This document shows, piece by piece, positions 1 to 64,000 of a stretch of 64,000 nucleotides of DNA. The DNA lies in NCBI GenBank assembly GCA_028280945.1, contig JANQKV010000047.1, positions 93,291-157,290 of the forward strand, given 5' to 3'. The stretch comes from Opitutaceae bacterium. GTDB lineage: Bacteria > Verrucomicrobiota > Verrucomicrobiia > Opitutales > Opitutaceae. The notes under the pieces were generated by a model. The model did no database searches. It worked only from the letters and a program-made list of their open reading frames with translations, and was not told where the DNA came from. Position numbers and translations under genes: made by a program. The stretch's first letter is position 1, and each line of letters begins with the position of its first letter.

Positions 1-505
1 TCGTTTTACCGGAGGCACCGCCTGCTCCGCCGGCGAACTCCTCCCTCGCCTGCGCAAGTCGGAGGGACCCGACCGCTGGCAATATTTCATGCAGTTGGCA
101 TCGATCCTTTCTAAAGACAACACACCGGAAACATTGGGCAGTCGCGGCTACGCCATGCCGAGTCTGCCAGCCGGCTCGGAGCGCATGCAGCGTGCCTGCC
201 AGATCATTTTCGAACGTTTCGACGAGGACCTGTCCCACGAACAACTCGCCGCGGAACTGAACCTGACCACGGCCTACTTCAGTCGTCAGTTCAAGCGAGC
301 CACCCGCCGAACTTACACGGACTTTTTGGGTGAGGTGCGCTTGGGACATGCCTGTCGGCTTCTGCTGGAAACACACCGCGCCATCGTCGATATCGCCTTC
401 GACAGCGGGTTTCGGAATCTGTCCAATTTCAACCGCCGCTTTCTGCGCACGTATGGCTGCAGCCCTCGCGAATACCGCAAGCGGCACGCCCAGCGCCCCA
501 GCTAG
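1..505 (+). CDS. AraC-family transcriptional regulator, C-terminal part (5' truncated by window edge)
   Basis: The ORF track starts this protein at 89, but the frame is open back to base 2 and reads FTGGTACSAGELLPRLRKSE, the normal linker of AraC regulators, so the true start lies outside the window. The visible part holds the two helix-turn-helix motifs of the AraC/XylS DNA-binding domain: LSHEQLAAELNLTTAYFSRQFK, then IVDIAFDSGFRNLSNFNRRFLRTYGCSPREYRK. The sensory N-terminal domain is missing, so the ligand cannot be guessed. It ends 130 bases before the sugar-acid operon and in the same direction. It is therefore the obvious candidate regulator of that operon, but this is inference from position only. 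Confidence 0.9.
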   Translation, partial: RFTGGTACSAGELLPRLRKSEGPDRWQYFMQLASILSKDNTPETLGSRGYAMPSLPAGSERMQRACQIIFERFDEDLSHEQLAAELNLTTAYFSRQFKRATRRTYTDFLGEVRLGHACRLLLETHRAIVDIAFDSGFRNLSNFNRRFLRTYGCSPREYRKRHAQRPS

Positions 506-545
506 AATCTGATCGCCCCAGGGGCTGCGTGGGAAAATATCTTCG

Positions 546-561
546 CATTTTGCATGCAATT
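546..561. promoter_or_regulatory. Putative operator, copy 1 (upstream of the sugar-acid operon)
   Basis: CATTTTGCATGCAATT, with the perfect palindrome TTGCATGCAA at its core. The same 16-mer with one substitution (C to T) recurs at 3567-3582 in front of the GH50 gene. Both copies lie in short non-coding gaps 60-75 bases before a start codon, in the same orientation. Shared regulation by one DNA-binding protein is the simplest reading. Part of the motif could instead serve as a promoter element. Confidence 0.6.
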
Positions 562-635
562 AAAATGAGGTTGTGCGTCCCTCGGACTCAATACCCCGAG
601 GGGGGGCCGTGCCTGGCCTGCTTTCCTCCCGCCCT

Positions 636-1811
636 ATGAAAATCACTGCCATCACTCCCTTCGTTGCCTGGATTGGGTTCCGCAACCAGATGCTGGTCAA
701 AGTGGAGGCCGACAACGGACAAACCGGTTGGGGTGAATCGGGGCTCTCTTCACGCGAACAAGCGGTGGCCGGCACGGTAATCCACTTTCGAGAGTTCCTA
801 ATCGGACGTGATCCCCGCCGCATGGGGGCTCTCTGGCAGGAGATGTATCGCGGACAGTATTTTGAGGGAGGACGGGTGCTGGCGGCCGCAATCTCCGCAA
901 TCGATATCGCCCTGCACGATCTGGTGGCGAAATCGCTCGGCGTGCCGGTTTACGAACTTTTGGGCGGAGCGCATCGCGATCGGGTGGAGTGTTTTGCCTG
1001 CATCCCCAACAATGCGCCTCCGGCCGATTACCGGGCCTTGGCCAAAAAACTGGTCGATGCCGAATGGAACTCAGTGCGCACCGGATTCGCCGCCGCCGCC
1101 GGCGGCAACTACACCGATCCAGCCGATACGACCTACGATGTGCGCACTGCGGGCGTAACCACATCGGAGGGGCTGCTCGCCGTGCGGGACGCGATGGGAC
1201 CAAGCACCATGATCGGGTGTGACGTGCATCACCGCCTCTCGGTGGCCGAAGCCGCGACCTGGCTGCAACGCCTGCCCGCCGGCACCTTGGATTATGTCGA
1301 GGAACCCATTCGTGACGAGTCGCCCGAGGCCTATGAAGCGCTCCGCCGCTTGACTGATGTGCCCTTCGCCATCGGCGAGGAGTTTGCCAGCAAGTGGGCC
1401 TTCAAACCCTACATCGAGCGCAACATCCTGCAGTTTGCGCGTGTGGATATTTGCAACGTAGGGGGATTCACCGAAGCCTCCAAAGTTGCCGCCATGGCCG
1501 AAGCCAACTACATCGATCTGCTGTTGCACAATCCGCTCGGCCCGATCTGCACCGCCGCCTCGGTGCACCTGGCCGCCGCTACACCCAACTTCTCCTACCT
1601 TGAGTCCCGCACCTCGCCGACTGAGTCGTTGCCCACGGTCGATGACGACGTGTTTCCGACTCGGCTCTATCTGGCTGACAATGCCTACCCCCTGCCAACG
1701 GCGCCCGGTCTCGGCATCGAGGTAAACGAAGACGTGCTGCAAGCTTCCCCGCCCAAACTGTGGGAACCACCCCGGCTTTGGCGCTCCGACGGCAGCTACA
1801 CCAATTGGTAA
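636..1811 (+). CDS. Enolase-superfamily sugar-acid dehydratase/cycloisomerase (galactonate dehydratase-like)
   Basis: I start the gene at the ATG at 636 (MKITAITPFVAW), which matches the start of DgoD-type proteins; the 63 upstream bases of the ORF, opening with GTG 573, look untranslated. The 391-residue product has the mandelate racemase/muconate lactonizing enzyme layout: an N-terminal capping domain, then a barrel with metal ligands in CDVHH, VEEP and IGEE, and the galactonate-dehydratase-like HNPLGPI segment with its histidine. The C-terminus (LWRSDGSYTNW) also resembles DgoD. The KxN segment of DgoD (FKLNG) appears as VRTGF, so specificity may differ. A 2-keto-3-deoxy acid kinase and aldolase follow. 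Next to an agarase, a 3,6-anhydro-L-galactonate cycloisomerase, also an enolase-superfamily enzyme, is a serious alternative to D-galactonate dehydratase. Confidence 0.82.
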   Translation: MKITAITPFVAWIGFRNQMLVKVEADNGQTGWGESGLSSREQAVAGTVIHFREFLIGRDPRRMGALWQEMYRGQYFEGGRVLAAAISAIDIALHDLVAKSLGVPVYELLGGAHRDRVECFACIPNNAPPADYRALAKKLVDAEWNSVRTGFAAAAGGNYTDPADTTYDVRTAGVTTSEGLLAVRDAMGPSTMIGCDVHHRLSVAEAATWLQRLPAGTLDYVEEPIRDESPEAYEALRRLTDVPFAIGEEFASKWAFKPYIERNILQFARVDICNVGGFTEASKVAAMAEANYIDLLLHNPLGPICTAASVHLAAATPNFSYLESRTSPTESLPTVDDDVFPTRLYLADNAYPLPTAPGLGIEVNEDVLQASPPKLWEPPRLWRSDGSYTNW

Positions 1812-1818
1812 CCGCGCC

Positions 1819-2802
1819 ATGCCACTCTCCAAACTCACACCCCGGACTTCCATCATCACGATCGGTGAAGTGCTGTTGCGCTTGAGTGTTCCTGCCGGGC
1901 AAACCCTGCGCGACCTGCCGGTACTCGCCACCCACCCCGCCGGGGCCGAAGCCAATGTAGCCCGCAATCTCGCGCAGCTCGGCCACCAAACTCATTTCAT
2001 CAGCCGTCTGCCGGACCAACCACTCGCCCGTGGCATCGCCGACGAACTGCGTCGCGACGGCGTGGACATCTCCGCACTCCTTTGGCAGCCGACGGGACGA
2101 CTCGGCACATTCTTTGTCCAACAGGGCTCACCTCCTCGCGCCACCAAGGTGATCTATGATCGGGCTGACTCTTGCGCCACTCACCTCTCGCCGGATGACC
2201 TCAAGGCAGCCTGCTTCGTCGACGCATCTCTTCTGCATGTCTCCGGCATCACGTGCGGTCTTTCTCCCAACGCACTGGCGACGGTCGAACGCGCGGTTGA
2301 GCTAACGCACAAAACTGGAGGAACCGTAAGCTTCGATGTCAATCACCGCGACAAGGTTTGGTCGGCTGCCACCGCCGCCGAAGTATTGCGTCCCCTGCTG
2401 GCCAAGACCGACGTGCTGTTCTGCTCCCACCGCGATGCGGCCAAACTGTGGAGCATCAACGGCAGCGGCAGCCAAGTCCTGCATGATCTAGCCGACGTCA
2501 CGAACGCGGCCCACATTGTGAGTTCCAACGGCGCCGCGGGCACCTGGGCTTGGCAACACGGCAGGGTTTCCCACTGTCCGGCCGAACCCGTCACGATCGT
2601 TGATCGCCTTGGCGCCGGTGACGCGCTCGCCGCCGGTTATCTGCACCGCCTCCTGCACGACGATACTGCCACCGCGCTGCGAGCCGGCTCGATCATGGCA
2701 GCACTGGCCCTCACGTGTGCCGGAGATTGTCCCACCATCGATGCCTTGGAACTCTTCTGTACCATTAATTCGGATACATTTTCCTCTGCCCCCAACCGAT
2801 GA
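1819..2802 (+). CDS. kdgK: PfkB-family sugar kinase, probably 2-keto-3-deoxygluconate/galactonate kinase
   Basis: The 327-residue protein is a ribokinase/PfkB-fold kinase. It opens with ITIGEVLLRLSVPAGQTLRDLP, typical of KdgK-type proteins, and ends with the PfkB signature DRLGAGDALAAGYL, in which Asp268 is the expected catalytic base and GAGD forms the anion hole. It phosphorylates a 2-keto-3-deoxy sugar acid at the expense of ATP, giving the substrate for the next gene's aldolase. It starts 7 bases after the dehydratase stop and its last 4 bases overlap the aldolase start (ATGA), so the three are almost certainly co-translated. Substrate stereochemistry (gluconate or galactonate series) cannot be read from sequence. 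Confidence 0.88.
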   Translation: MPLSKLTPRTSIITIGEVLLRLSVPAGQTLRDLPVLATHPAGAEANVARNLAQLGHQTHFISRLPDQPLARGIADELRRDGVDISALLWQPTGRLGTFFVQQGSPPRATKVIYDRADSCATHLSPDDLKAACFVDASLLHVSGITCGLSPNALATVERAVELTHKTGGTVSFDVNHRDKVWSAATAAEVLRPLLAKTDVLFCSHRDAAKLWSINGSGSQVLHDLADVTNAAHIVSSNGAAGTWAWQHGRVSHCPAEPVTIVDRLGAGDALAAGYLHRLLHDDTATALRAGSIMAALALTCAGDCPTIDALELFCTINSDTFSSAPNR

Positions 2803-3452
2803 ACCCGTCTCCCGAACCACTGGCGCGCCTTGCTGAAAATCGCTTGTTATCGGCCGCCGTGATTACGGAGGTCGATCACGCCGTGCCGCTCGCAAACGCA
2901 CTCTTGGCGGGCGGCCTTGACATCATGGAGGTCACCTTCCGCCACCCACACGCCGCCGAGTGCATTCGGCGAATTCGGGCCGAGGTTCCCGACATGCAAG
3001 TGGGAGCCGGCACCCTTTTGTCCACCGCCCAAATCGACGAGGCCCGGTCGGCCGGCGCGACCTTCGGCCTCTCCCCGGGGTTTAATCCCACCGTGGTGGA
3101 GGCGGCGGCATCCGACGCGTTTCCTTTTATCCCCGGAGTGGCCACCCCGGGTGAAATTGAGCAGGCCTTGGAACGCGGTTGTGAAACGGTCAAAGTCTTC
3201 CCCATCCATGCTTTGGGTGGCGTTGCATTCCTCAATGCCTTGGTGGGACCGTATCGCCACACCCCCTTGCGCATCGTGCCACTTGGGGGCATCAACGAGC
3301 AGGATCTCGCTTCCTACATCTCTCACTCCCTGGTGGTCGCGGCAGGAGGCTCCTGGCTGACCGATCCCAACCTGGCGACCACTGGCCAGTGGGAGCAAAT
3401 CACCGCGATGACTCGACGTGCCCGGACGATCGCCCAAGCGGGTCGCTCCTGA
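2799..3452 (+). CDS. eda: 2-dehydro-3-deoxy-phosphogluconate (KDPG/KDPGal-type) aldolase
   Basis: At 217 residues it has the usual length of class I KDPG aldolases. The conserved glutamate of MEVTFRH and the Schiff-base lysine in ETVKVFP (Lys132, matching Lys133 of the E. coli enzyme) are present, with GAGTLLS and the phosphate-binding VPLGGI segment between and after them. It splits a 2-keto-3-deoxy-6-phospho sugar acid into pyruvate and glyceraldehyde 3-phosphate. It overlaps the kinase gene by 4 bases and closes the three-gene operon. No hairpin terminator is evident before the GH50 gene, which has its own upstream motif 115 bases downstream. Confidence 0.9.
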   Translation: MNPSPEPLARLAENRLLSAAVITEVDHAVPLANALLAGGLDIMEVTFRHPHAAECIRRIRAEVPDMQVGAGTLLSTAQIDEARSAGATFGLSPGFNPTVVEAAASDAFPFIPGVATPGEIEQALERGCETVKVFPIHALGGVAFLNALVGPYRHTPLRIVPLGGINEQDLASYISHSLVVAAGGSWLTDPNLATTGQWEQITAMTRRARTIAQAGRS

Positions 3453-3566
3453 TCAGGGACGGACGCAACCAGTCTATCGAGCGGAAACCAAGGCCTCAAT
3501 CCTTGGGCTCTGCCACTGTTTCAGACTCTTTCGAGGCGCTGGTAAAATTTCCGAGCGATACTGGTT

Positions 3567-3582
3567 CATTTTGTATGCAATT
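3567..3582. promoter_or_regulatory. Putative operator, copy 2 (upstream of the GH50 gene)
   Basis: CATTTTGTATGCAATT matches 15 of 16 bases of the motif at 546-561 and is followed by another partial half-site, TTTTGCATC. It lies 44 bases before the chosen GH50 start, in an intergenic stretch. Together the two copies tie the agarase to the sugar-acid operon. Confidence 0.6.
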
Positions 3583-3625
3583 TTGCATCGGTTCAGATCC
3601 TTGCCCCGATAGCCCCGTTTTTGCC

Positions 3626-5893
3626 ATGTCTTCACCGCTCCCTCGCGTTCTCGCTTCCTCACTCATGATCGGGCTCGCGCTCGCTCCCCTCACCGCGGCC
3701 ATTGAAGCCCAACCCACCCAGCAATTTGTCGCGAAATCGGCAAAACTCACCGGACTGCCCACCGGGGACGGCGGCAGTGCCGTGCAAGTGGATTTCATGC
3801 CTCACGTCGATTACTCCGGCTTCGACATCGTTCCCAACAAACCGTGGGACTGGTCGGAGCTTGATGAGGCGGCCCTGCTGTTGGAGGTCAGCAACCCCGG
3901 ACCGTTTTCGATTCATCTTTATGTGGCAGTCAAAACTGCCGATGGGGGCTTCGGCACCCGCAGCGTCAACATCCCGGTCGGTTTTCATGGCAACCTCTCT
4001 TATCCGCTGCAATCGCCTGCCCTCACAATCGACAGCGGCCTGCGTGACGACCCGTCACCGTGGCTGAACGACAACAAGCACCTGATCTGGATGTGGGGGA
4101 GCCCCGGCCATCAGCTCGACCTCTCGGCCGTTTCCATGATCAGCGTCTACGTGAACGAAAACGTGGACGCAAAGCAGTTGCTGGTGCACGACGTGATGAC
4201 GGCGGTCGACCAACCGCGCAACCGGGAGTTCCTGACCGGCATCGTGGATGAGTTTGGTCAAAACGCCCGCGAAGATTTTCCCCTCAAGGTGCATTCCACC
4301 GAAGAGCTGCGGATGCTTGCCGCCGCAGAACTGGACCAGCTCGCTCAACGCCGACCTCCCGCAGGCCGCAGTCGCTTCGGCGGCTGGAAAAGCGGACCCA
4401 AGCTTGAGGCCACCGGTTTCTTCCGCACCGCCAAGGTCGACGGCCGCTGGTGGTTGATCGATCCGGAAGGTTACCTCTACTTTGCCAGCGGCATCGCCAA
4501 CATTCGGATGGAAAACACCACCACCGTAACGGGCATCGACTTTCGCGACGACTCCATCCGCACCATCGATCCGGATGATACCACCCCGGAGGATTCGCGC
4601 GGCATCGTAGGCACCAGTTCGGACGTGCGTTCGACGCGATATGTGACCTCGCCGCTGCGGCACAACATGTTCGCCTCGCTGCCCGATTACGATGACCCTC
4701 TCGCCCAGCACTATAGCTATCGACGCTCGGTGCACACCGGTCCGGTGCCCCATGGTGAAACCTTCAGTTTTTATCAGGCCAACTTGGAGCGACGGTATGG
4801 TGCTGATTTTTGGAACCAGTGGCTCGAGACCACGGTGAACCGGATGCTCGACTGGGGTTTCACCTGCCTTGGCAATTGGACCGACGCTGACTTCTTCGAC
4901 AACGGCCGCATGCCCTACTTCGCCAATGGTTGGATCATCGGTGACTTCAAGACGGTGACCTCGGGCCACGATATCTGGTCTCCCCTGCCCGACGTGTTTG
5001 ACCCGGTTTTTGAGGAACGCGCCAGGATCACCGTCGCCGAAATCGCCGCCAACGTGAAGGACAGCCCGTGGTGCGTCGGTGTCTTCATCGACAACGAAAA
5101 GAGCTGGGGACGCACGGGGGGCACAGTCGAGCAACACTACGGCATCGTCATCAACACCCTCAAACTCCCGGTCGCCGATAGCCCCTCAAAGGCCGCGTTC
5201 ACCGCTGCGCTGCAGCAGCAATACGGCAAGATAAAGAAGCTCAACCGGGCATGGGGCATCAAGCTGGACTCCTGGGACGAGTTCTTTGCCGGAGTCACCA
5301 TAACCAAGCACACCCCGAAGGCCGTGGAGGACTATTCCATGCTCCTCAAACTCTACGCGTCCAAGTATTTTGAGATCGTCGATGCTGCCCTCGATGAAGT
5401 GCTGCCCAACCATCTCTACATGGGCGTTCGCATGGCCCACTGGGGCATGACGCCGGAAGTCGTCGAGGCATGCAAAAAGTATACCGATGTCATCAGCTAC
5501 AACTGCTACAAGGAAGGCCTCATCACTCCTTCGTGGGAGTTTCTCGCTGAGATCGATATGCCCAGCATCATCGGCGAATTCCACGTCGGGGCCACGTCCG
5601 ACACGGGCCTTTACCACCCCGGGTTGATTCATGCCACGGACCAGGCTGACCGGGCCCGGATGTATGAGGTCTACATGAATACCGTGCTGGCCAGTCCCTA
5701 CTTTGTGGGCGCCCACTGGTTCCAATACATCGACTCCCCGATCACGGGTCGCGCCTACGACGGCGAAAACTACAACGTCGGATTCGTGGGCATCACCGAT
5801 GTCCCTTACCCGGAAATGATCAACAAGACCCGGGAGTTCCATCGCGACCTCTATGAAAAGCGACTGCGCTTGAGCGAATCCGCCGTGAAGTGA
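3626..5893 (+). CDS. Secreted GH50 beta-agarase-like glycoside hydrolase
   Basis: The ORF runs back to 3389, overlapping the aldolase, but the ATG at 3626 begins a clear signal peptide (MSSPLPRVLASSLMIGLALAPLTAAIEA), giving a 755-residue precursor. The N-terminal third is a beta-sandwich-like region (residues about 40-230). The GH50 barrel then opens with the family-typical GFFRTAKVDGRWWLIDPEG. The two predicted catalytic glutamates are Glu491 in FIDNEKSWG (acid/base) and Glu651 in SIIGEFHVGA (nucleophile). Known GH50 enzymes cleave agarose and neoagaro-oligosaccharides, releasing neoagarobiose (galactose plus 3,6-anhydro-L-galactose). The enzyme would act in the periplasm or outside the cell and feed the preceding sugar-acid operon. 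Exact substrate (agar, porphyran or another galactan) is not provable here. Confidence 0.88.
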   Translation: MSSPLPRVLASSLMIGLALAPLTAAIEAQPTQQFVAKSAKLTGLPTGDGGSAVQVDFMPHVDYSGFDIVPNKPWDWSELDEAALLLEVSNPGPFSIHLYVAVKTADGGFGTRSVNIPVGFHGNLSYPLQSPALTIDSGLRDDPSPWLNDNKHLIWMWGSPGHQLDLSAVSMISVYVNENVDAKQLLVHDVMTAVDQPRNREFLTGIVDEFGQNAREDFPLKVHSTEELRMLAAAELDQLAQRRPPAGRSRFGGWKSGPKLEATGFFRTAKVDGRWWLIDPEGYLYFASGIANIRMENTTTVTGIDFRDDSIRTIDPDDTTPEDSRGIVGTSSDVRSTRYVTSPLRHNMFASLPDYDDPLAQHYSYRRSVHTGPVPHGETFSFYQANLERRYGADFWNQWLETTVNRMLDWGFTCLGNWTDADFFDNGRMPYFANGWIIGDFKTVTSGHDIWSPLPDVFDPVFEERARITVAEIAANVKDSPWCVGVFIDNEKSWGRTGGTVEQHYGIVINTLKLPVADSPSKAAFTAALQQQYGKIKKLNRAWGIKLDSWDEFFAGVTITKHTPKAVEDYSMLLKLYASKYFEIVDAALDEVLPNHLYMGVRMAHWGMTPEVVEACKKYTDVISYNCYKEGLITPSWEFLAEIDMPSIIGEFHVGATSDTGLYHPGLIHATDQADRARMYEVYMNTVLASPYFVGAHWFQYIDSPITGRAYDGENYNVGFVGITDVPYPEMINKTREFHRDLYEKRLRLSESAVK

Positions 5894-5923
5894 TTCGGCC
5901 TGCGGCTCCGCCCAGCCTCTGCC

Positions 5924-7819
5924 ATGATTTCACGCCTCGTCCTTCTCGCATTGCTCGGCGCAACCGGCGGAGCGTTGGAGGCCGGCGAAATCCGATTCCA
6001 AGAGATGACCGCCGCCGTCGGTCTCGAGACTCCTCCGACCTGGAAATACGGCGGACCGACCATCGCCGATCTCAACCACGACGGCCACTACGACTTGTTG
6101 CTCGGCAGCCACGATCGCATGCCGATCGAGCTTTGGTGGGGCCGGTCCAACGGCACCTTCAAACGCCACCCGTCCGAAATCCTGCCTCGCGCCGATGTCC
6201 ACGGCATGGCCGCGGGCGACTACGACCTGGACGGTGATGCCGACCTCGTCGTGATGCTGGGCGGCGGCAACGGCCTGAATCCCCAACCCCCGCGCTTGTT
6301 TCGCAACGACGCTGGTTCGTTTGTTGACGTGACCACGGCAGCCGGGCTCGCCGGCATGGGTGCCCGGGGACGATCCCCGCGATGGATCGACCTGAATGCC
6401 GACGGATTCCTGGATCTGATCCAGATCAACGCGGCCCAGATGGCGGGGGAATCAGGTCCCCGCAATCTGGTGTTTCGCAATCAAGGCGACGGCACCTTTG
6501 CCCACCAACCCGACACCGGCATCGAACACGTCGAGGCCGAGCGTGTCCTGATTACCGATTTCACCGGCGATTTTGTGCCCGATCTGGTGGCGTTCACGCC
6601 ACTGAGCCTGTGGCGCGGAGGAGACAACTTCAGCTTCACCGAAGTGACCGACGACTACCTTCCCGCCGACTTCCATCAGCACGATTTCATCCTCGCGGCG
6701 GCGTCAGCCGACATCGACAACGACGGCGACTTCGATCTCTATTTGGCCCGCGGCAAAACCCACTACCAGATCGCCAACAATTCCCTCCACTTCGACCGGG
6801 AAAATCAACGTGTCGACATTCGCGACGAAGGCAACGAAGGGCGCGACGGGATGCGGTTCTCTGCTCCTGTCGGCGTGACCCTGAGCGACTTCTGGCATTG
6901 GCCGCGGGCCCGTGACTTGGTGATGCCGGTTTTTCTAGGTGAAGCGAAAGTGCGGCACGACCCGCCAACCCGCCCGGCCAGCTTCTCACCGGAGGATGCC
7001 CCGGGCTTTCCGACCGAGCTCACGGAAAACGGTTGGTACCTTGGCCACCTCGGCGAAGGACGCTGGCGATTCGCCTGGAATCTCAACGGCAACCTGGCGT
7101 GGGGCGTGCGGGCGTCCGTGCGCGGGGTAACGTCGGTCACGCCCGACTTCGAACCTCAGAACCGCCGGGTATCCGATATCTTGTTACGCAACGACGGGAA
7201 TCGCTTCACCGACCTGAGTGTGAATCTCCCCGCTCCCACCCGCGACAACAACTGGGGTGTGGCGACCGGCGACTTTGACGGTGATGGCCGGACGGACTTT
7301 TTCGTTCACCGGTTTGGCACCCTGCGCAAGCGCATCGCCGACGTGCTGCTCGCAAATCAAGGTGAGGGCCAGTTCGACGCCGTGACCGACCACGGCGCCA
7401 ACGTGCTGCCTGAAGAGAGCCATGGTGACATGGGAGCCGCCTTCGATTTTGATGGTGACGGTCGGGTGGATCTTCTGAGTGGTGACGACGACAATGGTCG
7501 CTGGCGGCTCTACCGGAACGTCACGTCCCTCAATGCCAACTACCTCAATGTGCGGGTGCTCTATTCCCCCGGCGGGGTGGATCCGCTCGGGGCGAGAGTA
7601 AACCTCACCACCACCGGCGGCACCCAATGGCGTGAAGTGCAGTCGGGAAGCGCCGCCCACTCGCAAAGCCAGCTGAACATCTTGAGTTTTGGGATCAGTC
7701 CCGCCGATGACGTGGAATCGGTCACCGTGCGCTGGCGCGACGACCACACCTCCACCCTGACTGCCCCCAAACCGAACCAAACGATCATCGTCGGCGCAAA
7801 GATCCGCGATCCGCGCTAG
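5924..7819 (+). CDS. Secreted FG-GAP/VCBS-repeat protein with C-terminal ASPIC/UnbV domain
   Basis: This 631-residue protein has a short signal peptide (MISRLVLLALLGATGGALEA) and then at least six calcium-binding repeat loops of the type DLNHDGHYDLLLG, DYDLDGDADLVV, DIDNDGDFDLYL, DFDGDGRTDFFV and DFDGDGRVDLLS. These form an integrin-alpha-like beta propeller. The last ~80 residues (NYLNVRVLYSPGGVDPLGARVNL ... VTVRWRDDHTSTL) match the ASPIC/UnbV module of CRTAC1-like proteins. Such proteins are very common in Verrucomicrobiota and Planctomycetota; the ligand is unknown. It follows the GH50 gene by 30 bases and may be co-transcribed. Its stop codon is interlocked with the stop of the convergent AraC gene. 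Confidence 0.9.
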   Translation: MISRLVLLALLGATGGALEAGEIRFQEMTAAVGLETPPTWKYGGPTIADLNHDGHYDLLLGSHDRMPIELWWGRSNGTFKRHPSEILPRADVHGMAAGDYDLDGDADLVVMLGGGNGLNPQPPRLFRNDAGSFVDVTTAAGLAGMGARGRSPRWIDLNADGFLDLIQINAAQMAGESGPRNLVFRNQGDGTFAHQPDTGIEHVEAERVLITDFTGDFVPDLVAFTPLSLWRGGDNFSFTEVTDDYLPADFHQHDFILAAASADIDNDGDFDLYLARGKTHYQIANNSLHFDRENQRVDIRDEGNEGRDGMRFSAPVGVTLSDFWHWPRARDLVMPVFLGEAKVRHDPPTRPASFSPEDAPGFPTELTENGWYLGHLGEGRWRFAWNLNGNLAWGVRASVRGVTSVTPDFEPQNRRVSDILLRNDGNRFTDLSVNLPAPTRDNNWGVATGDFDGDGRTDFFVHRFGTLRKRIADVLLANQGEGQFDAVTDHGANVLPEESHGDMGAAFDFDGDGRVDLLSGDDDNGRWRLYRNVTSLNANYLNVRVLYSPGGVDPLGARVNLTTTGGTQWREVQSGSAAHSQSQLNILSFGISPADDVESVTVRWRDDHTSTLTAPKPNQTIIVGAKIRDPR

Positions 7820-8688
7820 GACTTTGCCTCGAACCGCGGCAAGTCGGTCGTCTTTCGGCGCCACTCCCGTGGAGTCAGACCAAACTTGGCCTTAAACTGA
7901 CGATTAAAAATCGAGAGGTTATTGAAACCCGACTCATAACTGGCTTCGGCAATGGTGAGGTCGCGGTTGGACTCGAGCAGGCGGCACACTTTCGCCAACC
8001 GGAGGTTGATCACGGTTTGGCTGAACGTGCTTCCCGTCGCCCGCCGAAACATTCGACTCAAGGCTGAGGCACTCATCCCCAGCCTGGTGGCAATTTCGGT
8101 TTGGGAAACGGTCTGGTCATAGGTCGCCATCAAGAGGATCCAGGCCTCCCGCATGCGCACGCTGGATGCCGCGCTGGCACCAGCACGATAGCGTTCATCC
8201 ATGAGTGACTCGACCGCACGGTCCTCGGCCAAGTCGCCCAGCAGTTCCAGCAACTCAACGATCCGCGCCGATCGCCGGGTCGTTTCCAAGCGTGCCAGAC
8301 GTGATTCAATCCGCGAAGCAATCTTGCGGGAAAACCGCAGTCCCTGTCGGGCATCCGTCAGTAGGCGGGAGATGCCTGCCATTTCCGGCAACGTGACCAG
8401 GTGACTCAAAATCTCACCACGAAACTGAAGCACCCGCGAAGCGGCGCCGGCGTGCAATCGGTCCAGCTGAAAGCAATGGGGCAGGCCCGGGCCAAAACAA
8501 AACACCTCCCCCGGTTCGAATGCTCCCCAGTGATCACCCACCACACGCGTACCCTGTCCCCGCTCGATAAAAACCACCTCGATCTCCGGGTGGAAATGAT
8601 AAGGCGTATGGAAATCTCGACCTCGGTATCGATAGGTCAGCAGGGAATCCTCTGGCAGGATGGGGATGTGTTCTCTGATGGCTTTGAT
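7816..8688 (-). CDS. AraC-family regulator with N-terminal cupin domain; start codon missing or shifted
   Basis: The C-terminal half is a normal AraC DNA-binding domain (TEIATRLGMSASALSRMFR, then ASYESGFNNLSIFNRQFKAKFGLTPREWR). The track starts at GTG 8577, but the frame upstream continues with clear family sequence (AIREHIPILPEDSLLTYRYR, then FHTPYHFHPEIE), the normal N-terminus of cupin AraC regulators. Back to the in-frame TGA there is no ATG, GTG or TTG ahead of that segment. An ATG at 8692-8690 is out of frame by one base: removing the T at 8689 would give Met-Ile-Lys-Ala and a normal ~291-residue protein. Either an ATC start at 8688 is used, or a one-base insertion has broken the gene, or only the shorter GTG form is made. 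It is divergent from the methyltransferase pair. Confidence 0.75.
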   Translation of the reverse strand: MKAIREHIPILPEDSLLTYRYRGRDFHTPYHFHPEIEVVFIERGQGTRVVGDHWGAFEPGEVFCFGPGLPHCFQLDRLHAGAASRVLQFRGEILSHLVTLPEMAGISRLLTDARQGLRFSRKIASRIESRLARLETTRRSARIVELLELLGDLAEDRAVESLMDERYRAGASAASSVRMREAWILLMATYDQTVSQTEIATRLGMSASALSRMFRRATGSTFSQTVINLRLAKVCRLLESNRDLTIAEASYESGFNNLSIFNRQFKAKFGLTPREWRRKTTDLPRFEAKS

Positions 8689-8696
8689 ACATCAAA
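8683..8696. promoter_or_regulatory. Inverted repeat at the regulator's start region
   Basis: TTTGAT-AC-ATCAAA, 6-base arms with a 2-base spacer, sits exactly over the expected start codon of the AraC gene. It has the same arm-2-arm design as the longer palindrome 24 bases away. It could be a second operator for autoregulation; chance is possible at this length. Confidence 0.35.
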
Positions 8697-8720
8697 CGCC
8701 AACATGCTTGTCCATTAATG

Positions 8721-8740
8721 TCAAAATAGTGCTATTTTGA
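8721..8740. promoter_or_regulatory. Perfect 20-bp palindromic operator candidate
   Basis: TCAAAATAGTGCTATTTTGA has two 9-base arms that are perfect reverse complements around a TG centre. It lies between the divergent AraC gene and the UroD-type methyltransferase gene, in the most AT-rich part of that gap. The position fits a binding site controlling both directions. Confidence 0.6.
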
Positions 8741-8861
8741 GGCAGCAGCTCACTAGATTGTCATACGCTCATGATGGCATACTGGACGCCCAATCCCTCG
8801 GGTGCTTGGCCACCAAGGCGACGCCCGGCAACCCCACCTTTCCCATCCACCGAGTGGTCCC

Positions 8862-9923
8862 ATGATCTCGTCAATCGCCCCCTCCACCGCGCGCATGACC
8901 AAGCGCGAAATCATCACCGCAGTGCTGCAAGGCCAGCAACCGGACTACACTCCATGGTCGTTCCGTTTCACCCAGGAACCCGAAGCTCACCTCTGCCAGC
9001 ACTTCGGCTGTGAACCGGAGGATCTGTTGGCCCACACCGGCTGTCACATTCTCGAATTGGGCAGCCCGATCGGGTTCTTCGAGGACATCGGCAACAACCG
9101 GTTTCGCGACGTCTTCGGCGTGGTGTGGGACCGCTCGCAGGACAAGGACATCGGCCTGCCGGAAAACCAGCTTCTGGCCGAACCCGAGGACCTCGGGAAC
9201 TACACGTTACCCGATCCGTGCGACCCACGTTTCTTTGCTGACATCAAACGTCGCACCGAGCGCTACCCGGACCGCTTTCGGTTGTTCACCCTGGGTTTCT
9301 CGCTGTTCGAACGCGCCTGGACCCTGCGCGGCATGGAAGACCTGTTGATGGATTTCATCGAAGAGCCGGACTTTGTTCACGCACTCTTCGAGAAGATTGC
9401 GGACTACAACATCGCCCAAGTGAAAGAAGCGCTGAAATATGACATCGACGCGGTCTACTACGGCGACGACTGGGGCCAGCAACGCGGACTCATCATGGGC
9501 TACGACCGGTGGAAGGAATTCATCTATCCGCAGCTCCAACGCATGTATGGTGTCGTGAAGGACGCGGGTAGGTTCCAATTCATCCACTCCTGCGGTGACG
9601 TCGATGAGCTGTTCCCGGACCTGATCGATATTGGACTCAATTGCTTCAACCCGTTCCAACCCGAGGCCATGGACGTCTACGAAATCCATCGTGACTACCG
9701 CGACCGACTGTCGTTCTGGGGCGGCCTCTCCACGCAAAGCACCCTGCCCTACGAGAGCGCCGCCACCGTGCGCGCCGAAAGCCGCAAGCTGCTCGAAATG
9801 GGACGCGCCGGCAGCTTCATCTTCTCGCCCTCCCATTCCGTTGAAAGCGACGTGCCGTTCAAAAACATCCTCGCGTTCATCGAGGAGGCACACGCCCAAC
9901 CCGCCGCCGCCGGCCAAATCTGA
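8862..9923 (+). CDS. UroD-family (MtaA/MtbA-like) methyltransferase
   Basis: The protein (353 residues from ATG 8862; ATG 8895, MTKREIITAVLQG, is an equally plausible start) belongs to the uroporphyrinogen decarboxylase superfamily. It resembles the corrinoid-dependent methyltransferase branch rather than HemE: it carries the zinc-type His-x-Cys motif in FIHSCGDVDELF and a further cysteine in LNCFNPFQPE, plus the branch-typical IGFFEDIGNNRFRDVFGVVWDR and YYGDDWGQQRG segments. The next gene, 18 bases downstream, encodes a corrinoid protein. The pair should transfer a methyl group from an O- or N-methylated substrate to cobalamin, or from cobalamin to another acceptor. The methyl donor is unknown. 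No tetrahydrofolate methyltransferase or corrinoid activase is visible in the window. Confidence 0.85.
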   Translation: MISSIAPSTARMTKREIITAVLQGQQPDYTPWSFRFTQEPEAHLCQHFGCEPEDLLAHTGCHILELGSPIGFFEDIGNNRFRDVFGVVWDRSQDKDIGLPENQLLAEPEDLGNYTLPDPCDPRFFADIKRRTERYPDRFRLFTLGFSLFERAWTLRGMEDLLMDFIEEPDFVHALFEKIADYNIAQVKEALKYDIDAVYYGDDWGQQRGLIMGYDRWKEFIYPQLQRMYGVVKDAGRFQFIHSCGDVDELFPDLIDIGLNCFNPFQPEAMDVYEIHRDYRDRLSFWGGLSTQSTLPYESAATVRAESRKLLEMGRAGSFIFSPSHSVESDVPFKNILAFIEEAHAQPAAAGQI

Positions 9924-9941
9924 ACTCATCCTTCTCCCACG

Positions 9942-10571
9942 ATGAACCCACTGCTGGATTCTGTCGCGCAGGCCATCATGGCCTGCAACCGCAAGGCCGC
10001 CAAAGTCGCCACCCAGGCTGCCTTGGACGCCAGCCTCGATGCGGAGACCGTGCTCGCCGCCCTGATGCGCGGCATGGAGGACGTCGGCCAACGCTTTAAA
10101 GCCAATCGCATCTTTGTACCCGAAGTGCTCGTTGCCGCCCGTGCGATGAAAACGAGCCTCGGACTGTTGGAACCGCATCTCGTCGCGTCCGGTGTTCAGG
10201 CTACGCACAAGATCGTGATCTGCACTGTCGAAGGTGACCTGCACGACATCGGCAAAAACCTCGTCGCCATGATGCTCCAAGGGGCGAACTTTGAGGTCAT
10301 CGACCTGGGCACCAATGTCAGCGCCCGAGTGGTGATTGACGCTGCGATTGAACAAAAAGCCGACCTCATTGGGCTTTCTTCCTTGCTGACCACCACCATG
10401 CCAGCGATGCGCGATACCGTCGCCCGCATCAAGGACAGCGCCTTTAATGGTCCGGTCATGGTGGGCGGCGCTCCTGTCACCGAACGATTTGCCGCAGAGA
10501 TCGCCGCCGATGGCTATTCCCCCAGCGCGGCTTATGCCGTGGACCTCGCCTGCCGACTGGTCGCCGCCTGA
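9942..10571 (+). CDS. Corrinoid (B12-binding) methyl-carrier protein
   Basis: The 209-residue protein has the two-part architecture of MtaC/MtbC/MtmC carriers. Residues 1-85 form the helical B12-binding-2 cap (MRGMEDVGQRFKANRIFVPEVLVAARAM). Residues 88-209 form the cobalamin-binding Rossmann domain, with the signature DLHDIGKN (His101 as lower axial cobalt ligand), then SLLTTTM and GGAPVT. It shuttles a methyl group between two methyltransferases in the cytoplasm. It is 18 bases behind the UroD-type methyltransferase, so the two surely form one operon under the divergent AraC regulator. The B12-binding motif is complete, so it looks functional. Confidence 0.93.
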   Translation: MNPLLDSVAQAIMACNRKAAKVATQAALDASLDAETVLAALMRGMEDVGQRFKANRIFVPEVLVAARAMKTSLGLLEPHLVASGVQATHKIVICTVEGDLHDIGKNLVAMMLQGANFEVIDLGTNVSARVVIDAAIEQKADLIGLSSLLTTTMPAMRDTVARIKDSAFNGPVMVGGAPVTERFAAEIAADGYSPSAAYAVDLACRLVAA

Positions 10572-10617
10572 CCCCTGTCCGCACCAACCTACATCTCCAG
10601 TCACAAAAACGCCGCGG

Positions 10618-10644
10618 CGAACGACTGGACTCCAACCTCGTTCG
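10618..10644. terminator. Possible hairpin between convergent genes
   Basis: CGAACGA and TCGTTCG (7-base arms, 13-base loop) lie in the 106-base gap between the corrinoid-protein stop and the convergent HNH gene stop. There is no T tract, so this is only a weak terminator candidate. Confidence 0.3.
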
Positions 10645-10677
10645 TCGCCCGGGCGGCAGCGCCCCATCAAGCCACAC

Positions 10678-11295
10678 CTACTCCTCCAGCTCGACGTTCC
10701 AGTAGGCCATGTCGAGGAAGCCCTTCCAGCGTTCGCGTTGCTGGTTGTTGAGCACAAGCGAGATCACCGGGCGCCACTTGGGTTTCACGGGCTTGCGAAT
10801 CAAACGCATGTTCGCTTGGTGCGGCAGCCGGTTGGCTTTGCGGGAGTTACACTTGATGCACGAACACACGATGTTCTCCCACGTTGTCTTGCCGCCCCGG
10901 TCGCGGGGAATGACATGGTCGAGGTTCAGGTCTTCACGGTCAAAAATGTTGCCGCAATATTGGCAGGTGTCCTTGTCGCGACGGAAAACATTGTTGCGGG
11001 TAAGCTTCACCTCGCGGCGTGGCAACTTGTCGAAGAAAGTCAGCAAAATCACGCGCGGCAACCGCACTGTCTTCCGCGGCGTGTGGACGGCTTCGAACTC
11101 ATCCACGGGGGGATTGGATTCCGAAAAATCCATCCAGTCCATAAATGAAAAGACCCGGAAGTCCTCCGGGTCATTGTGGACGACTGAGGCGTGCCCCCTG
11201 GCCAATAAGGCAAAGGCCCGTTTGGCACCGATGACGTTAACCGCCTGCCAAAGGCGGTTGAGCACCAACACCGGTTGATCCAAGACAGCGTCCAT
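10678..11295 (-). CDS. HNH endonuclease family protein
   Basis: The 205-residue protein has an N-terminal region starting VLDQPVLVLNRLWQAVNVIGAKRAFALLARG, then a classic HNH nuclease module around residues 105-165: CQYCG, LDHVIPRDRGGKTTWENIV, CSCIKCN. The two CxxC pairs bind a structural zinc and the D-H...N-x-x-x-H/N residues form the metal-dependent nuclease site. Proteins of this exact layout are widespread single-copy housekeeping genes in many phyla, with no settled role. It is not beside any restriction or phage gene here. A perfect TTGACA (minus strand, 11335-11330) precedes it. It follows the RNA helicase gene in the same direction after 120 bases. Confidence 0.88.
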   Translation of the reverse strand: MDAVLDQPVLVLNRLWQAVNVIGAKRAFALLARGHASVVHNDPEDFRVFSFMDWMDFSESNPPVDEFEAVHTPRKTVRLPRVILLTFFDKLPRREVKLTRNNVFRRDKDTCQYCGNIFDREDLNLDHVIPRDRGGKTTWENIVCSCIKCNSRKANRLPHQANMRLIRKPVKPKWRPVISLVLNNQQRERWKGFLDMAYWNVELEE

Positions 11296-11415
11296 GTCGG
11301 GACGTCTACTTAGAAAGCGGGCGGGAAACTGTCAAGAATCCGCGTAGTAACAACGCGGTTACACCCGATCATATCCTCCTCGTTTCATCTTTATCATTCT
11401 CTTGCTCCATCCTGA

Positions 11416-13086
11416 TCATCCCGCCTCCTGCGCGGGCACGGGTTGCAGTGTCACACCGCGCATGCGCACGCCTGCCAGCTTTTGCAGCACATCATCCGCA
11501 TACTGCTCCGAAACGTCCACCAGCGAGTGCCGCTGTTTGAGATCGATTGCTCCCACGATCTGTGCGGGCAGGCGTGTCACCCCGGCAATCTTGCCCACAA
11601 TGTCACCCGGTTTGGCGGCATGCTTGCGCCCGACATTAAAAAACAAGGTCACAAACCCTTGCTCGCGGCCGGTGCGGCCCGGCCGGTCGAAGGCCGGTTG
11701 CTGCGGTTTGTCGCGAAACTGCGGCGCTTCGCGGTCGCCCGGTTTTCCGCGGCCCTGGCCGGTCGCATGTGGGGTTGGTTCGACGGCCGGTTCCTTTACC
11801 CCGCCATGCATGAGGTGAATCAACGCCGCCGAGATATCCGTGCTGGCAAAACCCTGTTCGAGCAATCGGTCAATCAGTCGATCCTGGCGGGCAAATTCGC
11901 CGGTTTCCAGAGTGGTCCGCAGCTTCTCAAAAAACTGATCTTCCCGGGCCTCTTCGATTTCGTCGATCGAGGGGATGCGGCCCCGGTGAATCTTAAGCCG
12001 GCCATGCCGAATCATCGCCTGCAGTTTATAGATCTCGCGATTGGAAACGAACGTGAAGGCCTGGCCGGATTTGCCGGCCCGGCCGGTCCGACCGATGCGA
12101 TGAGTGTAGTCCTCCGCATCATTCGGCAGGTCAAAATTGAAAACCACCTCGAGGTCATCGATGTCCAGGCCGCGGGCTGCGACATCGGTCGCGATCAAAA
12201 ATTCAAAACCCTTGCGCTTGAATTTTTCCGTCACGCGGTTGCGCTGCGCTTGCGATATGTCGCCGTGCAATCGATCGGTCTGGTAGCCGCGGGCGTGGAG
12301 TTGTTCGTCCAGCTCGTCGACCATGATCTTGGTGGAGCAGAACACGATGCCATGCCGGAAGTCATAGCGATCGATGAGTCGGGTGAGCGCCTCAACCTTG
12401 GCCCGGCGTTGCACCTCAAAATAAACCTGCTCCACTCGCGGGGCGTTCTTGGCGTGGGCCTTGATCCTGACCTCAACCGGATCGTGGGTGTAACGCTTGA
12501 TCAGGCCGCGGATCGCCGGTGGCATGGTGGCGGAGAAAAACAGCGACTGCCGGCCCGGCGGCGTGCCCGCCATGACCGTTTCGATGTCGTCGCGGAAACC
12601 CATGTCCAGCATGCGGTCGCACTCGTCCAGGATCACCATGCGCAGGTCATCCAGCCGCAACGTGCCGCGCTCCATGTGGTCCATCACCCGGCCCGGCGTG
12701 CCGATCACGATTTGGCTGCCGGCCTTGAGCGCACGAATCTGGCGATCGTAGGGCTGCCCCCCGTAGATCGGCACTTCCATGATGCCACGTTTGAACGAGG
12801 CCAACTTGTTGACCTCCTCCGCCACCTGCACGGCCAGCTCCCGGGTCGGGCAAAGAATCAGCACCTGCACCCGCTTTAGCTTGGGATTGATAGCTTCGAT
12901 CGCCGGGATCGCAAAGGCTGCCGTCTTGCCCGAACCGGTGGCGGACTGACCCACCACATCACGTCCCTCCAGCAACGGCGGAATCACCGCCGTTTGGATC
13001 GGGGAGGCCTCCTCGAAACCCAGTTTGTCGACGGCTTTGAGCACCTCGGACGACAGGCCCAGCTCGTTGAAGGGACGTTTTTCCAT
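11416..13086 (-). CDS. ATP-dependent RNA helicase (DEAD-box family with a DECD motif) and DbpA-type RNA-binding tail
   Basis: I start at the ATG at 13086 (MEKRPFNELGLSSEVLKAV), preceded by a GCGGGG ribosome-binding-like stretch; the ten upstream codons lack family similarity. The 556-residue protein has the full helicase core: Q motif SPIQTAVIPPLL, motif I SATGSGKT, PTRELA, TPGR, SAT, then the C-terminal RecA domain with TDVAARGLDI and HRIGRTGRAG. Motif II reads DECD, not DEAD. After a basic, low-complexity linker, residues ~480-550 (FVTLFFNVGRKHAAKPGDIVGKIAG) form the DbpA/CsdA-type RNA-binding domain. This points to a role in ribosome assembly or mRNA structure remodelling, including the cold. 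Confidence 0.93.
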   Translation of the reverse strand: MEKRPFNELGLSSEVLKAVDKLGFEEASPIQTAVIPPLLEGRDVVGQSATGSGKTAAFAIPAIEAINPKLKRVQVLILCPTRELAVQVAEEVNKLASFKRGIMEVPIYGGQPYDRQIRALKAGSQIVIGTPGRVMDHMERGTLRLDDLRMVILDECDRMLDMGFRDDIETVMAGTPPGRQSLFFSATMPPAIRGLIKRYTHDPVEVRIKAHAKNAPRVEQVYFEVQRRAKVEALTRLIDRYDFRHGIVFCSTKIMVDELDEQLHARGYQTDRLHGDISQAQRNRVTEKFKRKGFEFLIATDVAARGLDIDDLEVVFNFDLPNDAEDYTHRIGRTGRAGKSGQAFTFVSNREIYKLQAMIRHGRLKIHRGRIPSIDEIEEAREDQFFEKLRTTLETGEFARQDRLIDRLLEQGFASTDISAALIHLMHGGVKEPAVEPTPHATGQGRGKPGDREAPQFRDKPQQPAFDRPGRTGREQGFVTLFFNVGRKHAAKPGDIVGKIAGVTRLPAQIVGAIDLKQRHSLVDVSEQYADDVLQKLAGVRMRGVTLQPVPAQEAG

Positions 13087-13146
13087 CCCCGCTGCTACCC
13101 GAGCGCTTCGTGACAAGCGATCAGAATAAACCGGGGTGTTCTAACG

Positions 13147-13671
13147 TTAGCCCTCGGGAGGCACATCCCGAGTGAGCCCGAAGATCCCCTCCCGCCAGTC
13201 CGGATACCGGGCCAACAGGTCATTGCGGTCGGCCAACTCGAAATCCGTCCACCGAAACTCCGGGGCCACGATGCACGAAACCAACGCCCAGCTTCCGCCG
13301 GCAGTCAGACGGGTGCCTTGCCAGACTTCCGCGGGAATCACATTCTGCGGGACGGCGCCCGCGCCCAAATCCATGCCAAGCCTCACCCACTCGCCATGAC
13401 CATCGGGATAGAGGCGCAATGACTCCAGGGTGTCGCCGGCGTGCCAGCACCAGATTTCGTCCGTCCGCAACACGTGCATGGCCGAAAACGCCTCGGGCGT
13501 GAACAAAGCGTAGATCACTGAATAGGCCCGGGTGCTCTCCGTCGATTCGCCGCGCATCACGTAGTAGGGGGCCTCCGTGGTCCGCCGAAAAAATCCACCT
13601 TCTTGATCGAGCGGCTCCAACTGCAAGGCATCGATAATGGCCGCGGCCTCCGGTGCGATGGCGGGCTTCAT
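13147..13671 (-). CDS. Cupin-superfamily protein, DUF985 type
   Basis: The track's 278-residue ORF overruns the upstream methyltransferase; the real start is the ATG at 13671 (MKPAIAPEAAAIIDALQLEPLDQEGG), which overlaps the methyltransferase stop by 4 bases. The 174-residue product has the DUF985/cupin_5 pattern: LEPLDQEGGFFRRT, SVIYALFTPEAFSAMHVLRTDEIWCWHAGD, LYPDG and a late VAPEFRWTDFELADR. The histidine and glutamates of MHVLRTDEIW suggest metal or sugar binding in the barrel. Biochemical function of the family is not established. Translational coupling with the SAM methyltransferase suggests the two work together or are simply co-expressed. Confidence 0.85.
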   Translation of the reverse strand: MKPAIAPEAAAIIDALQLEPLDQEGGFFRRTTEAPYYVMRGESTESTRAYSVIYALFTPEAFSAMHVLRTDEIWCWHAGDTLESLRLYPDGHGEWVRLGMDLGAGAVPQNVIPAEVWQGTRLTAGGSWALVSCIVAPEFRWTDFELADRNDLLARYPDWREGIFGLTRDVPPEG

Positions 13672-14219
13672 GCCAGTTTTTCGAAGACGAAGAGGTGATT
13701 GAGGCCCAGTTGAAACTTGGACCGATGGACCAGGGCAAAACGCGGCTCCGCAAAGATCTGCAGGGTTTCCTCGGGCTGAAATCCAAAATGCTCTTCCAAT
13801 GACATTCCGTCGATCAAGCGGAGCTTCTTCAGCACATCGAGAATGCGATCCACCGCCGGCCCTGGAACGGTAATGACCACCCGGCCACCGGTACGCAAAA
13901 GCCAATGGCAGGCCGCCACCAAACTCGACTGCCGATCGCAGGGAATATGTTCGAGCACCGCCAACATGGTGATTGCATCCCACTCGCCAACTTCGGGGGC
14001 AACTTCAGGAAAATAACCCGGATGGATGGACCAACGGCCGCGACTCTGCACTTCGTCACTCAAGGGCTCGACCCCAAAACCTTCCTCCAACTGGTCACCC
14101 AGGGCCCGGAACAACTCTCCCTGAAATGCACCTACATCGATCACGCGTTTGGCGTCGGGCAAATGACGACAGCACTGCCGAATCCGCCAATCCTGCAAAA
14201 CTCGATCGACATACCTCAT
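13668..14219 (-). CDS. Class I SAM-dependent methyltransferase
   Basis: The ATG at 14219 (MRYVDRVLQDWRIRQC) is preferred over the upstream start at 14276, because purine-rich AAGGTGAGAGG precedes it and the added 19 residues look unrelated. The 183-residue protein has motif I VIDVGAFQGELF, an acidic end of strand 2 (GVEP), and MLAVLEHIPCDRQ followed by WLLRTGGRVVITVP, the usual SAM-binding Rossmann pattern. FGFQPEETLQIF near the end resembles methyltransferases acting on sugars or ubiquinone-type substrates, but the substrate cannot be named. Its ATGA junction with the cupin gene implies co-translation. The gene is divergent from the giant cytochrome fusion. Confidence 0.85.
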   Translation of the reverse strand: MRYVDRVLQDWRIRQCCRHLPDAKRVIDVGAFQGELFRALGDQLEEGFGVEPLSDEVQSRGRWSIHPGYFPEVAPEVGEWDAITMLAVLEHIPCDRQSSLVAACHWLLRTGGRVVITVPGPAVDRILDVLKKLRLIDGMSLEEHFGFQPEETLQIFAEPRFALVHRSKFQLGLNHLFVFEKLA

Positions 14220-14414
14220 CCCTCTCACCTTCAGGTGTCGTTGACAGTGGATGCGACCAAATTCCCGGCAAACCAAACTTCTTCGTGAACTTTTAGCAGA
14301 ACGAATCCCCCCATGACCGGATCAACGGTTGTCGACCAGGCCTTCCAGCAACTAAGCACGGAGGATCAAGCCGCCTCCCCTTCCTCACCGCGGCGTTCCC
14401 AAACTCCCACGCTG

Positions 14415-17400
14415 ATGCGAATCCTCGCCCTTCTCATGCTGGCCGCCCTCCCCTCCGTCGCTTCCGACTCACCTTCGACGGGGGAGGAAAAACCTCCTCG
14501 GATCGTCTTCCTGACCGGCGATGAGGAATATCGCTCGGAGGAATCGATGCCGATGCTCGCCCGCATTCTCCGCCGGGACTTCGACTTCGACGTCCATGTG
14601 GGATTCTCGGTCAATGAGCACGGCTTCGTAGACCCGAACGCCGCCGCATCACTCACGGGCACGGAGCATTTGGCGGATGCCGATCTGGCAGTGCTGTTTC
14701 TGCGCTTCCGCCGACCCGACGAAGCCACCTTTCAACGCATCCTGGATTTTCTTGCCGCGGGCAAGCCGGTGGTGGCATTTCGCACATCCACTCATGCATT
14801 TCGCTTTGGTCCCAATTCGCCTCATGGGGAATGGGGTCATCAAACCGAAACGGAGTTCTATGCCGGCGGAAAGTTGATCCGTGAGCTTGTGGGCCAAAAA
14901 TGGATCACGCACCACGGTCACTTCGATGATGGCGCCAGCCCGCTGACCGAGGTGAGCCTGGATGCAAGTCACGCAAACCACCCCATCCTCACCGGCGTCG
15001 ATCCATTCGCAGCATACTCGTGGCTCTATCACGTTGAAGGCGGCGGGGACACCGTGGCCGGGAATCCGGCGTTCCTGCTGCATGGCCGCGCCCTCCGATC
15101 CAACCACGCCGACGCCGGTCGCCTCGATCGGTTTCCCCTGGAAAACCCGGTCGCCTGGGCCAGCCACCATGATTTTGGCAAAGCACCTGCGCGGGTGTTT
15201 ACCACCACCCTGGGGCACCCCTACGACTTCCGTGAACCCGCCATGCGCCGCCTGGCGCTGCAAGGCATCTTGTGGGCGCTCGACCGCGAAGACCTGATTC
15301 CGGCGGAAGGTGTTGGGGTTGAGCCGGTGGCCCCCTATGAGCCCCACAACTCGGGGTTCGGCGACAAGTTCAAACCCGGCCACCACCCGGCCGACTTTTT
15401 TCCGGCGCGAGAAGTCGGCGCAGGACGCCCCCGCCATCCGCAACCCCGCATCGCAGCCCCGTCATTCCACCAGACCACCCTGCCCCTCGACCTCGATTCG
15501 GGCAGCACGATCGCAATCGTGGGCGGCGGTCTGGGCGAACGCCTGCAGTATCACGGTTATTTCGAAGGTGCGGTGCAGAGCGCCTTTGCAGAGAAGCACT
15601 GGCGATTTCGCAACCTGGCCAACTCCGGTGACACCGCGGGACTGCGACCGCACGCCGGTCGCGCCACCGCTTGGGCGTTCCCCGGGGCGGATCGTTTTCA
15701 TCCCCAGCATCGCGCCCACCGCGGCCGGGGGCACTACCCCTACCCGGACGAATGGCTGACGACTGTGGGCACCGACGTCGTGTTGGGGTTTTTTGGATAC
15801 AGTGAGTCCTTCGCCGGGCCCGCCGGGGTGGAAAATTTCCAAGCCGAACTGCGCGCATGGATCCGTCACACCCGCACCCGCCGTTACGATGGTGAAGCTG
15901 CCCCGGACATCGTCCTCGTCTCACCCATCGCTTTCGAGGACCGCTCCGCCACGGATGACCTGCCCGACGGCCGGGCGACCAATGCCAACCTCGCGCTTTA
16001 CACCCGGGCTATGCTTGAAGTGGCCGCCGAGATGGGGGTGGGGGCGGTGGATGCATTTCAACCTTCACAATCCTGGTATGACGCCAGCGAAGATTACCTG
16101 ACCCTCAACGGCTGCCATCTGAATGCATCCGGATATGAGAAGTTTTCCGCCTTTCTCGCCGAGCGGCTCTTCGGCAATGCCGGCCGGCCCTCGACGGAGT
16201 TGCTGGCCGCCATCGACGACAAAAACTGGCTGTGGGACAACGACTACCGGATGCCCAACGGCGTGCACGCCTTCGGTCGTCGCTGGCAACCGTTCGGTGA
16301 TTTCAATTACCCGGAGGAGTTCGAAAAGATTCGGCAGATGACCAACCTGCGGGACCCGGTGATCTGGGCCGCCGCCCGGGGCGAACGCAGCGCCGCTGAT
16401 GACGGGAAGACCCGTGACCTCACTCCTGTCTCCAGCAACTTTCATCGTGAGATCACCTACCTGCCCGAATCCAGGGCGGTGGAGAAAATCACTCCCGCCG
16501 AAGGATTTGCCATCAATCTGTTCGCGGACGAGTCGATGTTTCCCGAGCTCGCCAATCCCGTGCAGTTGTCCTTCGACAATCGCGGCCGCCTGTGGGTCGC
16601 CGTCATGCCAAGTTATCCGCACTACCGTCCGGGCGACACGCGACCCAACGACAAACTGCTGATCCTGGAAGACACGGATGGTGACGGCCGCGCCGACTCG
16701 CGCACGGTGTTCGCCGATGGCCTGCACCTGCCCATTGGGTTCGCGTTCCAGCCCGACGGCAGCGTGATTGTTTCGCAGCAACCGCGGTTGATTCGCTTGA
16801 TCGACGAAGATGGTGACGACCAGGCGGATCGCCGGGAGATCCTGCTGACCGGGTTCGACAACCACGACACCCACCACGCCATCGGTGCATTCACCACCGG
16901 CCCGACGGGTGATCTCTACCTGCTCGAAGGCGTGTTTCTGCACTCTCAAGTGGAGACGCCCTACGGAACCGAGCGGGGAGTCGACGCCCATGTCTGGCGA
17001 CTTGACCCCCGCACCTGGCGACTGGAAAAGTTCAATCAAGCGGAGATGTGGAATCCCTGGGGGTTGGCGTTTGACGAATGGGGACAAACGTTCGTCGCGG
17101 ATGCGTCCGATGGGCAAAATACCTGGTCCACCTCACGCTCCGCCGAGCTTCCCCTGGGCAGGCAGCACCCAAAATCCCGCCAGTTTACAACCCAAACCGT
17201 GCGGCCCACCAGTGGGGCGGCCTTCGTCTCCGGCCGCCATTTTCCAACCGAGCAGGCAGGTGACTTTCTGGTCGCCAACTGCATTGGGTTTCTGGGCATC
17301 AAACAGCACATCGTCCGCGACAAAGGCTCCGGTTTCACCGGCGAACCACGCCAGGATCTGATCTCGGGCACCGACCCCAACTTCCGGCCGGTCGACCTCG

Positions 17401-18641
17401 AATTTGCCCCGGATGGATCGCTCTACGTGGTCGATTGGCACAACGCCCTGATCGGGCACATGCAACATTCCGCACGCGATCCCAACCGTGACACACAACA
17501 CGGCCGGATCTTTCGCATCACCTCCACCGAAAACCCGTTGTTGGAACCGTCCAAGATTGCGGATGCCTCCATCGAAGACCTCCTGAACGTGCTGCTGCTA
17601 CCGGAGCAGGAAGCACACGTGCGGGCGCGACGCGAGCTCTGGGGACGTGATCCAGCCGGGATAATTGCAGCTATGGATAAATGGCTCGCGTCAGCAGGCG
17701 GCATCGATCGCGTTCCGCCCGCCCAACTCCTGCAGGCCCTTTGGGTAACCGCCGGCCAGGGTTTGCCGGACGACAGGTTGCTCGAACGCGCCCTGACCCA
17801 CAAGATGCCCGAAGTGCGGGCTGCCGCAGTCCGGGTATTGCGCCACGCCCGCTTCGAGTTATCCGAGAACCGTGTGCATGCCGCCACCCTGCGGGCTGCT
17901 CGAGACGAACACCCGCGCGTGCGCACTGAAGCCATCGCCTTGGCAACTTGGCTGGAAGACAGTGAAGCAGGTGCCCGGGTTTTCCTCGCCGGGCTCGAAC
18001 AACCCGTTGATGCAAACATGGCCGACATGGTTGAATCGATTTTCTGGGAGCTCGGCGATGAAATCGCTGCGCTGAATCCACCCGCGGATTCGACTGCCGC
18101 TCGATTTATGGCGGGTAACCACCGCTTCGTTGAACCCGAGAGCACCGTCAACCCACCCGTGCTGAACCTGAGTGCCGAGGACATGCGCCTGTTCACCCTC
18201 GGACGTGAAGTCTACAACCGCGAAGCTTCCTGCGCCATGTGCCATCAACCGAATGGAGAAGGCTTGGCCGGTATTTACCCACCTCTGACCGACACTTCGG
18301 AGGAGGGTCGTAACCAATGGGTTCTGGGCAACGAGGAGCGCCTGATCAAGCTGGTGCTCAAGGGTATCACGGGACGCATCGAAGTGGGCGACCGGGTTTA
18401 CGATCCCGCCAATGGCGTGCCCCCCATGACCGGCTTTGAACACCTCCTCAACGACGAGGAAATTGCCGCCGTGTTGACCTACATCCGCAGCGCCTTCCAT
18501 TGGGGATTTTCCGGACCCGTGAAACCCGGGACGGTTGCCCGTGTTCGGGCGGAAGTCGCGGACAAGGAAGGCTTTTACACGGTGGAGGAACTCCTCTCCG
18601 AACACCCTTTCACCGACGCCGAATCCTTCATCGAAAACTGA
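14415..18641 (+). CDS. Giant secreted fusion: ThuA, SGNH-like, PVC dehydrogenase propeller, HEAT repeats, cytochrome c
   Basis: The track starts at 14313, but ATG 14415 gives a signal peptide (MRILALLMLAALPSVASDSP) and a 1408-residue protein. Domains in order: a ThuA-like domain (about 30-300; IVFLTGDEEYRSEESMPML); an SGNH-fold domain (about 355-590) whose usual catalytic serine block reads IVGGGLGERLQ, so it is probably not an active esterase; the 'membrane-bound dehydrogenase' beta propeller (about 690-1060; GFAINLFADESMFPELANPVQLSFD); HEAT-like repeats (about 1070-1220); and a C-terminal cytochrome c with CAMCH (Cys1273, Cys1276, His1277) and a candidate axial methionine in PPMTGF. Such fusions are a hallmark of PVC bacteria and are thought to act in periplasmic carbohydrate oxidation. 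A 3' remnant of a similar gene lies 940 bases downstream. Confidence 0.9.
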   Translation: MRILALLMLAALPSVASDSPSTGEEKPPRIVFLTGDEEYRSEESMPMLARILRRDFDFDVHVGFSVNEHGFVDPNAAASLTGTEHLADADLAVLFLRFRRPDEATFQRILDFLAAGKPVVAFRTSTHAFRFGPNSPHGEWGHQTETEFYAGGKLIRELVGQKWITHHGHFDDGASPLTEVSLDASHANHPILTGVDPFAAYSWLYHVEGGGDTVAGNPAFLLHGRALRSNHADAGRLDRFPLENPVAWASHHDFGKAPARVFTTTLGHPYDFREPAMRRLALQGILWALDREDLIPAEGVGVEPVAPYEPHNSGFGDKFKPGHHPADFFPAREVGAGRPRHPQPRIAAPSFHQTTLPLDLDSGSTIAIVGGGLGERLQYHGYFEGAVQSAFAEKHWRFRNLANSGDTAGLRPHAGRATAWAFPGADRFHPQHRAHRGRGHYPYPDEWLTTVGTDVVLGFFGYSESFAGPAGVENFQAELRAWIRHTRTRRYDGEAAPDIVLVSPIAFEDRSATDDLPDGRATNANLALYTRAMLEVAAEMGVGAVDAFQPSQSWYDASEDYLTLNGCHLNASGYEKFSAFLAERLFGNAGRPSTELLAAIDDKNWLWDNDYRMPNGVHAFGRRWQPFGDFNYPEEFEKIRQMTNLRDPVIWAAARGERSAADDGKTRDLTPVSSNFHREITYLPESRAVEKITPAEGFAINLFADESMFPELANPVQLSFDNRGRLWVAVMPSYPHYRPGDTRPNDKLLILEDTDGDGRADSRTVFADGLHLPIGFAFQPDGSVIVSQQPRLIRLIDEDGDDQADRREILLTGFDNHDTHHAIGAFTTGPTGDLYLLEGVFLHSQVETPYGTERGVDAHVWRLDPRTWRLEKFNQAEMWNPWGLAFDEWGQTFVADASDGQNTWSTSRSAELPLGRQHPKSRQFTTQTVRPTSGAAFVSGRHFPTEQAGDFLVANCIGFLGIKQHIVRDKGSGFTGEPRQDLISGTDPNFRPVDLEFAPDGSLYVVDWHNALIGHMQHSARDPNRDTQHGRIFRITSTENPLLEPSKIADASIEDLLNVLLLPEQEAHVRARRELWGRDPAGIIAAMDKWLASAGGIDRVPPAQLLQALWVTAGQGLPDDRLLERALTHKMPEVRAAAVRVLRHARFELSENRVHAATLRAARDEHPRVRTEAIALATWLEDSEAGARVFLAGLEQPVDANMADMVESIFWELGDEIAALNPPADSTAARFMAGNHRFVEPESTVNPPVLNLSAEDMRLFTLGREVYNREASCAMCHQPNGEGLAGIYPPLTDTSEEGRNQWVLGNEERLIKLVLKGITGRIEVGDRVYDPANGVPPMTGFEHLLNDEEIAAVLTYIRSAFHWGFSGPVKPGTVARVRAEVADKEGFYTVEELLSEHPFTDAESFIEN

Positions 18642-18671
18642 GCCTCTCCAGGGAGGCGCATGCCTGATCGA

Positions 18672-19460
18672 CTAACGAGCCTCTGCCGCCACCAATCCCG
18701 CCATGGCATCGGGTTGCACCAGCCGCACGCGCCCACGATGCCTCCCCTCGTCCGTCACGGGGCCATCGGCGATGAGCAACCGTCCCTTCGATACGCCCAC
18801 GATGCCCAGCGAGCAGTCGAACGGGAAATGTCCGGTTAGCCGGAAATCCTCATCGGTGGTAAGCAGCGTGCGAATCCTGCCGTAGCACCCAAACCACCAG
18901 CGTCCGTCATGCCAGGCCGCCGTCTGGATGCCCAAACGTGTCCAACCACTGGCGATCTCATGCCGCTCCACGAACCGAAAATCGGCGGTGTATTCGTAGA
19001 CGTAGTTTTCGATCCAGCCGTTCGGCAGTCCACCCACCACAAAATACCGCCCGTCCTTCACGTCCATGCCACCCGCGCCATGAACGACTTCCGGCACCGG
19101 ATGACGCGCCAGTAACGACAGGTCCTCGGCATCATACACATAAACCCAGGAATCCGCCTGGCCGGCCAACTCATTGAATTTGCCCAGATTCACCGCCACG
19201 TAAACGCGGCCCGCCTCGTAACAAAGATCACCCTGATGATTTGGCGCGTTTACCTTGGTAAGGATCCGTCCTCCGTCGGTGGTCTTCACGATCTCGGTTG
19301 TGAAGGACCAATACAAGTGCCCGACGTTATCCCGTGCCACCCCCTGCAGGTGGAAGGCATAATCTCCCTCGCAGACGATCCATGTGTGGTCATCCATCGC
19401 CGCATGGCTCAACCCACCCAACCACACTCCGGCTAAAAACAGCGTCAAAGATTGTCTCAT
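18672..19460 (-). CDS. Secreted hypothetical protein, propeller-like
   Basis: This 262-residue protein has a signal peptide (MRQSLTLFLAGVWLGGLSHAAMD). The rest consists of short strand-rich units such as GHLYWSFTTEIVKTTDGG, GRVYVAVNLG, DSWVYVYDAEDLSLL, GRYFVVGGLPNG and GRLLIADGPV. These look like blades of a beta propeller, similar in feel to SMP-30/NHL-like proteins. I do not recognise a named family or catalytic residues. It is convergent with the giant fusion gene (30 bases apart) and has its own promoter side facing the remnant region, so it is probably monocistronic. Periplasmic or surface location is likely. Confidence 0.7.
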   Translation of the reverse strand: MRQSLTLFLAGVWLGGLSHAAMDDHTWIVCEGDYAFHLQGVARDNVGHLYWSFTTEIVKTTDGGRILTKVNAPNHQGDLCYEAGRVYVAVNLGKFNELAGQADSWVYVYDAEDLSLLARHPVPEVVHGAGGMDVKDGRYFVVGGLPNGWIENYVYEYTADFRFVERHEIASGWTRLGIQTAAWHDGRWWFGCYGRIRTLLTTDEDFRLTGHFPFDCSLGIVGVSKGRLLIADGPVTDEGRHRGRVRLVQPDAMAGLVAAEAR

Positions 19461-19582
19461 CGCATTATCTTGTGCGCTACTGAGCGCCGAGCGAAAGCCC
19501 CTCCTCGGTTACAATCCGGCAACACCGCCAACCTGAATTCGCAGTGCCTGCCACGAGGAATTCTCCGATTCTGTTAAACCAA

Positions 19583-19690
19583 CGCATCGCTCGCGTGCGC
19601 ATTGAAATTGCCGCCCAAGACGACCTTTACGCTGTCGAAGGATTCCTGAAGGAACACCCCTTCACCAAAGCCGAGTATTTTACTCGCGCA
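19583..19690 (+). pseudogene. 3' remnant of a second giant cytochrome-fusion gene
   Basis: Translated in the frame of the track's 122-residue ORF, this stretch reads RIARVRIEIAAQDDLYAVEG and FLKEHPFTKAEYF. It aligns without gaps to the last 34 residues of the giant fusion at 14415-18641 (TVARVRAEVADKEGFYTVEE, LLSEHPFTDAESF). The match stops just where the natural stop codon would be and where the neighbouring minus-strand gene ends (TAG at 19693-19691). No other part of the giant gene is recognisable upstream, so this is the tail of a lost paralogue or a partial duplication. The rest of the 19544-19912 ORF is antisense to the next gene and not real. Confidence 0.65.
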
Positions 19691-21538
19691 CTAGGAATCG
19701 ACGGATGCGGCAGCCGAATCCCGCTCCAGCTCACGGAGCATATGTCTGGCAATTCGATACTCAATGAAGTCAGTCCGGCCGGTCGCAATTACCGCTTTGA
19801 GGTCATCAAGGCGGGAGACCGGCGTCGCATCGGGCGCAAACGCCAAAACGAAACGCGCCTCACATTCGCGGCCTACAGTTTCGAAGTCGGTGACTCCTTT
19901 GGTTTTGGCTAAGATGTCCTCGCGGGACAGTTTTCCAGATAATGCTGCCGCAAGCTGACGTGGCCATGGTAGTGTTAGATTTTCAGCCACTTGGGATGAC
20001 TCTCGAAAAGGCGAAACTTCGCCCGCGAACGCCGCAACACAGTATGCGTGGATCGACTCAAACGCTGCGAAGTGCCAATCAGAGTTCTCCAACCGTATCC
20101 GAATGAGATCCGCTAATTTTTGTGCCGCCAAATCCCAGTCACCTCTCCCCATATAGGCAAACGCATGCAGAGATTTTGAACTCGTCGAGTTGGCTTTCGG
20201 CTCGGCGGCGAAGAGCGACTCCTGCGCTCGCGAAATCCCTCTTGGGTTACCGTCGACCAGGGCAGCCTCCAGAGCCCAGTATGCAATATAAGTCTCCGCG
20301 TCGAATTCTCGCTCCATCTGCCGCACTAAGTCCGATAGTCCGTCATGATCCTGCAAGATTCGAAGGCTGTCGCAGATCTGACTGTGTATTCGCCCAGATC
20401 GCAAACGCCAGCTTCTCCACTCGGGCTCAATGAAACGGAGCCTCCGCAAAAGCTGCATCTTCTCCCAAGCAAGTCGTGGGTGCACTCCACCAGGCCACAA
20501 CGCGTCAGAATTCCAATCCGTTACAAAGAGCGATTCGTTTTTAATCGTCGATGAAGAGATCGTTCCCTCGGCCAAAACTGCACTCAAGCCTGTCGCCTTT
20601 TCGAGCAAGGGGTTGTAGTCAAACTTGAAACTACGCATCGACTGTTCGGCCGCATTCAATACGCAGACCATCGCTTCAGCCGGCATCCCAACTTCCGCCA
20701 ACCAACCGGCACAAGCGATCAGCTCGATCCGCTCCAAGGTAGGCGAAAATGGCCAGATTCCTCCCAACTGCCAAACCACGAAACGCCGCTGATCCGACTC
20801 TGGTGCGGACTTCAAATACTGTCCGACTTTCTCCCACAGCCTCGGTTGCACCTCGCCTCGCCGTGGAATGAAAGGCATGCCTGAGGCCAGGCCATCCGCC
20901 GATCCACTTAGCAGCGACAACGGCACCCGATCGGTGGTCGAAGAAGTAAAAACCAAATCGTCACCGGCCGCACGTTGCCCCACGTAGTAGTGCCCTACGC
21001 GAGATTCTTTCAAAAGATCTCGTTCCCAAGCGAGCCACCGCTCATCAGCTAGTTCGGAGAGAAACACCCCCTGCCTTACGAGAACAGCCCAACCAAAAGC
21101 TTCGCCAAATAACCCCTGTCGTTCGAGGAGGAGAGCATGAAGCCATAGCAAAAGCACCCTGTCGCTCTTCAGTTCAAAGACCGCACGCCAGTAATTGGGA
21201 TTTCGAATCGTTATCTGCTCCACTTCAGCCTGCTTCTTGGTAAAATTGCGACGCTTCGGCCTCGGAGCGCGACCGAGGTACACATTCAATTCGGTAAGAA
21301 AGACGCTCAAGTAGGAGTCTCTGCCGTCGGTCCGCTGTTTGGCTTGTTCAAGCACCCACAAAAGGTCGCTGGACACGCCCTTGGTATCACGAAAGAGCAG
21401 TTCTTGGTCACCGGAAGAGTGTGACGTCCCGGCCAATGCGACATCCGTCGAGAGCAGGATCACAGCATACGCCAAAAAATGACGCCACCCGAAATTGGCA
21501 CTCAGGGCCCGATTAACTGATCTTCCCTCTGATTTCAT
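19691..21538 (-). CDS. Hypothetical membrane-anchored/secreted protein with helical-repeat look
   Basis: I start at the ATG at 21538 (MKSEGRSVNRALSANFGWRH) rather than TTG 21583; either gives an N-terminal hydrophobic segment, FLAYAVILLSTDVALAG, as signal peptide or anchor. The 615-residue product has no motif I recognise. It is rich in tryptophan, leucine and alanine helices (RVLLLWLHALLLERQGLFGEAFGWAVL, MGRGDWDLAAQKLADLIRIRL) that suggest TPR-like repeats. Base composition is visibly lower in G+C than the flanking genes, as for 49819-53032, suggesting later acquisition. Its 3' end abuts the remnant of a giant fusion gene, so insertion into an older locus is plausible. No operon partner is apparent. 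Confidence 0.7.
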   Translation of the reverse strand: MKSEGRSVNRALSANFGWRHFLAYAVILLSTDVALAGTSHSSGDQELLFRDTKGVSSDLLWVLEQAKQRTDGRDSYLSVFLTELNVYLGRAPRPKRRNFTKKQAEVEQITIRNPNYWRAVFELKSDRVLLLWLHALLLERQGLFGEAFGWAVLVRQGVFLSELADERWLAWERDLLKESRVGHYYVGQRAAGDDLVFTSSTTDRVPLSLLSGSADGLASGMPFIPRRGEVQPRLWEKVGQYLKSAPESDQRRFVVWQLGGIWPFSPTLERIELIACAGWLAEVGMPAEAMVCVLNAAEQSMRSFKFDYNPLLEKATGLSAVLAEGTISSSTIKNESLFVTDWNSDALWPGGVHPRLAWEKMQLLRRLRFIEPEWRSWRLRSGRIHSQICDSLRILQDHDGLSDLVRQMEREFDAETYIAYWALEAALVDGNPRGISRAQESLFAAEPKANSTSSKSLHAFAYMGRGDWDLAAQKLADLIRIRLENSDWHFAAFESIHAYCVAAFAGEVSPFRESSQVAENLTLPWPRQLAAALSGKLSREDILAKTKGVTDFETVGRECEARFVLAFAPDATPVSRLDDLKAVIATGRTDFIEYRIARHMLRELERDSAAASVDS

Positions 21539-21631
21539 TCCCGATACAGAGCTGATCTTCAGATTTTCAGGAAAACGACACAAAAGATGAATTCTCGCGC
21601 TGCATTCCGCCTTCTGCCGGAATAGCTCGGT

Positions 21632-21991
21632 ATGGAAGACGTAACCAACCCCGTCACAGAGATCGTCTCGCGTCAGCTTGATGCCTACAATCGCCAGGAC
21701 GTCGACACGTTTGTGGCGTGTTTTTCCGAAGACGTCGAAATCGTGCGCGATGGTTCATCCGATGTGTCGCACGGTCGGGAAACCATGCGGACCAACTACG
21801 CCGCCATGTTTGCCAAGTTTCCGAACAACCGTGCCACCGTCACGCAACGGATGGTGGTCGGCCAACACGCCGTGGATGAGGAACTCGTCGAAGGCCGCGA
21901 CGGTCCCCCTTTTCGTACCATTGCGGTCTACACCATCACCAACGGACTGATCTCCCACGTGCGGTTTTTGAGCACAGAGCCGGTGTCCTAA
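21632..21991 (+). CDS. NTF2-like/SnoaL-like protein
   Basis: A 119-residue protein with the typical cone-fold sequence of the SnoaL/NTF2-like superfamily: VSRQLDAYNRQDVDTFVACFSEDVEIV at the start, HGRETMRTNYAAMFAKFP in the middle and IAVYTITNGLISHVRFL at the end. Members bind small hydrophobic ligands and include isomerases and many uncharacterised stress proteins; no catalytic residue can be pinned down here. It is divergent from the large hypothetical gene and isolated from the next permease gene by more than 300 bases, so it is probably transcribed alone. Confidence 0.8.
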   Translation: MEDVTNPVTEIVSRQLDAYNRQDVDTFVACFSEDVEIVRDGSSDVSHGRETMRTNYAAMFAKFPNNRATVTQRMVVGQHAVDEELVEGRDGPPFRTIAVYTITNGLISHVRFLSTEPVS

Positions 21992-22328
21992 AGCAACTCG
22001 CCGTTGATAACGGAGACCTGGGCCTCGGGAAGGCGTTGCCTTGATCCGAGCGGAACTTCGACCCGCCGGGGCCAAGCCATCAACTGAACGGACAAATCAA
22101 CCTGGCCGACCCGGCAAGGCCATCCGATTGAGTGAATCCAAGCAGATCGTCCATTAAGAGTTGAGACGATCGAACTTGGTTCGCGGGACGAAGCAAAGCG
22201 CGGGTTCGGATCATGAAAAAATCTTGGGCGACGGCATCGAAGCTCGCGGCGACCTTTGTGGAAGTCTAGCTCACCTGCAGTTCCAGGGGCCTCGCCTTCC
22301 GCTTGTCCATCCCGATACCTGTCCACCC
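21992..22328. other. Gap without a supported gene
   Basis: A minus-strand ORF of 148 codons (22434-21988) covers this gap, but its 5' part overlaps the permease start and its sequence shows no family I recognise. Its last ~55 codons have a somewhat protein-like texture and might be a decayed fragment. A small CGAAC-TTG-GTTCG inverted repeat lies near 22167. I see no riboswitch or terminator; the permease promoter must be here. Confidence 0.3.
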
Positions 22329-23816
22329 ATGCCTGACTCCGCACCGCCTCCCCGCTCCTCCGTGCAGTATCAACAAGAGGATGCCTCCTACTTTGAGAAA
22401 CGCAGCCTACGACGTTACGCGCGCGCTTGGTCACTTTGGGCCCTGGGCGTGGGCGCGGTCATCTCCGGAGACTTCTTTGGTTGGAACTTCGGCCTTTCGG
22501 CCGGTGGTTTCGGGGGACTGGCACTGGCCACCATTGTTATCGCGGTGATGTATGTTGGCCTGTGCTACAGCCTCGCCGAGATGTCGCCGGCCCTGCCCCA
22601 CACGGGTGGGGCTTATTCTTTCGGCCGCACCGCCTTTGGCCCATGGGGCGGTTTCATCACCGGTTTGGCGGAAAACATGGAATATGTGCTCACTCCGGCC
22701 GTGATCGTCGTGGGTATAGGCGGCTACCTGGGTGCTATCTGCAACAACCTCTTTGGACTCGATCTGCCTGCTCCGGTTTGGTGGGCCGTGGCCTACGCTT
22801 TGTTTGTCGGCCTCAACATCATTGGCGTGGAAACCACCTTCAAATTCACCGTGTTCATCACCTTCCTCGCGCTGGGTATTTTGGTCGTGTTCTGGATTGG
22901 CGCGATTCCTCATTTCAGTTGGGCGCATGCCCTCAACATTGAGCCCGCGGCGGGCAACTCGCGATGGCTGCCTTTTGGCTGGAGTGGCATCGCCCACGCC
23001 CTGCCCTTCGCCATCTGGTTCTACCTGGCAATTGAACAGCTTCCTCTCGCTGCCGAAGAGTCGCACGACCCGGAGCGAGACATGCCTCGGGGACTGTTGT
23101 GGGGCATCCTGACCCTCATCGTGGCCTCGGTGCTCACCCTGATCCTCAACGCCGGGATTGCTCCCGGCGCGGCGGTTGTCGGTACCTCGGACGAACCTCT
23201 GTTCCTGGCCTTCCAAACCATCTTTGGCGACGGCGTCGGCGCCTCGCTTCTCGCCCTCATCGCCGTGGCCGGTCTCATCGCGAGTTTTCACACGATCATT
23301 TACGCCTATGGCCGAAACATCTATTCGCTCTCGCGCGCCGGCTACTTCCCCCAGTGGCTCTCCGTCACCCACCGCACCCGCCAAACCCCCCACCTCGCTC
23401 TCATTACCGGCGCCTTGCTGGGCTATCTCGTTGCCCTGGTGATCGAATACGGCGAGGCTTGGTTCGGAAACCTGCCCGTTGGAGCGGTATTGCTCAACAT
23501 GGCAGTCTTTGGCGCGGTGATTGCCTACATCATGCAGATGGCTGCCTTTGTGCAGCTCCGGAAGAAGTTTCCCCACATAAACCGTCCTTACCGGAGCCCC
23601 CTGGGCAACAGCGGCGCAGTCATCGCGGGGCTTATCTCGGTGCTGACATTGGTCTCTCTTTTTCTCAATCCAGACTACCGAGTGGGAGTGATCGGGTGCG
23701 CCGTTTGGTTTGGGGCGGGGCTGCTGTATTTCGCCCTCAAAGGACGCCACCACTTGGTCTATTCCCCGGAGGAGGCATTCGCCGAGAAACACCGGACACC
23801 GGCCGGGAACGACTGA
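22329..23816 (+). CDS. APC-superfamily permease, ethanolamine/amino-acid type
   Basis: The start is the ATG at 22329 (MPDSAPPPRSSVQYQQEDASYFEKRSLRRYARAWSLWALGVG); the track's extra 56 codons have no family similarity. The 495-residue protein has about 12 hydrophobic segments. The opening ALGVGAVISGDFFGWNFGL and the LPLAAEESHDPERDMPRG loop are typical of the ethanolamine permease branch of the amino acid/polyamine/organocation superfamily. It would import a small amine or amino acid with a cation. No ethanolamine ammonia-lyase genes are present. The next gene, 180 bases downstream, is a sugar-isomerase-like protein, so substrate assignment from context is not possible. Confidence 0.85.
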   Translation: MPDSAPPPRSSVQYQQEDASYFEKRSLRRYARAWSLWALGVGAVISGDFFGWNFGLSAGGFGGLALATIVIAVMYVGLCYSLAEMSPALPHTGGAYSFGRTAFGPWGGFITGLAENMEYVLTPAVIVVGIGGYLGAICNNLFGLDLPAPVWWAVAYALFVGLNIIGVETTFKFTVFITFLALGILVVFWIGAIPHFSWAHALNIEPAAGNSRWLPFGWSGIAHALPFAIWFYLAIEQLPLAAEESHDPERDMPRGLLWGILTLIVASVLTLILNAGIAPGAAVVGTSDEPLFLAFQTIFGDGVGASLLALIAVAGLIASFHTIIYAYGRNIYSLSRAGYFPQWLSVTHRTRQTPHLALITGALLGYLVALVIEYGEAWFGNLPVGAVLLNMAVFGAVIAYIMQMAAFVQLRKKFPHINRPYRSPLGNSGAVIAGLISVLTLVSLFLNPDYRVGVIGCAVWFGAGLLYFALKGRHHLVYSPEEAFAEKHRTPAGND

Positions 23817-23997
23817 GTCCTCTGCTCGCACCGAGCACCTCAAAAACTCACGACGAAGGGTGGAAAAATATCCGTCCGCTCTTCGGTTTGGCGCCTTTGC
23901 CGTAGGGCTGGATTGGGTGGTAGGTGATGAAAACCACTCCTAATTTTCATTCCTAAGCGCCTTTCCATTCCCGGACGGCGCACCCATCGTTGTGTCC

Positions 23998-25632
23998 ATG
24001 AAACGGCGTGCTCTTACCCCTCGCAAAGTGCAACTGGTCGCCAACGGCGATCTCCGGCTTGCGGCCAACCAAGCGACGTGGCCGGCCCAGGCTGCCATGG
24101 AAGCCAAACTCACGGCCGTCTTCGCCGAATTCGGCTGCGAACTGGTCCGCGCCCACGCCTACGACCCGGTCGCCCAGCACGGTTTTATCGCTTCGCAAAA
24201 ACAGGGCATGGAGGTCTTTGCCCGCGTCGATCCGGAAGTGCCGATTGTGGTCGCCGAGAGCGTGTGGCAATACTCCCATCACGTGCTGCACGGGCTCGTT
24301 TCCCACCAAGCTCCCATCCTCACGGTCGCCAATTGGTCGGGCACCTTTCCCGGACTCGTGGGCATGCTCAACCTCAACGGCTCGCTTAAAAAAGCCGGGG
24401 TAAAATTCTCCAGCCTTTGGTCCGAGGACTTTACCGACGATTTCTTCCGTCGCGGCCTGCAGCAGTGGTTGCAAAAGGGCACCATCCGCCATCGGCGAAA
24501 TCACGTGCGTCCCCTGGCCAAAACCAACGTGCCGGCTAAGGCAGCCGCGACCGCCCGTGATCTCGCCGGCGAGTTTAAACGAAGCAAGGCCATCCTGGGC
24601 GTGTTCGACGAAGGATGCATGGGTATGTTCAACGCCATCATTCCGGACCACCTGCTGTTCAGCACCGGCGTCTACAAAGAGCGCCTCTCGCAATCGGCTC
24701 TCTACTACGGCGCAACCCAGGTAAAAGCCGCGGAAGCAAAGGAGGTTTTTGACTGGCTTATCGCCAAGGGCATGACCTTCCACTTCGGCAAAAATGAAAA
24801 GACCGAGCTGACCAGGGAGCAGGTGCTTTGGCAGTGCCGCATGTATATCGCCGCCGCCCGCATCGCGGAAGAGTTCGGCTGCGATGCCATCGGCATCCAA
24901 TACCAGCAGGGGCTCAAGGATCTCCTGCCGGCCTCCGACCTCGCCGAAGGGCTGCTCAACAACTCGCTGCGTCCGCCCGTCAAAAATGCTGCCGGCAAGG
25001 TGATCCGCCGCGGACAGCCCATCCCCCACTTCAATGAAGTCGACGAATGCGCCGGGCTCGATTGCCTGCTGACCTATCGGGTGCATCGCGCGCTTGGGCA
25101 GCCGGTGGAAAACACCCTGCACGACCTGCGCTGGGGCGACATCGATCGCAGCGGTACCGTCGACGACTACGTGTGGGTGTTTTTGATCTCCGGAGCGGCG
25201 CCGCCCGCCCATCACATCGGAGGTTACAAAGGCAGTGATTCACACCGTCAGATCCCGATGTATTTCCGGCTGGGTGGAGGCACGCTGCGCGGCATCGCCA
25301 AACCCGGCGAGATCGTGTGGAGCCGGATCTTTGTCGAAGCAGGCAAACTGCAAATTGACCTCGGTCGCGCGAAGGTCGTCAAACTTCCTCACGCCGAAAC
25401 CGAACGGCGCTGGCAGGAGACCTCCCCGGAATGGCCGATCATGCATGCCGTTACCTATGGTGTTTCCCGCGACCAGATGATGGCCCGTCACGCGGCCAAT
25501 CACATCCAGGTGGCCTATGCCAAATCCTCCGGGGAAGCCGATCAGGCCATGTATACGAAGGCCGCCCTCGCCCGTGAACTTGGCCTTACCGTGCACCTCT
25601 GCGGCACGAAGGCCGACGGCTCGGCATTTTAG
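23998..25632 (+). CDS. L-fucose/L-arabinose isomerase-like protein
   Basis: I choose ATG 23998 ([20 protein letters not shown]) over GTG 23992. The 544-residue protein has the fucose/arabinose isomerase layout. The N-terminal half has Rossmann-like domains ([68 protein letters not shown]). The middle part has [17 protein letters not shown] and a metal-site-like [13 protein letters not shown], and the C-terminal region has the FucI-type [28 protein letters not shown] and a late [13 protein letters not shown]. It probably interconverts an aldose and ketose, but this group within the family is poorly characterised, so the substrate is open. A cupin gene 105 bases downstream may belong to the same unit. 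Confidence 0.75.
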
Positions 25633-25736
25633 CCTCCCGGCTCGCAGGATCTTCCCTCCCGCCAGAACACACGAATCCGCCTTGGTGACATTTTCCCGTC
25701 GCAAGAATTGGGGTGGCGAGGCAAGGTCGGGACTGC

Positions 25737-26216
25737 ATGAAAATCGTTAACCTCCGCGACATCCCCGCTCAGGAATGGACTTCCCCCAAGGGCAACTACA
25801 GCGGTTCCTTCCAAGGCCTGTCCATCGCCCTCGGACGCGAGCCTGATTCCACCGATTTGCGTAAACGCCATCCGTTCGACGTCGAACTCACCCGTATCCC
25901 CGCCGGTAAAAAGCTCTGCCCCTTCCATTCCCACAGCGCACAGTGGGAGTTCTATCACGTCACCGGCGGAAGCGGCTACGTGCGATCCGACGAAGGGGAA
26001 AATGCCATCAGCACCGGCGATACCTTTGTCTTCGAACCCGGCCAACCTCACCAAATCCGGGCGGCGGATGACGAGGACTTGGTTTTTATGGTCATCGCCG
26101 ACAACCCCATCGGCGAATCCTGCCATTATCCCGACAGCGGCAAGTGGCTGGTCCGCTCTCCGGAACGCGCCATCATCCGCAGTGAATCCCTCGACTACTT
26201 CGATGGCGAGGAGTGA
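25737..26216 (+). CDS. Cupin-domain protein
   Basis: ATG 25737 (MKIVNLRDIPAQEWTSPKGN) gives 159 residues; the ORF's eight earlier codons are dispensable. The conserved double-stranded beta-helix carries the metal ligands of cupin motif 1 in CPFHSHSAQWEFYHVTGGSGYVR (His, His, Glu) and of motif 2 in GDTFVFEPGQPHQI (His). This makes it a small single-domain cupin, perhaps an isomerase, dioxygenase or sugar-binding protein. It lies behind the fucose-isomerase-like gene in the same direction, so a sugar-related role is reasonable but unproven. The toxin-antitoxin module follows 46 bases later with its own operator. Confidence 0.85.
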   Translation: MKIVNLRDIPAQEWTSPKGNYSGSFQGLSIALGREPDSTDLRKRHPFDVELTRIPAGKKLCPFHSHSAQWEFYHVTGGSGYVRSDEGENAISTGDTFVFEPGQPHQIRAADDEDLVFMVIADNPIGESCHYPDSGKWLVRSPERAIIRSESLDYFDGEE

Positions 26217-26227
26217 GCCCTCCCATT

Positions 26228-26244
26228 CTTGACAACTTGTCAAG
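26228..26244. promoter_or_regulatory. Palindromic operator of the toxin-antitoxin module
   Basis: CTTGACA-ACT-TGTCAAG, 7-base arms, ends 18 bases before the antitoxin start. The left arm contains a perfect -35 hexamer (TTGACA), so bound antitoxin would block transcription. This is the usual autoregulatory arrangement of type II modules. Confidence 0.6.
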
Positions 26245-26262
26245 TTTATCGAGAGTGGTGCC

Positions 26263-26499
26263 ATGAAATCCTACACCATTGGTGAGTTTAAACGGAAGCT
26301 CCCAGACATCCTTGCCGAAGTCGCTCAAGGAGACACTGTTGTAGTTGAGAAAGGACGGAAGCGGGAAAAAGTCGCCCTGCTTTCCCCCTTTCGGGATGAA
26401 AAAGCACCCAAGCGTAAGCTCGGTCCCTTGGCGTCTCGCGGTCGCCTCAAGATCAAGAACTGGGAAATGGACGAAGCATCCCTGTTGGGAGAAGACTGA
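26263..26499 (+). CDS. Type II antitoxin, Phd/YefM-like
   Basis: The 78-residue protein starts MKSYTIGEFKRKLPDILAEVAQGDTVVVEKGRKREKVALLSP, the Phd/YefM pattern. The N-terminal half dimerises and binds DNA; the disordered C-terminal tail (NWEMDEASLLGED) would wrap the toxin. It is encoded just before a PIN-domain toxin, 5 bases away, and preceded by a palindrome that it likely binds. It neutralises the toxin and represses its own promoter, more strongly in complex with it. The pairing is standard, so the call rests on both sequence and context. Confidence 0.88.
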   Translation: MKSYTIGEFKRKLPDILAEVAQGDTVVVEKGRKREKVALLSPFRDEKAPKRKLGPLASRGRLKIKNWEMDEASLLGED

Positions 26500-26504
26500 G
26501 CCGG

Positions 26505-26906
26505 ATGGGTTATCTGCTGGATACGCATGGTCTCTTGTGGGTTCTGTTCTCTCCTAAGAAACTGAGTGTAAAAGCCCGCAAGACCATCGAGGATTCCCAG
26601 CAGTCCGTCGGCGTCAGTTCGGTAAGTTTCTGGGAGATCAGTATCAAATCTGCACTTGAACGGCTTACCCTCCCCAAAACGTTACCTGAGGAGCTCCCCG
26701 CGGCCACTCGTGACCTTGGACTGCAGATCATCGATCCATCTGCCGATTTGTTCGCGAGTTTCCATCGACTGCCGCTGGCAGAGGGTCATCGCGACCCTTT
26801 TGATCGATTGCTGATTTGGACCGCTCTACAGCGAAATCTAACTCTCATTAGCAAGGATCGGCGCATGTCGGAGTATTCGAATCAAGGCCTTCAGCTATTA
26901 TGGTGA
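26505..26906 (+). CDS. PIN-domain toxin (VapC-like ribonuclease)
   Basis: The 133-residue protein shows the acidic residues of the PIN-fold metal site: Asp in YLLDTHGLLWVLF, Glu in SFWEISIKSALERL, Asp in HRDPFDRLLIWTA and Asp in LISKDRRM. This subclass (LLDTH start, WEIxIK helix, HRDPFDR) is the one usually paired with Phd-type antitoxins. It should cleave RNA when freed from the antitoxin. All acidic positions are intact, so it looks active. It starts 5 bases after the antitoxin stop. Its own stop overlaps the ATG of the following AlkZ-related gene by one base, so that gene is probably translated from the same mRNA. Confidence 0.9.
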   Translation: MGYLLDTHGLLWVLFSPKKLSVKARKTIEDSQQSVGVSSVSFWEISIKSALERLTLPKTLPEELPAATRDLGLQIIDPSADLFASFHRLPLAEGHRDPFDRLLIWTALQRNLTLISKDRRMSEYSNQGLQLLW

Positions 26907-27451
26907 TGCGGCCGAAATTTACCACCCTCGAGGGCGCGCTGGAATTCGTGCAGCGGGTAAGGACGTGCACGCTGTTCAGCAACAAAGTTGAAGGGCTTCC
27001 CGCGTTGTGGGACTACGTCGACCTGCCCGCCGATCACGGTGGACGCACCAAGTGGGGCGCTCGCATGGAAGCAATCTGGGAGTGGAAGAACGAGCTGCCG
27101 GCCACCTATCCGGATGAAGTCTTCTACGGTAAAATTCCGGGAGGTCTGGCCGTGCTCATGTCGATGAAACACCTGCGGGAAAAGCACTATCCCGAACATC
27201 ACCAGCCGGTGAACACGTGCTCCGAACTCGCCCGGCAGGTGTATGAAATCATCCGGCTCGATCCGGGAGAAACCGCCGAGATTCGCACCATCGCCATCGA
27301 ACGCACCCACTGCTCAAAAAGCAGATTCGACACGGCAATGAAACAACTGCAGGTCACGCTCAACATCGCCCGCGACCCCGCCGCCGGCACCGAACGCGAC
27401 CGCTGGCTCCCTTTCCGAGAGGCCTATCCGGACTTTTTCACCGGCAGTTGA
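26906..27451 (+). CDS. AlkZ-related winged-helix-like hypothetical protein
   Basis: Two starts are possible: ATG 26900 (MVMRPKF) and ATG 26906 (MRPKFTTLEGALEFVQRVRTCTLFSNKVEGLPALWD), the latter in a TGATG overlap with the toxin stop. The ~181-residue protein resembles small proteins annotated as AlkZ-related, with features such as WEWKNELPATYPDEVFYGKIPGGLAVLMSM and a C-terminal helical part with QVYEIIRLDPGETAEIR. The reference glycosylase AlkZ unhooks DNA crosslinks, but this stand-alone form is uncharacterised, and I recall the name from family resemblance only. Its 3' end overlaps the convergent rhamnosidase gene by 28 bases. Tight coupling to the PIN toxin could be accidental. Confidence 0.7.
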   Translation: MRPKFTTLEGALEFVQRVRTCTLFSNKVEGLPALWDYVDLPADHGGRTKWGARMEAIWEWKNELPATYPDEVFYGKIPGGLAVLMSMKHLREKHYPEHHQPVNTCSELARQVYEIIRLDPGETAEIRTIAIERTHCSKSRFDTAMKQLQVTLNIARDPAAGTERDRWLPFREAYPDFFTGS

Positions 27452-29838
27452 AGAACCTGGTCCCCGGACCGGAGCGGATGGCTCTCGGCTCCCCAAATCA
27501 ATGAGCCAGAAAGCTTTTCCGGCAGAGAAACCTCAGCCCTGACAGTGTCATCGTCAGATCTTTGGTAATGCACCCGGATCATTCCGGCGGGATGACACAC
27601 TTCCGCCCGGGTATTTGTCAGATCGCCCAACGCCGGGCGCACTTCTACGGCAGCAAAACCTGTCTCGGCCGGGCGAATCCCTGCCGTGCTGGCCAACAGA
27701 TGAAAAAGTGGGTGTCCGGCCCAGGCATGGGCATCACTACGGCTTTCGATGTGATGCTCCGGAAACGTCGTGAGCCCGGTGTCGAGCATCTCCTGCCAAC
27801 GATCGAGATTAGCCAAAATCAAGTCGCCGCGCCCGGCTTGGCGATAGGCCTCAAACACATAAAACTGAAAATACAGCGTACCTTGAATCAGCGTCTCGTC
27901 CGCATGGATTAACTCCGCGATCCGCTCGGCTTCCGCGCCCTTCACGGCACCACACAAAATCGCGAAAGCGTTCGTATGCTGGCTGAACATTTCCTTGGCC
28001 CGGGTTTCGGCAAAAAGACCGCGAGTCTCATCAAATCCGTGCTTGTGTGCGGATGCCTTGAGTTGGGCGGAAATCCGTCGATAACGCTCCAGGTCTCCGC
28101 TGAATTCGACCGCCTCCATCAAGTCCACCGCCCGATCGAGCGTGTAGGCCAACAGCAATGTCTGGTGGATCGAGCCGCCCGTGGAAGACCCGGGCGGGGA
28201 GCCGACGTCAAAACCGATCGCCCCCCCGTCCACGTGATTCCAAAACGGCAGCGGCCCCATTAGGCCGCTCTCATCCACCCGCGCCAAAAACCACTCCAAC
28301 GTAAACACAATGCCCGGCACCAGGGGGGCCAAAAACTCCCGGTCGCCCCGATACATCAAAAAGTCGTGGACCATACCGACGTAAAGCAGTGCGAACGGAG
28401 GGATGATCTGCGCGCCATCCGTGGGATGGGCACTCTTGGTCAGTCCATGGTATTGCCGCGACCGATGGAACTGGAGGATCGCGTTTCGCATCAGGCGGTC
28501 GTCGCCTGACATGTAGAGCGAAATCAACGCCTGGATCCGCGTGTCACCGATATACTGAACTTGCTCGTAATACGGACAGTCCATGTAGGACTCCAGGGCA
28601 CACACCCGCATGGTGCGCCAGGAGGCATTGAGAATGGCGGCGTGGCTCGGGTCGGAACTCACAAAACTGCCGCGGCGTTCCAGCGGATAACCGACAAACT
28701 GGTGACCAAATCCGTCCAATCGCAGCGGTTCATCGGCCGTCTTTACCGAGATTTGCACGTAACGAAACACCCGGATCCACTGCGGTTCATAAACCCGGTT
28801 TTCACCACCGTCCGCAATGACCCGATCAAAGTAACCCTTCATGATTTTTCCCGTGATGTCATCCCGGTTGCCCTTGCCGCCTTCCGGCCGAAACAAGGCC
28901 TCCTGGTAACGCACCTCGATCTCGGCTCCCTCGCCCCTCGAGAAGGCCAATTGGGTGAACCCCATGGTCAATTCTTCATGGTCCAACAACAGGGTGGCCT
29001 CTGCGTTCGCCGGAATCTTCAGCGGCCACCGCGGCGACGCGTCCGTCAAGGCATCGGCATTTGCCAAACCGGCGGTTCGCCGCACGACCCAATGGGTCGC
29101 GTCCCGCATTTCCAGCGCCGGGATACTCCGAGGAATCAACGCCCACGGTGTGCCCTTCCACGTATCGAGGCGGCCGTGGGTCGCCTTGCCGATGATCCGG
29201 GCCGGCGCCCAATCACTCGCGTTGAATCCCACTTCATTCCACCCCCATTCATGAGTCGCCGCATCAAATGCTTCCGTGGCTCCCGCAATGTAACCTCCGC
29301 CGACAGACTCAGCCGTGTGAGTGATCGATGCATGGGCGGTGCTCCGTTTGGCCAACCACCGGCCATCAGTCTTGAGCGGTTCACCCTCGAGGTTGGACCC
29401 GGCCAAGACAAAGCCCGGCTGCACCGAAATCTGCCGAGCAGGCAATTGCCAGGTGGGATTCCACACCGAGGCGGCGATCACATTGGCACCTGGTCGCAGG
29501 TAAGGCACGAGGTTGATTGACTCGTAATTCCAATGATCGCGATCGCCAACCGCCGGGCCGATGCCGACCAGCACCCCGTTCACGTAGAGTCGATAACGCG
29601 GGTCCGCTGAAACATGCACCAGGAAGGATTCGGGCATCTCCGCCAATTCGAACTCGCGCCGAAACAACAACACGCCGTCCGCATTCCCTTGCCCATCGTC
29701 AACCGTGATCCAGTCCGCAAACCCTGGTGACTCCAGATCAGCAACCCGTTCGACAAAGGGACGGGAGGATTCGGCAATGACACCGACACCGGGAAGCAAC
29801 GCCAGGAAACCGAGGGTGACGCAACGGGGCAGCAGCAT
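27424..29838 (-). CDS. Secreted GH78 alpha-L-rhamnosidase family protein
   Basis: The track begins at 30063 inside purM; ATG 29838 starts a signal peptide (MLLPRCVTLGFLALLPGVGVIAES) and an 804-residue precursor. N-terminal beta-sandwich modules carry the family's FRREFEL and DPRYRLYVNGVLVGIGPAVGDRDHWNYE. The (alpha/alpha)6 barrel begins near residue 440 with the hallmark ESYMDCPYYEQVQYIGDTRIQALISLYMSGDDRL, then SAHPTDGAQIIPPFALLYVGMVHDF and a late HAWAGHPLFHLLASTAGIRP. GH78 enzymes remove terminal L-rhamnose from plant or algal glycans by inversion. The gene is 55 bases downstream of purM, same strand, but functionally unrelated, and overlaps the convergent AlkZ-related gene by 28 bases. Confidence 0.88.
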   Translation of the reverse strand: MLLPRCVTLGFLALLPGVGVIAESSRPFVERVADLESPGFADWITVDDGQGNADGVLLFRREFELAEMPESFLVHVSADPRYRLYVNGVLVGIGPAVGDRDHWNYESINLVPYLRPGANVIAASVWNPTWQLPARQISVQPGFVLAGSNLEGEPLKTDGRWLAKRSTAHASITHTAESVGGGYIAGATEAFDAATHEWGWNEVGFNASDWAPARIIGKATHGRLDTWKGTPWALIPRSIPALEMRDATHWVVRRTAGLANADALTDASPRWPLKIPANAEATLLLDHEELTMGFTQLAFSRGEGAEIEVRYQEALFRPEGGKGNRDDITGKIMKGYFDRVIADGGENRVYEPQWIRVFRYVQISVKTADEPLRLDGFGHQFVGYPLERRGSFVSSDPSHAAILNASWRTMRVCALESYMDCPYYEQVQYIGDTRIQALISLYMSGDDRLMRNAILQFHRSRQYHGLTKSAHPTDGAQIIPPFALLYVGMVHDFLMYRGDREFLAPLVPGIVFTLEWFLARVDESGLMGPLPFWNHVDGGAIGFDVGSPPGSSTGGSIHQTLLLAYTLDRAVDLMEAVEFSGDLERYRRISAQLKASAHKHGFDETRGLFAETRAKEMFSQHTNAFAILCGAVKGAEAERIAELIHADETLIQGTLYFQFYVFEAYRQAGRGDLILANLDRWQEMLDTGLTTFPEHHIESRSDAHAWAGHPLFHLLASTAGIRPAETGFAAVEVRPALGDLTNTRAEVCHPAGMIRVHYQRSDDDTVRAEVSLPEKLSGSLIWGAESHPLRSGDQVLQLPVKKSG

Positions 29839-29893
29839 CCGGCCAAGCAGCCAGATGCCCGTTATCGGCGCAAGCGGCGGAGATTCGTATCGT

Positions 29894-31000
29894 TCAGCGC
29901 ACCTGCAGCGATTCACCGCCCCAGGACAGGCCCAGCGAAGGCACCTCCACAGCCTTCCGGTCGCCGTCCTTGAACATCCGGCCCGCGATCCAGGCGTCAT
30001 AACCGGTTGCCTGCGCCGCGGCCACGGTGGCGTCGGCGTCAGCCGGATCCACGTAAGCCGCAAAACCCACTCCCATGTTGTAGGTCGAGTAGGCCTCCTT
30101 CAGCTCAATCGGGCCTTTCTCCATCAGGAATCTGAACAGCGCCGGAGTCTCACGGGGCTCGGTGATCTCGTAGACAAATGGTTCATCGAGGCGCATGAGT
30201 TTGCGCCAGCCATGACCCGTCACGTGGGAAACATAGTTGAGCTTGATCCCGCGTTGCTGGCACTCGCGGACAAAAGCGACGTAGATGACCGAAGGCGCCA
30301 GCAAGGCCTGGCCGTAGGTGCGATCGTCGCCGTGCCCAATCGGCGTGGCATAACCATCCGGCAACTGATCAGCGATTTTCCGGCACAAGGTCAGGCCGTT
30401 GGTCTGCACACCGGATGAAGCGAGAAATATCAACACGTCGCCATCCTTGGCGTCGCCGGTGATGCGCAGCGACTTGGGCGCCAGCCGGCCCACCGCCGAA
30501 CCCGCGAGGCAGATCGTATCCGGTTCGATGATCCCCTTCAGGGTCGGTGTCTCGCCTCCGCCCCAGACCGCACCCGACATCCGGCAGGCCTCGGCCCAGC
30601 CGTCCACCAGCGCCTGGGTGCGCTTGGCGTCGCTGAACCACCCCGAGTCTCCCACGGCCGCATGCATCGCCAGCGAGGTGGGCAGCGCCCCGCAGGTGAT
30701 CAGGTCGTTGGCAATGGTGGCCACCGTGTCGATGGCGACCTCGCGGTAGAAGTTCTCGCCCGACTGCGCGTAAACCGCATCGGCCACGAGGTTCTTGGTG
30801 CCCAGGCCTTCCTCCACGTGGGCGAGGTAGTGGTCGTCCGCCTCCATGAGGTAGCAGCTTTCCCCCCGGGTCTCGGCGGGTTCGCGATAGCCGTGGTTGC
30901 CCAGCAGATCGGAAGTGGTTTTGGCCGCCTTTTGGCAGGCACGTTTAAACGCATCGAGCTCGTCGTAGCGCACGCCGGAGGATTCGTAGGAAAGACTCAT
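29894..31000 (-). CDS. purM: Phosphoribosylformylglycinamidine cyclo-ligase (AIR synthetase)
   Basis: The 368-residue protein begins MSLSYESSGVRYDELDAFKRACQKAAKTT and has the PurM/AIR-synthase pattern: HVEEGLGTKNLVAD (ATP site), VAIDTVATIANDLITCGALP, VWGGGETPTLKGII and, in the C-terminal domain, SHVTGHGWRKLMR and NMGVGFAAYV. It closes the imidazole ring of 5-aminoimidazole ribonucleotide from FGAM with ATP, the fifth step of purine synthesis. Slightly longer than E. coli PurM (about 345). An ORF6N gene lies between it and purF, with which it shares strand, so the ancestral purF-purM unit seems to have been interrupted. AT-rich repeats begin at its very first base. Confidence 0.9.
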   Translation of the reverse strand: MSLSYESSGVRYDELDAFKRACQKAAKTTSDLLGNHGYREPAETRGESCYLMEADDHYLAHVEEGLGTKNLVADAVYAQSGENFYREVAIDTVATIANDLITCGALPTSLAMHAAVGDSGWFSDAKRTQALVDGWAEACRMSGAVWGGGETPTLKGIIEPDTICLAGSAVGRLAPKSLRITGDAKDGDVLIFLASSGVQTNGLTLCRKIADQLPDGYATPIGHGDDRTYGQALLAPSVIYVAFVRECQQRGIKLNYVSHVTGHGWRKLMRLDEPFVYEITEPRETPALFRFLMEKGPIELKEAYSTYNMGVGFAAYVDPADADATVAAAQATGYDAWIAGRMFKDGDRKAVEVPSLGLSWGGESLQVR

Positions 31001-31035
31001 GGAATTTTGGATTTTCGAATTCGGATTTTCGATGG
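31001..31035. repeat. AT-rich repeat flanking the ORF6N gene, purM side
   Basis: Two near-tandem units, GGATTTTCGAAT and GGATTTTCGATG, start immediately upstream of the purM start codon. The same kind of sequence occurs in the opposite orientation at 31676-31709 on the far side of the ORF6N gene, so the pair forms imperfect terminal inverted repeats around it. Confidence 0.55.
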
Positions 31036-31057
31036 GGGGGGAATCTCAGTGAGCCGA

Positions 31058-31648
31058 TCAACCCTTGTTTGCATGGTAACCCATGCGACGTTTCGGCTTG
31101 GGAGTATCTTCGCCTGACGGCGCATCGAGCAATGGCAACAAGCGGGAGATCAGATCCTGTAAAACGACGTCGTGCTCGAGCAGCTTGCGGTCGATTTCAG
31201 CCAGTCGCTTCAAGATCGCGTTTGAGGTAAGCATTTCATCGCGCATGCGCACAAAAGCTCGCACCAAGTAAAGGCTCATTTGCACAGCTTCAGGACTACG
31301 AAGAACGGTTGCAGCCATAAGGGCACCGTGTTCGGTAAAAACATAGGGCAGATATTTTCGGTGCGCACCTCGCCTCGAACTTGAAATCGCATTTTGCGAC
31401 CCCAAGCCAACTTCCTCTCCATCGTTTAAGATCGCATTTTGCGACCTTAAATCCACAAACTCCTGACTGGTAAGCTGAAAGCGAAAATCGCTAGGGAACT
31501 TATCAGCATTTCGCCTTACTGCTTCGTTCAACCTGCCGGTAGACACTCCGTAGAGCCTTGCGAGATCACTGTCCAAAACCACCGCCAGTTTCCGGATAGT
31601 ATAAATCGGAGGGGCCTCGGGTGTCGGAACAGATTTTTTTCGAGGCAC
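31058..31648 (-). CDS. ORF6N-domain protein
   Basis: The 196-residue protein carries the ORF6N domain, a DNA-binding-like module known from phage and poxvirus KilA-N relatives: IYTIRKLAVVLDSDLARLYGVSTGRLNEAVRRNADKFPSDFRFQLTSQEF, then YLPYVFTEHGALMAATVLRSPEAVQMSLYLVRAFVRM. The C-terminal third is a coiled-coil-like helix (LKRLAEIDRKLLEHDVVLQDLISRLLPLL) and a basic tail. Between the two halves the peptide SQNAI is repeated, encoded by a 16-base direct repeat. It sits alone between purM and purF, bordered by AT-rich inverted repeats, which suggests a small mobile cassette. Function is not known; a regulatory role is usually assumed. Confidence 0.88.
   Translation of the reverse strand: MPRKKSVPTPEAPPIYTIRKLAVVLDSDLARLYGVSTGRLNEAVRRNADKFPSDFRFQLTSQEFVDLRSQNAILNDGEEVGLGSQNAISSSRRGAHRKYLPYVFTEHGALMAATVLRSPEAVQMSLYLVRAFVRMRDEMLTSNAILKRLAEIDRKLLEHDVVLQDLISRLLPLLDAPSGEDTPKPKRRMGYHANKG
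31386..31446. repeat. 16-bp direct repeat inside the ORF6N gene
   Basis: ATCGCATTTTGCGACC occurs at 31386-31401 and again at 31431-31446, 45 bases (15 codons) apart and in the same frame. The repeat encodes the duplicated SQNAI peptide and is itself nearly palindromic (CGCATTTTGCG). It lies in the variable linker between the two conserved blocks of the ORF6N domain. Confidence 0.7.
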
Positions 31649-31675
31649 GGAAGAGGCGATGGCAGTTGGTTAGCT

Positions 31676-31709
31676 GGATTCGAAAATCGAGAATCCAAAA
31701 TCAAAAATC
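31676..31709. repeat. AT-rich repeat flanking the ORF6N gene, purF side
   Basis: Read on the minus strand it contains TTTTGGATTCTCGATTTTCG, close to the left-flank sequence TTTTGGATTTTCGAATTCGG read on the plus strand. It ends exactly at the purF stop codon. With 31001-31035 it brackets a 0.7-kb insert between purF and purM. Confidence 0.55.
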
Positions 31710-33623
31710 TCAATACGATCGTCGGTCGGATTTTTCGAAGTAGTTGATGTAGGCCTGATTCACCACGCGATAACCGCCGGGGGTCGGGAAGTCCCCGGTA
31801 AAAAACCAATCGCCCGAGTGGTGAGGCACCGCGGCATGCAAATTCTCAACGGTCTGGTAAATGACCTCCACTTTACCCGCCCATTCCACATCGCGCGGGT
31901 AAACGATGCGGCTGATCTGGGCGGAGATCTCCTCCGGGGTGAATCGGTCGTATACTTTTTTGACGTGATTGACCGGTTCCCCCGTCTTCACCGCCTCAAG
32001 ACAGGTTTGGTAGACATCCGTGAGGACTTCCGTCTGGCCGGTTTGTTTGAGCAACTCCACCGCCGCCTCGAACGCGATGAACTTCCCGATCTCCGACATG
32101 TCAATGCCGTAGCAGTCCGGGTAACGGATCTGCGGAGCCGTCGAAACGATCACGATTTTGCGCGGATTCAGCCGGGTCAGGATGCGCAGGATCGATTTGC
32201 GCAACGTCGTGCCACGCACGATCGAATCATCCACGCAAACCAGGTTGTCACGACCCGGCTCGACCGAGCCGTAGGTGATGTCGTAAACGTGGCTCGCGAG
32301 TTGATTGCGCAGGTTTTCCTGGCCGATGAACGTGCGCAGTTTGATGTCCTTGCTGACCACTTTTTCCGCCCGGGGCCAATTGCGGAGGATGAGGTCGTCG
32401 AGTTTGTCCTCGGTCAGTTCACCGGTTTGGGAAGCGCGCAGGATTTCATCCTTAACCTCCATGCGACGACGTTCGCGCAAGGCCGAGACCATGCCGTAGT
32501 AGGCCACCTCGGCGGTATTGGGAATGAAGCTGAACACCGAATTCGCCCAATCGTGATCGACCGCCTCCAGGACCTGATCGGCCAAGCGCGCTCCCAGCGC
32601 TTTGCGCTCGCGGTAGATATCGATGTCGTTGCCGCGGGAAAAGTAGATCCGCTCGAACGTGCAGGATTGCCGCGGCATCTCCGGCTGAAACGACGTCGTA
32701 CTGAGCACACCGTCGTTCTTGACCACCATGACGTGGCCGCGCGGCACCTCCTCCACCTCCGAAAGGTCGAGGTCAAAGACGGTCATCAATGGAGCCCGCT
32801 CCGAGGCGAAGGCGATGACCTCATCGTTCTCAAAATAGAAGCACGGCCGGATGCCGGAAGGATCGCGCGCGACAAAGACGTCGCCATTGCCGATCGCCCC
32901 CGCCAGCACGTAGCCCCCGTCCCACTTTTCGCCGGCTTGCTGGAAGACCCGGGCAAGGTCGAGTTCGCGACTGATCCGGTCGGATATTTCCTTGCCCGGC
33001 AGTTTCTCCACATCACGCAGGTGGCGATAGATGTTGGTGTGCTCCTCATCGAGGTAGAACCCGATCTTTTCCAGCAGCGCCTGGGTGTCGGTCGCAAAGA
33101 TGGGATGTTGGCCCATCGCAATCAGGTTCTCGTTCAGTTCGGGTGTATTGGTGAGGTTGAAGTTGCCGCAGAGTGCGAGATTGCGAGTCGGCCAGGGACT
33201 GCGCCGAAAAAACGGGTGGCATGAGCTCATCGAATAGCCCCCGCTGGTGCCGTAACGCAGGTGTCCCAGCAGCACCTCGCCACCAAAATCAAACCGGTGC
33301 TTCACCATATGGGCGAACTCCGGATGGATGTCTCCACTGTCCACCTTCTTGTGGTAGGCATTCAGCAGGCCCTTGAAGATCTTGTCGAGCGGGTTGGCCT
33401 TCACGCAGCGCTCACGAAACATGAACGGCTCGCCCGCCGGCATGTTCATTTTGACGCAGGCAACCCCGGCTCCGTCCTGGCCGCGGTTGTGCTGCTTTTC
33501 CATCAGCAGGTAAAGCTTGGTGAAACCCCACAACGGGTTGCCGTATTTTTGCTGAAAATACTGGAGCGGCTGTTTGAGCCGCACCAAGGCGATGCCGCAT
33601 TCGTGAGTGAGGCGATCGCTCAT
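31710..33623 (-). CDS. purF: Amidophosphoribosyltransferase
   Basis: The 637-residue protein has the class II glutamine amidotransferase half followed by the phosphoribosyltransferase half. The nucleophile is Cys9 (HECGIALVRL), so a short propeptide would be cleaved. Conserved segments include QHNRGQDGAGVAC, GHLRYGTSGGYS, GNFNLTN and, in the second half, the PRPP-binding loop LVCVDDSIVRGTTLRKSILRIL. It makes 5-phosphoribosylamine from PRPP and glutamine, the committed purine step. It is longer than the ~500-residue E. coli enzyme owing to internal additions and a ~90-residue C-terminal extension (HHSGDWFFTGDFPTPGGYRVVN). I found no REP-like insertion here. Divergent from purL, with a 228-base shared upstream region. 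Confidence 0.92.
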   Translation of the reverse strand: MSDRLTHECGIALVRLKQPLQYFQQKYGNPLWGFTKLYLLMEKQHNRGQDGAGVACVKMNMPAGEPFMFRERCVKANPLDKIFKGLLNAYHKKVDSGDIHPEFAHMVKHRFDFGGEVLLGHLRYGTSGGYSMSSCHPFFRRSPWPTRNLALCGNFNLTNTPELNENLIAMGQHPIFATDTQALLEKIGFYLDEEHTNIYRHLRDVEKLPGKEISDRISRELDLARVFQQAGEKWDGGYVLAGAIGNGDVFVARDPSGIRPCFYFENDEVIAFASERAPLMTVFDLDLSEVEEVPRGHVMVVKNDGVLSTTSFQPEMPRQSCTFERIYFSRGNDIDIYRERKALGARLADQVLEAVDHDWANSVFSFIPNTAEVAYYGMVSALRERRRMEVKDEILRASQTGELTEDKLDDLILRNWPRAEKVVSKDIKLRTFIGQENLRNQLASHVYDITYGSVEPGRDNLVCVDDSIVRGTTLRKSILRILTRLNPRKIVIVSTAPQIRYPDCYGIDMSEIGKFIAFEAAVELLKQTGQTEVLTDVYQTCLEAVKTGEPVNHVKKVYDRFTPEEISAQISRIVYPRDVEWAGKVEVIYQTVENLHAAVPHHSGDWFFTGDFPTPGGYRVVNQAYINYFEKSDRRSY

Positions 33624-33851
33624 TGCCGGGCCCGGGCAGCTTGGTGCGGGCGGCGACCGCAGTTGCGTTCAGGACAAAATCGTCCTCGAAGAGCATGGGA
33701 ATAGCTTCTCACTGGCGACAAAGCACGTAATCACGGAAGTCCGCTCGGGCCGGTCAACGGATTTTACCCTCCAGACCCAAAAAACTGCCCCTCGGCACCG
33801 CCCCGCTTGACCTTTGGCCGTCGGTTTTGGGACGGTCACGCCCATCCGACC

Positions 33852-36800
33852 ATGTTGATCCTGCGCGGCTCCCCTGCTCTCTCCACCTTCCGACTTCAAA
33901 AACTGCGCTCCCGCCTCCGGAAAGCGGGACTCCCTGTTCAGGCCGTCAGCGCCGATTTTCACCACGTGGTCGATCTCGAACGGGGGCTGTCCGCCAAGGA
34001 GCAGGAGGTTTTGGAACGGATTCTGACCTACGGCCCCCGCCGCGAGTCGGACCGGCTTGCCGGCGTCACCCAAGTGGTGGTTCCGCGCCCCGGCACGATC
34101 TCGCCCTGGTCCTCCAAGGCCACCGACATTGCCCACATCTGTGGCCTGACCGCGGTCAAACGGATTGAGCGGGTGATTGCCTACACCTTCACCTTCAACA
34201 ACGCCGCCCTGCCCAAACCGCTGTCGAACCTGTCAGGCGATCAACTCGCGGCCCTGCGTGCTCTGCTGCACGATCGCATGACCGAGGCGGTGTTCAACGC
34301 GCTCGAGGACTGCGCGGTCTTGTTCCATCGCGACGAACCCCGGCCCATGGCATCCGTGCCGGTGCTGAGTGAAGGACGCACCGCACTCGAGACCGCCAAC
34401 CGCGAGCTCGGGTTGGCGCTGGCTGAAGACGAAATTGACTACCTCGTCGATGCCTTCACCAGGCTCGGCCGCGATCCGAATGACATCGAGCTCATGATGT
34501 TCGCGCAGGCCAACTCGGAACACTGCCGCCACAAGATCTTCAACGCCTCCTGGGACATCGACGGCGAGGCCCAGGCCAAGTCGCTGTTCGCCATGATCCG
34601 CAATACCTACGAGTTGCACAGCGAAGGCATCCTCTCGGCCTACAAGGACAACGCCGCCGTGCTTACCGGGTCCCGCGGCGGCCGGTTCTACGCCGACCCC
34701 CGCACTGGTGACTATGGCGCCCGCCAGGAAGACATCCACCTGCTGTGCAAAGTGGAGACACACAACCATCCCACCGCCATCTCGCCCTTCCCCGGCGCCG
34801 CCACGGGCTCGGGAGGAGAAATCCGCGACGAGGGTGCCACCGGCCGCGGCTCCAAGCCGAAAGCGGGCCTCACCGGCTTTACCGTTTCCAATCTCCGCAT
34901 CCCCGACGCGGAACAGCCGTGGGAAAAAGACCACGGCAAACCTGGCCGGATCGTTTCCGCCCTCGACATCATGATCGAAGGACCGCTCGGCGGCGCCGCC
35001 TTCAACAACGAGTTTGGACGTCCCGCCATCAACGGTTATTTCCGCACCTTTGAGCAGGAAGTGCCGAAAGCTGTCGCCATTTCAAGTGGGTCGGGCTTTA
35101 CGCCCGACAAAGAAATCCGCGGTTACCACAAGCCCATCATGCTCGCCGGTGGTCTCGGCAACATCAAGGCCGACCATGTCGAAAAGGGGGCGATCAATCC
35201 GGACGACAAACTTATTGTGCTGGGTGGCCCCTGCATGTTGATCGGCCTCGGTGGCGGGGCAGCGTCCTCCATGGCCAGCGGCTCCGGGAGCGAAGACCTC
35301 GATTTTGCCTCCGTCCAGCGCGACAACGCCGAAATGGAGCGCCGCTGTCAGGAGGTCATCGACCGCTGCTGGGCGCTGGACGACAACAACCCCATTTCCT
35401 TCATTCACGATGTCGGCGCCGGCGGCGTCTCCAACGCCCTGCCCGAGCTGATCAACGATGGTGGTCGCGGCGGCAAATTCGATCTGCGCGCTCTGCCCAA
35501 CGATGAACCCGGCATGTCGCCGCTCGAGATCTGGTGCAACGAATCCCAGGAGCGTTACGTGATGGCAGTGCCGGCCGACCGACTGGAAGCCTTTGCCCAA
35601 ATCTGCGAACGCGAACGCTGCCCCTTTGCCGTCGTCGGCGAGGCGACCAAAGAAAAAACTCTCGTCCTCGAAGACCCGCACTTTGGCAATACGCCCATCG
35701 ATATGCCGCTGGATGTATTGCTCGGCAAACCGCCCCGCATGCACCGCAGCGAGACTTCGCTAAACCGGCCCCTGGCACCGCTCGAACTCCGCGGCCTTTC
35801 GCTGCAGGAGGCCGTCCACCGTGTGCTCGCCCACCCCACTGTCGCCGACAAAACCTTCCTGATCACGATCGGCGACCGCACCGTCACGGGACTCATCTCC
35901 CGTGATCAAATGGTGGGGCCATGGCAGGTGCCCGTCGCCGACTGCGCTGTCACCGCAACCACGTTCGACGTTAATACCGGCGAGGCCATGGCCATGGGCG
36001 AGCGCACTCCCGTCGCAATCAACAACGCTGCCGCCTCCGCGCGGCTCGCCGTCGGGGAAGCCCTCACCAATCTTGCCGCCGCCCAAATCGGCGACCTTGG
36101 CAAGGTCAACCTGTCGGCCAACTGGATGGCCGCCCCCGCCGTGCCCGGCGACGCCGCCGACCTCTACGCCGCGGTTAAAGCTGTCGGCATGGAGCTCTGC
36201 CCGGACCTCGGCATCACCATCCCGGTCGGCAAGGATTCGATGTCAATGAATACGGCCTGGCAGCAGGATGGCCAGGCGAAGCAGGTCACCGCTCCGGTTT
36301 CACTGGTGGTTTCCGCCTTCGCGCCGGTGACCGACATTCGCCAATCGCTTACGCCACAGCTCGCCCAGGATCCGGACACCACCCTCTTTCTGATTGATCT
36401 CGGCCGCGGTCAAAATCGATTGGGTGGCTCCATTCTGGGCCAAACGATCAACCAGATCGGGGAGGCTCCCGCCAACGTCGATTCGGCCACGGACCTGAAG
36501 AACTTCTGGCAGGCAATCCAAACCCTTGGAGCCGAAAAAAGTCTCCTCGCTTATCATGACCGCTCCGACGGCGGCCTGCTCGCCACGGTTGTCGAAATGG
36601 CCTTCGCCGGGCACACCGGCGTGGACCTGGATCTGGGCCTATGTGGGGCGGGCTTTATGCCCGACAATTCGGGCGTCGATTTCCACGACAGTATCGGGCA
36701 TAAAGCCCGCCCCACAAATAACCTGTTATTTGCCACCCTTTTCGCCGAAGAGCTAGGTGCGGTGATTCAAGTGGCAAACTCCGACTTGGCTGCCGTCAAA

Positions 36801-37871
36801 GCGACTCTTGCCTCGCATGGCCTGGCCGACTGCACCCACCGTATCGGATCACTGAATACTGAGCACCGTTTCCGCATCCAATCCGGCGACCAGGCGCTGC
36901 TTGACGAGGACCTCTTTGCCCTCCGGGAAATCTGGTCCAGCGTAACCCACCAAATGGCCCGGCTGCGCGACAACCCCAACTGCGCCGACCAGGAACAGAC
37001 CGTTCGCACCGACCCCAAGCATCTCGGCCTGACACCAAGGGTGACCTTTGATTACTCACCTGATACTTGTAACGTGATACTTGATACTTCACGGAGCCGA
37101 CCGCCCCTGGCGGTGCTCCGTGAACAGGGCGTGAACGGCGAAGTGGAAATGGCGGCGGCATTCGATCGCGCCGGATTTCGCGCGGTCGACGTGCACATGA
37201 CAGACATCATCGAAGGGCGCGTTGATCTGGCCGACTTCCGAGGTTTGGCGGCCTGTGGAGGCTTCAGCTACGGTGACGTGCTGGGCGCGGGTGAAGGTTG
37301 GGCCAAAAGCATTCTGTTCAACGATCGGGCGCGGGCACAGTTCGAGGCGTTCTTCGCCCGCGAGGACACCTTTGCCCTCGGGGTCTGCAACGGCTGCCAG
37401 ATGTTGAGCAACCTCAAGTCGATCATTCCCGGCGCGGAAACCTGGCCTCACTTCGTGCAGAACCAAAGCGAGCGCTACGAGGGTCGATTGGTGCAGCTTA
37501 AGATCGAGTCTTCTCCCAGCATCCTGTTTCGCGGCATGGAAGACAGCGTGCTGCCGATCGCCGTGGCGCATGGCGAAGGTTACGCCGAGTTTGCCGACCG
37601 CGCCGCTGCCGAGGCCTTCAGCGCCAGCGGCCAGGTCGCGGCCCGCTACGTCGACAGCCATCACCAGACGACCGAAATCTACCCGCTCAACCCCAACGGT
37701 TCCCCCCTCGGCATGACCGCTTTGACCACCACCACCGGCCGGGTCACCATCATGATGCCCCACCCGGAGCGGGTTTTCCGCAGCCGTTGCATGAGTTGGT
37801 CGCCAAATGATTGGGGAGACTCCAGCCCCTGGATGAAGCTCTTTCACAACGCCCGCAAGTGGGTGGGTTGA
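33852..37871 (+). CDS. purL: Phosphoribosylformylglycinamidine synthase, large single-chain type, with palindromic-element insertions
   Basis: ATG 33852 ([18 protein letters not shown]) matches the family start; 15 earlier codons are ignored. The 1339-residue enzyme has the E. coli-type order: PurS-like N-domain, FGAM synthetase halves ([72 protein letters not shown]) and a class I glutaminase domain with nucleophile in LGVCNGCQM and HPERVFR. It converts FGAR, ATP and glutamine to FGAM. Two in-frame insertions of a REP-like element are present: SGSGFTPDK (35085-35111) and a 25-codon CGAGF...KARPT block (36642-36716). E. coli PurL, as I recall it, is shorter at both points. All catalytic segments are intact, so it should be functional. 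Confidence 0.95.
35085..35110 (+). repeat. REP-like palindromic unit inside purL (single copy)
   Basis: The unit GTGGGTCGGGCTTTACGCCC plus GACAA matches the left arm of the 36642 element at 23 of 26 positions. It folds as GTCGGGC-TTTAC-GCCCGAC (7-base arms) preceded by GTGG, the GTRG-type head seen in REP sequences. It is in frame, encoding SGSGFTPDK where the other copy encodes CGAGFMPDN. It lies between the conserved [11 protein letters not shown] and [14 protein letters not shown] segments of PurL. Confidence 0.65.
36642..36716. repeat. 75-bp REP/BIME-like inverted-repeat element inserted in frame in purL
   Basis: Two perfect 23-base arms (36642-36664 and 36694-36716), each starting TGTGGGGCGGGCTTTATGCC on its own strand, enclose a 29-base loop. 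Each arm contains the smaller hairpin CGGGC-TTTAT-GCCCG, so the element looks like two REP units head to head. It is exactly 75 bases, begins on a first codon position and has no stop, adding 25 residues to PurL between DLDLGL and [16 protein letters not shown]. Confidence 0.85.
37057..37092. repeat. GATACTTG short repeats in purL linker
   Basis: GATACTTG occurs at about 37060 and 37077, and GATACTTC follows at about 37084, in a run reading GATACTTGTAACGTGATACT then TGATACTTCAC. It encodes the poorly conserved stretch between the synthetase domain and the glutaminase start (VLREQGVN). Such runs commonly occur outside genes; here it is translated. Confidence 0.4.
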
Positions 37872-37881
37872 CGATTTATCC

Positions 37882-38631
37882 ATGAGCTCAATCGTTCACA
37901 TTCTCAATGGCGGCGCCCTGGCGGAGCAGTGGCCGGACACAATGACGGGCGAGGTCATCGTCATGCGGGAGTGTTTGGTGGAAGGGCCCGTCCAAGCGGA
38001 GTCCTGGTCGGAATTCCGCGCCCAACGCGACGAGTATCTCAGCCTCGCCTACCCGGAATCACACATCGACTATCCCGTCCAGGTTGCCGGTGAGTTCGAA
38101 CGCATCCGCCAATTGTCTGCCGAGACCGCGATCAACCTGTGGTTCGAAGATGACCTTTTCTGCCAAGTGAACCTTTGGTTCGTCTGTCATCTGCTGGAGG
38201 AACTAAACCGCACCGGTGATATTCGATGGGTGCGTCCTCAAACTGAACTGCGTTGGGGATTCGGCGGCGTGCCACCGGAAGAGTTGGCCGACTTGCAGGA
38301 GCTGGCCCGGCCCATCGACCGCATCAAACTGAACTCCCTTGCTGCTCTCTGGCGTGCCTACCGAGGCGGCGAAACCGACGAACTCCTGAAAATCGCCGCG
38401 AATCTGGGGAGCGATTGGACCATGGTCCACCGGGCCGCCGAAGCTCACCGCGACCGGGTGGAGCACAACCACCCCAACCGACTGATCCGCGAGATCATTG
38501 CCGGGAATCCGCAGGCATCCTTCGGTAAGATCTTTCAGGAATTCAGCCGCCGTGCTCCCATCTATGGTTTTGGCGACCTGCAGGTGAAACGACTCCATGA
38601 CGCCGTCTTAAAGAACGAGGCCACTGATTGA
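37882..38631 (+). CDS. DUF1835-type protein
   Basis: The 249-residue protein starts MSSIVHILNGGALAEQWPDTMTGEVIVMRECLVEGPVQ, a pattern I associate with DUF1835 proteins (HI.NGD ... G.. .V.REcL..GP). The C-terminal half is helical, with QELARPIDRIKLNSLAALWRAYRGG and HRAAEAHRDR. The family has no established biochemical activity. It starts 10 bases after the purL stop in the same direction and so is probably read through from purL, though a functional link to purine synthesis is not known. Soluble, cytoplasmic; no metal or nucleotide motif is evident. Confidence 0.7.
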   Translation: MSSIVHILNGGALAEQWPDTMTGEVIVMRECLVEGPVQAESWSEFRAQRDEYLSLAYPESHIDYPVQVAGEFERIRQLSAETAINLWFEDDLFCQVNLWFVCHLLEELNRTGDIRWVRPQTELRWGFGGVPPEELADLQELARPIDRIKLNSLAALWRAYRGGETDELLKIAANLGSDWTMVHRAAEAHRDRVEHNHPNRLIREIIAGNPQASFGKIFQEFSRRAPIYGFGDLQVKRLHDAVLKNEATD

Positions 38632-38650
38632 GTATCTTCCCCTAACCGAG

Positions 38651-41356
38651 TCAGTCGCAACGCAAGCAGATGATGGGGTCAACCCGCACCGCACGAATGG
38701 CGGGGATGAGGCTCGCTACTGCAGTAACGGCCAGCAACACCACGGCGACCCCGCCGTAGACTGCCAACTCGAAGGTCGAAGTCTGATACAACCGATCCTC
38801 GATGAGCTTCATCAGGAAAACCGCTCCCCCCAAGGCCAACATCAACCCCCAGGCCGCGATTCGTATTCCCTGGCCGAATACCAGGTTGAGGATGGTGCCC
38901 CGGCTCGCCCCGAGAGCGGTTCGGATACCCAACTCCTTCCGCCGCAGTGCCGCAGAGTAGGACAATACTCCGTAGACCCCGATCGCCGACAGCACCAAGG
39001 CCAAGCCGCCAAACGCCATCAGAAACCGCATCAGCGAAGTTCGATCCGCCAAAGTCTCATCAATCTCCTGGGTCACCAACTCCAGCTCCGTCGAGGGCAC
39101 CGTAGCACGCACCTCCGACATTGCCTGCCTCACCTCGGCGCGAAATGCCTCCATGTTAAAATCACGCCGCGCGGACACGCGCATGACAAAATGCTGCGCC
39201 TGCACTTGGAATGCTCCCGCATTAAGGTAAATCCGGCCATCCCCGCTCTCCAAGGCATCGTCCAGGCGACTTTCACGCACCGTCCCAACCACGCCGATAA
39301 TCGTAATCCAAGTGGCATCGGTGCGAGCCGCATAGGGTCCATCCAACTGGTGAGTCAGCCGCCGGCCGATGGGGTTTTCTCCGGCGAAGACTCGCTCCGC
39401 CGCTTGCCGATCGATCACGGCAACAGGTGGGGCTTCGAACAACATGTCCTCCGGGGTGAATGCCCGGCCGGCCAACAAGGGGATACCCATGGTCTCAAAA
39501 AACGGTCCCTGGGTAAGACTGAAACGGATGGAAGGGTGCGGACTTTCCTCCGTGTAATGCTGGCCTTCGACGTGGAAATCACGGGGACCGCCAAACTCAC
39601 CCACAAACGGTACAGTGGAGCTTAGGGCCGCGGATGAGACATCGGGCAATTGATTAAATCGCTCGAGCAGACGCGCACCGTAGTCGAGTTGCTCGCGCGG
39701 TTCACTGGCATTGGGCAGTTCGAGGGCTGCGCCGACGAGATTGTCGGTCCGAAATCCGATCTCATTTTGCAGGATCTCATGCAAACTGCGGATCAACAGG
39801 CCCGTTCCAATCAGCAGGATTCCGGTCAGCGCCACCTGGCCGATGGCAAGACCACGGCGGGTTCGTGATCCGCGGCGATCCGCCGACATGGACTGGCCGC
39901 CTTCCCGAATCAAACGCATCAAATCCCGTTGCCAGAAGACCACCAAGGGAATGAGCCCGATCACCAGGCCGGCCAACGCCGCCAAACCAAAATTGTAGGC
40001 CACCACCATGGCATCCACCGACCAGGAATCGATGCGCGGAAACAAGTAGAGCTCGTAGTGCTTGATCAACTCCACTCCACCGATCCCCGCGCCCAAACCC
40101 AGCACACCGCCGATCAGTCCGTAAACCAGTCCCTCGGTCGCCAACATTCGCGCAATCCGAGCGATGGAAGCTCCCAACGAAAGCCGCAGGGCGATTTCCC
40201 GCAGCCGGGCCGTCGTGCGCACGAACACAATGTTGAGGACGTTCACACAACCAATGATGAAGACCAGCGCGACACTCGCCTGCAGCAGATACAAAACCGC
40301 CTTTGCGTTGCGCGTGCGGTATTCATGGTAGTCGCGCACGACCATGCGCAAACCCACCCGATCTATATAGTTGCGACGGCCCGGTCGTTCCTCGTAGAGC
40401 GCCGCATCCACCACATCGAGTTGCGCCTGCGCCTGCTCCACCGTGTAGCCCGGCTTGAGCCGCGCCACTGCCGCCAGCCGATTGTTGTTCCAGGCCTGCA
40501 GGGATGTCTCAAACGCCGAAATCACGTGCGGCCGCCACAGACTGACCTCCGGACTCAAAAAATAGAACCCTTCGGGCATGACCCCGATCACTTCGAAGGT
40601 CATGCCTTCTATTTCGACGTTCCGTCCCACCACGTCCGGGTCGCCGCGAAACGCACTGGCCCACAGCCAATGGCTCAGGATCACAACATCGGTCCTGCCC
40701 TCCTGATCCTCGCCGGGCTCGAATACCCGGCCCAAGGCCGGCGGCACTCCCAAGGTCGAGAAAAACGTGGCATTCACCCGGCCAGTCAGCGCCCGAAATG
40801 CCTGTCCGTCGAAAAACAGATTGTCGCCCCCACCCCGGTAAAGGCCGACGCTTTCAAAGGCGTCAATCCCCTCCCGCTCCATCGCCTTGCGCACCGAGAT
40901 TACCGACAGGCTTCCGTCTCCCGACTGCTTCGTTCGAATCTCACCCAATCGCACCAATCGCTCGGCCTCCGGATAGGGATAGGGCCGAAACATCACATTG
41001 CTCAACATGCTGAACACCGCTGTGTTCACCCCAAGGCAAAGTCCGAGCGTCACCAGGATGATCGCTGCATAGGCCCACTCCTTGCGCATCTGCCTTACCG
41101 CCAGTTTCACATTCTCGACAAGCTCATGCCACCGTCGCCAGCCCCACGCCTCGCGACACTCCTCTTCAAACCGATCCCGGGCACCAAGTTCACGCTGGGC
41201 CTCCCGCCGGGCTTCCGTCTCGGTTCGCCCCGATGCGATCAGCTCCTCGGTCCGCTCTTCCAGATGGAATTCCATTTCCGCGCGCAATTCGCGCTGTCGA
41301 TCTCCGCGACGCCCCAGCGACTTGACGGCGTAGACGAACTGCAGCCACCAACGCAT
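38651..41356 (-). CDS. ADOP-type ABC transporter permease (MacB/FtsX-like, duplicated)
   Basis: ATG 41356 (MRWWLQFVYAVKSLGRRGDRQRELRAEMEFHLEERTEEL) starts the typical soluble prefix domain of 'acidobacterial duplicated orphan permeases'; 16 codons upstream overlap PadR and are excluded. The 901-residue protein then has one transmembrane helix, a large periplasmic MacB-type domain, three helices (VALVFIIGCVNVLNIVFVRTTARLREIALRLSLGAS), a second TM-periplasmic unit (GLAIGQVALTGILLIGTGLLIRSL) and the final three helices with RRKELGIRTALGASRGTI. No ATPase gene accompanies it, as usual. It lies 1 base downstream of a PadR regulator with which it is surely co-transcribed and which should control it. 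Substrate unknown. Confidence 0.92.
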   Translation of the reverse strand: MRWWLQFVYAVKSLGRRGDRQRELRAEMEFHLEERTEELIASGRTETEARREAQRELGARDRFEEECREAWGWRRWHELVENVKLAVRQMRKEWAYAAIILVTLGLCLGVNTAVFSMLSNVMFRPYPYPEAERLVRLGEIRTKQSGDGSLSVISVRKAMEREGIDAFESVGLYRGGGDNLFFDGQAFRALTGRVNATFFSTLGVPPALGRVFEPGEDQEGRTDVVILSHWLWASAFRGDPDVVGRNVEIEGMTFEVIGVMPEGFYFLSPEVSLWRPHVISAFETSLQAWNNNRLAAVARLKPGYTVEQAQAQLDVVDAALYEERPGRRNYIDRVGLRMVVRDYHEYRTRNAKAVLYLLQASVALVFIIGCVNVLNIVFVRTTARLREIALRLSLGASIARIARMLATEGLVYGLIGGVLGLGAGIGGVELIKHYELYLFPRIDSWSVDAMVVAYNFGLAALAGLVIGLIPLVVFWQRDLMRLIREGGQSMSADRRGSRTRRGLAIGQVALTGILLIGTGLLIRSLHEILQNEIGFRTDNLVGAALELPNASEPREQLDYGARLLERFNQLPDVSSAALSSTVPFVGEFGGPRDFHVEGQHYTEESPHPSIRFSLTQGPFFETMGIPLLAGRAFTPEDMLFEAPPVAVIDRQAAERVFAGENPIGRRLTHQLDGPYAARTDATWITIIGVVGTVRESRLDDALESGDGRIYLNAGAFQVQAQHFVMRVSARRDFNMEAFRAEVRQAMSEVRATVPSTELELVTQEIDETLADRTSLMRFLMAFGGLALVLSAIGVYGVLSYSAALRRKELGIRTALGASRGTILNLVFGQGIRIAAWGLMLALGGAVFLMKLIEDRLYQTSTFELAVYGGVAVVLLAVTAVASLIPAIRAVRVDPIICLRCD

Positions 41357-41357
41357 G

Positions 41358-41717
41358 TCAGCCCTTTCCCGTCGCCCCGGCGTTGCGGCTGTGCCGAATG
41401 ACATGATTTACGGCCCCGGCAAACCGTTCCCAACTCTCCACCTCCGCCTCCATCCTTTTGCGGCCCGCCGCGGTGAGGGCATAGATCTTCGCCTCACGAC
41501 CCGTCTCGGTGCGTCCCCAGGAAGCCCGCACATATCCGCCGGCTTCCAGGCGGTGCAGCGCCGGATAAAGTGAACCCTGGCCAATCTTCAAGACCTCCTC
41601 GGATACCACCAAAATGCGTTTGGCGATGTCGTAGCCATGTCGGCCACCGTTGCGCAATACCTGCAGAATAAGCAAATCCAAGGTGCCCTGGAGCAGATCG
41701 GGTTGCTTTTTCTTCAT
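41358..41717 (-). CDS. PadR-family transcriptional regulator
   Basis: The 119-residue protein is a winged-helix PadR regulator: LLQGTLDLLILQVLRNGGRHGYDIAKRI, then the recognition region LKIGQGSLYPALHRLEAGGYVRASWGRTETGREAKIYALTAAGRKRM and a C-terminal dimerisation helix. It is the usual partner of ADOP permeases and ends one base before the permease start. A 27-base perfect palindrome lies 42 bases upstream of its start and overlaps a TATAAT-like box, so autorepression and control of the permease are expected. The inducing signal is unknown. Confidence 0.95.
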   Translation of the reverse strand: MKKKQPDLLQGTLDLLILQVLRNGGRHGYDIAKRILVVSEEVLKIGQGSLYPALHRLEAGGYVRASWGRTETGREAKIYALTAAGRKRMEAEVESWERFAGAVNHVIRHSRNAGATGKG

Positions 41718-41758
41718 CGGGCCGGAGAGACGAGACCGTAAATCATCAGCATACCTCT

Positions 41759-41785
41759 ACCTTCGACATATAATATGTCGAAGGT
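41759..41785. promoter_or_regulatory. 27-bp palindromic operator of the PadR/ADOP unit
   Basis: ACCTTCGACATAT, a central A, then ATATGTCGAAGGT: 13-base arms in perfect symmetry. TACC and GGTA extend the symmetry outside after a short mismatch. The centre contains ACAT...ATGT and a TATAAT hexamer on the plus strand (TATTAT on minus). It lies between divergent padR and VOC genes, so it could repress both. Confidence 0.8.
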
Positions 41786-41871
41786 AAAGGTATTAATGCA
41801 TCAGCCCTATAATTCGGCGATCGTCCGAAATCGCATTCGACGGTCAATCCCACCAACCGCAGGATCGCCGC

Positions 41872-42267
41872 ATGAGCCAATGCATCGGTGCCCTGACCCT
41901 GGTTGTGCCGGACTACGACCAAGCGATCACGTTCTACACGCAGTCGCTGGGTTTTGCGCTGGTCGAAGACTCAGACCTGGGAGACGGCAAGCGGTGGGTC
42001 TTGGTCGCTCCGCCGGGTTCGACCGAGACTCGATTGTTGTTGGCGAAAGCCGTCTCACCCGACCAACGAGCCGCGGTCGGCAATCAAACCGGAGGACGTG
42101 TCTTTTTGTTTCTGCACACTGACAACTTTGCCCGCGACCACGCCAACTACACGTCGCGCGGCGTGACGTTTCTGGAATCTCCCCGCCGCGAACCCTACGG
42201 CACCGTCGCCGTATTTGTGGACCCGTTCGGTAACAAGTGGGACCTGCTTCAACCGGCCGTTGGCTGA
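41872..42267 (+). CDS. VOC-family (glyoxalase/bleomycin-resistance fold) protein
   Basis: The 131-residue protein has paired beta-alpha-beta-beta-beta modules of the vicinal oxygen chelate superfamily: IGALTLVVPDYDQAITFYTQSLGFALVEDSDLGDGKRWVLV, then VFLFLHTDNFARDHANYTSRGVTFLE and YGTVAVFVDPFGNKWDLLQP. The late FVDPFGNKWDL strand normally supplies a metal-binding acid. Enzymatic identity cannot be told within this diverse superfamily. It is divergent from padR across the palindromic operator, and its 3' end overlaps the convergent MFS gene by 19 bases. Confidence 0.88.
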   Translation: MSQCIGALTLVVPDYDQAITFYTQSLGFALVEDSDLGDGKRWVLVAPPGSTETRLLLAKAVSPDQRAAVGNQTGGRVFLFLHTDNFARDHANYTSRGVTFLESPRREPYGTVAVFVDPFGNKWDLLQPAVG

Positions 42268-43397
42268 GCCTTCGTTCGACGCGCCCGAATCGCCAAGCCC
42301 AACGCGAACAAACCCACAGTCACGCACCCCGCGATGACCCGAAACATCAACGGGTACCCCTGCACTTCGGCCAGCCAACCCATGGTCAGGGCCCCTGCCA
42401 TCATGCCAGCCATCCGCACCGACATCATGAGGCTCGTTGCCATACCCAGGCGGGGTTTCCCCATCAGGGCGGTCATGAACAGCAGCGTCCCCACCTCCCG
42501 ACCGGCCCAGCCAAACCCGTGAAACAAATGGGCAACCCACAACCAGTTCGGATCACTGATGAACGACGTGACCAGCATCCGCAGCATCTGCGCCACAAAT
42601 CCCAGCACCAGTATCCGCGCCGCTCCAATCCGATCCGCCAGCCGGCCCATGTAACCCAAGGACAGGAGCGCAATCACCCCGGTCATGCCGGACAGGATGC
42701 CGACCCATTCCATTGAAGCACCGAGCTCGCGGGCGTAGGTGTTGAAGAAGCCGTGAATGCCCGGCTCGGACATGCACGCCAGAAAGTGAGCGACCAGAAA
42801 CAACCCGAGGGCCGGTTTGTTCAGCGGTGATTCCGGCTCGCCATCTGCCGCGGTCGAGCCAGTCGGATCGCGAAGCGCCCAAACGAAATACAAAGAAACC
42901 GGCAAATACGCCATGGCCACCAAAGCCATCGTGGAAATCCCCGCGAACAAAAGCGGCATGATCGATGCCGCCCAGATGAAACCAATGGAACCAAAACGAC
43001 GGTAGCCGCCAAACCCACTGCCCGGCCTGAGTGGATCCAGGTTCGCCAGGGCCAGGGCCGGCATGAGCCCCATGATCCCTGTGAAGAAAATCCCCCGCAG
43101 GAGACCATAGACCACGAAATCCCCAAAATCTTCCGCGCGCGCGAACCAACCAAAGACGAACACCATGCCCACCGTGGCAATCGCCAGGCAGACCTTAAAA
43201 CGCCGCGTATGGTCCGCGACTCGACCCCACAACAATGCAGTGATCATCATGAGACCGCTCTCCATTGCCATGATCAGGCCGATCTGTGCTTCCGACAGAC
43301 CTTGATTCTTCATGTGAACCGACTCAAACGCCCCGAGAATCCCGGTGGCACCGACCTGAATCAGCGAAGCCGCCCGCATGCGAGCGAGCACGGTCAA
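42249..43397 (-). CDS. MFS transporter
   Basis: The 382-residue protein has about 12 hydrophobic helices and the MFS loop motif between helices 2 and 3 (ALLWGRVADHTRRFKVCL), with a second-half echo (LGYMGRLADRIGAARIL). The start is probably TTG 43397, because GGGAGG lies 9 bases upstream of it (minus strand); ATG 43379 (MRAASLIQVGATGILGAF) is the alternative. The family resembles sugar/nucleoside exporters or importers of the MFS_1/LacY-like type, but the substrate is unknown. It overlaps the convergent VOC gene by 19 bases. No adjacent regulator or enzyme gives a clue. Confidence 0.87.
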   Translation of the reverse strand: MTVLARMRAASLIQVGATGILGAFESVHMKNQGLSEAQIGLIMAMESGLMMITALLWGRVADHTRRFKVCLAIATVGMVFVFGWFARAEDFGDFVVYGLLRGIFFTGIMGLMPALALANLDPLRPGSGFGGYRRFGSIGFIWAASIMPLLFAGISTMALVAMAYLPVSLYFVWALRDPTGSTAADGEPESPLNKPALGLFLVAHFLACMSEPGIHGFFNTYARELGASMEWVGILSGMTGVIALLSLGYMGRLADRIGAARILVLGFVAQMLRMLVTSFISDPNWLWVAHLFHGFGWAGREVGTLLFMTALMGKPRLGMATSLMMSVRMAGMMAGALTMGWLAEVQGYPLMFRVIAGCVTVGLFALGLAIRARRTKAQPTAG

Positions 43398-43618
43398 GAG
43401 AGACTGCCTCCCGCCGGAAAGAAATCGGGTAAAGGAGAACCGGGGACGGACATTGCCCCACTGTCTCCGGAGCGAGCCCGTCGTGCAAACGTTGAAACCC
43501 CATCAAAGATTTTTCGGAAAGTGCCCCCGCGCTTCATTCCACCCAGGCCCCGTCACGAGAGCAGCATCAAGGAACCCGTCCCCCGGACTCGGGTCTGGAA
43601 TCCCTTCCGCTTCGTTCC

Positions 43619-45523
43619 GTGACCCACCTTCTCCATACCTTGGTTTTTCTCCGGCCCCGTGGCCGGTGGAATCCCGCGATTCGATCCGCCCTTTTCCTCA
43701 CCGTGGCCGCGACCGGTCTGCCTGCGCAATCGCTGGAGGATTACATCGACTTCAGTACCGACAATCTGCCGGGGCGGCTGTTCATTCCCACGCCGGAGTC
43801 CCGGTCAGCAGAACAAGTGCCGCTGATCATCGCACTTCACGGTGGCGGTGCGATCGGCAACAACAACATCGGCAACATCTGGGATTTCGACAGCCTGCTG
43901 GCCATCGCAAAGACTCGCGGAGCCTTCATTTACGCCCCTCAAGCCACATCTGCATTTTGGCACGCCAACAGTCGACCGGCCGCCATCATGGACCAGGTGG
44001 ATCGTCTCATTGCTGAGTTCCGCATCGACCCGCGTCGCGTCATCGTGACCGGTTTTTCGATGGGAGGAGGCGGGGCGTGGCACCTGGGCAGTGTTTACGC
44101 GGAACGCATTGCCGGGGTGCTCCCCATATGCGGAATCACCCCGGGGGCAGACTACGCGGCTTCAGCTCTGGCGGGAAAACCCGTCTGGGCTTTTCACGCA
44201 CGCAATGACACTGTCGTTTCGGTCAACCGATCCCGCGATCGCATCGACGAGCTGCTGGCCCTCGCCGCCCGGCCCGACCTTTCGCCGCCCACCTCGGGAA
44301 ACTTCGAATTTGCGGACGCCGACCTCTCCCTGTCCTACACGGAATGGGAAACCGGAGGACACTTCATCTGGGATCGCGTATACGAAGATCCCCGCGTGGC
44401 CGATTGGATTTTCGATCAGGCGCTCGCCGGCACGCCTCCCGCCCTTAAAATCATGGCTCATCCCCAAAGCAGGACGCTGGCAGCGGGCCAGCGCCTCGAG
44501 CTTTCCACAACCGTGACGGAAGGCGTAACCGCCACCTACCAATGGACCAAGGATGGCCAACCCATTGCGCTGGCAACGGCAGCCAACCTGGTGATTGAAT
44601 CAATTGAACCCAACGATGCCGGTCTCTACCGTGTCCAGGTCGCAACGAACACTACCCCGCTGGTCAGCCGCCCCGCCAAGGTCGCCGTGGAGTCATCGCG
44701 ACCCGGCTTTGTCAGCAACCTCTCCGTTCGCGCCGCGCTCAAGGCCGCCACGGGACCGTTGATTGTAGGTTTTGTGGCGCAAGGCGAGCCTCACCCCCAA
44801 CTGGTGCGGGCGGTTGGCCCGTCACTCGGCGGCTTTGGAGTCGTTGACGCACTTCCCGACCCGCAAGTTGAACTTCACACCTTGGAGGGCGGACCCGATT
44901 CCCTGCTGGCGGAAAACCAGGACTGGTCGGGCAGTTCCGAGGTCATTGACCTGTCGGCGACTGCCGGTGCCTTCCCGCTCACCGATACCTCCAGCGCCGA
45001 TGCCGCTTTGGTCTGGCACGGAACCGGCGTGGTCACCGCACACATCACGGACCGTTCCGCCGAATCGGGCACGGTATTGGTTGAACTCTACGCTCCCTCC
45101 CGCGGGGTGGACAACCCGCTGGTAAACGTTTCCGCCCGGCATCGGATGAGCTCCCCCGAAGAAGTCTTGATCGCCGGATTCGTGATCGAAGGAACCGTTC
45201 CGCAACCGGTATTAGTCCGCGCGGTGGGACAAGGGCTTGTTCGCGCCGGCGTAGCCAACCCGATGCCGGACCCGCACCTTCGGCTCTTCCTGAACCACGA
45301 AGGTGACAACATTCTCTTTGCCGAGAACACGGTGTGGACCACCGAAGCCAACGCGGAACACATGGCTGGTGCGGTTCCGGGGGCCTTTCCCTTGGAAGCC
45401 GGCGGTGACGGGGCCGCCCTCCTGCTGAGATTACCCGCCGGAGTCTACACCCTGCACGCCTCGAGCATGAGCGGAGCAACGGGTGATGTCCTGGTCGAAG
45501 TCTATTCGGGCGCGGATATCTGA
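43619..45523 (+). CDS. Secreted alpha/beta-hydrolase esterase (PHB-depolymerase/feruloyl-esterase-like) with C-terminal beta modules
   Basis: It starts at GTG 43619 with a signal segment (IRSALFLTVAATGLPAQ). Residues 40-275 form an esterase of the polyhydroxybutyrate depolymerase/LpqC class: VPLIIALHGGGAIGNN (oxyanion region), DPRRVIVTGFSMGGGGAWHLG with the nucleophilic Ser in GFSMGG, AFHARNDTVV with the Asp, and GGHFIWDRVY with the His. An Ig-like domain follows (AHPQSRTLAAGQRLELSTTVTEGVTATYQWTKDGQPI), then two repeats of a ~100-residue beta module (LVRAVGPSLGGFGV and LVRAVGQGLVRAGV) common in large Opitutaceae secreted proteins. Total 634 residues. It probably hydrolyses acetyl or feruloyl esters on polysaccharides outside the cell. 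Confidence 0.83.
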   Translation: MTHLLHTLVFLRPRGRWNPAIRSALFLTVAATGLPAQSLEDYIDFSTDNLPGRLFIPTPESRSAEQVPLIIALHGGGAIGNNNIGNIWDFDSLLAIAKTRGAFIYAPQATSAFWHANSRPAAIMDQVDRLIAEFRIDPRRVIVTGFSMGGGGAWHLGSVYAERIAGVLPICGITPGADYAASALAGKPVWAFHARNDTVVSVNRSRDRIDELLALAARPDLSPPTSGNFEFADADLSLSYTEWETGGHFIWDRVYEDPRVADWIFDQALAGTPPALKIMAHPQSRTLAAGQRLELSTTVTEGVTATYQWTKDGQPIALATAANLVIESIEPNDAGLYRVQVATNTTPLVSRPAKVAVESSRPGFVSNLSVRAALKAATGPLIVGFVAQGEPHPQLVRAVGPSLGGFGVVDALPDPQVELHTLEGGPDSLLAENQDWSGSSEVIDLSATAGAFPLTDTSSADAALVWHGTGVVTAHITDRSAESGTVLVELYAPSRGVDNPLVNVSARHRMSSPEEVLIAGFVIEGTVPQPVLVRAVGQGLVRAGVANPMPDPHLRLFLNHEGDNILFAENTVWTTEANAEHMAGAVPGAFPLEAGGDGAALLLRLPAGVYTLHASSMSGATGDVLVEVYSGADI

Positions 45524-45575
45524 CTGATCGGACCGCGGATTGCGCGGACTGCTGAAATTGACGTAAGTTGAAAAC

Positions 45576-46997
45576 ATGAAGCCTCGCCCCGACGATGCTG
45601 CCCTGCTCAAAGCCACTCTCGGTCACGCCCTGGATTATCTCTCCGGCTTGCCCGACGGACCGGTTGCTCCCGCCTGCTCGCTCGCCGCGCTTCGAACGCA
45701 ACTGGAAATTCCGTTGCCCGACCAACCCCGGGACCCTCGCGCCGTTATCGACGAACTGGTTCACCACGTCGACGGCGGTCTGGCCGGCAATGCAGGTGGC
45801 CGATTCCATGCCTGGGTGATTGGAGGCAGCGTCCCCGCCGCCTTGGCGGCGGATTGGCTGACCTCGGTCTGGGACCAGAACGCCGGCATGTATGCCGTCG
45901 CACCCGCCGCCGCGGTTGTCGAAGAGGTATGTGGCAAGTGGTTGTTGGATCTCCTTGGGCTGCCTTCGCAGTCCAGCTTCGCCCTGGTCACCGGCTGCCA
46001 GATGGCCCATGTCACCTGCCTCGCCGCCGCCCGCAACCACGTGCTCGGCCGCCAGGGCTGGGACGTGGAACAACGCGGCCTGATGGGCGCGCCGCCCCTC
46101 CGCATTCTCACCGGCGACCAGCGACATGGCACAATCGAGCGCGCCGTCCGCCTCCTGGGCCTGGGGCGCGATTGTATCACGGATATTGATACGGACCAAA
46201 ACGGCCAGCTGCGCGGCCCCGCCCTGGCCGCCGCCCTGAGGGAACAACCGGACGCCCCGACCATCGTGCTGCTGCAGGCTGGCGATCTCAACACCGGTTC
46301 GTTTGATCCTTTCCCGGAGGTGATTCCCATCTCCCACCGGCACAATGCCTGGGTGCACGTTGACGGGGCCTTCGGGTTGTGGGCGGCGGCCAGCGAGACT
46401 TATCGTCACTTCACGACGGGCATGGACCAAGCCGACTCCTGGGCCACGGATGGACACAAATGGTTGAATGTCCCCTACGATTCGGGGTTCGCCTTTGTCG
46501 CCCACCGCCAGCCGCACTACAATTCACTGGCCCATCATGCCGCATATCTCAGCCACTCCAACGAGGCCCGCGATCCCGTCGACTGGAACCCCGAGTATTC
46601 ACGCCGCGCCCGGGGGTTTGCAACCTACGCCGCGATTGCGAGCCTCGGACGCACCGGCATTGCCGACATGGTGGAAGACTGCTGCAGAGCCGCGCGCCAA
46701 CTGGTGATCGAGGCCGGGAAAATCCAAGGAGTCGAAATCCTGCATGCGCCGACGATCAACCAAGGCCTTCTCCGCTTCCTCTGCCCGGCCAGTGGAGCAA
46801 CCCCGGAAGACCATGATCGCCATACCGAGGCGGTTACGGCCATGATCAATGCTTCCGGCGAAGCCCAGTTTGCCTGCACCACTTGGCGGGGCATGCGTGT
46901 CATGCGCGTGTCCGTTTCGGGTTGGGCAACGGACGACAGCGACGTGAACCGGTCCGTGACCGCGATAGCCACCGCGATCAGGTCGATCAAGAGCTAG
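45576..46997 (+). CDS. Pyridoxal-phosphate-dependent decarboxylase (group II)
   Basis: The 473-residue protein has the group II amino acid decarboxylase pattern (aromatic-L-amino-acid/glutamate/2,4-diaminobutyrate type). It shows FHAWVIGGSVPAALAADWLTSVWDQN near the N-terminus, LVTGCQMAHVTCLAAARN for cofactor-phosphate contacts, NAWVHVDGAFGLWAAA with the ring-binding Asp, and DSWATDGHKWLNVPYDSGF with the Schiff-base lysine. It could decarboxylate an aromatic or other amino acid; related enzymes with oxidative or aldehyde-synthase activity also exist, so the product is uncertain. It stands alone, 52 bases behind the esterase gene in the same direction. Confidence 0.87.
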   Translation: MKPRPDDAALLKATLGHALDYLSGLPDGPVAPACSLAALRTQLEIPLPDQPRDPRAVIDELVHHVDGGLAGNAGGRFHAWVIGGSVPAALAADWLTSVWDQNAGMYAVAPAAAVVEEVCGKWLLDLLGLPSQSSFALVTGCQMAHVTCLAAARNHVLGRQGWDVEQRGLMGAPPLRILTGDQRHGTIERAVRLLGLGRDCITDIDTDQNGQLRGPALAAALREQPDAPTIVLLQAGDLNTGSFDPFPEVIPISHRHNAWVHVDGAFGLWAAASETYRHFTTGMDQADSWATDGHKWLNVPYDSGFAFVAHRQPHYNSLAHHAAYLSHSNEARDPVDWNPEYSRRARGFATYAAIASLGRTGIADMVEDCCRAARQLVIEAGKIQGVEILHAPTINQGLLRFLCPASGATPEDHDRHTEAVTAMINASGEAQFACTTWRGMRVMRVSVSGWATDDSDVNRSVTAIATAIRSIKS

Positions 46998-47102
46998 CAC
47001 ATCGGCCGCCCGATTTCCCGAACGCGGCCGGGCATTTATCCCCACCGCCACTAAGTGTTTCCCTCTGTTGAAGCTGGCAGTGGCCGGCGAAAACTGGAGA
47101 AT

Positions 47103-48128
47103 ATGAGTGGCACGGTCCCGCCGTTTCCGATTCCCGATGAGGCCCTGATCAACGGGCACACCAAGCTGCGCGTGCTGCTGGATGAACAACGTGCCGACTA
47201 CGGGGGAAACGAGCAAATCGCGGACGGTTGCTGGGGCGTCTTCGCGCTGCCGAAAGTGGACGAAACCCAAAATCTGATCATCAATTCCCTGCTCCGCATC
47301 GCCCCGTTTCCCTTCAAAACCGGCGAGTCCGAGGACGGCCACTGGACAATGCACTACGTGGAGGAGGACCAACGCGCCCAAGTGCGGCACTGGCTGGACG
47401 ATCTGATCCGGGTGCTCGATGGGAGGATGCGCAAGGCCGCTCCCGAGGACCAGGCCCGCATCGCCAAGCTCGCCGACCATCCCATGCCACATCGGGTTGC
47501 CCGTGAGTTGGCCGACCGGGCGGCAACGGGGGAAATCCCGCCGGGATCCATCAATGACCACCGCACGGTGCGCGCCCTGATGGATCGATCGCATCGTCAG
47601 GAGCCGATGTTTCTCGCCGCGCTCCTCATGGTCCTCGAAGCTCACCTTATCGACCTGAAGGTTTTGTTCGATGTGATGATCGCCGAGGACATCGCACTCG
47701 GCAATGAACTCACTCAAGGCAGCCTCTCGCGTGATCCATTCATCCGCAGCCGCCAGAACGCCGCCGCCGGCATCCGCAGTTTTTTGGTCAGCCACAAGAT
47801 CCTGAATCCGCTCGACCAACAAAAACACAGCGCCGGCCAAAACCCTTACATCGAATTGACCGATCTCAGGCGGGACGGTCGCGACTTCATTCTTCGCATC
47901 GACGGCCGCGACCAAACCAGCATGGGTTCACACTTCATTGAGACCATCCATCGGGTCCGTCGCCAAATCTACCGCGGCATCGACCTGCCTGAGATCGGCA
48001 CCAACGCGCCGTGGGTGACTGAGGACAGCGCCTACCCGCTTCGCTTCATCGTCGAGCGCGACGAAACCCGCCGGGAAGTCGCCCCGCTCGTGTGGCTCTA
48101 CATGCTGGAGAGGGCGATGGACGGGTAA
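47103..48128 (+). CDS. Hypothetical protein, unknown family
   Basis: ATG 47103 (MSGTVPPFPIPDEALINGHTKLRVLLDEQ) gives 341 residues; the ORF's first 16 codons look untranslated. I do not recognise the family. Visible features are a mixed alpha/beta N-terminal half, a helical segment rich in alanine and leucine (EPMFLAALLMVLEAHLIDLKVLFDVMIAEDIALGNEL) and a strand-rich C-terminal part with DGRDFILRIDGRDQTSMGSHFIETIHRVRRQIYRG. No signal peptide, metal motif or nucleotide-binding loop is evident, so it is probably a soluble cytoplasmic protein. A hairpin follows its stop codon. The gene is flanked by unrelated enzymes and gives no contextual hint. Confidence 0.65.
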   Translation: MSGTVPPFPIPDEALINGHTKLRVLLDEQRADYGGNEQIADGCWGVFALPKVDETQNLIINSLLRIAPFPFKTGESEDGHWTMHYVEEDQRAQVRHWLDDLIRVLDGRMRKAAPEDQARIAKLADHPMPHRVARELADRAATGEIPPGSINDHRTVRALMDRSHRQEPMFLAALLMVLEAHLIDLKVLFDVMIAEDIALGNELTQGSLSRDPFIRSRQNAAAGIRSFLVSHKILNPLDQQKHSAGQNPYIELTDLRRDGRDFILRIDGRDQTSMGSHFIETIHRVRRQIYRGIDLPEIGTNAPWVTEDSAYPLRFIVERDETRREVAPLVWLYMLERAMDG

Positions 48129-48133
48129 TTCAC

Positions 48134-48168
48134 AAGCAGCCTGGTTTCAGCTTGAGACCGGGCTGCTT
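48134..48168 (+). terminator. Hairpin terminator candidate
   Basis: AAGCAGCC-T-GGT pairs with ACC-G-GGCTGCTT around an 11-base loop, 5 bases after the stop codon of the preceding gene. The downstream run is only TTGGTTCC, so a true U tract is lacking; still the best-placed hairpin in the window. Confidence 0.5.
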
Positions 48169-48328
48169 GGTTCCTGGGTCCGCGTGGGTCGACCGTCGGG
48201 GTGTGGCGTCTGGCAACAATTGGGATTCAATTCAAGTTGAGGGTGGCGCCCCACCAAACTTCGGCCGTTATCTCGACATTCACCACCAACCCACGCCACT
48301 CCGGGCTGGGTGAGTCGCTGCCCGCGCC

Positions 48329-49789
48329 ATGTCCTCTCCTATCGAAACCGATCCGGTCGAACCGGAGCCAAAACCGCCGTCCCCTGACGTCGCCGACGCC
48401 GCCAACCTTTCGTTGGCGCGCACCGTCGTGGACGCCATACGGGGCATTGCCCATGACTACACCAAAGTGCCGTTGGAACGAGCGGTTCTCCTCCTCGCCG
48501 TGCCCATGGTGGTCGAGATGGTCATGGAGTCGCTTTTTGCCCTCACCGATGTGTTCTGGGTTTCGCGCCTCGGCAGCGACGCGGTCGCGGTGATCGGCCT
48601 GACCGAATCGATCATGTCGATCATCTACGCGGTCGCCTTTGGCATCGCCATTGCCGCCGGGGCCATCGTGGCGCGCCGCATCGGCGAGAAGGATCCAAAG
48701 CGTGCCGCCCATGCCGCCGGGCAAATCATCGTGCTGGGGATTGTGACTTCGGCACTGCTTGGACTGGTGATGGGCTACCACGCCGAGACCATCCTGCGAT
48801 TGATGGGAGCCGATGCCGAACTTGCCGCCTATGGACGCCCATTTGCGACCATCATGCTGGGCGGCAACGCGACGGTGTTTTTGATTTTTTTAATCAACGC
48901 GATTTTTCGCGGCGCCGGTGACCCGGCGCTCGCCATGCGCACGCTGATTCTCGCCAACGGGCTGAACATGATACTTGACCCGTGTTTCATTTTCGGGGTC
49001 GGGCCCTTTCCTGAGATGGGCCTGACCGGGGCGGCCGTTGCCACCAATGTCGGCCGCGGGATTGGCGTCCTTTACCAAGTATGGCACCTCACGCAACGAC
49101 CCGGCGTAATCCGCGTCCATGCCCCCGACCTGCGTCCGCGGCTTACCAGCCTGATCGAGATTCTTCGCACCGCCGGCAACGGCATCGCGCAGTTGCTGAT
49201 CGCGACCACCAGTTGGGTGGGACTCTACAAGATCCTCGCCGAATTCGGCGCTGCCAGTCTGGCCGGTTACACCATCGCCATTCGGGTGGTGATCTTTGCC
49301 CTCATGCCCGCATGGGGTCTGTCCAATGCCGCCGCCACGCTTGTCGGTCAAAACCTCGGCGCAAAACAGCCCGATCGCGCCGCCCGTTCAGTGCGCATCG
49401 CCATGCGCTACAACGTGATTTTCCTCAGCCTGTTCGGGGCGGGTTTCGTCGCCTTTTCCCATCCCATTGCGGGCGTGTTCACCGACGAACCCGAGGTCTT
49501 CGCCTATGCCGCCCAAGCCCTCTGGGTCATCAGTCTGTCGTTTCCGCTCTACGCGGCCGGCATGTGCTTCGAGGCCGCATTTAACGGCGCGGGCGACACC
49601 TGGACTCCTACTCGCGTTAACTTCATCTGGTTGTGGTTGGTGCAGGTTCCCCTGGCGTGGGTGCTGGCCATGCCGCTGGGCATGGGTCCCACCGGGGTGT
49701 TCATTGCGGTGCCCGGGGCTTACACCGGCCTGACCATCTGGAGCTGGGTTCTGTTCAAACGCGGCCACTGGCAAAAGCATCAGGTGTGA
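48329..49789 (+). CDS. MATE-family efflux transporter
   Basis: The 486-residue protein has an ~40-residue proline-rich cytoplasmic N-terminus, then 12 hydrophobic helices in two equivalent halves of the multidrug and toxic compound extrusion family. The first half contains FALTDVFWVSRLGSDAVAVIGLTESIMSIIYAVAFGIAIAAGAIVARRIGEKD; the second has GNGIAQLLIATTSWVGLYKILAEFG and MPAWGLSNAAATLVGQNLGAKQPDRA. It should export cationic compounds in exchange for sodium or protons. The gene stands alone behind a 200-base gap that includes a hairpin and a GGTGGCGCCCCACC palindrome near 48243; no regulator adjoins it. Confidence 0.93.
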   Translation: MSSPIETDPVEPEPKPPSPDVADAANLSLARTVVDAIRGIAHDYTKVPLERAVLLLAVPMVVEMVMESLFALTDVFWVSRLGSDAVAVIGLTESIMSIIYAVAFGIAIAAGAIVARRIGEKDPKRAAHAAGQIIVLGIVTSALLGLVMGYHAETILRLMGADAELAAYGRPFATIMLGGNATVFLIFLINAIFRGAGDPALAMRTLILANGLNMILDPCFIFGVGPFPEMGLTGAAVATNVGRGIGVLYQVWHLTQRPGVIRVHAPDLRPRLTSLIEILRTAGNGIAQLLIATTSWVGLYKILAEFGAASLAGYTIAIRVVIFALMPAWGLSNAAATLVGQNLGAKQPDRAARSVRIAMRYNVIFLSLFGAGFVAFSHPIAGVFTDEPEVFAYAAQALWVISLSFPLYAAGMCFEAAFNGAGDTWTPTRVNFIWLWLVQVPLAWVLAMPLGMGPTGVFIAVPGAYTGLTIWSWVLFKRGHWQKHQV

Positions 49790-49818
49790 ATCTGTCGGTG
49801 TATCGCTCAAAAAGCACT

Positions 49819-51384
49819 CTAACCTTGATCTCTAACCTTCCGAAACTCCTCAAGAAAAGCGTGCACTCCCTTATCGGTATATGGCGACTCTTCGAGAAGA
49901 CGATGCAGCCTCTCCGCTGTGTTGGTGTCTCCCATTCGCCATGATGCAAATGCAAGTGCAGCCAGCGGGTCGTCGGTATCACCGTTACCGTCCATGCGGC
50001 GACACACCCGCCTAAGTTCATCCAAGTCGGACGCTGAAAGATCCTCCCGCAGCGCAACAACCCAAGCCCATCGCGCGTTCACGCCTGATCTGATTGGCTC
50101 GCGAGCCAGTGCGGACACAAACCGAGAAGCGAGTTCATGATACTCCTCCTCCGAAAGCCGTGATGACGGTGTCGGCATTTCCACAATACGCCGAAATGCC
50201 AATCTCGCATACTCAGCGTGGGTTTTGGCGGCCTCGTCTCCTTCATTTATCATCTCTCCCAGAAGACTCTCGGCTGCCTCGTATCTTTCCCATTCGAGAC
50301 AAGCCCCTACAAGCATGGGCATCAGGTCAGACGTCGCCAATCCCCGCTTTAGAAGTGTGTCCAGTGCCTCTTCGCTCGCCTCAACTTTCTGATTAAGAAT
50401 TTGGGCCAGCGTAAACAGCTCCCTCATTTCCGCAGTTTTTACGTCCAACTCCGTGACCACAAAATCGAGCGCACCCGGTGCTATGGCATAGTCGATGGCG
50501 GGAAACCCCTTCTGTCGGACATAATTGAACGCCTCTTCTTGCCAGATGAAAAAGTCCATCTCGAAGACTTTGCAAAAGAGGTCGCTGGTGGGCTCGGCAC
50601 CTGCCAGCAAACGTGCATTCCAGTCAAACAAGCGATCAATGCGCCGTGATTCGTCCTGCATCATCCAATAGTGAACAAACACGGCGGCTTGGCCATCGAT
50701 GCGGTGCACTGCATTGCCGTCGCGAGTAAACTCGGGTGAAAGACCATTGAAGGTAAAGAATCGGGACCAATCGTAAAAGCCGTAGTCAATAACCGCGGTC
50801 ATCCGTCGGTTGGGTATCCCGATACGAAGCCCACCGGAGACCGGACGAACGGTCTCAAAAAAACTCCCGATACCACGCGAAAAAGCGAAAGAAGTATTCA
50901 GTCCGAGCAAATCCATCTCAATCTTACCCAGCGAAGCCCACATGATTTTCGCCCCATCTTCGTTCCAATTGTATTCCACGAGACAGGTGGGGCTGAACGA
51001 AGACAGACTACTGACCGCAACCTGCCACTGCACCTCACCTCGCGAACGGAGCTTGCGCCAGTCCGACCATGAGTTGGGTAGAATAACCCTGACGGGTTCG
51101 TGATGAAGCGGTCGGCGCCCCAAAATCACTTGGGCCGCCAAGTGCATCATTTCCATCTCCCGCACAAGCCCTCTCACCCTTCTTGATCTAGCGTCCGTGT
51201 AGACGGTGAAATTCGGTGAGGACAGTTTCTTCCAGTTCCGAAATTTAACGGAGTGCGCCATCACCTCGTAGGCTGACATCTCGACCGGCGCCTCCTGCTC
51301 TTCCGCCCAAGCCCCGGTAGGCACAATCAAGCCGATTCCCAAAACAATGGGGATTAACCAGCGCTTGGGCCGATCAACTGTCAT
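49819..51384 (-). CDS. Secreted paralogue of the neighbouring metallopeptidase, zinc site lost
   Basis: The 521-residue protein has a signal peptide (MTVDRPKRWLIPIVLGIGLIVPTGAWAEE). Its mature start, WKKLSSPNFTVYTDARSRRVRGLVREMEMMHLAAQV, parallels WIQIESPNFEVFTDRPEWFGRATLHDLETLRAIF of the gene at 51374-53032. Continuing the alignment, the position of the neighbour's HEFVHH falls in IMWASLGKIEMDLL and that of its WFNEGTAELY in AFSRGIGSFFE, while IGIPNR matches IGMPHT. No HExxH is present anywhere, so peptidase activity is unlikely; the C-terminal half looks like TPR repeats. Its start overlaps the end of the peptidase gene by 11 bases, so the pair is co-translated. G+C is lower than the surroundings. 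Confidence 0.72.
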   Translation of the reverse strand: MTVDRPKRWLIPIVLGIGLIVPTGAWAEEQEAPVEMSAYEVMAHSVKFRNWKKLSSPNFTVYTDARSRRVRGLVREMEMMHLAAQVILGRRPLHHEPVRVILPNSWSDWRKLRSRGEVQWQVAVSSLSSFSPTCLVEYNWNEDGAKIMWASLGKIEMDLLGLNTSFAFSRGIGSFFETVRPVSGGLRIGIPNRRMTAVIDYGFYDWSRFFTFNGLSPEFTRDGNAVHRIDGQAAVFVHYWMMQDESRRIDRLFDWNARLLAGAEPTSDLFCKVFEMDFFIWQEEAFNYVRQKGFPAIDYAIAPGALDFVVTELDVKTAEMRELFTLAQILNQKVEASEEALDTLLKRGLATSDLMPMLVGACLEWERYEAAESLLGEMINEGDEAAKTHAEYARLAFRRIVEMPTPSSRLSEEEYHELASRFVSALAREPIRSGVNARWAWVVALREDLSASDLDELRRVCRRMDGNGDTDDPLAALAFASWRMGDTNTAERLHRLLEESPYTDKGVHAFLEEFRKVRDQG

Positions 51385-53032
51385 CAGGTTCTCCCAAATC
51401 GAGCGGCACCGGCACCGAAGGTATCCGGGTAAAACTTTGCTTCAATTGCGCCACCTCCGTGCGAACGTTTCCGACCTGCCCGAGGTAGACTTCGTTGGTG
51501 GTTCGTCCTTTCCATTCCGCCAAAGTTTGTTCCGCCGCATGCAGCGTCCAAACGTCAGGTTCAAACTTCCCAATGGCTTCCAAAATGCTGATAGCCCGCT
51601 CTTCCATATCGAGTCGTTTGCGGCTCATCGCGATTGCCAATACAGTTCGAGCTTTCTCCTTTAGAAGCGGAAAGCGCTCCTGCACCAGATTAAGGTTGGC
51701 CGGTTTGGGGTCTTCGGCGAAGCCTTCAATCCAAGCGAGCAACTCGTAGGCTTCAGTCTGCTCGGGTTCCAATCGAATCGAGGTCAAAAGCAGATCTCTA
51801 TTGTAGTCTGCTTCAGCTGCGGGCAACCGCAGGCTGGACGTGTAATCTGAAAACCACGTTTGCCACCGTTCTCGAGCCAGCTCGGTCATGATGACGTGAT
51901 TGGCGGATCCGAACTCGTATGCCTGTTGCCAATACTCGAGTGCGAGCTCGAGCTTGTTCGCCAATTTGGCATCACTTCCCAGCACTTCGAAAACTCTCGG
52001 GTCTTGCGTATCGGACGCAACCGCCTCCAGGAGTGCCAAACGCCCCAATGGTTCGCCGCGGGTTCGGGTTGCCAGTTCCGCCAGCCGCATACGCGTCTGT
52101 CCAGTGGTTAAGTCGGTTCGCGTATAGGTGGACCGTTCGGGGATATCCGGCGCTGGCACGGTTCCATAGGTATAGCGTCCTTTATGAACGTAACGTTTCA
52201 ACCGACTTTCCATTTTCCGGAAATCCATGCCGAAGCATTCCTCAAAGAGTGAGCGAATATTGGTCTTCGATAATCGATCGCGCTGGCCGGCCACCGTCAA
52301 AAAACGCTTCACGTCCTCCATCGCTAATTTCGAATCACCAAATCGCCAATAGTGCAAAAGCGCCCAAGATTGGGCATAAAACAACCCGGCATGATCATTG
52401 CGGTTGTAGTGATGGGAATCCTCGTCGACCGCAAAAAGCTCTTCCAGGGGCAGGAGTTTTCTTCGACGCAAAATTTCCACCAAGTCCGTGTGAGGCATGC
52501 CTATCGTCACCTCATCACCATCAAATCGAATTCCAGAATAAAGCTCAGCAGTCCCTTCGTTGAACCAAATAGGCGGCTCAGTGCCGACCACTCGAAACAA
52601 ATGATGCACAAATTCGTGAAAAACCACCCGACGGGCCGAGTCTTGGCCGTCCATCGGCCGTAATACAATGGTCGCACGATCTGGTGAGGTTACATATACT
52701 CCCGCAGTTTCCCGGCGATCGTCGATCGATTTACGCGTGTAAAACCGGTAATCCCGTCCGTCGGAAAACGCGAAGATCGAAACTTGGATGCGGTGTTTTT
52801 CTGCCACGCCCAATTGTTCGAGAAAAATGGCCCGAAGCGTCTCCAAATCGTGTAGGGTGGCGCGGCCAAACCACTCCGGGCGATCGGTAAAGACTTCGAA
52901 GTTGGGACTCTCAATTTGAATCCAATCCTTTTTTGCCCCGGGGAGTCTTTGGCCATCCCACTGTCCCCAAATCGGCGAGGCTGTCTGCACAAACGCCAAA
53001 CAAAAGAGTGTTCTAATGATGCAACGATACAT
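51374..53032 (-). CDS. Secreted zinc metallopeptidase (gluzincin-like, DUF1570-type) with helical repeats
   Basis: The 552-residue precursor has a signal peptide (MYRCIIRTLFCLAFVQTASPIWGQ). The N-terminal domain (SPNFEVFTDRPEWFGRATLHDLETLRAIFLEQLG) leads to the zinc site RRVVFHEFVHHLFRVVGTEPPIWFNEGTAELYSG, with His139, Glu140, His143 and a downstream glutamate (Glu159 or Glu163). This is the HExxH...NExxxE layout of gluzincin-like families such as DUF1570. Residues ~330-530 are TPR-like (LANKLELALEYWQQAYEFGSANHVIMTEL). It would act in the periplasm. The overlapping downstream gene is a zinc-less paralogue, suggesting a complex of an active and an inactive subunit. The physiological substrate is unknown. 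Confidence 0.82.
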   Translation of the reverse strand: MYRCIIRTLFCLAFVQTASPIWGQWDGQRLPGAKKDWIQIESPNFEVFTDRPEWFGRATLHDLETLRAIFLEQLGVAEKHRIQVSIFAFSDGRDYRFYTRKSIDDRRETAGVYVTSPDRATIVLRPMDGQDSARRVVFHEFVHHLFRVVGTEPPIWFNEGTAELYSGIRFDGDEVTIGMPHTDLVEILRRRKLLPLEELFAVDEDSHHYNRNDHAGLFYAQSWALLHYWRFGDSKLAMEDVKRFLTVAGQRDRLSKTNIRSLFEECFGMDFRKMESRLKRYVHKGRYTYGTVPAPDIPERSTYTRTDLTTGQTRMRLAELATRTRGEPLGRLALLEAVASDTQDPRVFEVLGSDAKLANKLELALEYWQQAYEFGSANHVIMTELARERWQTWFSDYTSSLRLPAAEADYNRDLLLTSIRLEPEQTEAYELLAWIEGFAEDPKPANLNLVQERFPLLKEKARTVLAIAMSRKRLDMEERAISILEAIGKFEPDVWTLHAAEQTLAEWKGRTTNEVYLGQVGNVRTEVAQLKQSFTRIPSVPVPLDLGEPDDS

Positions 53033-53192
53033 CGGGTAAACAAAGGGGCCTATGTTGGGGAGCGGCTCGATCTTTCACAATTCCATCAGTTTGGTAATCA
53101 CTCCGCATTTATTGGCTTAGCTTCGCTCCACTCAAATTGCGTGGACGACCCTGCGCTTGACAAACCCCTTCTCGCCTCGTCCTTCTCTCTCT

Positions 53193-53298
53193 TGTCCTTA
53201 GGGGCGACCCGCTTGTGGGTCTGAGATGCTCGTAATGCTTCGGCGGCGCGACGGTCCCTTTGAACCTGATCCGGTTGATACCGGCGTAGGAAAAGGAA
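53193..53298 (+). promoter_or_regulatory. TPP (thiamine pyrophosphate) riboswitch
   Basis: The THI-element core is clear: GGGTCTGAGATG (53217-53228) followed by CCCTTTGAACCTGATCCGGT and TGATACCGGCGTAGG (53256-53290). The pyrimidine-sensing CTGAGA and the pyrophosphate-sensing arm with its CCGG-TTGATA-CCGG stem are both present. P1 would pair TGTCCTT (about 53193) with AAGGAACC after the core. It lies 65 bases before the start of the TonB-dependent receptor, so TPP should shut that gene off. A TTGACA box at 53157-53162 may be the promoter's -35 element. Confidence 0.93.
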
Positions 53299-53363
53299 CC
53301 AACACATCGTCCGATTCAGCGCCCAAGGCCGGGTCTCAAATTCCAAAAAAATTGAGATCCAAT

Positions 53364-55463
53364 ATGAAATCGTCCCTCCCCGCCCTCCTCGGCGGCATCC
53401 TCCTCGCGACCGCCGGCCCGGCGGTCGCCCAAAGCACTCCGCCGGAGCCGGCCACCGAGTTGTCGGCTGTCGTCGTGACCGCCGACTTGTGGTCCACGGA
53501 ACTGGCCGACGTCAGCGCCAGCGCCACGGTCTTTTCGACCGAGGATCTGGCTGCCAACGGCCACCAACACTTCGGCGACCTTGTCGCCGCCACACCCAAT
53601 CTCACCTGGACCGGTGGCACCTCCCGCGCCCGCTATCTCCAGATCCGCGGGATCGGCGAGAACTCGCAATTCGAGGGTGAATCCCCCGACTCCTCGGTGC
53701 GATTTCTGGTTGATGACATCGACTTCACCGGCATCGGTGGGGTTGCCTCGCTGTTCGACACCAGACAGGTGGAGGTTCTGCGCGGACCCCAGGCCGGGGC
53801 GTTCGGAGCGAATGCGGCCGGTGGCGTCATCAAGGTCGTGTCGAATGATCCCACTCCCTATCTCGATGGATATGCCAAAGTCACCGTTGCTGAGGATGAC
53901 CTGCTCGCCGGCGAGTTTGCGCTCGGCGGCCCTCTGATCGACAAGCTGCAATACCGCCTCGCACTGCAGCGCACCACCGCAAATGGCTGGCGCAACAACG
54001 CCTTTCTCAACCGCGACGACACCAATGAAATCGACGAGCTCAACCTGCGCCTGAAACTGCGCTGGTTTGCCACCGAGCAATGGCAATGGGATGGCACCGT
54101 GTTTTACGCCGACCAGGACAACGGCTACGACCAGTTCTCATTGGACAACACCGGGTTCACCACCTTCTCCGATCAACCGGGCCAGGACACCCAGGAATCC
54201 CTGGGGGCGTCGTTGCGCGGCACCTGGGAAGCCGACACCTTCGTCTTCACCACCAAGACCAGCGGCACCTCCGCCGACTCGGTCTACAGCTTCGATTCCG
54301 ACTGGACCAACCTGACCGATCCCCGGGGCTATGACCTGTTTCTCGAAACCCAGCGCGATCGCACGGTATTCAACCAGGAACTGCGAATTGACTCGGCGGC
54401 GACCGCCCCGGCCTCCCTGTCCCGACCCGGCGGCCGAAGCCTTGATGAAGGTCGATGGACCCTCGGCGCATATTACGATTCGCTGGTCGAGGACACGTTC
54501 CTGACGGAGGGATTCGGTGCCGCCCGCACGGAATTCGATGCCAGCACCCTCGCTCTCTTCGGTCAATACGGCCGGTCCCTCGGCGACAACACCCGCCTGA
54601 TCGCCGGCCTGCGCGTCGAGGAGTATGATCTTTCCACCGACGTCGAGTTTCGCGGGGTCTTCGACTTCTCCGACACGCTGGCCGGCGGCAAGCTCACATT
54701 CGAACAGGACGTCGCCGAAAATCATCTGCTGTTCGCCACCGCCACCCGCGGCTACAAGGCGGGCGGCGTCAACATCTACAACTTCCTTGTGGTGCCCGAC
54801 GAGGGTCCCGACACCTACGAGACCGAGATCATGTGGAACTACGAGGCGGGTTGGCGGGGCCACTCCGCCGACGGCAAAATCTCTGGAGAAGTCGTGGCCT
54901 TCTACATCGATCGCCAGGATCCGCAGGTGCGTGACTCGGCGGGTTTCGGTGCCTCGTTCACCTACTTTGTGGACAACGGCCGGCGGGCCGACATCTACGG
55001 GCTTGAGTCCAGTTTTCGGGCTCAGCTTGGCGACCAAATCACCGCTTATGGCAGTCTTGGATTGATGGAATCCAACCTTGCCGCCTTCACTCTTAGCAAC
55101 CCCACCGCCGATCCGGCGGGAGACCGCGAATTGGCCAGTGTGCCCACCTACACTTACAGTCTGGGCCTGCGCTACGGAGGCAATGAAGGCTTCCAAGCCA
55201 CCGTCGAAACAAACGGCCGGGACCGCTACTTCGAGTCCAATACCCACAATGAAACGCGCAGCGCCTTCAATGTGGTCAACGCCAGCGTGGGTTACCATTG
55301 GGCGGACTGGAGCATTACGTTGTGGGCACGCAACCTATTGGATGAAGGTTATGAAGATCGCGTGTTCTTCTTCGGCAACGCTGGTCCGAATTTCGAGACC
55401 ACACGCTACGAGTCACCCGCCGCGCCTCGCCAAGTCGGCGCCAGCGTGCGTTATTCGTTTTAA
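53364..55463 (+). CDS. TonB-dependent outer-membrane receptor, probably for thiamine or a precursor
   Basis: The track ORF begins inside the riboswitch; the true start is ATG 53364, with signal peptide MKSSLPALLGGILLATAGPAVAQ. The 699-residue protein has a TonB-box-like ELSAVVVTADL, a plug domain (LAANGHQHFGDLVAATPNLTWTGGTSRARYLQIRGIG ... VEVLRGPQAGAFGANAAGGVIKVVS), then a 22-strand barrel with the typical end NLLDEGYEDRVFFFGNAGPN ... GASVRYSF. No STN domain is present, so it is not a sigma-factor transducer. The upstream TPP riboswitch makes import of thiamine, or a thiamine breakdown or precursor compound, the natural reading. No thi biosynthetic gene or inner-membrane thiamine transporter is in the window. 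Confidence 0.92.
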   Translation: MKSSLPALLGGILLATAGPAVAQSTPPEPATELSAVVVTADLWSTELADVSASATVFSTEDLAANGHQHFGDLVAATPNLTWTGGTSRARYLQIRGIGENSQFEGESPDSSVRFLVDDIDFTGIGGVASLFDTRQVEVLRGPQAGAFGANAAGGVIKVVSNDPTPYLDGYAKVTVAEDDLLAGEFALGGPLIDKLQYRLALQRTTANGWRNNAFLNRDDTNEIDELNLRLKLRWFATEQWQWDGTVFYADQDNGYDQFSLDNTGFTTFSDQPGQDTQESLGASLRGTWEADTFVFTTKTSGTSADSVYSFDSDWTNLTDPRGYDLFLETQRDRTVFNQELRIDSAATAPASLSRPGGRSLDEGRWTLGAYYDSLVEDTFLTEGFGAARTEFDASTLALFGQYGRSLGDNTRLIAGLRVEEYDLSTDVEFRGVFDFSDTLAGGKLTFEQDVAENHLLFATATRGYKAGGVNIYNFLVVPDEGPDTYETEIMWNYEAGWRGHSADGKISGEVVAFYIDRQDPQVRDSAGFGASFTYFVDNGRRADIYGLESSFRAQLGDQITAYGSLGLMESNLAAFTLSNPTADPAGDRELASVPTYTYSLGLRYGGNEGFQATVETNGRDRYFESNTHNETRSAFNVVNASVGYHWADWSITLWARNLLDEGYEDRVFFFGNAGPNFETTRYESPAAPRQVGASVRYSF

Positions 55464-55540
55464 GCGAATTTGTTGCGCGCTTCCAATTGAGGTAAACGCC
55501 CCAGTCGGTCTCGATTGATCTGTCGTTATATCGCCGCCAG

Positions 55541-55554
55541 AACACCTAGGTGTT
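55541..55554. promoter_or_regulatory. 14-bp perfect palindrome over the kinase start codon
   Basis: AACACCTAGGTGTT includes an in-frame TAG and the GTG start codon (55550-55552) of the hybrid kinase. A protein bound here, or an RNA hairpin, would hide the start. No purine-rich ribosome-binding site is seen upstream. Confidence 0.4.
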
Positions 55555-58500
55555 TGGGTGGATTAATAACCTATTACCACGTCGTCGAACCGTCACCGCG
55601 CTGATGTTGGTGGCGGTTTCCGGCGTGGTTTTCGGCCAATCGGAATTCGAGCGCCGCTATGTATTGACGTCGTGGGACACTGACGCGGGCTCCCCGTTCC
55701 TGGCGGTCACGTCCACTGCCCAAACTCCCGATGGCTACTTGTGGCTGGGTTCGTATGAAGGATTGGCGCGTTTCGACGGGGTCCGTTTCCAGCACGAGGC
55801 GCAATCGGTGTTTCCGCTCGATGACGTCCTGGTGCTCTGCATGGTCGTCGATGCCGAAGGCTCGCTGTGGGTGGGCACTTCGGCCGGGATATGGCGGTGG
55901 AAACATCAATCCTGGGAGCAGTTCACCCCGACCACGGGTTTGGTCTATTCCATCGCCGCTGACCCGCGTGGCGGAATCGTGGCGCTTGTCGGCCGGGAGG
56001 TGGTGCGATGGAACGGCAACGAGTTTGAATTGATGGAGCGGATACCAACGCGCTACCGCACGTTGTCCCAATCGATCTGCTTTTTTGACCGGGACGGAGT
56101 CCTGTGGGTGAGCGCTCGGCGTTTTATTTTCCACCACGAAGACGATGAGTGGCACGCCCTGCGAGTCGTTGACCAGCCCGGGGACACCGCCCGCCCGCTC
56201 GGTGCGGCCCCGGCCCGGGCCGGGGGCATCTGGGTCGCCGAGGATACGGAGCTCAACCGGTTCGTTGGTGGGGAAATCGTTGAAACCCGGTCACGGGTTC
56301 CCGGACACCAGTTTGATGAGGTGGCACTCTGGGAAGATGCGGCAGGCAATCTGTGGGAAGCGGGTGAACGCAACGGCTTGGTGATTCATCAAGCCGACGG
56401 CAAAACGCTCACCTGCACGATCGATAACGGTCTTTCCAACAACACCCTGTTGGCGATCAACCCGGACAACGAGGGCAACATCTGGCTTGGCTCCGACGGC
56501 GGCGGGGTCGCCCGGGTGCGGCCCCGCTCCTTGATCGCGCACGCCAACCGGCGGCAATTGCCCCAACCGGTGATCAACGCCGTCGCGGATATGGGGGAAA
56601 ACCGGCTCTTGGTGGGCACCCATGGAGGAGGCGCCTTGATTTTCGAAAACGAGGAATTCACCGAGCTCCTGAAAATCAACGGCAACCAGGGCTTGGATGA
56701 CCAATCCTGGGTGCATGTCATGGAAATCGAGCCGGAGAGCGAGACGATCTGGCTTGGCACATTCCAAACCGGTTTGTTTCGGCTGCGCCCCGGCGACTCC
56801 CGGCGATGGCATACGAGGGAAATCAACGGAAACCACGTGTATGCCCTGCACCGCGACGATCAGGACCGGCTCTGGGTTGGCACCGAAAAAAACCTGACCC
56901 TCATTGTCGATGATGAGATAGAAACTCATGCGGAAGCCGGCATCTCATGGGGAGTCGTGACGATGATTGAATCCGATCGTGCCGGGCAAGTTTGGATCGC
57001 CAACCGCAAGGGCGACCTTTGGAGAACGGAGGGCCAAACCTTCCAGCCGGTCCGCGACCTGGGCGGACACAAACTTGATCCCGTGCGTTTCATGCACCGC
57101 GACGAGACCGGTCACCTCTGGATCACAACCGAAGAGAATGTGGTCCTGCGGGAGCACTCGGGCGGCTGGGTTCGCTACGACTCCTCTCGTGGCCTGCCCG
57201 CCGGGGAATGGAAACCACTCGCTATCGATGATTTTGGTTATCGTTGGTTTGGGTCGAATCGTGGGGTCATGCGCGTCAGCGCGGCATCACTCGACGAGAT
57301 CGCGCGGACCGGTTCCGGCCGGCTGCAGTGCCAACTTTTTAACCGCGTGGACGGCATGATCAGTGCCCGGGTTCGCAACCACTTTCAGGACATCAGCACC
57401 AAGACCGCGGATGGCAGAATCTGGATCGCCACCATCAAGGGACTTATCGAACTCGATCCGGCCAACATTCGAGTTCCGCCCCAATCCCCCCGGATTCACA
57501 TCGAGCAGGTGTGGGCGGGTACACAATCGCTAAAGCCCATCATCCAGCCGGATGATGTCATCACCATTCCCGCCGGGGCCGAACGCGTGAACATCCACTA
57601 CACCGGAACGAGTTCCAGTTACGGCCAGTTTCTCAACTACACCTACCGGCTGGATGGAGTTGATGGCGACTGGGTGCCGGCGGGAGACGAGCCGATTGCC
57701 CGCCTGACGGATTTGCAACCCGGACAATATGTGTTCCGCGTCAAGGCCATCAGCTTGGAAAGCCAGGCCGAAGCCGAGGCCAGGATCACATTGATCGTCC
57801 TGCCCTATTGGTGGCAGCGCCTGGACGTGCAACTGGCGGGATTGGGATTATTGGTGACACTCGTGGCCATCGGCGTGACCCTGATGGTCCGGAACCGCTA
57901 CCAACGACAACGGCAACAATTGGAGCAAAAGCGCATCCTGGCCGAGGAGCGCCTGCGGGCCGCCGAGGCCCTGAAGGAAATGGAAGTCGCGACGGCCGCC
58001 AGCCTGGCCAAAAGCGAGTTTCTGGCCACGATGAGCCATGAGATTCGCACGCCCCTCAATGGTGTAATTGGCTCCATGGATCTTCTGCTCGAAACCAAAC
58101 TCGACAACGAGCAGCGCGAACACATCAACACCCTCAGCGCCTCGGCGGAAACGTTGTTGGCCGTGCTGAATGACATTCTCGATTTCTCGAAGATCGAAGC
58201 CGGAAAAATCTCCATCGAGCATGCCCGGTTCAACCTCGCGGATACCCTGCGGGGGGTGATTGAGGTGGCGCTCCCGCGAGCGCTCAGCCGCGGGGTTGAA
58301 CTAGCGCTTATCCTCCCCCCCGAGGTGCCGGTGAAGGTCGAGGGTGATGCCGCGAGGCTGCGTCAGGTGCTCATCAACCTGGTCGGCAACGCGATGAAGT
58401 TTACGGAAGAAGGTTCGGTCGCCTTGAGTGTGGAAATTGTCGACGGCGACCCGGCTCCCGGCCGGGAGGTTGTGCTGAAGTTTCGGGTGAAGGACACCGG

Positions 58501-59530
58501 GGTGGGAATCGCTCCTTCCCGCCAGGCGGACTTGTTCGAGAGCTTCACCCAGGCCGATGTCTCCACCACCCGTAAATACGGCGGTTCCGGCCTCGGCCTG
58601 GCAATCTGCAAGCACCTGGTTGAACTCATGGATGGCAGCATCGGTGTATCCAGTAAATTGGGACAAGGGGCCGAGTTCCATTTTCAAATCCCCTTCTCCC
58701 GGGCGGACCACGTTCCCCTCAAACCCGCGGAGTTCTCCGGACAGTTGTTGGTGTTGGACGATTGTGAACCGGCCCGGGAGGCCGAGGTCGCGTTCCTGGC
58801 CCGACAAAATCTGATCGCCCGCGGCACGGACTCCCCCGCCGAGCTGGTCCGCTGGGCAAAGGAGGAGGAAAACCGCAAGGAGAAGCTGCAGCCTCACCTG
58901 TTGATTGATGACTCAGCCGCCGATGCCCTGTCGGAGGACCAGGTCCGCTGGCTGAAAGAGTCCGCCGAGCAACGGCGGTTGAAGATAATCATCATGTCGA
59001 TGCGCCCGAGCCGCCGGACGGTGGTGCCCCCTTTCCCGATCATTGCCACCCTGCGCAAGCCTCTGTTCGATCCCGCCCCGCTGGCTGAAATCCTGGCCGC
59101 CACCGGAGAAATCGGCGACGAGGCGAAAAAAGTGGCCGAATCCGAGGAGGACGCGGATGGGCCGGCTGAGTTTTCCGCGAAGGTATTGTTGGCCGATGAT
59201 GAGCCGGTGAACCGCCTTGTGCTGGGGAAACTGTTGAAGCGCCTCGGTTGCACGGTCGATTTGGCTGAGACCGGATCGGAGGCGGTCAAAATGGCCCGGA
59301 AAGAGACCTATGCGCTTATCTTCATGGATTGCCGCATGCCAGTAATGGACGGGTTTGCGGCGACCCGGAAAATCCGCCAAGTGTTAAATCCCGCACCGCC
59401 CATCATTGCCATCACGGCGAATACCACGGTGGAAGACCGTGAACACTGCATTCAGGTCGGCATGGTGGATTTTGTCAGCAAGCCGGCCCGGCGAGCGGAG
59501 CTGGCCCGCGTGCTCAAGCGTTGGTTGTAA
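55550..59530 (+). CDS. Hybrid two-component sensor kinase with periplasmic propeller and two receiver domains
   Basis: The only in-frame start near the signal peptide is GTG 55550, directly after a TAG; ATG 55604 would cut the signal short. The 1326-residue protein has an N-terminal hydrophobic segment ([17 protein letters not shown]), then a two-component regulator propeller (about 40-660; [48 protein letters not shown]), a Y_Y_Y domain (about 670-755), one transmembrane helix, HisKA with His830 in [13 protein letters not shown], HATPase_c (about 935-1050), a divergent receiver (LLVLDDCEP) and a canonical receiver with Asp1260 in [12 protein letters not shown]. There is no AraC output domain, so a separate response regulator or phosphotransfer protein must exist. 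Polysaccharide-fragment sensing is typical for this propeller class. Confidence 0.92.
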
Positions 59531-59565
59531 GTTGACCGGGTGGTTGATGCGAAGGGCTGGTCAAC
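59531..59565. terminator. Hairpin in the convergent gap between kinase and GH43 genes
   Basis: GTTGACC (59531-59537) and GGTCAAC (59559-59565) are perfect reverse complements, with an inner GGTTGA/TCAACC alternative pairing. The 41-base gap separates two convergent stop codons, so it may act as a two-way terminator. No T tract is seen on either side. Confidence 0.4.
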
Positions 59566-59571
59566 CGGGGG

Positions 59572-61164
59572 TTATTCCAGCCCTCGGTATCGAAAGTCGC
59601 GGAAGATGACTTCGCCTTCGCCGAAGGCGAACAGGCGCACCCCGCCTGATTCGTCATAGAAACTGCGGGCAAATTTCTTCCAATTCTCACCATCCTCACT
59701 GCCCCAGATGCTCACATGAGAGCGATGATTTACCACGCGCAGGTGCATGCTGTTTTGGGGCCAGCCGTCCATTTCCTTGCGCCGCACCCGCACTGAGCTG
59801 CCATTCTGCCAATAAGTCGGAGTCCAGGGAAACTCGGCCGGATCAAACGATTCCGCGGGATGCAGGTTCGGCGGACCTTTCGCCAAACCCACGCCGCTCT
59901 GCCCCGCCATCAGTCCCCCCTGCGCGTCGCCCATGATTTCGATCTCAGCCCGAATCTCAAAGGAATGGTTGCCCGGCCGGATGTTGAGCTCGATGCCTGA
60001 CGTCCGTGAATCGCCCATGGTCCGGATGCGCAGGGCGCCGGCTCCCCGGGTCAGGTGTTTGCGGTGCGCCTCTTCAAACGCCCACTGGTAGCCCCACTCC
60101 CGGTCGGAAAAATCGTCCGACCGCACCAACCCATGCCCCACGTTTTCCCCGGACGGTTTTGCCAGCAGGTCACCCGCTCGAGCGCCGGCTTGAATGACCG
60201 GCCAACCGTCATCCGTCCAATCGACAGGCAACAGCAAGGTCTGGCGCCCGAGGTTCTTTCGCGTGTGGTCGATCCCATGAAACATCGCCCACCATGTGCC
60301 GTCGTGATGCTCAACCAGGGTGGCGTGCCCTTGTGCCCACCATTGCTCATCGATGCTGAACGTATGGATCAGGGGATTGTAGGGGGAATCTACATACGGT
60401 CCCAGCGGATCACGTGATCGTTCGACGGCGGCCATATGCGCGGTGGCCGGGCCCTTGGTGCCGCCGAGCGCCGACACCACGTAGTAGTAGCCATCGCGAT
60501 GCAGCAGTTTGGGACTTTCGAGGCACCAGCACTCCACGTCCCATTCTTCCGGATACTCCCACCCGTCGTAGACGTCCTGAATCGCAGGACCAACTGTCGA
60601 CAAGCCATCGGGCGCAAGTTGGTAAACCGCCGTTTTTTCCATAAAAAGATAACGTTTGCCTTCAGGCGTCACAAGGTGTCCCGGGTCGATCAACCCATCG
60701 ATTTCCAAGTCGATCGGTTCACTCCAGGGTCCGGTAATCTCCTCTGCCCAATAGGCCCAGTTTTTGAACGCACGGCTTCCATCGGGACGAAGTGAGGGAA
60801 TGGTGACGTAGATGTAATAGCGCCCGTCCACCAGCGCCAGGTCGGGCGCCCACGCCCCTCCGTCGACGCCCAGCGGCACCTTGCCAATCGGCTGCCAGTT
60901 CACGAGATCGCGGGAGTGCCAAACAATAATGGCGTGCCGTAGTCCCTTGCCGTGGATCATGTAGAAATCCTCCCCTTCACGGATCACTGAAGGATCGGCC
61001 AAATCCCCGGCAATGATCGGATTTCGATAAAGTCCATTGCCTCGGTCGGCCCGATGGGTGCCTTCCCGGGCAAACTGCTCCAGGCGGGGCAGGTCTGATC
61101 GACCGCAGGCTGAAGTCGCGACACCCAACAACAGCAATCCCATGAACCAGCGGGGTAATCTCAT
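59572..61164 (-). CDS. GH43-like glycoside hydrolase lipoprotein
   Basis: ATG 61164 (MRLPRWFMGLLLLGVATSACGRSD) carries a lipoprotein signal with cysteine after TSA, so the 530-residue protein is probably membrane-anchored. The five-bladed propeller of family 43 follows: YRNPIIAGDLADPSVIREGEDFYMI (catalytic base Asp), a middle Asp in LEIDGLIDPGHLV and the general-acid Glu in CWCLESPKLLHRDGYYYVVSALGG. A C-terminal beta-sandwich domain (about 355-530; NIRPGNHSFEIRAEIEIMGDAQGGLMAG ... SIWGSEDGENWKKFARSF) resembles the accessory domain of GH43 xylosidase/arabinofuranosidase-like enzymes. The substrate is likely a xylose- or arabinose-containing glycan. Divergent from the GH13 gene across a 166-base gap. 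Confidence 0.87.
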   Translation of the reverse strand: MRLPRWFMGLLLLGVATSACGRSDLPRLEQFAREGTHRADRGNGLYRNPIIAGDLADPSVIREGEDFYMIHGKGLRHAIIVWHSRDLVNWQPIGKVPLGVDGGAWAPDLALVDGRYYIYVTIPSLRPDGSRAFKNWAYWAEEITGPWSEPIDLEIDGLIDPGHLVTPEGKRYLFMEKTAVYQLAPDGLSTVGPAIQDVYDGWEYPEEWDVECWCLESPKLLHRDGYYYVVSALGGTKGPATAHMAAVERSRDPLGPYVDSPYNPLIHTFSIDEQWWAQGHATLVEHHDGTWWAMFHGIDHTRKNLGRQTLLLPVDWTDDGWPVIQAGARAGDLLAKPSGENVGHGLVRSDDFSDREWGYQWAFEEAHRKHLTRGAGALRIRTMGDSRTSGIELNIRPGNHSFEIRAEIEIMGDAQGGLMAGQSGVGLAKGPPNLHPAESFDPAEFPWTPTYWQNGSSVRVRRKEMDGWPQNSMHLRVVNHRSHVSIWGSEDGENWKKFARSFYDESGGVRLFAFGEGEVIFRDFRYRGLE

Positions 61165-61330
61165 GCCCAATTATCGCTGATACCCTGGACCAAAATCACG
61201 CCTCCAGCATACCGATTCCCTGAGACCGTAACCCTATCCCTGTCCTCCCCTAAGATTTGTGCAGGGCTTCGCAGGTTGGTCAGGGCCGGTGCCCCTTGAG
61301 GTCGAGGCACATCAATACCACCTTCCGGAC

Positions 61331-63193
61331 ATGAACTCTGCCCCCTCGCGCCTGTGCGGTTTCCTCTGCTTTGTCATCGTTGCCACTTTTGCCTGGGCCG
61401 GACCCAAGGTCGAACGGGCCGAGCCGCTCCACTGGTGGGTGGGCATGCACAACCCCGAACTGCAGGTGCTGCTCTACGGCGAGAGCCTCACGGGTCTCCA
61501 TGCCAAGGTCGACCATGAGGGCATCCGGGTCACCCAGTCCATTTCCGTGGCCAACCCGGACTATCTCTTTGTTTACCTGCACATCGATCCCTCCGCTGAA
61601 CCGGGCATGATCGACATCGAGCTCCATGATGCTTCGGGGTTGCGCCACACCCAACCATTCGACCTGCGGGCCCGCGAACCCGGGGCGGCTGACCGCAAGG
61701 GATTCGATACTTCGGACGTGCTCTACCTGATCACACCGGATCGTTTCGTGAACGGCGATCCGAGCAACGATGAGGTCGAGGGCATGCTCGAGGGACTCAA
61801 CCGCGCCGAGGGCTACGGCCGCCACGGCGGCGACATTCAGGGCATGATCAACAGCTTGGACTACCTCGCCGACCTCGGGGTCACCGCGATTTGGATCAAT
61901 CCCGTTTTGGAAAACGACCAACCGCAATGGTCCTACCACGGCTACGCCACCACCGATTTTTACCGGGTCGACACCCGTTTTGGTTCCAACGCCCAGTATC
62001 GCGAGCTGTCCGACGAGGCCGCCAAGCGCGGCATCGGCCTGGTCATGGACATGATCCTCAACCACAGCGGATCCGAGCACTGGTTTGTGAAAAACCCGCC
62101 CGACCAAAAGTGGATCAATTTCGACAACACCTACGTGCGCACCAGCCATCTGCGCACGACCAATCAGGACACCAACGCCTCTGACTATGACCGCAAGCAC
62201 TTCGCTGACGGTTGGTTCGTCGAAGCCATGCCCGACCTCAACCAACGCCACCCGTTGATGGCCGACTACCTCATCCAGAATTCCATCTGGTGGGTCGAGG
62301 AGGCCAACCTCGCCGGCATCCGGATGGATACCTACCCCTACCCGGACAAGCACTTCATGGCCGACTGGACCCGTGCGGTCATGGCGGAGTATCCGGACTT
62401 CAACATGGTTGGTGAGGAATGGAGCCTGTCTCCCGCCATCGTGTCCTACTGGCAGCGCGGCAAGGTCAACCACGACGGCTATACCTCCGAGATGCCAACC
62501 ATGATGGACTTCCCCCTGAACCACGCGGTCAAGGAAGCCCTCAACGCTCCCGAGGAAACCTGGGCTGAAGGCTTCATCCGTCTCTACGAAGCGGTGGCTC
62601 ACGACTTCCTCTATGCCGCCCCGGAAGACCTCGTCATCTTCCCTGACAATCACGACATGGACCGCTTCTTCACCCAAGTGAACGAGGATTACGGTCTCTT
62701 CCAGCTCGGCATGGTCTTCAACCTCACCATGCGCGGGGTTCCCCAGATTTACTACGGCACCGAGATCCTGATGCACAATCGCGGCTTCCCCGGCGACCAC
62801 GGCGTGATCCGCACCGACTTCCCCGGGGGCTGGGAAGGCGACGAGGTCAATGCCTTCACCGGTGAAGGCCTGACCGACCAGCAGAAGGATGCACAGGCTT
62901 TCACCCGCAAGCTGCTCAACTGGCGCAAAACCGCCACCGCCATCCACGACGGCAAACTCATGCACTTTGCCCCCGACGGCGGCACCTATGCCTACTTCCG
63001 TTACACGGATGAAGACATGGTGATGGTCGTGCTCAACAAGCGCGATGAGCCCGCGGTGCTGTCCACTGACCGCTTTGCCGAAATCCTGCCGGACGGCGCG
63101 GAAGGCACGGATGCCCTCACCGGCAAAAGGCAGGATCTTTCGACCGAGGTGGTCGTGCCCGCCCGCGGCGCGGTGATCTTGGACATCAAGTAG
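61331..63193 (+). CDS. Secreted GH13 alpha-amylase-family enzyme (cyclomaltodextrinase/neopullulanase-like)
   Basis: ATG 61331 (MNSAPSRLCGFLCFVIVATFAWAG) gives a signal peptide and a 620-residue precursor. An N-terminal beta domain (PLHWWVGMHNPELQVLLYGESL, as in SusA-type enzymes) is followed by the GH13 barrel: VLYLITPDRFVNGDPSNDEV, DMILNHSG, AGIRMDTYPYPD (nucleophile Asp), FNMVGEEWS (acid/base Glu) and VIFPDNHDMDRF (third Asp). The C-terminal beta domain starts near residue 520. It should cleave alpha-1,4 (possibly alpha-1,6) glucans or cyclodextrins in the periplasm, as in Bacteroidota Sus systems, but no SusC/D neighbours are here. Convergent with the DTW gene, 9 bases apart. Confidence 0.92.
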   Translation: MNSAPSRLCGFLCFVIVATFAWAGPKVERAEPLHWWVGMHNPELQVLLYGESLTGLHAKVDHEGIRVTQSISVANPDYLFVYLHIDPSAEPGMIDIELHDASGLRHTQPFDLRAREPGAADRKGFDTSDVLYLITPDRFVNGDPSNDEVEGMLEGLNRAEGYGRHGGDIQGMINSLDYLADLGVTAIWINPVLENDQPQWSYHGYATTDFYRVDTRFGSNAQYRELSDEAAKRGIGLVMDMILNHSGSEHWFVKNPPDQKWINFDNTYVRTSHLRTTNQDTNASDYDRKHFADGWFVEAMPDLNQRHPLMADYLIQNSIWWVEEANLAGIRMDTYPYPDKHFMADWTRAVMAEYPDFNMVGEEWSLSPAIVSYWQRGKVNHDGYTSEMPTMMDFPLNHAVKEALNAPEETWAEGFIRLYEAVAHDFLYAAPEDLVIFPDNHDMDRFFTQVNEDYGLFQLGMVFNLTMRGVPQIYYGTEILMHNRGFPGDHGVIRTDFPGGWEGDEVNAFTGEGLTDQQKDAQAFTRKLLNWRKTATAIHDGKLMHFAPDGGTYAYFRYTDEDMVMVVLNKRDEPAVLSTDRFAEILPDGAEGTDALTGKRQDLSTEVVVPARGAVILDIK

Positions 63194-63202
63194 CTGCTGG
63201 CG

Positions 63203-63958
63203 CTATTCGGCAGCCTCACGCTCCGGCACCCGGAAATAGTTGGCCCGACGTTTGGCGCTGTGGCCTTTGAAGCCCCGGCGCTCGTCCTGGTTCTTGTATT
63301 CGCTTCTTCGATACCCTCCGCGATGAGGATCCCGCGCACACTCCATCTGGAGCTGCTGCATCCGGTCGAACACCGCCAACAATCTTTCCGGCGACGCCAC
63401 CTGTTCGATTCCCCTCGCGTTGAGCAAACGCAGCACTTCGTGGATTGACTCGAGAGTGGAAAGGCAACCCGCCCAAGGTTGTTGTTTGATTACAAACCGA
63501 CTCGGGGCCGATGGCATGAACATCACTCTCGGCAATCGCTGCAGGCTGGGACTGAGCTTGAGCATCTTGCGCGCACAGCTCCAGGTCGCGTCCAGCACCA
63601 TCACCACCCGCCGGCAACCGGATGGCGACGCCAGCCGCTGCTTCGGCTCGGACAGGTTCAACGCTGTTTTCCCCGGGTAGAGCAATACGACATGGTTCTC
63701 GGAATCGGCCATGATCCGCTGCACCGCGGGATGTTCATCGAACTCCACCCCCACCTGGATCTCCGAATTGGGCAGGCAGAGATGCGTCAGCCGGCCTGTG
63801 CCGGCTTTCTCCTGCTTGAACTCCTTGGGGTGCATCAAAAACACAAATCGTGTTGCGGTCTCCAGCACCGGCAGACGGTCGCACCAACACAAAGCCTCCG
63901 GCCAAAAACACCGGTAACACATGGGGCGATGAGACGCTTCGGTCAGGTCTGCAATCAT
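63203..63958 (-). CDS. DTW-domain protein (tRNA-uridine aminocarboxypropyltransferase-like)
   Basis: The 251-residue protein has the DTW/TapT layout: an N-terminal cysteine cluster (MCYRCFWPEALCWCDRLP), VFLMHPKEFKQEKAGTGRLTHLCL, a strand with LLYPGKTALNL and the family motif in MVLDATWSCARKMLKLSPSLQRLPRVMF, followed by a helical C-terminus with LSTLESIHEVLRLL. Family members transfer the aminocarboxypropyl group of SAM to a uridine of tRNA, giving acp3U. The motif reads DATW. The C-terminal tail is unusually basic (HRGGYRRSEYKNQDERRGFKGHSAKRRANYF). Its upstream region runs off the window after 42 bases. Confidence 0.9.
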   Translation of the reverse strand: MIADLTEASHRPMCYRCFWPEALCWCDRLPVLETATRFVFLMHPKEFKQEKAGTGRLTHLCLPNSEIQVGVEFDEHPAVQRIMADSENHVVLLYPGKTALNLSEPKQRLASPSGCRRVVMVLDATWSCARKMLKLSPSLQRLPRVMFMPSAPSRFVIKQQPWAGCLSTLESIHEVLRLLNARGIEQVASPERLLAVFDRMQQLQMECARDPHRGGYRRSEYKNQDERRGFKGHSAKRRANYFRVPEREAAE

Positions 63959-64000
63959 CCTCCAAAACCAGCCACGATAAGTCGGATCGCATCGAGCCGC

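Follow-up and report, generated by a model that had tools for sequence, protein, structure and literature searches.

A candidate palindromic operator shared by a sugar-acid operon and a GH50 agarase gene in an Opitutaceae bacterium, and its predicted FCD-GntR regulator

Two 16-bp sites in the window (the whole stretch of 64,000 nucleotides that was analysed), denoted operators A and B, very probably serve a local FCD-GntR repressor, whose predicted binding would coordinate galactan digestion with sugar-acid catabolism. A rare, promoter-located palindrome joined the sugar-acid operon to the GH50 agarase gene, and the same targets carried it in other genomes, which supports the idea of a regulon put forward in the original prediction. 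Computation also established the clustering of the sites, the family of the regulator and the presence of the palindrome in the own promoters of the regulator's clade. The features of the locus are given in Table 1.

Table 1. Positions of the genes, candidate operators and related sites. Bare numbers are positions in the window.
Feature	Position	Strand	Remark
AraC-family gene, 3' part in the window	1..505	+	Whole gene L031:17936-18796
Operator A, CATTTTGCATGCAATT	546..561	+	Candidate operator; precedes the enolase-superfamily/KDG-kinase/KDPG-aldolase operon
Core of operator A, TTGCATGCAA	550..559	.	Perfect 10-bp palindrome
MR_MLE enolase-superfamily enzyme	636..1811	+	Nearest NCBIfam galactonate dehydratase, below cut-off
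PfkB-family kinase, KDG/KDGal-kinase-like	1819..2802	+	
KDPG/KHG aldolase	2799..3452	+	Above the curated TIGR01182 cut-off
Sigma-70-like promoter candidate, TTCAGA-17-TAAAAT	3520..3548	+	TG ahead of the second hexamer; weak, consensus match only
Operator B, CATTTTGTATGCAATT	3567..3582	+	Candidate operator; precedes the GH50 agarase gene
Core of operator B, TTGTATGCAA	3571..3580	.	Near-palindrome, one pair short
GH50 beta-agarase	3626..5893	+	Only Agarase_CBM protein of the genome
FG-GAP/ASPIC-UnbV protein	5924..7819	+	Downstream of GH50
Zn-dehydrogenase (ADH)	L031:14144-15172	-	Upstream of the window
GntR/FCD regulator	L031:15404-16018 = C36:90403-91017	-	Upstream of the window, about 2.3-2.9 kb before base 1
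P450	L031:16266-17414	-	Upstream of the window; matches PDB 6g5o, E = 3.5e-105
ADH-promoter site	C36:90266-90275		Core 94 bp before the Zn-dehydrogenase ATG
gntR-promoter sites, TTGCGTGCAA and TTGTACACAA	C36:91056 and C36:91091		38 and 73 bp before the gntR ATG

Candidate operators and gene content of the locus

The 16-bp pair CATTTTG[C/T]ATGCAATT was found at both places where it had originally been reported, on the + strand in each case and identical at 15/16 positions. The short distance to the start codons and the palindromic character of the core, which had also been claimed, were reproduced: operator A ended 74 bases before the ATG at 636 and operator B 43 bases before the ATG at 3626, and TTGCATGCAA was perfectly symmetrical, with TTGTATGCAA one pair off. 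The 60-mers flanking the two operators were 22% and 27% identical, i.e., unrelated. Hence, the pair was not a copied promoter, and a duplicated promoter was ruled out as the origin of operators A and B. DNA similarity to the GH50 promoter was also sought in plasmids, and none was detected there.

Sigma-70-like candidates were found twice in the region near operator B, against 0.7 expected. If the candidate ending at 3548 is used, operator B might be located just downstream of the likely transcription start, and such a position, resting on a weak consensus match, would fit repression. Sigma-70 elements were sought at operator A and at the ADH site, and none were found.

Judging from its sequence, the product of the first gene behind operator A is probably a sugar-acid dehydratase or cycloisomerase. 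The best family score of this enzyme (hereafter MLE) was 260.5 against a cut-off of 311, and its best PDB match was 3rr1, Zobellia DauB (5olc) being a weaker one; galactonate dehydratase and anhydrogalactonate cycloisomerase are its candidate names. The GH50 protein was similar over its full length to the characterised beta-agarase PDB 4bq2 (E = 1.1e-239 over residues 60-747). The structure matched by the P450 belongs to the Zobellia enzyme that demethylates 6-O-methyl-galactose from porphyran. A ferredoxin gene was also located upstream of the window, in the gntR neighbourhood with the P450 and the Zn-dehydrogenase. With P450, ferredoxin, GH50 and sugar-acid enzymes in one place, the locus looks like an agar/porphyran utilisation island. 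Exact sites were absent from the P450 and ferredoxin genes of the locus, and these two genes may lie outside the regulon.

Rarity and clustering of the sites in the genome

The sites were counted by pattern searches in the bacterium's own genome (5.44 Mb, 75 contigs). The original prediction had taken hundreds of unbiased copies as the outcome that would speak against it, whereas the scan of the whole genome returned operators A and B only at ≤2 mismatches. Exactly 3 mismatches were found at 34 more places, one of which, TTTTTTGCATGCAATA at C36:90262, is the third copy of the motif and lies outside the window, about 3.5-3.6 kb upstream of operator A. The loosened core TTGYRYRCAA occurred 43 times genome-wide and its reversed control 48 times. 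There was no overall enrichment, and this count was set aside as uninformative for proving a regulon.

Five of these 43 sites were located inside a single 6.6-kb stretch (C36:90266-96870), for which 0.05 were expected; they comprised the ADH promoter, the gntR promoter with two sites, and operators A and B. The Poisson probability of the cluster was 3e-9 for the five sites and 2e-5 for the three sites that were not used in the motif definition, and part of this calculation is post hoc, as the motif had been derived from two of the five sites. A functionless similarity, produced by chance or by local duplication of a promoter piece, is hardly credible. The background level of the loosened core is what it would lead one to expect, but the 5.44-Mb genome holds just two copies with ≤2 mismatches, the flanks are unrelated and the sites cluster; moreover, sites at the corresponding targets are conserved in further genera and in a second phylum.

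The stricter form TTGYATRCAA was present five times in the genome, with three sites at this locus, one within a C31 ORF and one, TTGTATACAA at C30:90700, between a second FCD-GntR gene (C30:89985-90575) and a divergent TonB receptor. The genome contained exactly two FCD genes, each with such a site, and 4/5 of the TTGYATRCAA sites were at or near an FCD gene. The second FCD-GntR, the promoter of which bears this close relative of the core, could bind the sites either alone or with the local GntR. We consider this very improbable: the second regulator was only 28% identical to the local one and unlinked, whereas two sites lie in the promoter of the local gntR, the closer orthologues of which were linked to the same targets.

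The local regulator, its clade and its targets in other genomes

The local GntR combined an N-terminal GntR winged helix-turn-helix domain (PF00392, E 3.7e-18) with a C-terminal FCD domain (PF07729, E 1.1e-17), which is the hallmark of the FCD subfamily; both domains scored above the curated cut-off. Its AlphaFold2 model (mean pLDDT 86.5) had six helices in its C-terminal part, the number found in the VanR group (predicted at residues 83-103, 107-126, 129-146, 150-164, 173-188 and 192-202), and the nearest PDB folds were FCD regulators, the Atu1419 structures included. According to this six-helix effector domain, the regulator is predicted to belong to the VanR group. Of the Asp and His residues that bind metal or effector in metal-binding FCD domains, D136, H140 and H180 were invariant in the alignment, and the His close to the C-terminus was replaced by Asn here and in 3/5 relatives. 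The NCBIfam scores were all far below cut-off; hence, the local GntR is not orthologous to a characterised regulator.

The own promoters of the clade were explored with a set of 36 proteins, i.e., the local GntR and relatives collected by profile and protein searches, and the pattern TTGYNNRCAA was sought in the 250 bp upstream of each regulator's own start. It was present in 28/36, mostly at -51 to -60, and the exact site was absent in the other 8/36. Scrambled half-site controls gave 0-2 of 36; the exceptions were the permutations YTGTNNACAR and TYGTNNACRA, which pick up those same sites. The commonest form was ATTGTNNACAAT, with ATTGTTAACAAT, ATTGTCAACAAT and ATTGTTGACAAT as the prevailing sequences. 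In this frame of reference, the two candidate autoregulatory sites of the local GntR were located at -55 and -90. The neighbourhoods of the 29-41%-identical relatives within the order were not agar loci; genes found there included those for planctomycete-type cytochromes, for a pectate lyase with a sulfatase, and for sugar transport with ALDH. It was the own promoters of these relatives that made the palindrome test decisive.

The FCD-GntR was favoured as the binder for two reasons: a short palindrome with even spacing suits a dimeric protein of this kind, and members of its clade have the palindrome ahead of their own genes. The original prediction had instead named the AraC-family protein encoded by the gene ending at 505 as the nearest candidate; in this reading, the protein would bind the motif and activate both the operon and GH50. 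Its gene adjoins operator A, and AraC-type regulators do govern algal galactan loci, such as CgrA, the positive regulator of the carrageenan cluster in Zobellia galactanivorans (PMC5698469). This part of the prediction was not borne out. TTGYRYRCAA was found within ~1.5 kb of 0/19 AraC relatives, and no copy of the motif stood in front of the AraC gene itself. Moreover, a compact, even-spaced palindrome suits a symmetric dimer, and the Lacunisphaera locus described below has the sites, with no AraC homologue found in the stretches read. An AraC-type binder is accordingly very unlikely, and the local FCD-GntR is retained as the predicted one.

The relatives named here were obtained from a genome scan with the MLE protein, and their ORF calls were mechanical. 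In a Lacunisphaera MAG (identities to the locus: MLE 74%, P450 53%, GntR 52%), TTGYATRCAA occurred six times genome-wide and the reversed control once. All six sites (6/6) lay between ORFs, where they point at promoters next to genes for galactan-type enzymes or transporters or to unknown genes. The site L184:6339 occupied the middle of the spacer between divergent GH50 and KDPG-aldolase-KDG-kinase genes, i.e., the same two targets as those of the window operators. Other sites preceded a TonB-receptor-like gene, a PhoD-like/GH43-like pair, a GH50-like gene and a RhaT-like transporter, and what remained lay before unknown genes near an ADH relative. In the Opitutaceae MAG SI072_bin161 (GntR 60%), TTGTATACAA was located ~90 bp before an operon running from ADH (71%) through ALDH and an MLE-like gene to GntR, and a near-match with a score of 20.0 was located shortly ahead of gntR.

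The alphaproteobacterium Hirschia maritima had three palindromes within 10.5 kb: one before an MLE-ADH-SDR-ALDH operon, one separating gntR from a PhoD-like gene, and one between GH50 and a divergent FG-GAP gene, the product of which was a 52% homologue of the FG-GAP protein in the window. In Sphingopyxis jiangsuensis, a GH50-GntR-MLE cluster was present, with TTGTNNACAA ahead of GH50 and other genes. A Verrucomicrobia MAG (L096/G603) had TTGCATACAA 81 bp before MLE; no GntR orthologue was detected in this fragmented assembly at E <= 1e-12. For genomes with an MLE orthologue and without GntR, the counts of palindrome and control were 5 vs 2, 9 vs 3, 11 vs 4 and 9 vs 9. The excess of the palindrome was modest without GntR; hence, counts by themselves prove little.

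Predicted mechanism and relation to known systems

Three parts of the following scheme are inferences: that GntR physically binds the DNA, that it represses instead of activating, and which compound induces. A GntR dimer would use its two winged helix-turn-helix domains to bind (W)TTG[C/T]AT[A/G]CAA(W) and, when bound, would repress the enolase-superfamily/KDG-kinase/KDPG-aldolase operon, the secreted GH50, the Zn-dehydrogenase gene and its own gene. In the presence of red-algal galactan, an intermediate of the galactan sugars may bind to the FCD domain, so that the DNA would be released and digestion outside the cell and catabolism inside it would be switched on together. FCD regulators lose or alter their DNA binding when carboxylic acids are bound. 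Since sugar acids are the substrates of the controlled enzymes and are also what regulators of this subfamily usually sense, the inducer is probably a sugar-acid intermediate; candidates include a galactonate, anhydrogalactonate or a 2-keto-3-deoxy sugar acid.

Sugar-acid regulons under a local FCD-GntR repressor that also controls its own gene are a well-known kind of system. In the literature searched, which covered few subscription journals, no paper was found to describe agar breakdown in Verrucomicrobiota as under the control of a GntR protein or its operator, and the content of the regulon (a secreted agarase together with the intracellular KDGal branch), the operator and the occurrence of the regulon in two phyla seem not to have been described there. 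The centre of the palindrome was AT in Opitutaceae and NN within TTGTNNACAA elsewhere. We propose tentatively, with slightly more doubt than confidence, that GH50, the sugar-acid enzymes, a dehydrogenase and a dedicated FCD-GntR form a mobile galactan module common to Verrucomicrobiota and Alphaproteobacteria (Hirschia, Sphingopyxis), in which the regulator and its operators would have travelled and diverged jointly and a galactan-derived sugar acid would be sensed. If true, agar use would be under a master switch of the GntR type, as against the AraC-type one known for carrageenan. The regulon prediction comprises a single regulator with its operators and four or more target promoters, and the motif offers a search handle for further agar/porphyran genes.

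The locus resembles the porphyran 6-O-methyl-galactose demethylation cluster (PMC10033563) in its P450, ferredoxin and Zn-ADH, which here are next to gntR; it differs in that the Zn-ADH had no PDB relative at 1e-50 and in its phylum, Verrucomicrobiota. In the Zobellia carrageenan regulon, algal galactan hydrolases are likewise co-regulated with anhydrogalactose/KDGal catabolism (PMC5698469), but through an AraC-type activator and for carrageenan, whereas a GntR and agar/porphyran are predicted here.

The VanR-type Atu1419 of Agrobacterium, which is among the nearest folds, binds to a 10-mer, ATGTATACAT, that overlaps the -10 box (PMC7797058). It shares with the local GntR the six-helix C-terminal domain and a 10-bp palindromic operator, both predicted here; by contrast, it is about 20% identical and controls hydroxycinnamate degradation.

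The FCD/FadR sugar-acid regulators DgoR, UxuR, ExuR and GntR have the same winged helix-turn-helix and FCD domains and an A/T-rich palindromic operator, and they combine autoregulation with sugar-acid targets, as proposed here (PMC4494728). The operator boxes of the FadR subfamily are TKGT/ACMA with 2-3 nt between them, and the half-sites of UxuR, GntR and HypR are spaced by 2 nt, as at this locus (PMC4494728). The palindrome and its 2-nt spacing agreed with these boxes, and the Hirschia and clade sites were exactly TTGT..ACAA, whereas the half-sites of the window were partly TTGC/GCAA, with C/G in the window operators where the family boxes have their outer T/A (TTGC, not TTGT). Unlike the known FCD/FadR systems, the present one has TTGC/GCAA half-sites besides TTGT/ACAA, and its predicted regulon includes a secreted agarase.

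Genes in and beside the window

The P450/ferredoxin pair of this verrucomicrobial genome is, judging from sequence, a probable porphyran 6-O-methyl-galactose demethylation system. The URO-D-family and B12-binding genes resemble a corrinoid methyltransferase pair, which perhaps acts on O-methyl groups. The agarase region was flanked on both sides by AraC paralogues (n = 2), and with the alpha-L-rhamnosidase the window holds a second activity that degrades polysaccharides.

Genes in the window, upstream of it (L031/C36) and on another contig of the genome (L060/C30)
Feature	Location	Strand	Remark
P450 + ferredoxin genes	L031:16266-17780 (C36)		directly upstream of window; E 3.5e-105 to PDB 6g5o
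Second AraC-family gene	window 7816-8577	-	35% identical to first AraC-family gene
URO-D-family protein, then B12-binding protein	window 8802-10571
Alpha-L-rhamnosidase	window 27424-30063	-
Second FCD-GntR gene + divergent TonB receptor	L060:5932-9858 (C30:90700)		palindrome TTGTATACAA

Palindromes at GntR genes

Apart from the local GntR gene, the C30 gene was the sole FCD-GntR gene in the genome, and its promoter palindrome was common to the divergent TonB receptor.

The GntR genes of one large verrucomicrobial clade (stretches L034-L057 and L211-L213) carried ATTGTNNACAAT in their own promoters at a nearly constant distance, about -36 to -60. The genes adjoining clade members included those for pectate lyase, sulfatase and planctomycete-type cytochrome.

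In Sphingopyxis jiangsuensis (L208), four intergenic TTGTNNACAA palindromes were present in a GH50-GntR-MLE cluster (MLE, enolase-superfamily enzyme), with those adjoining GH50 genes located, for example, at 5593 and 16400.
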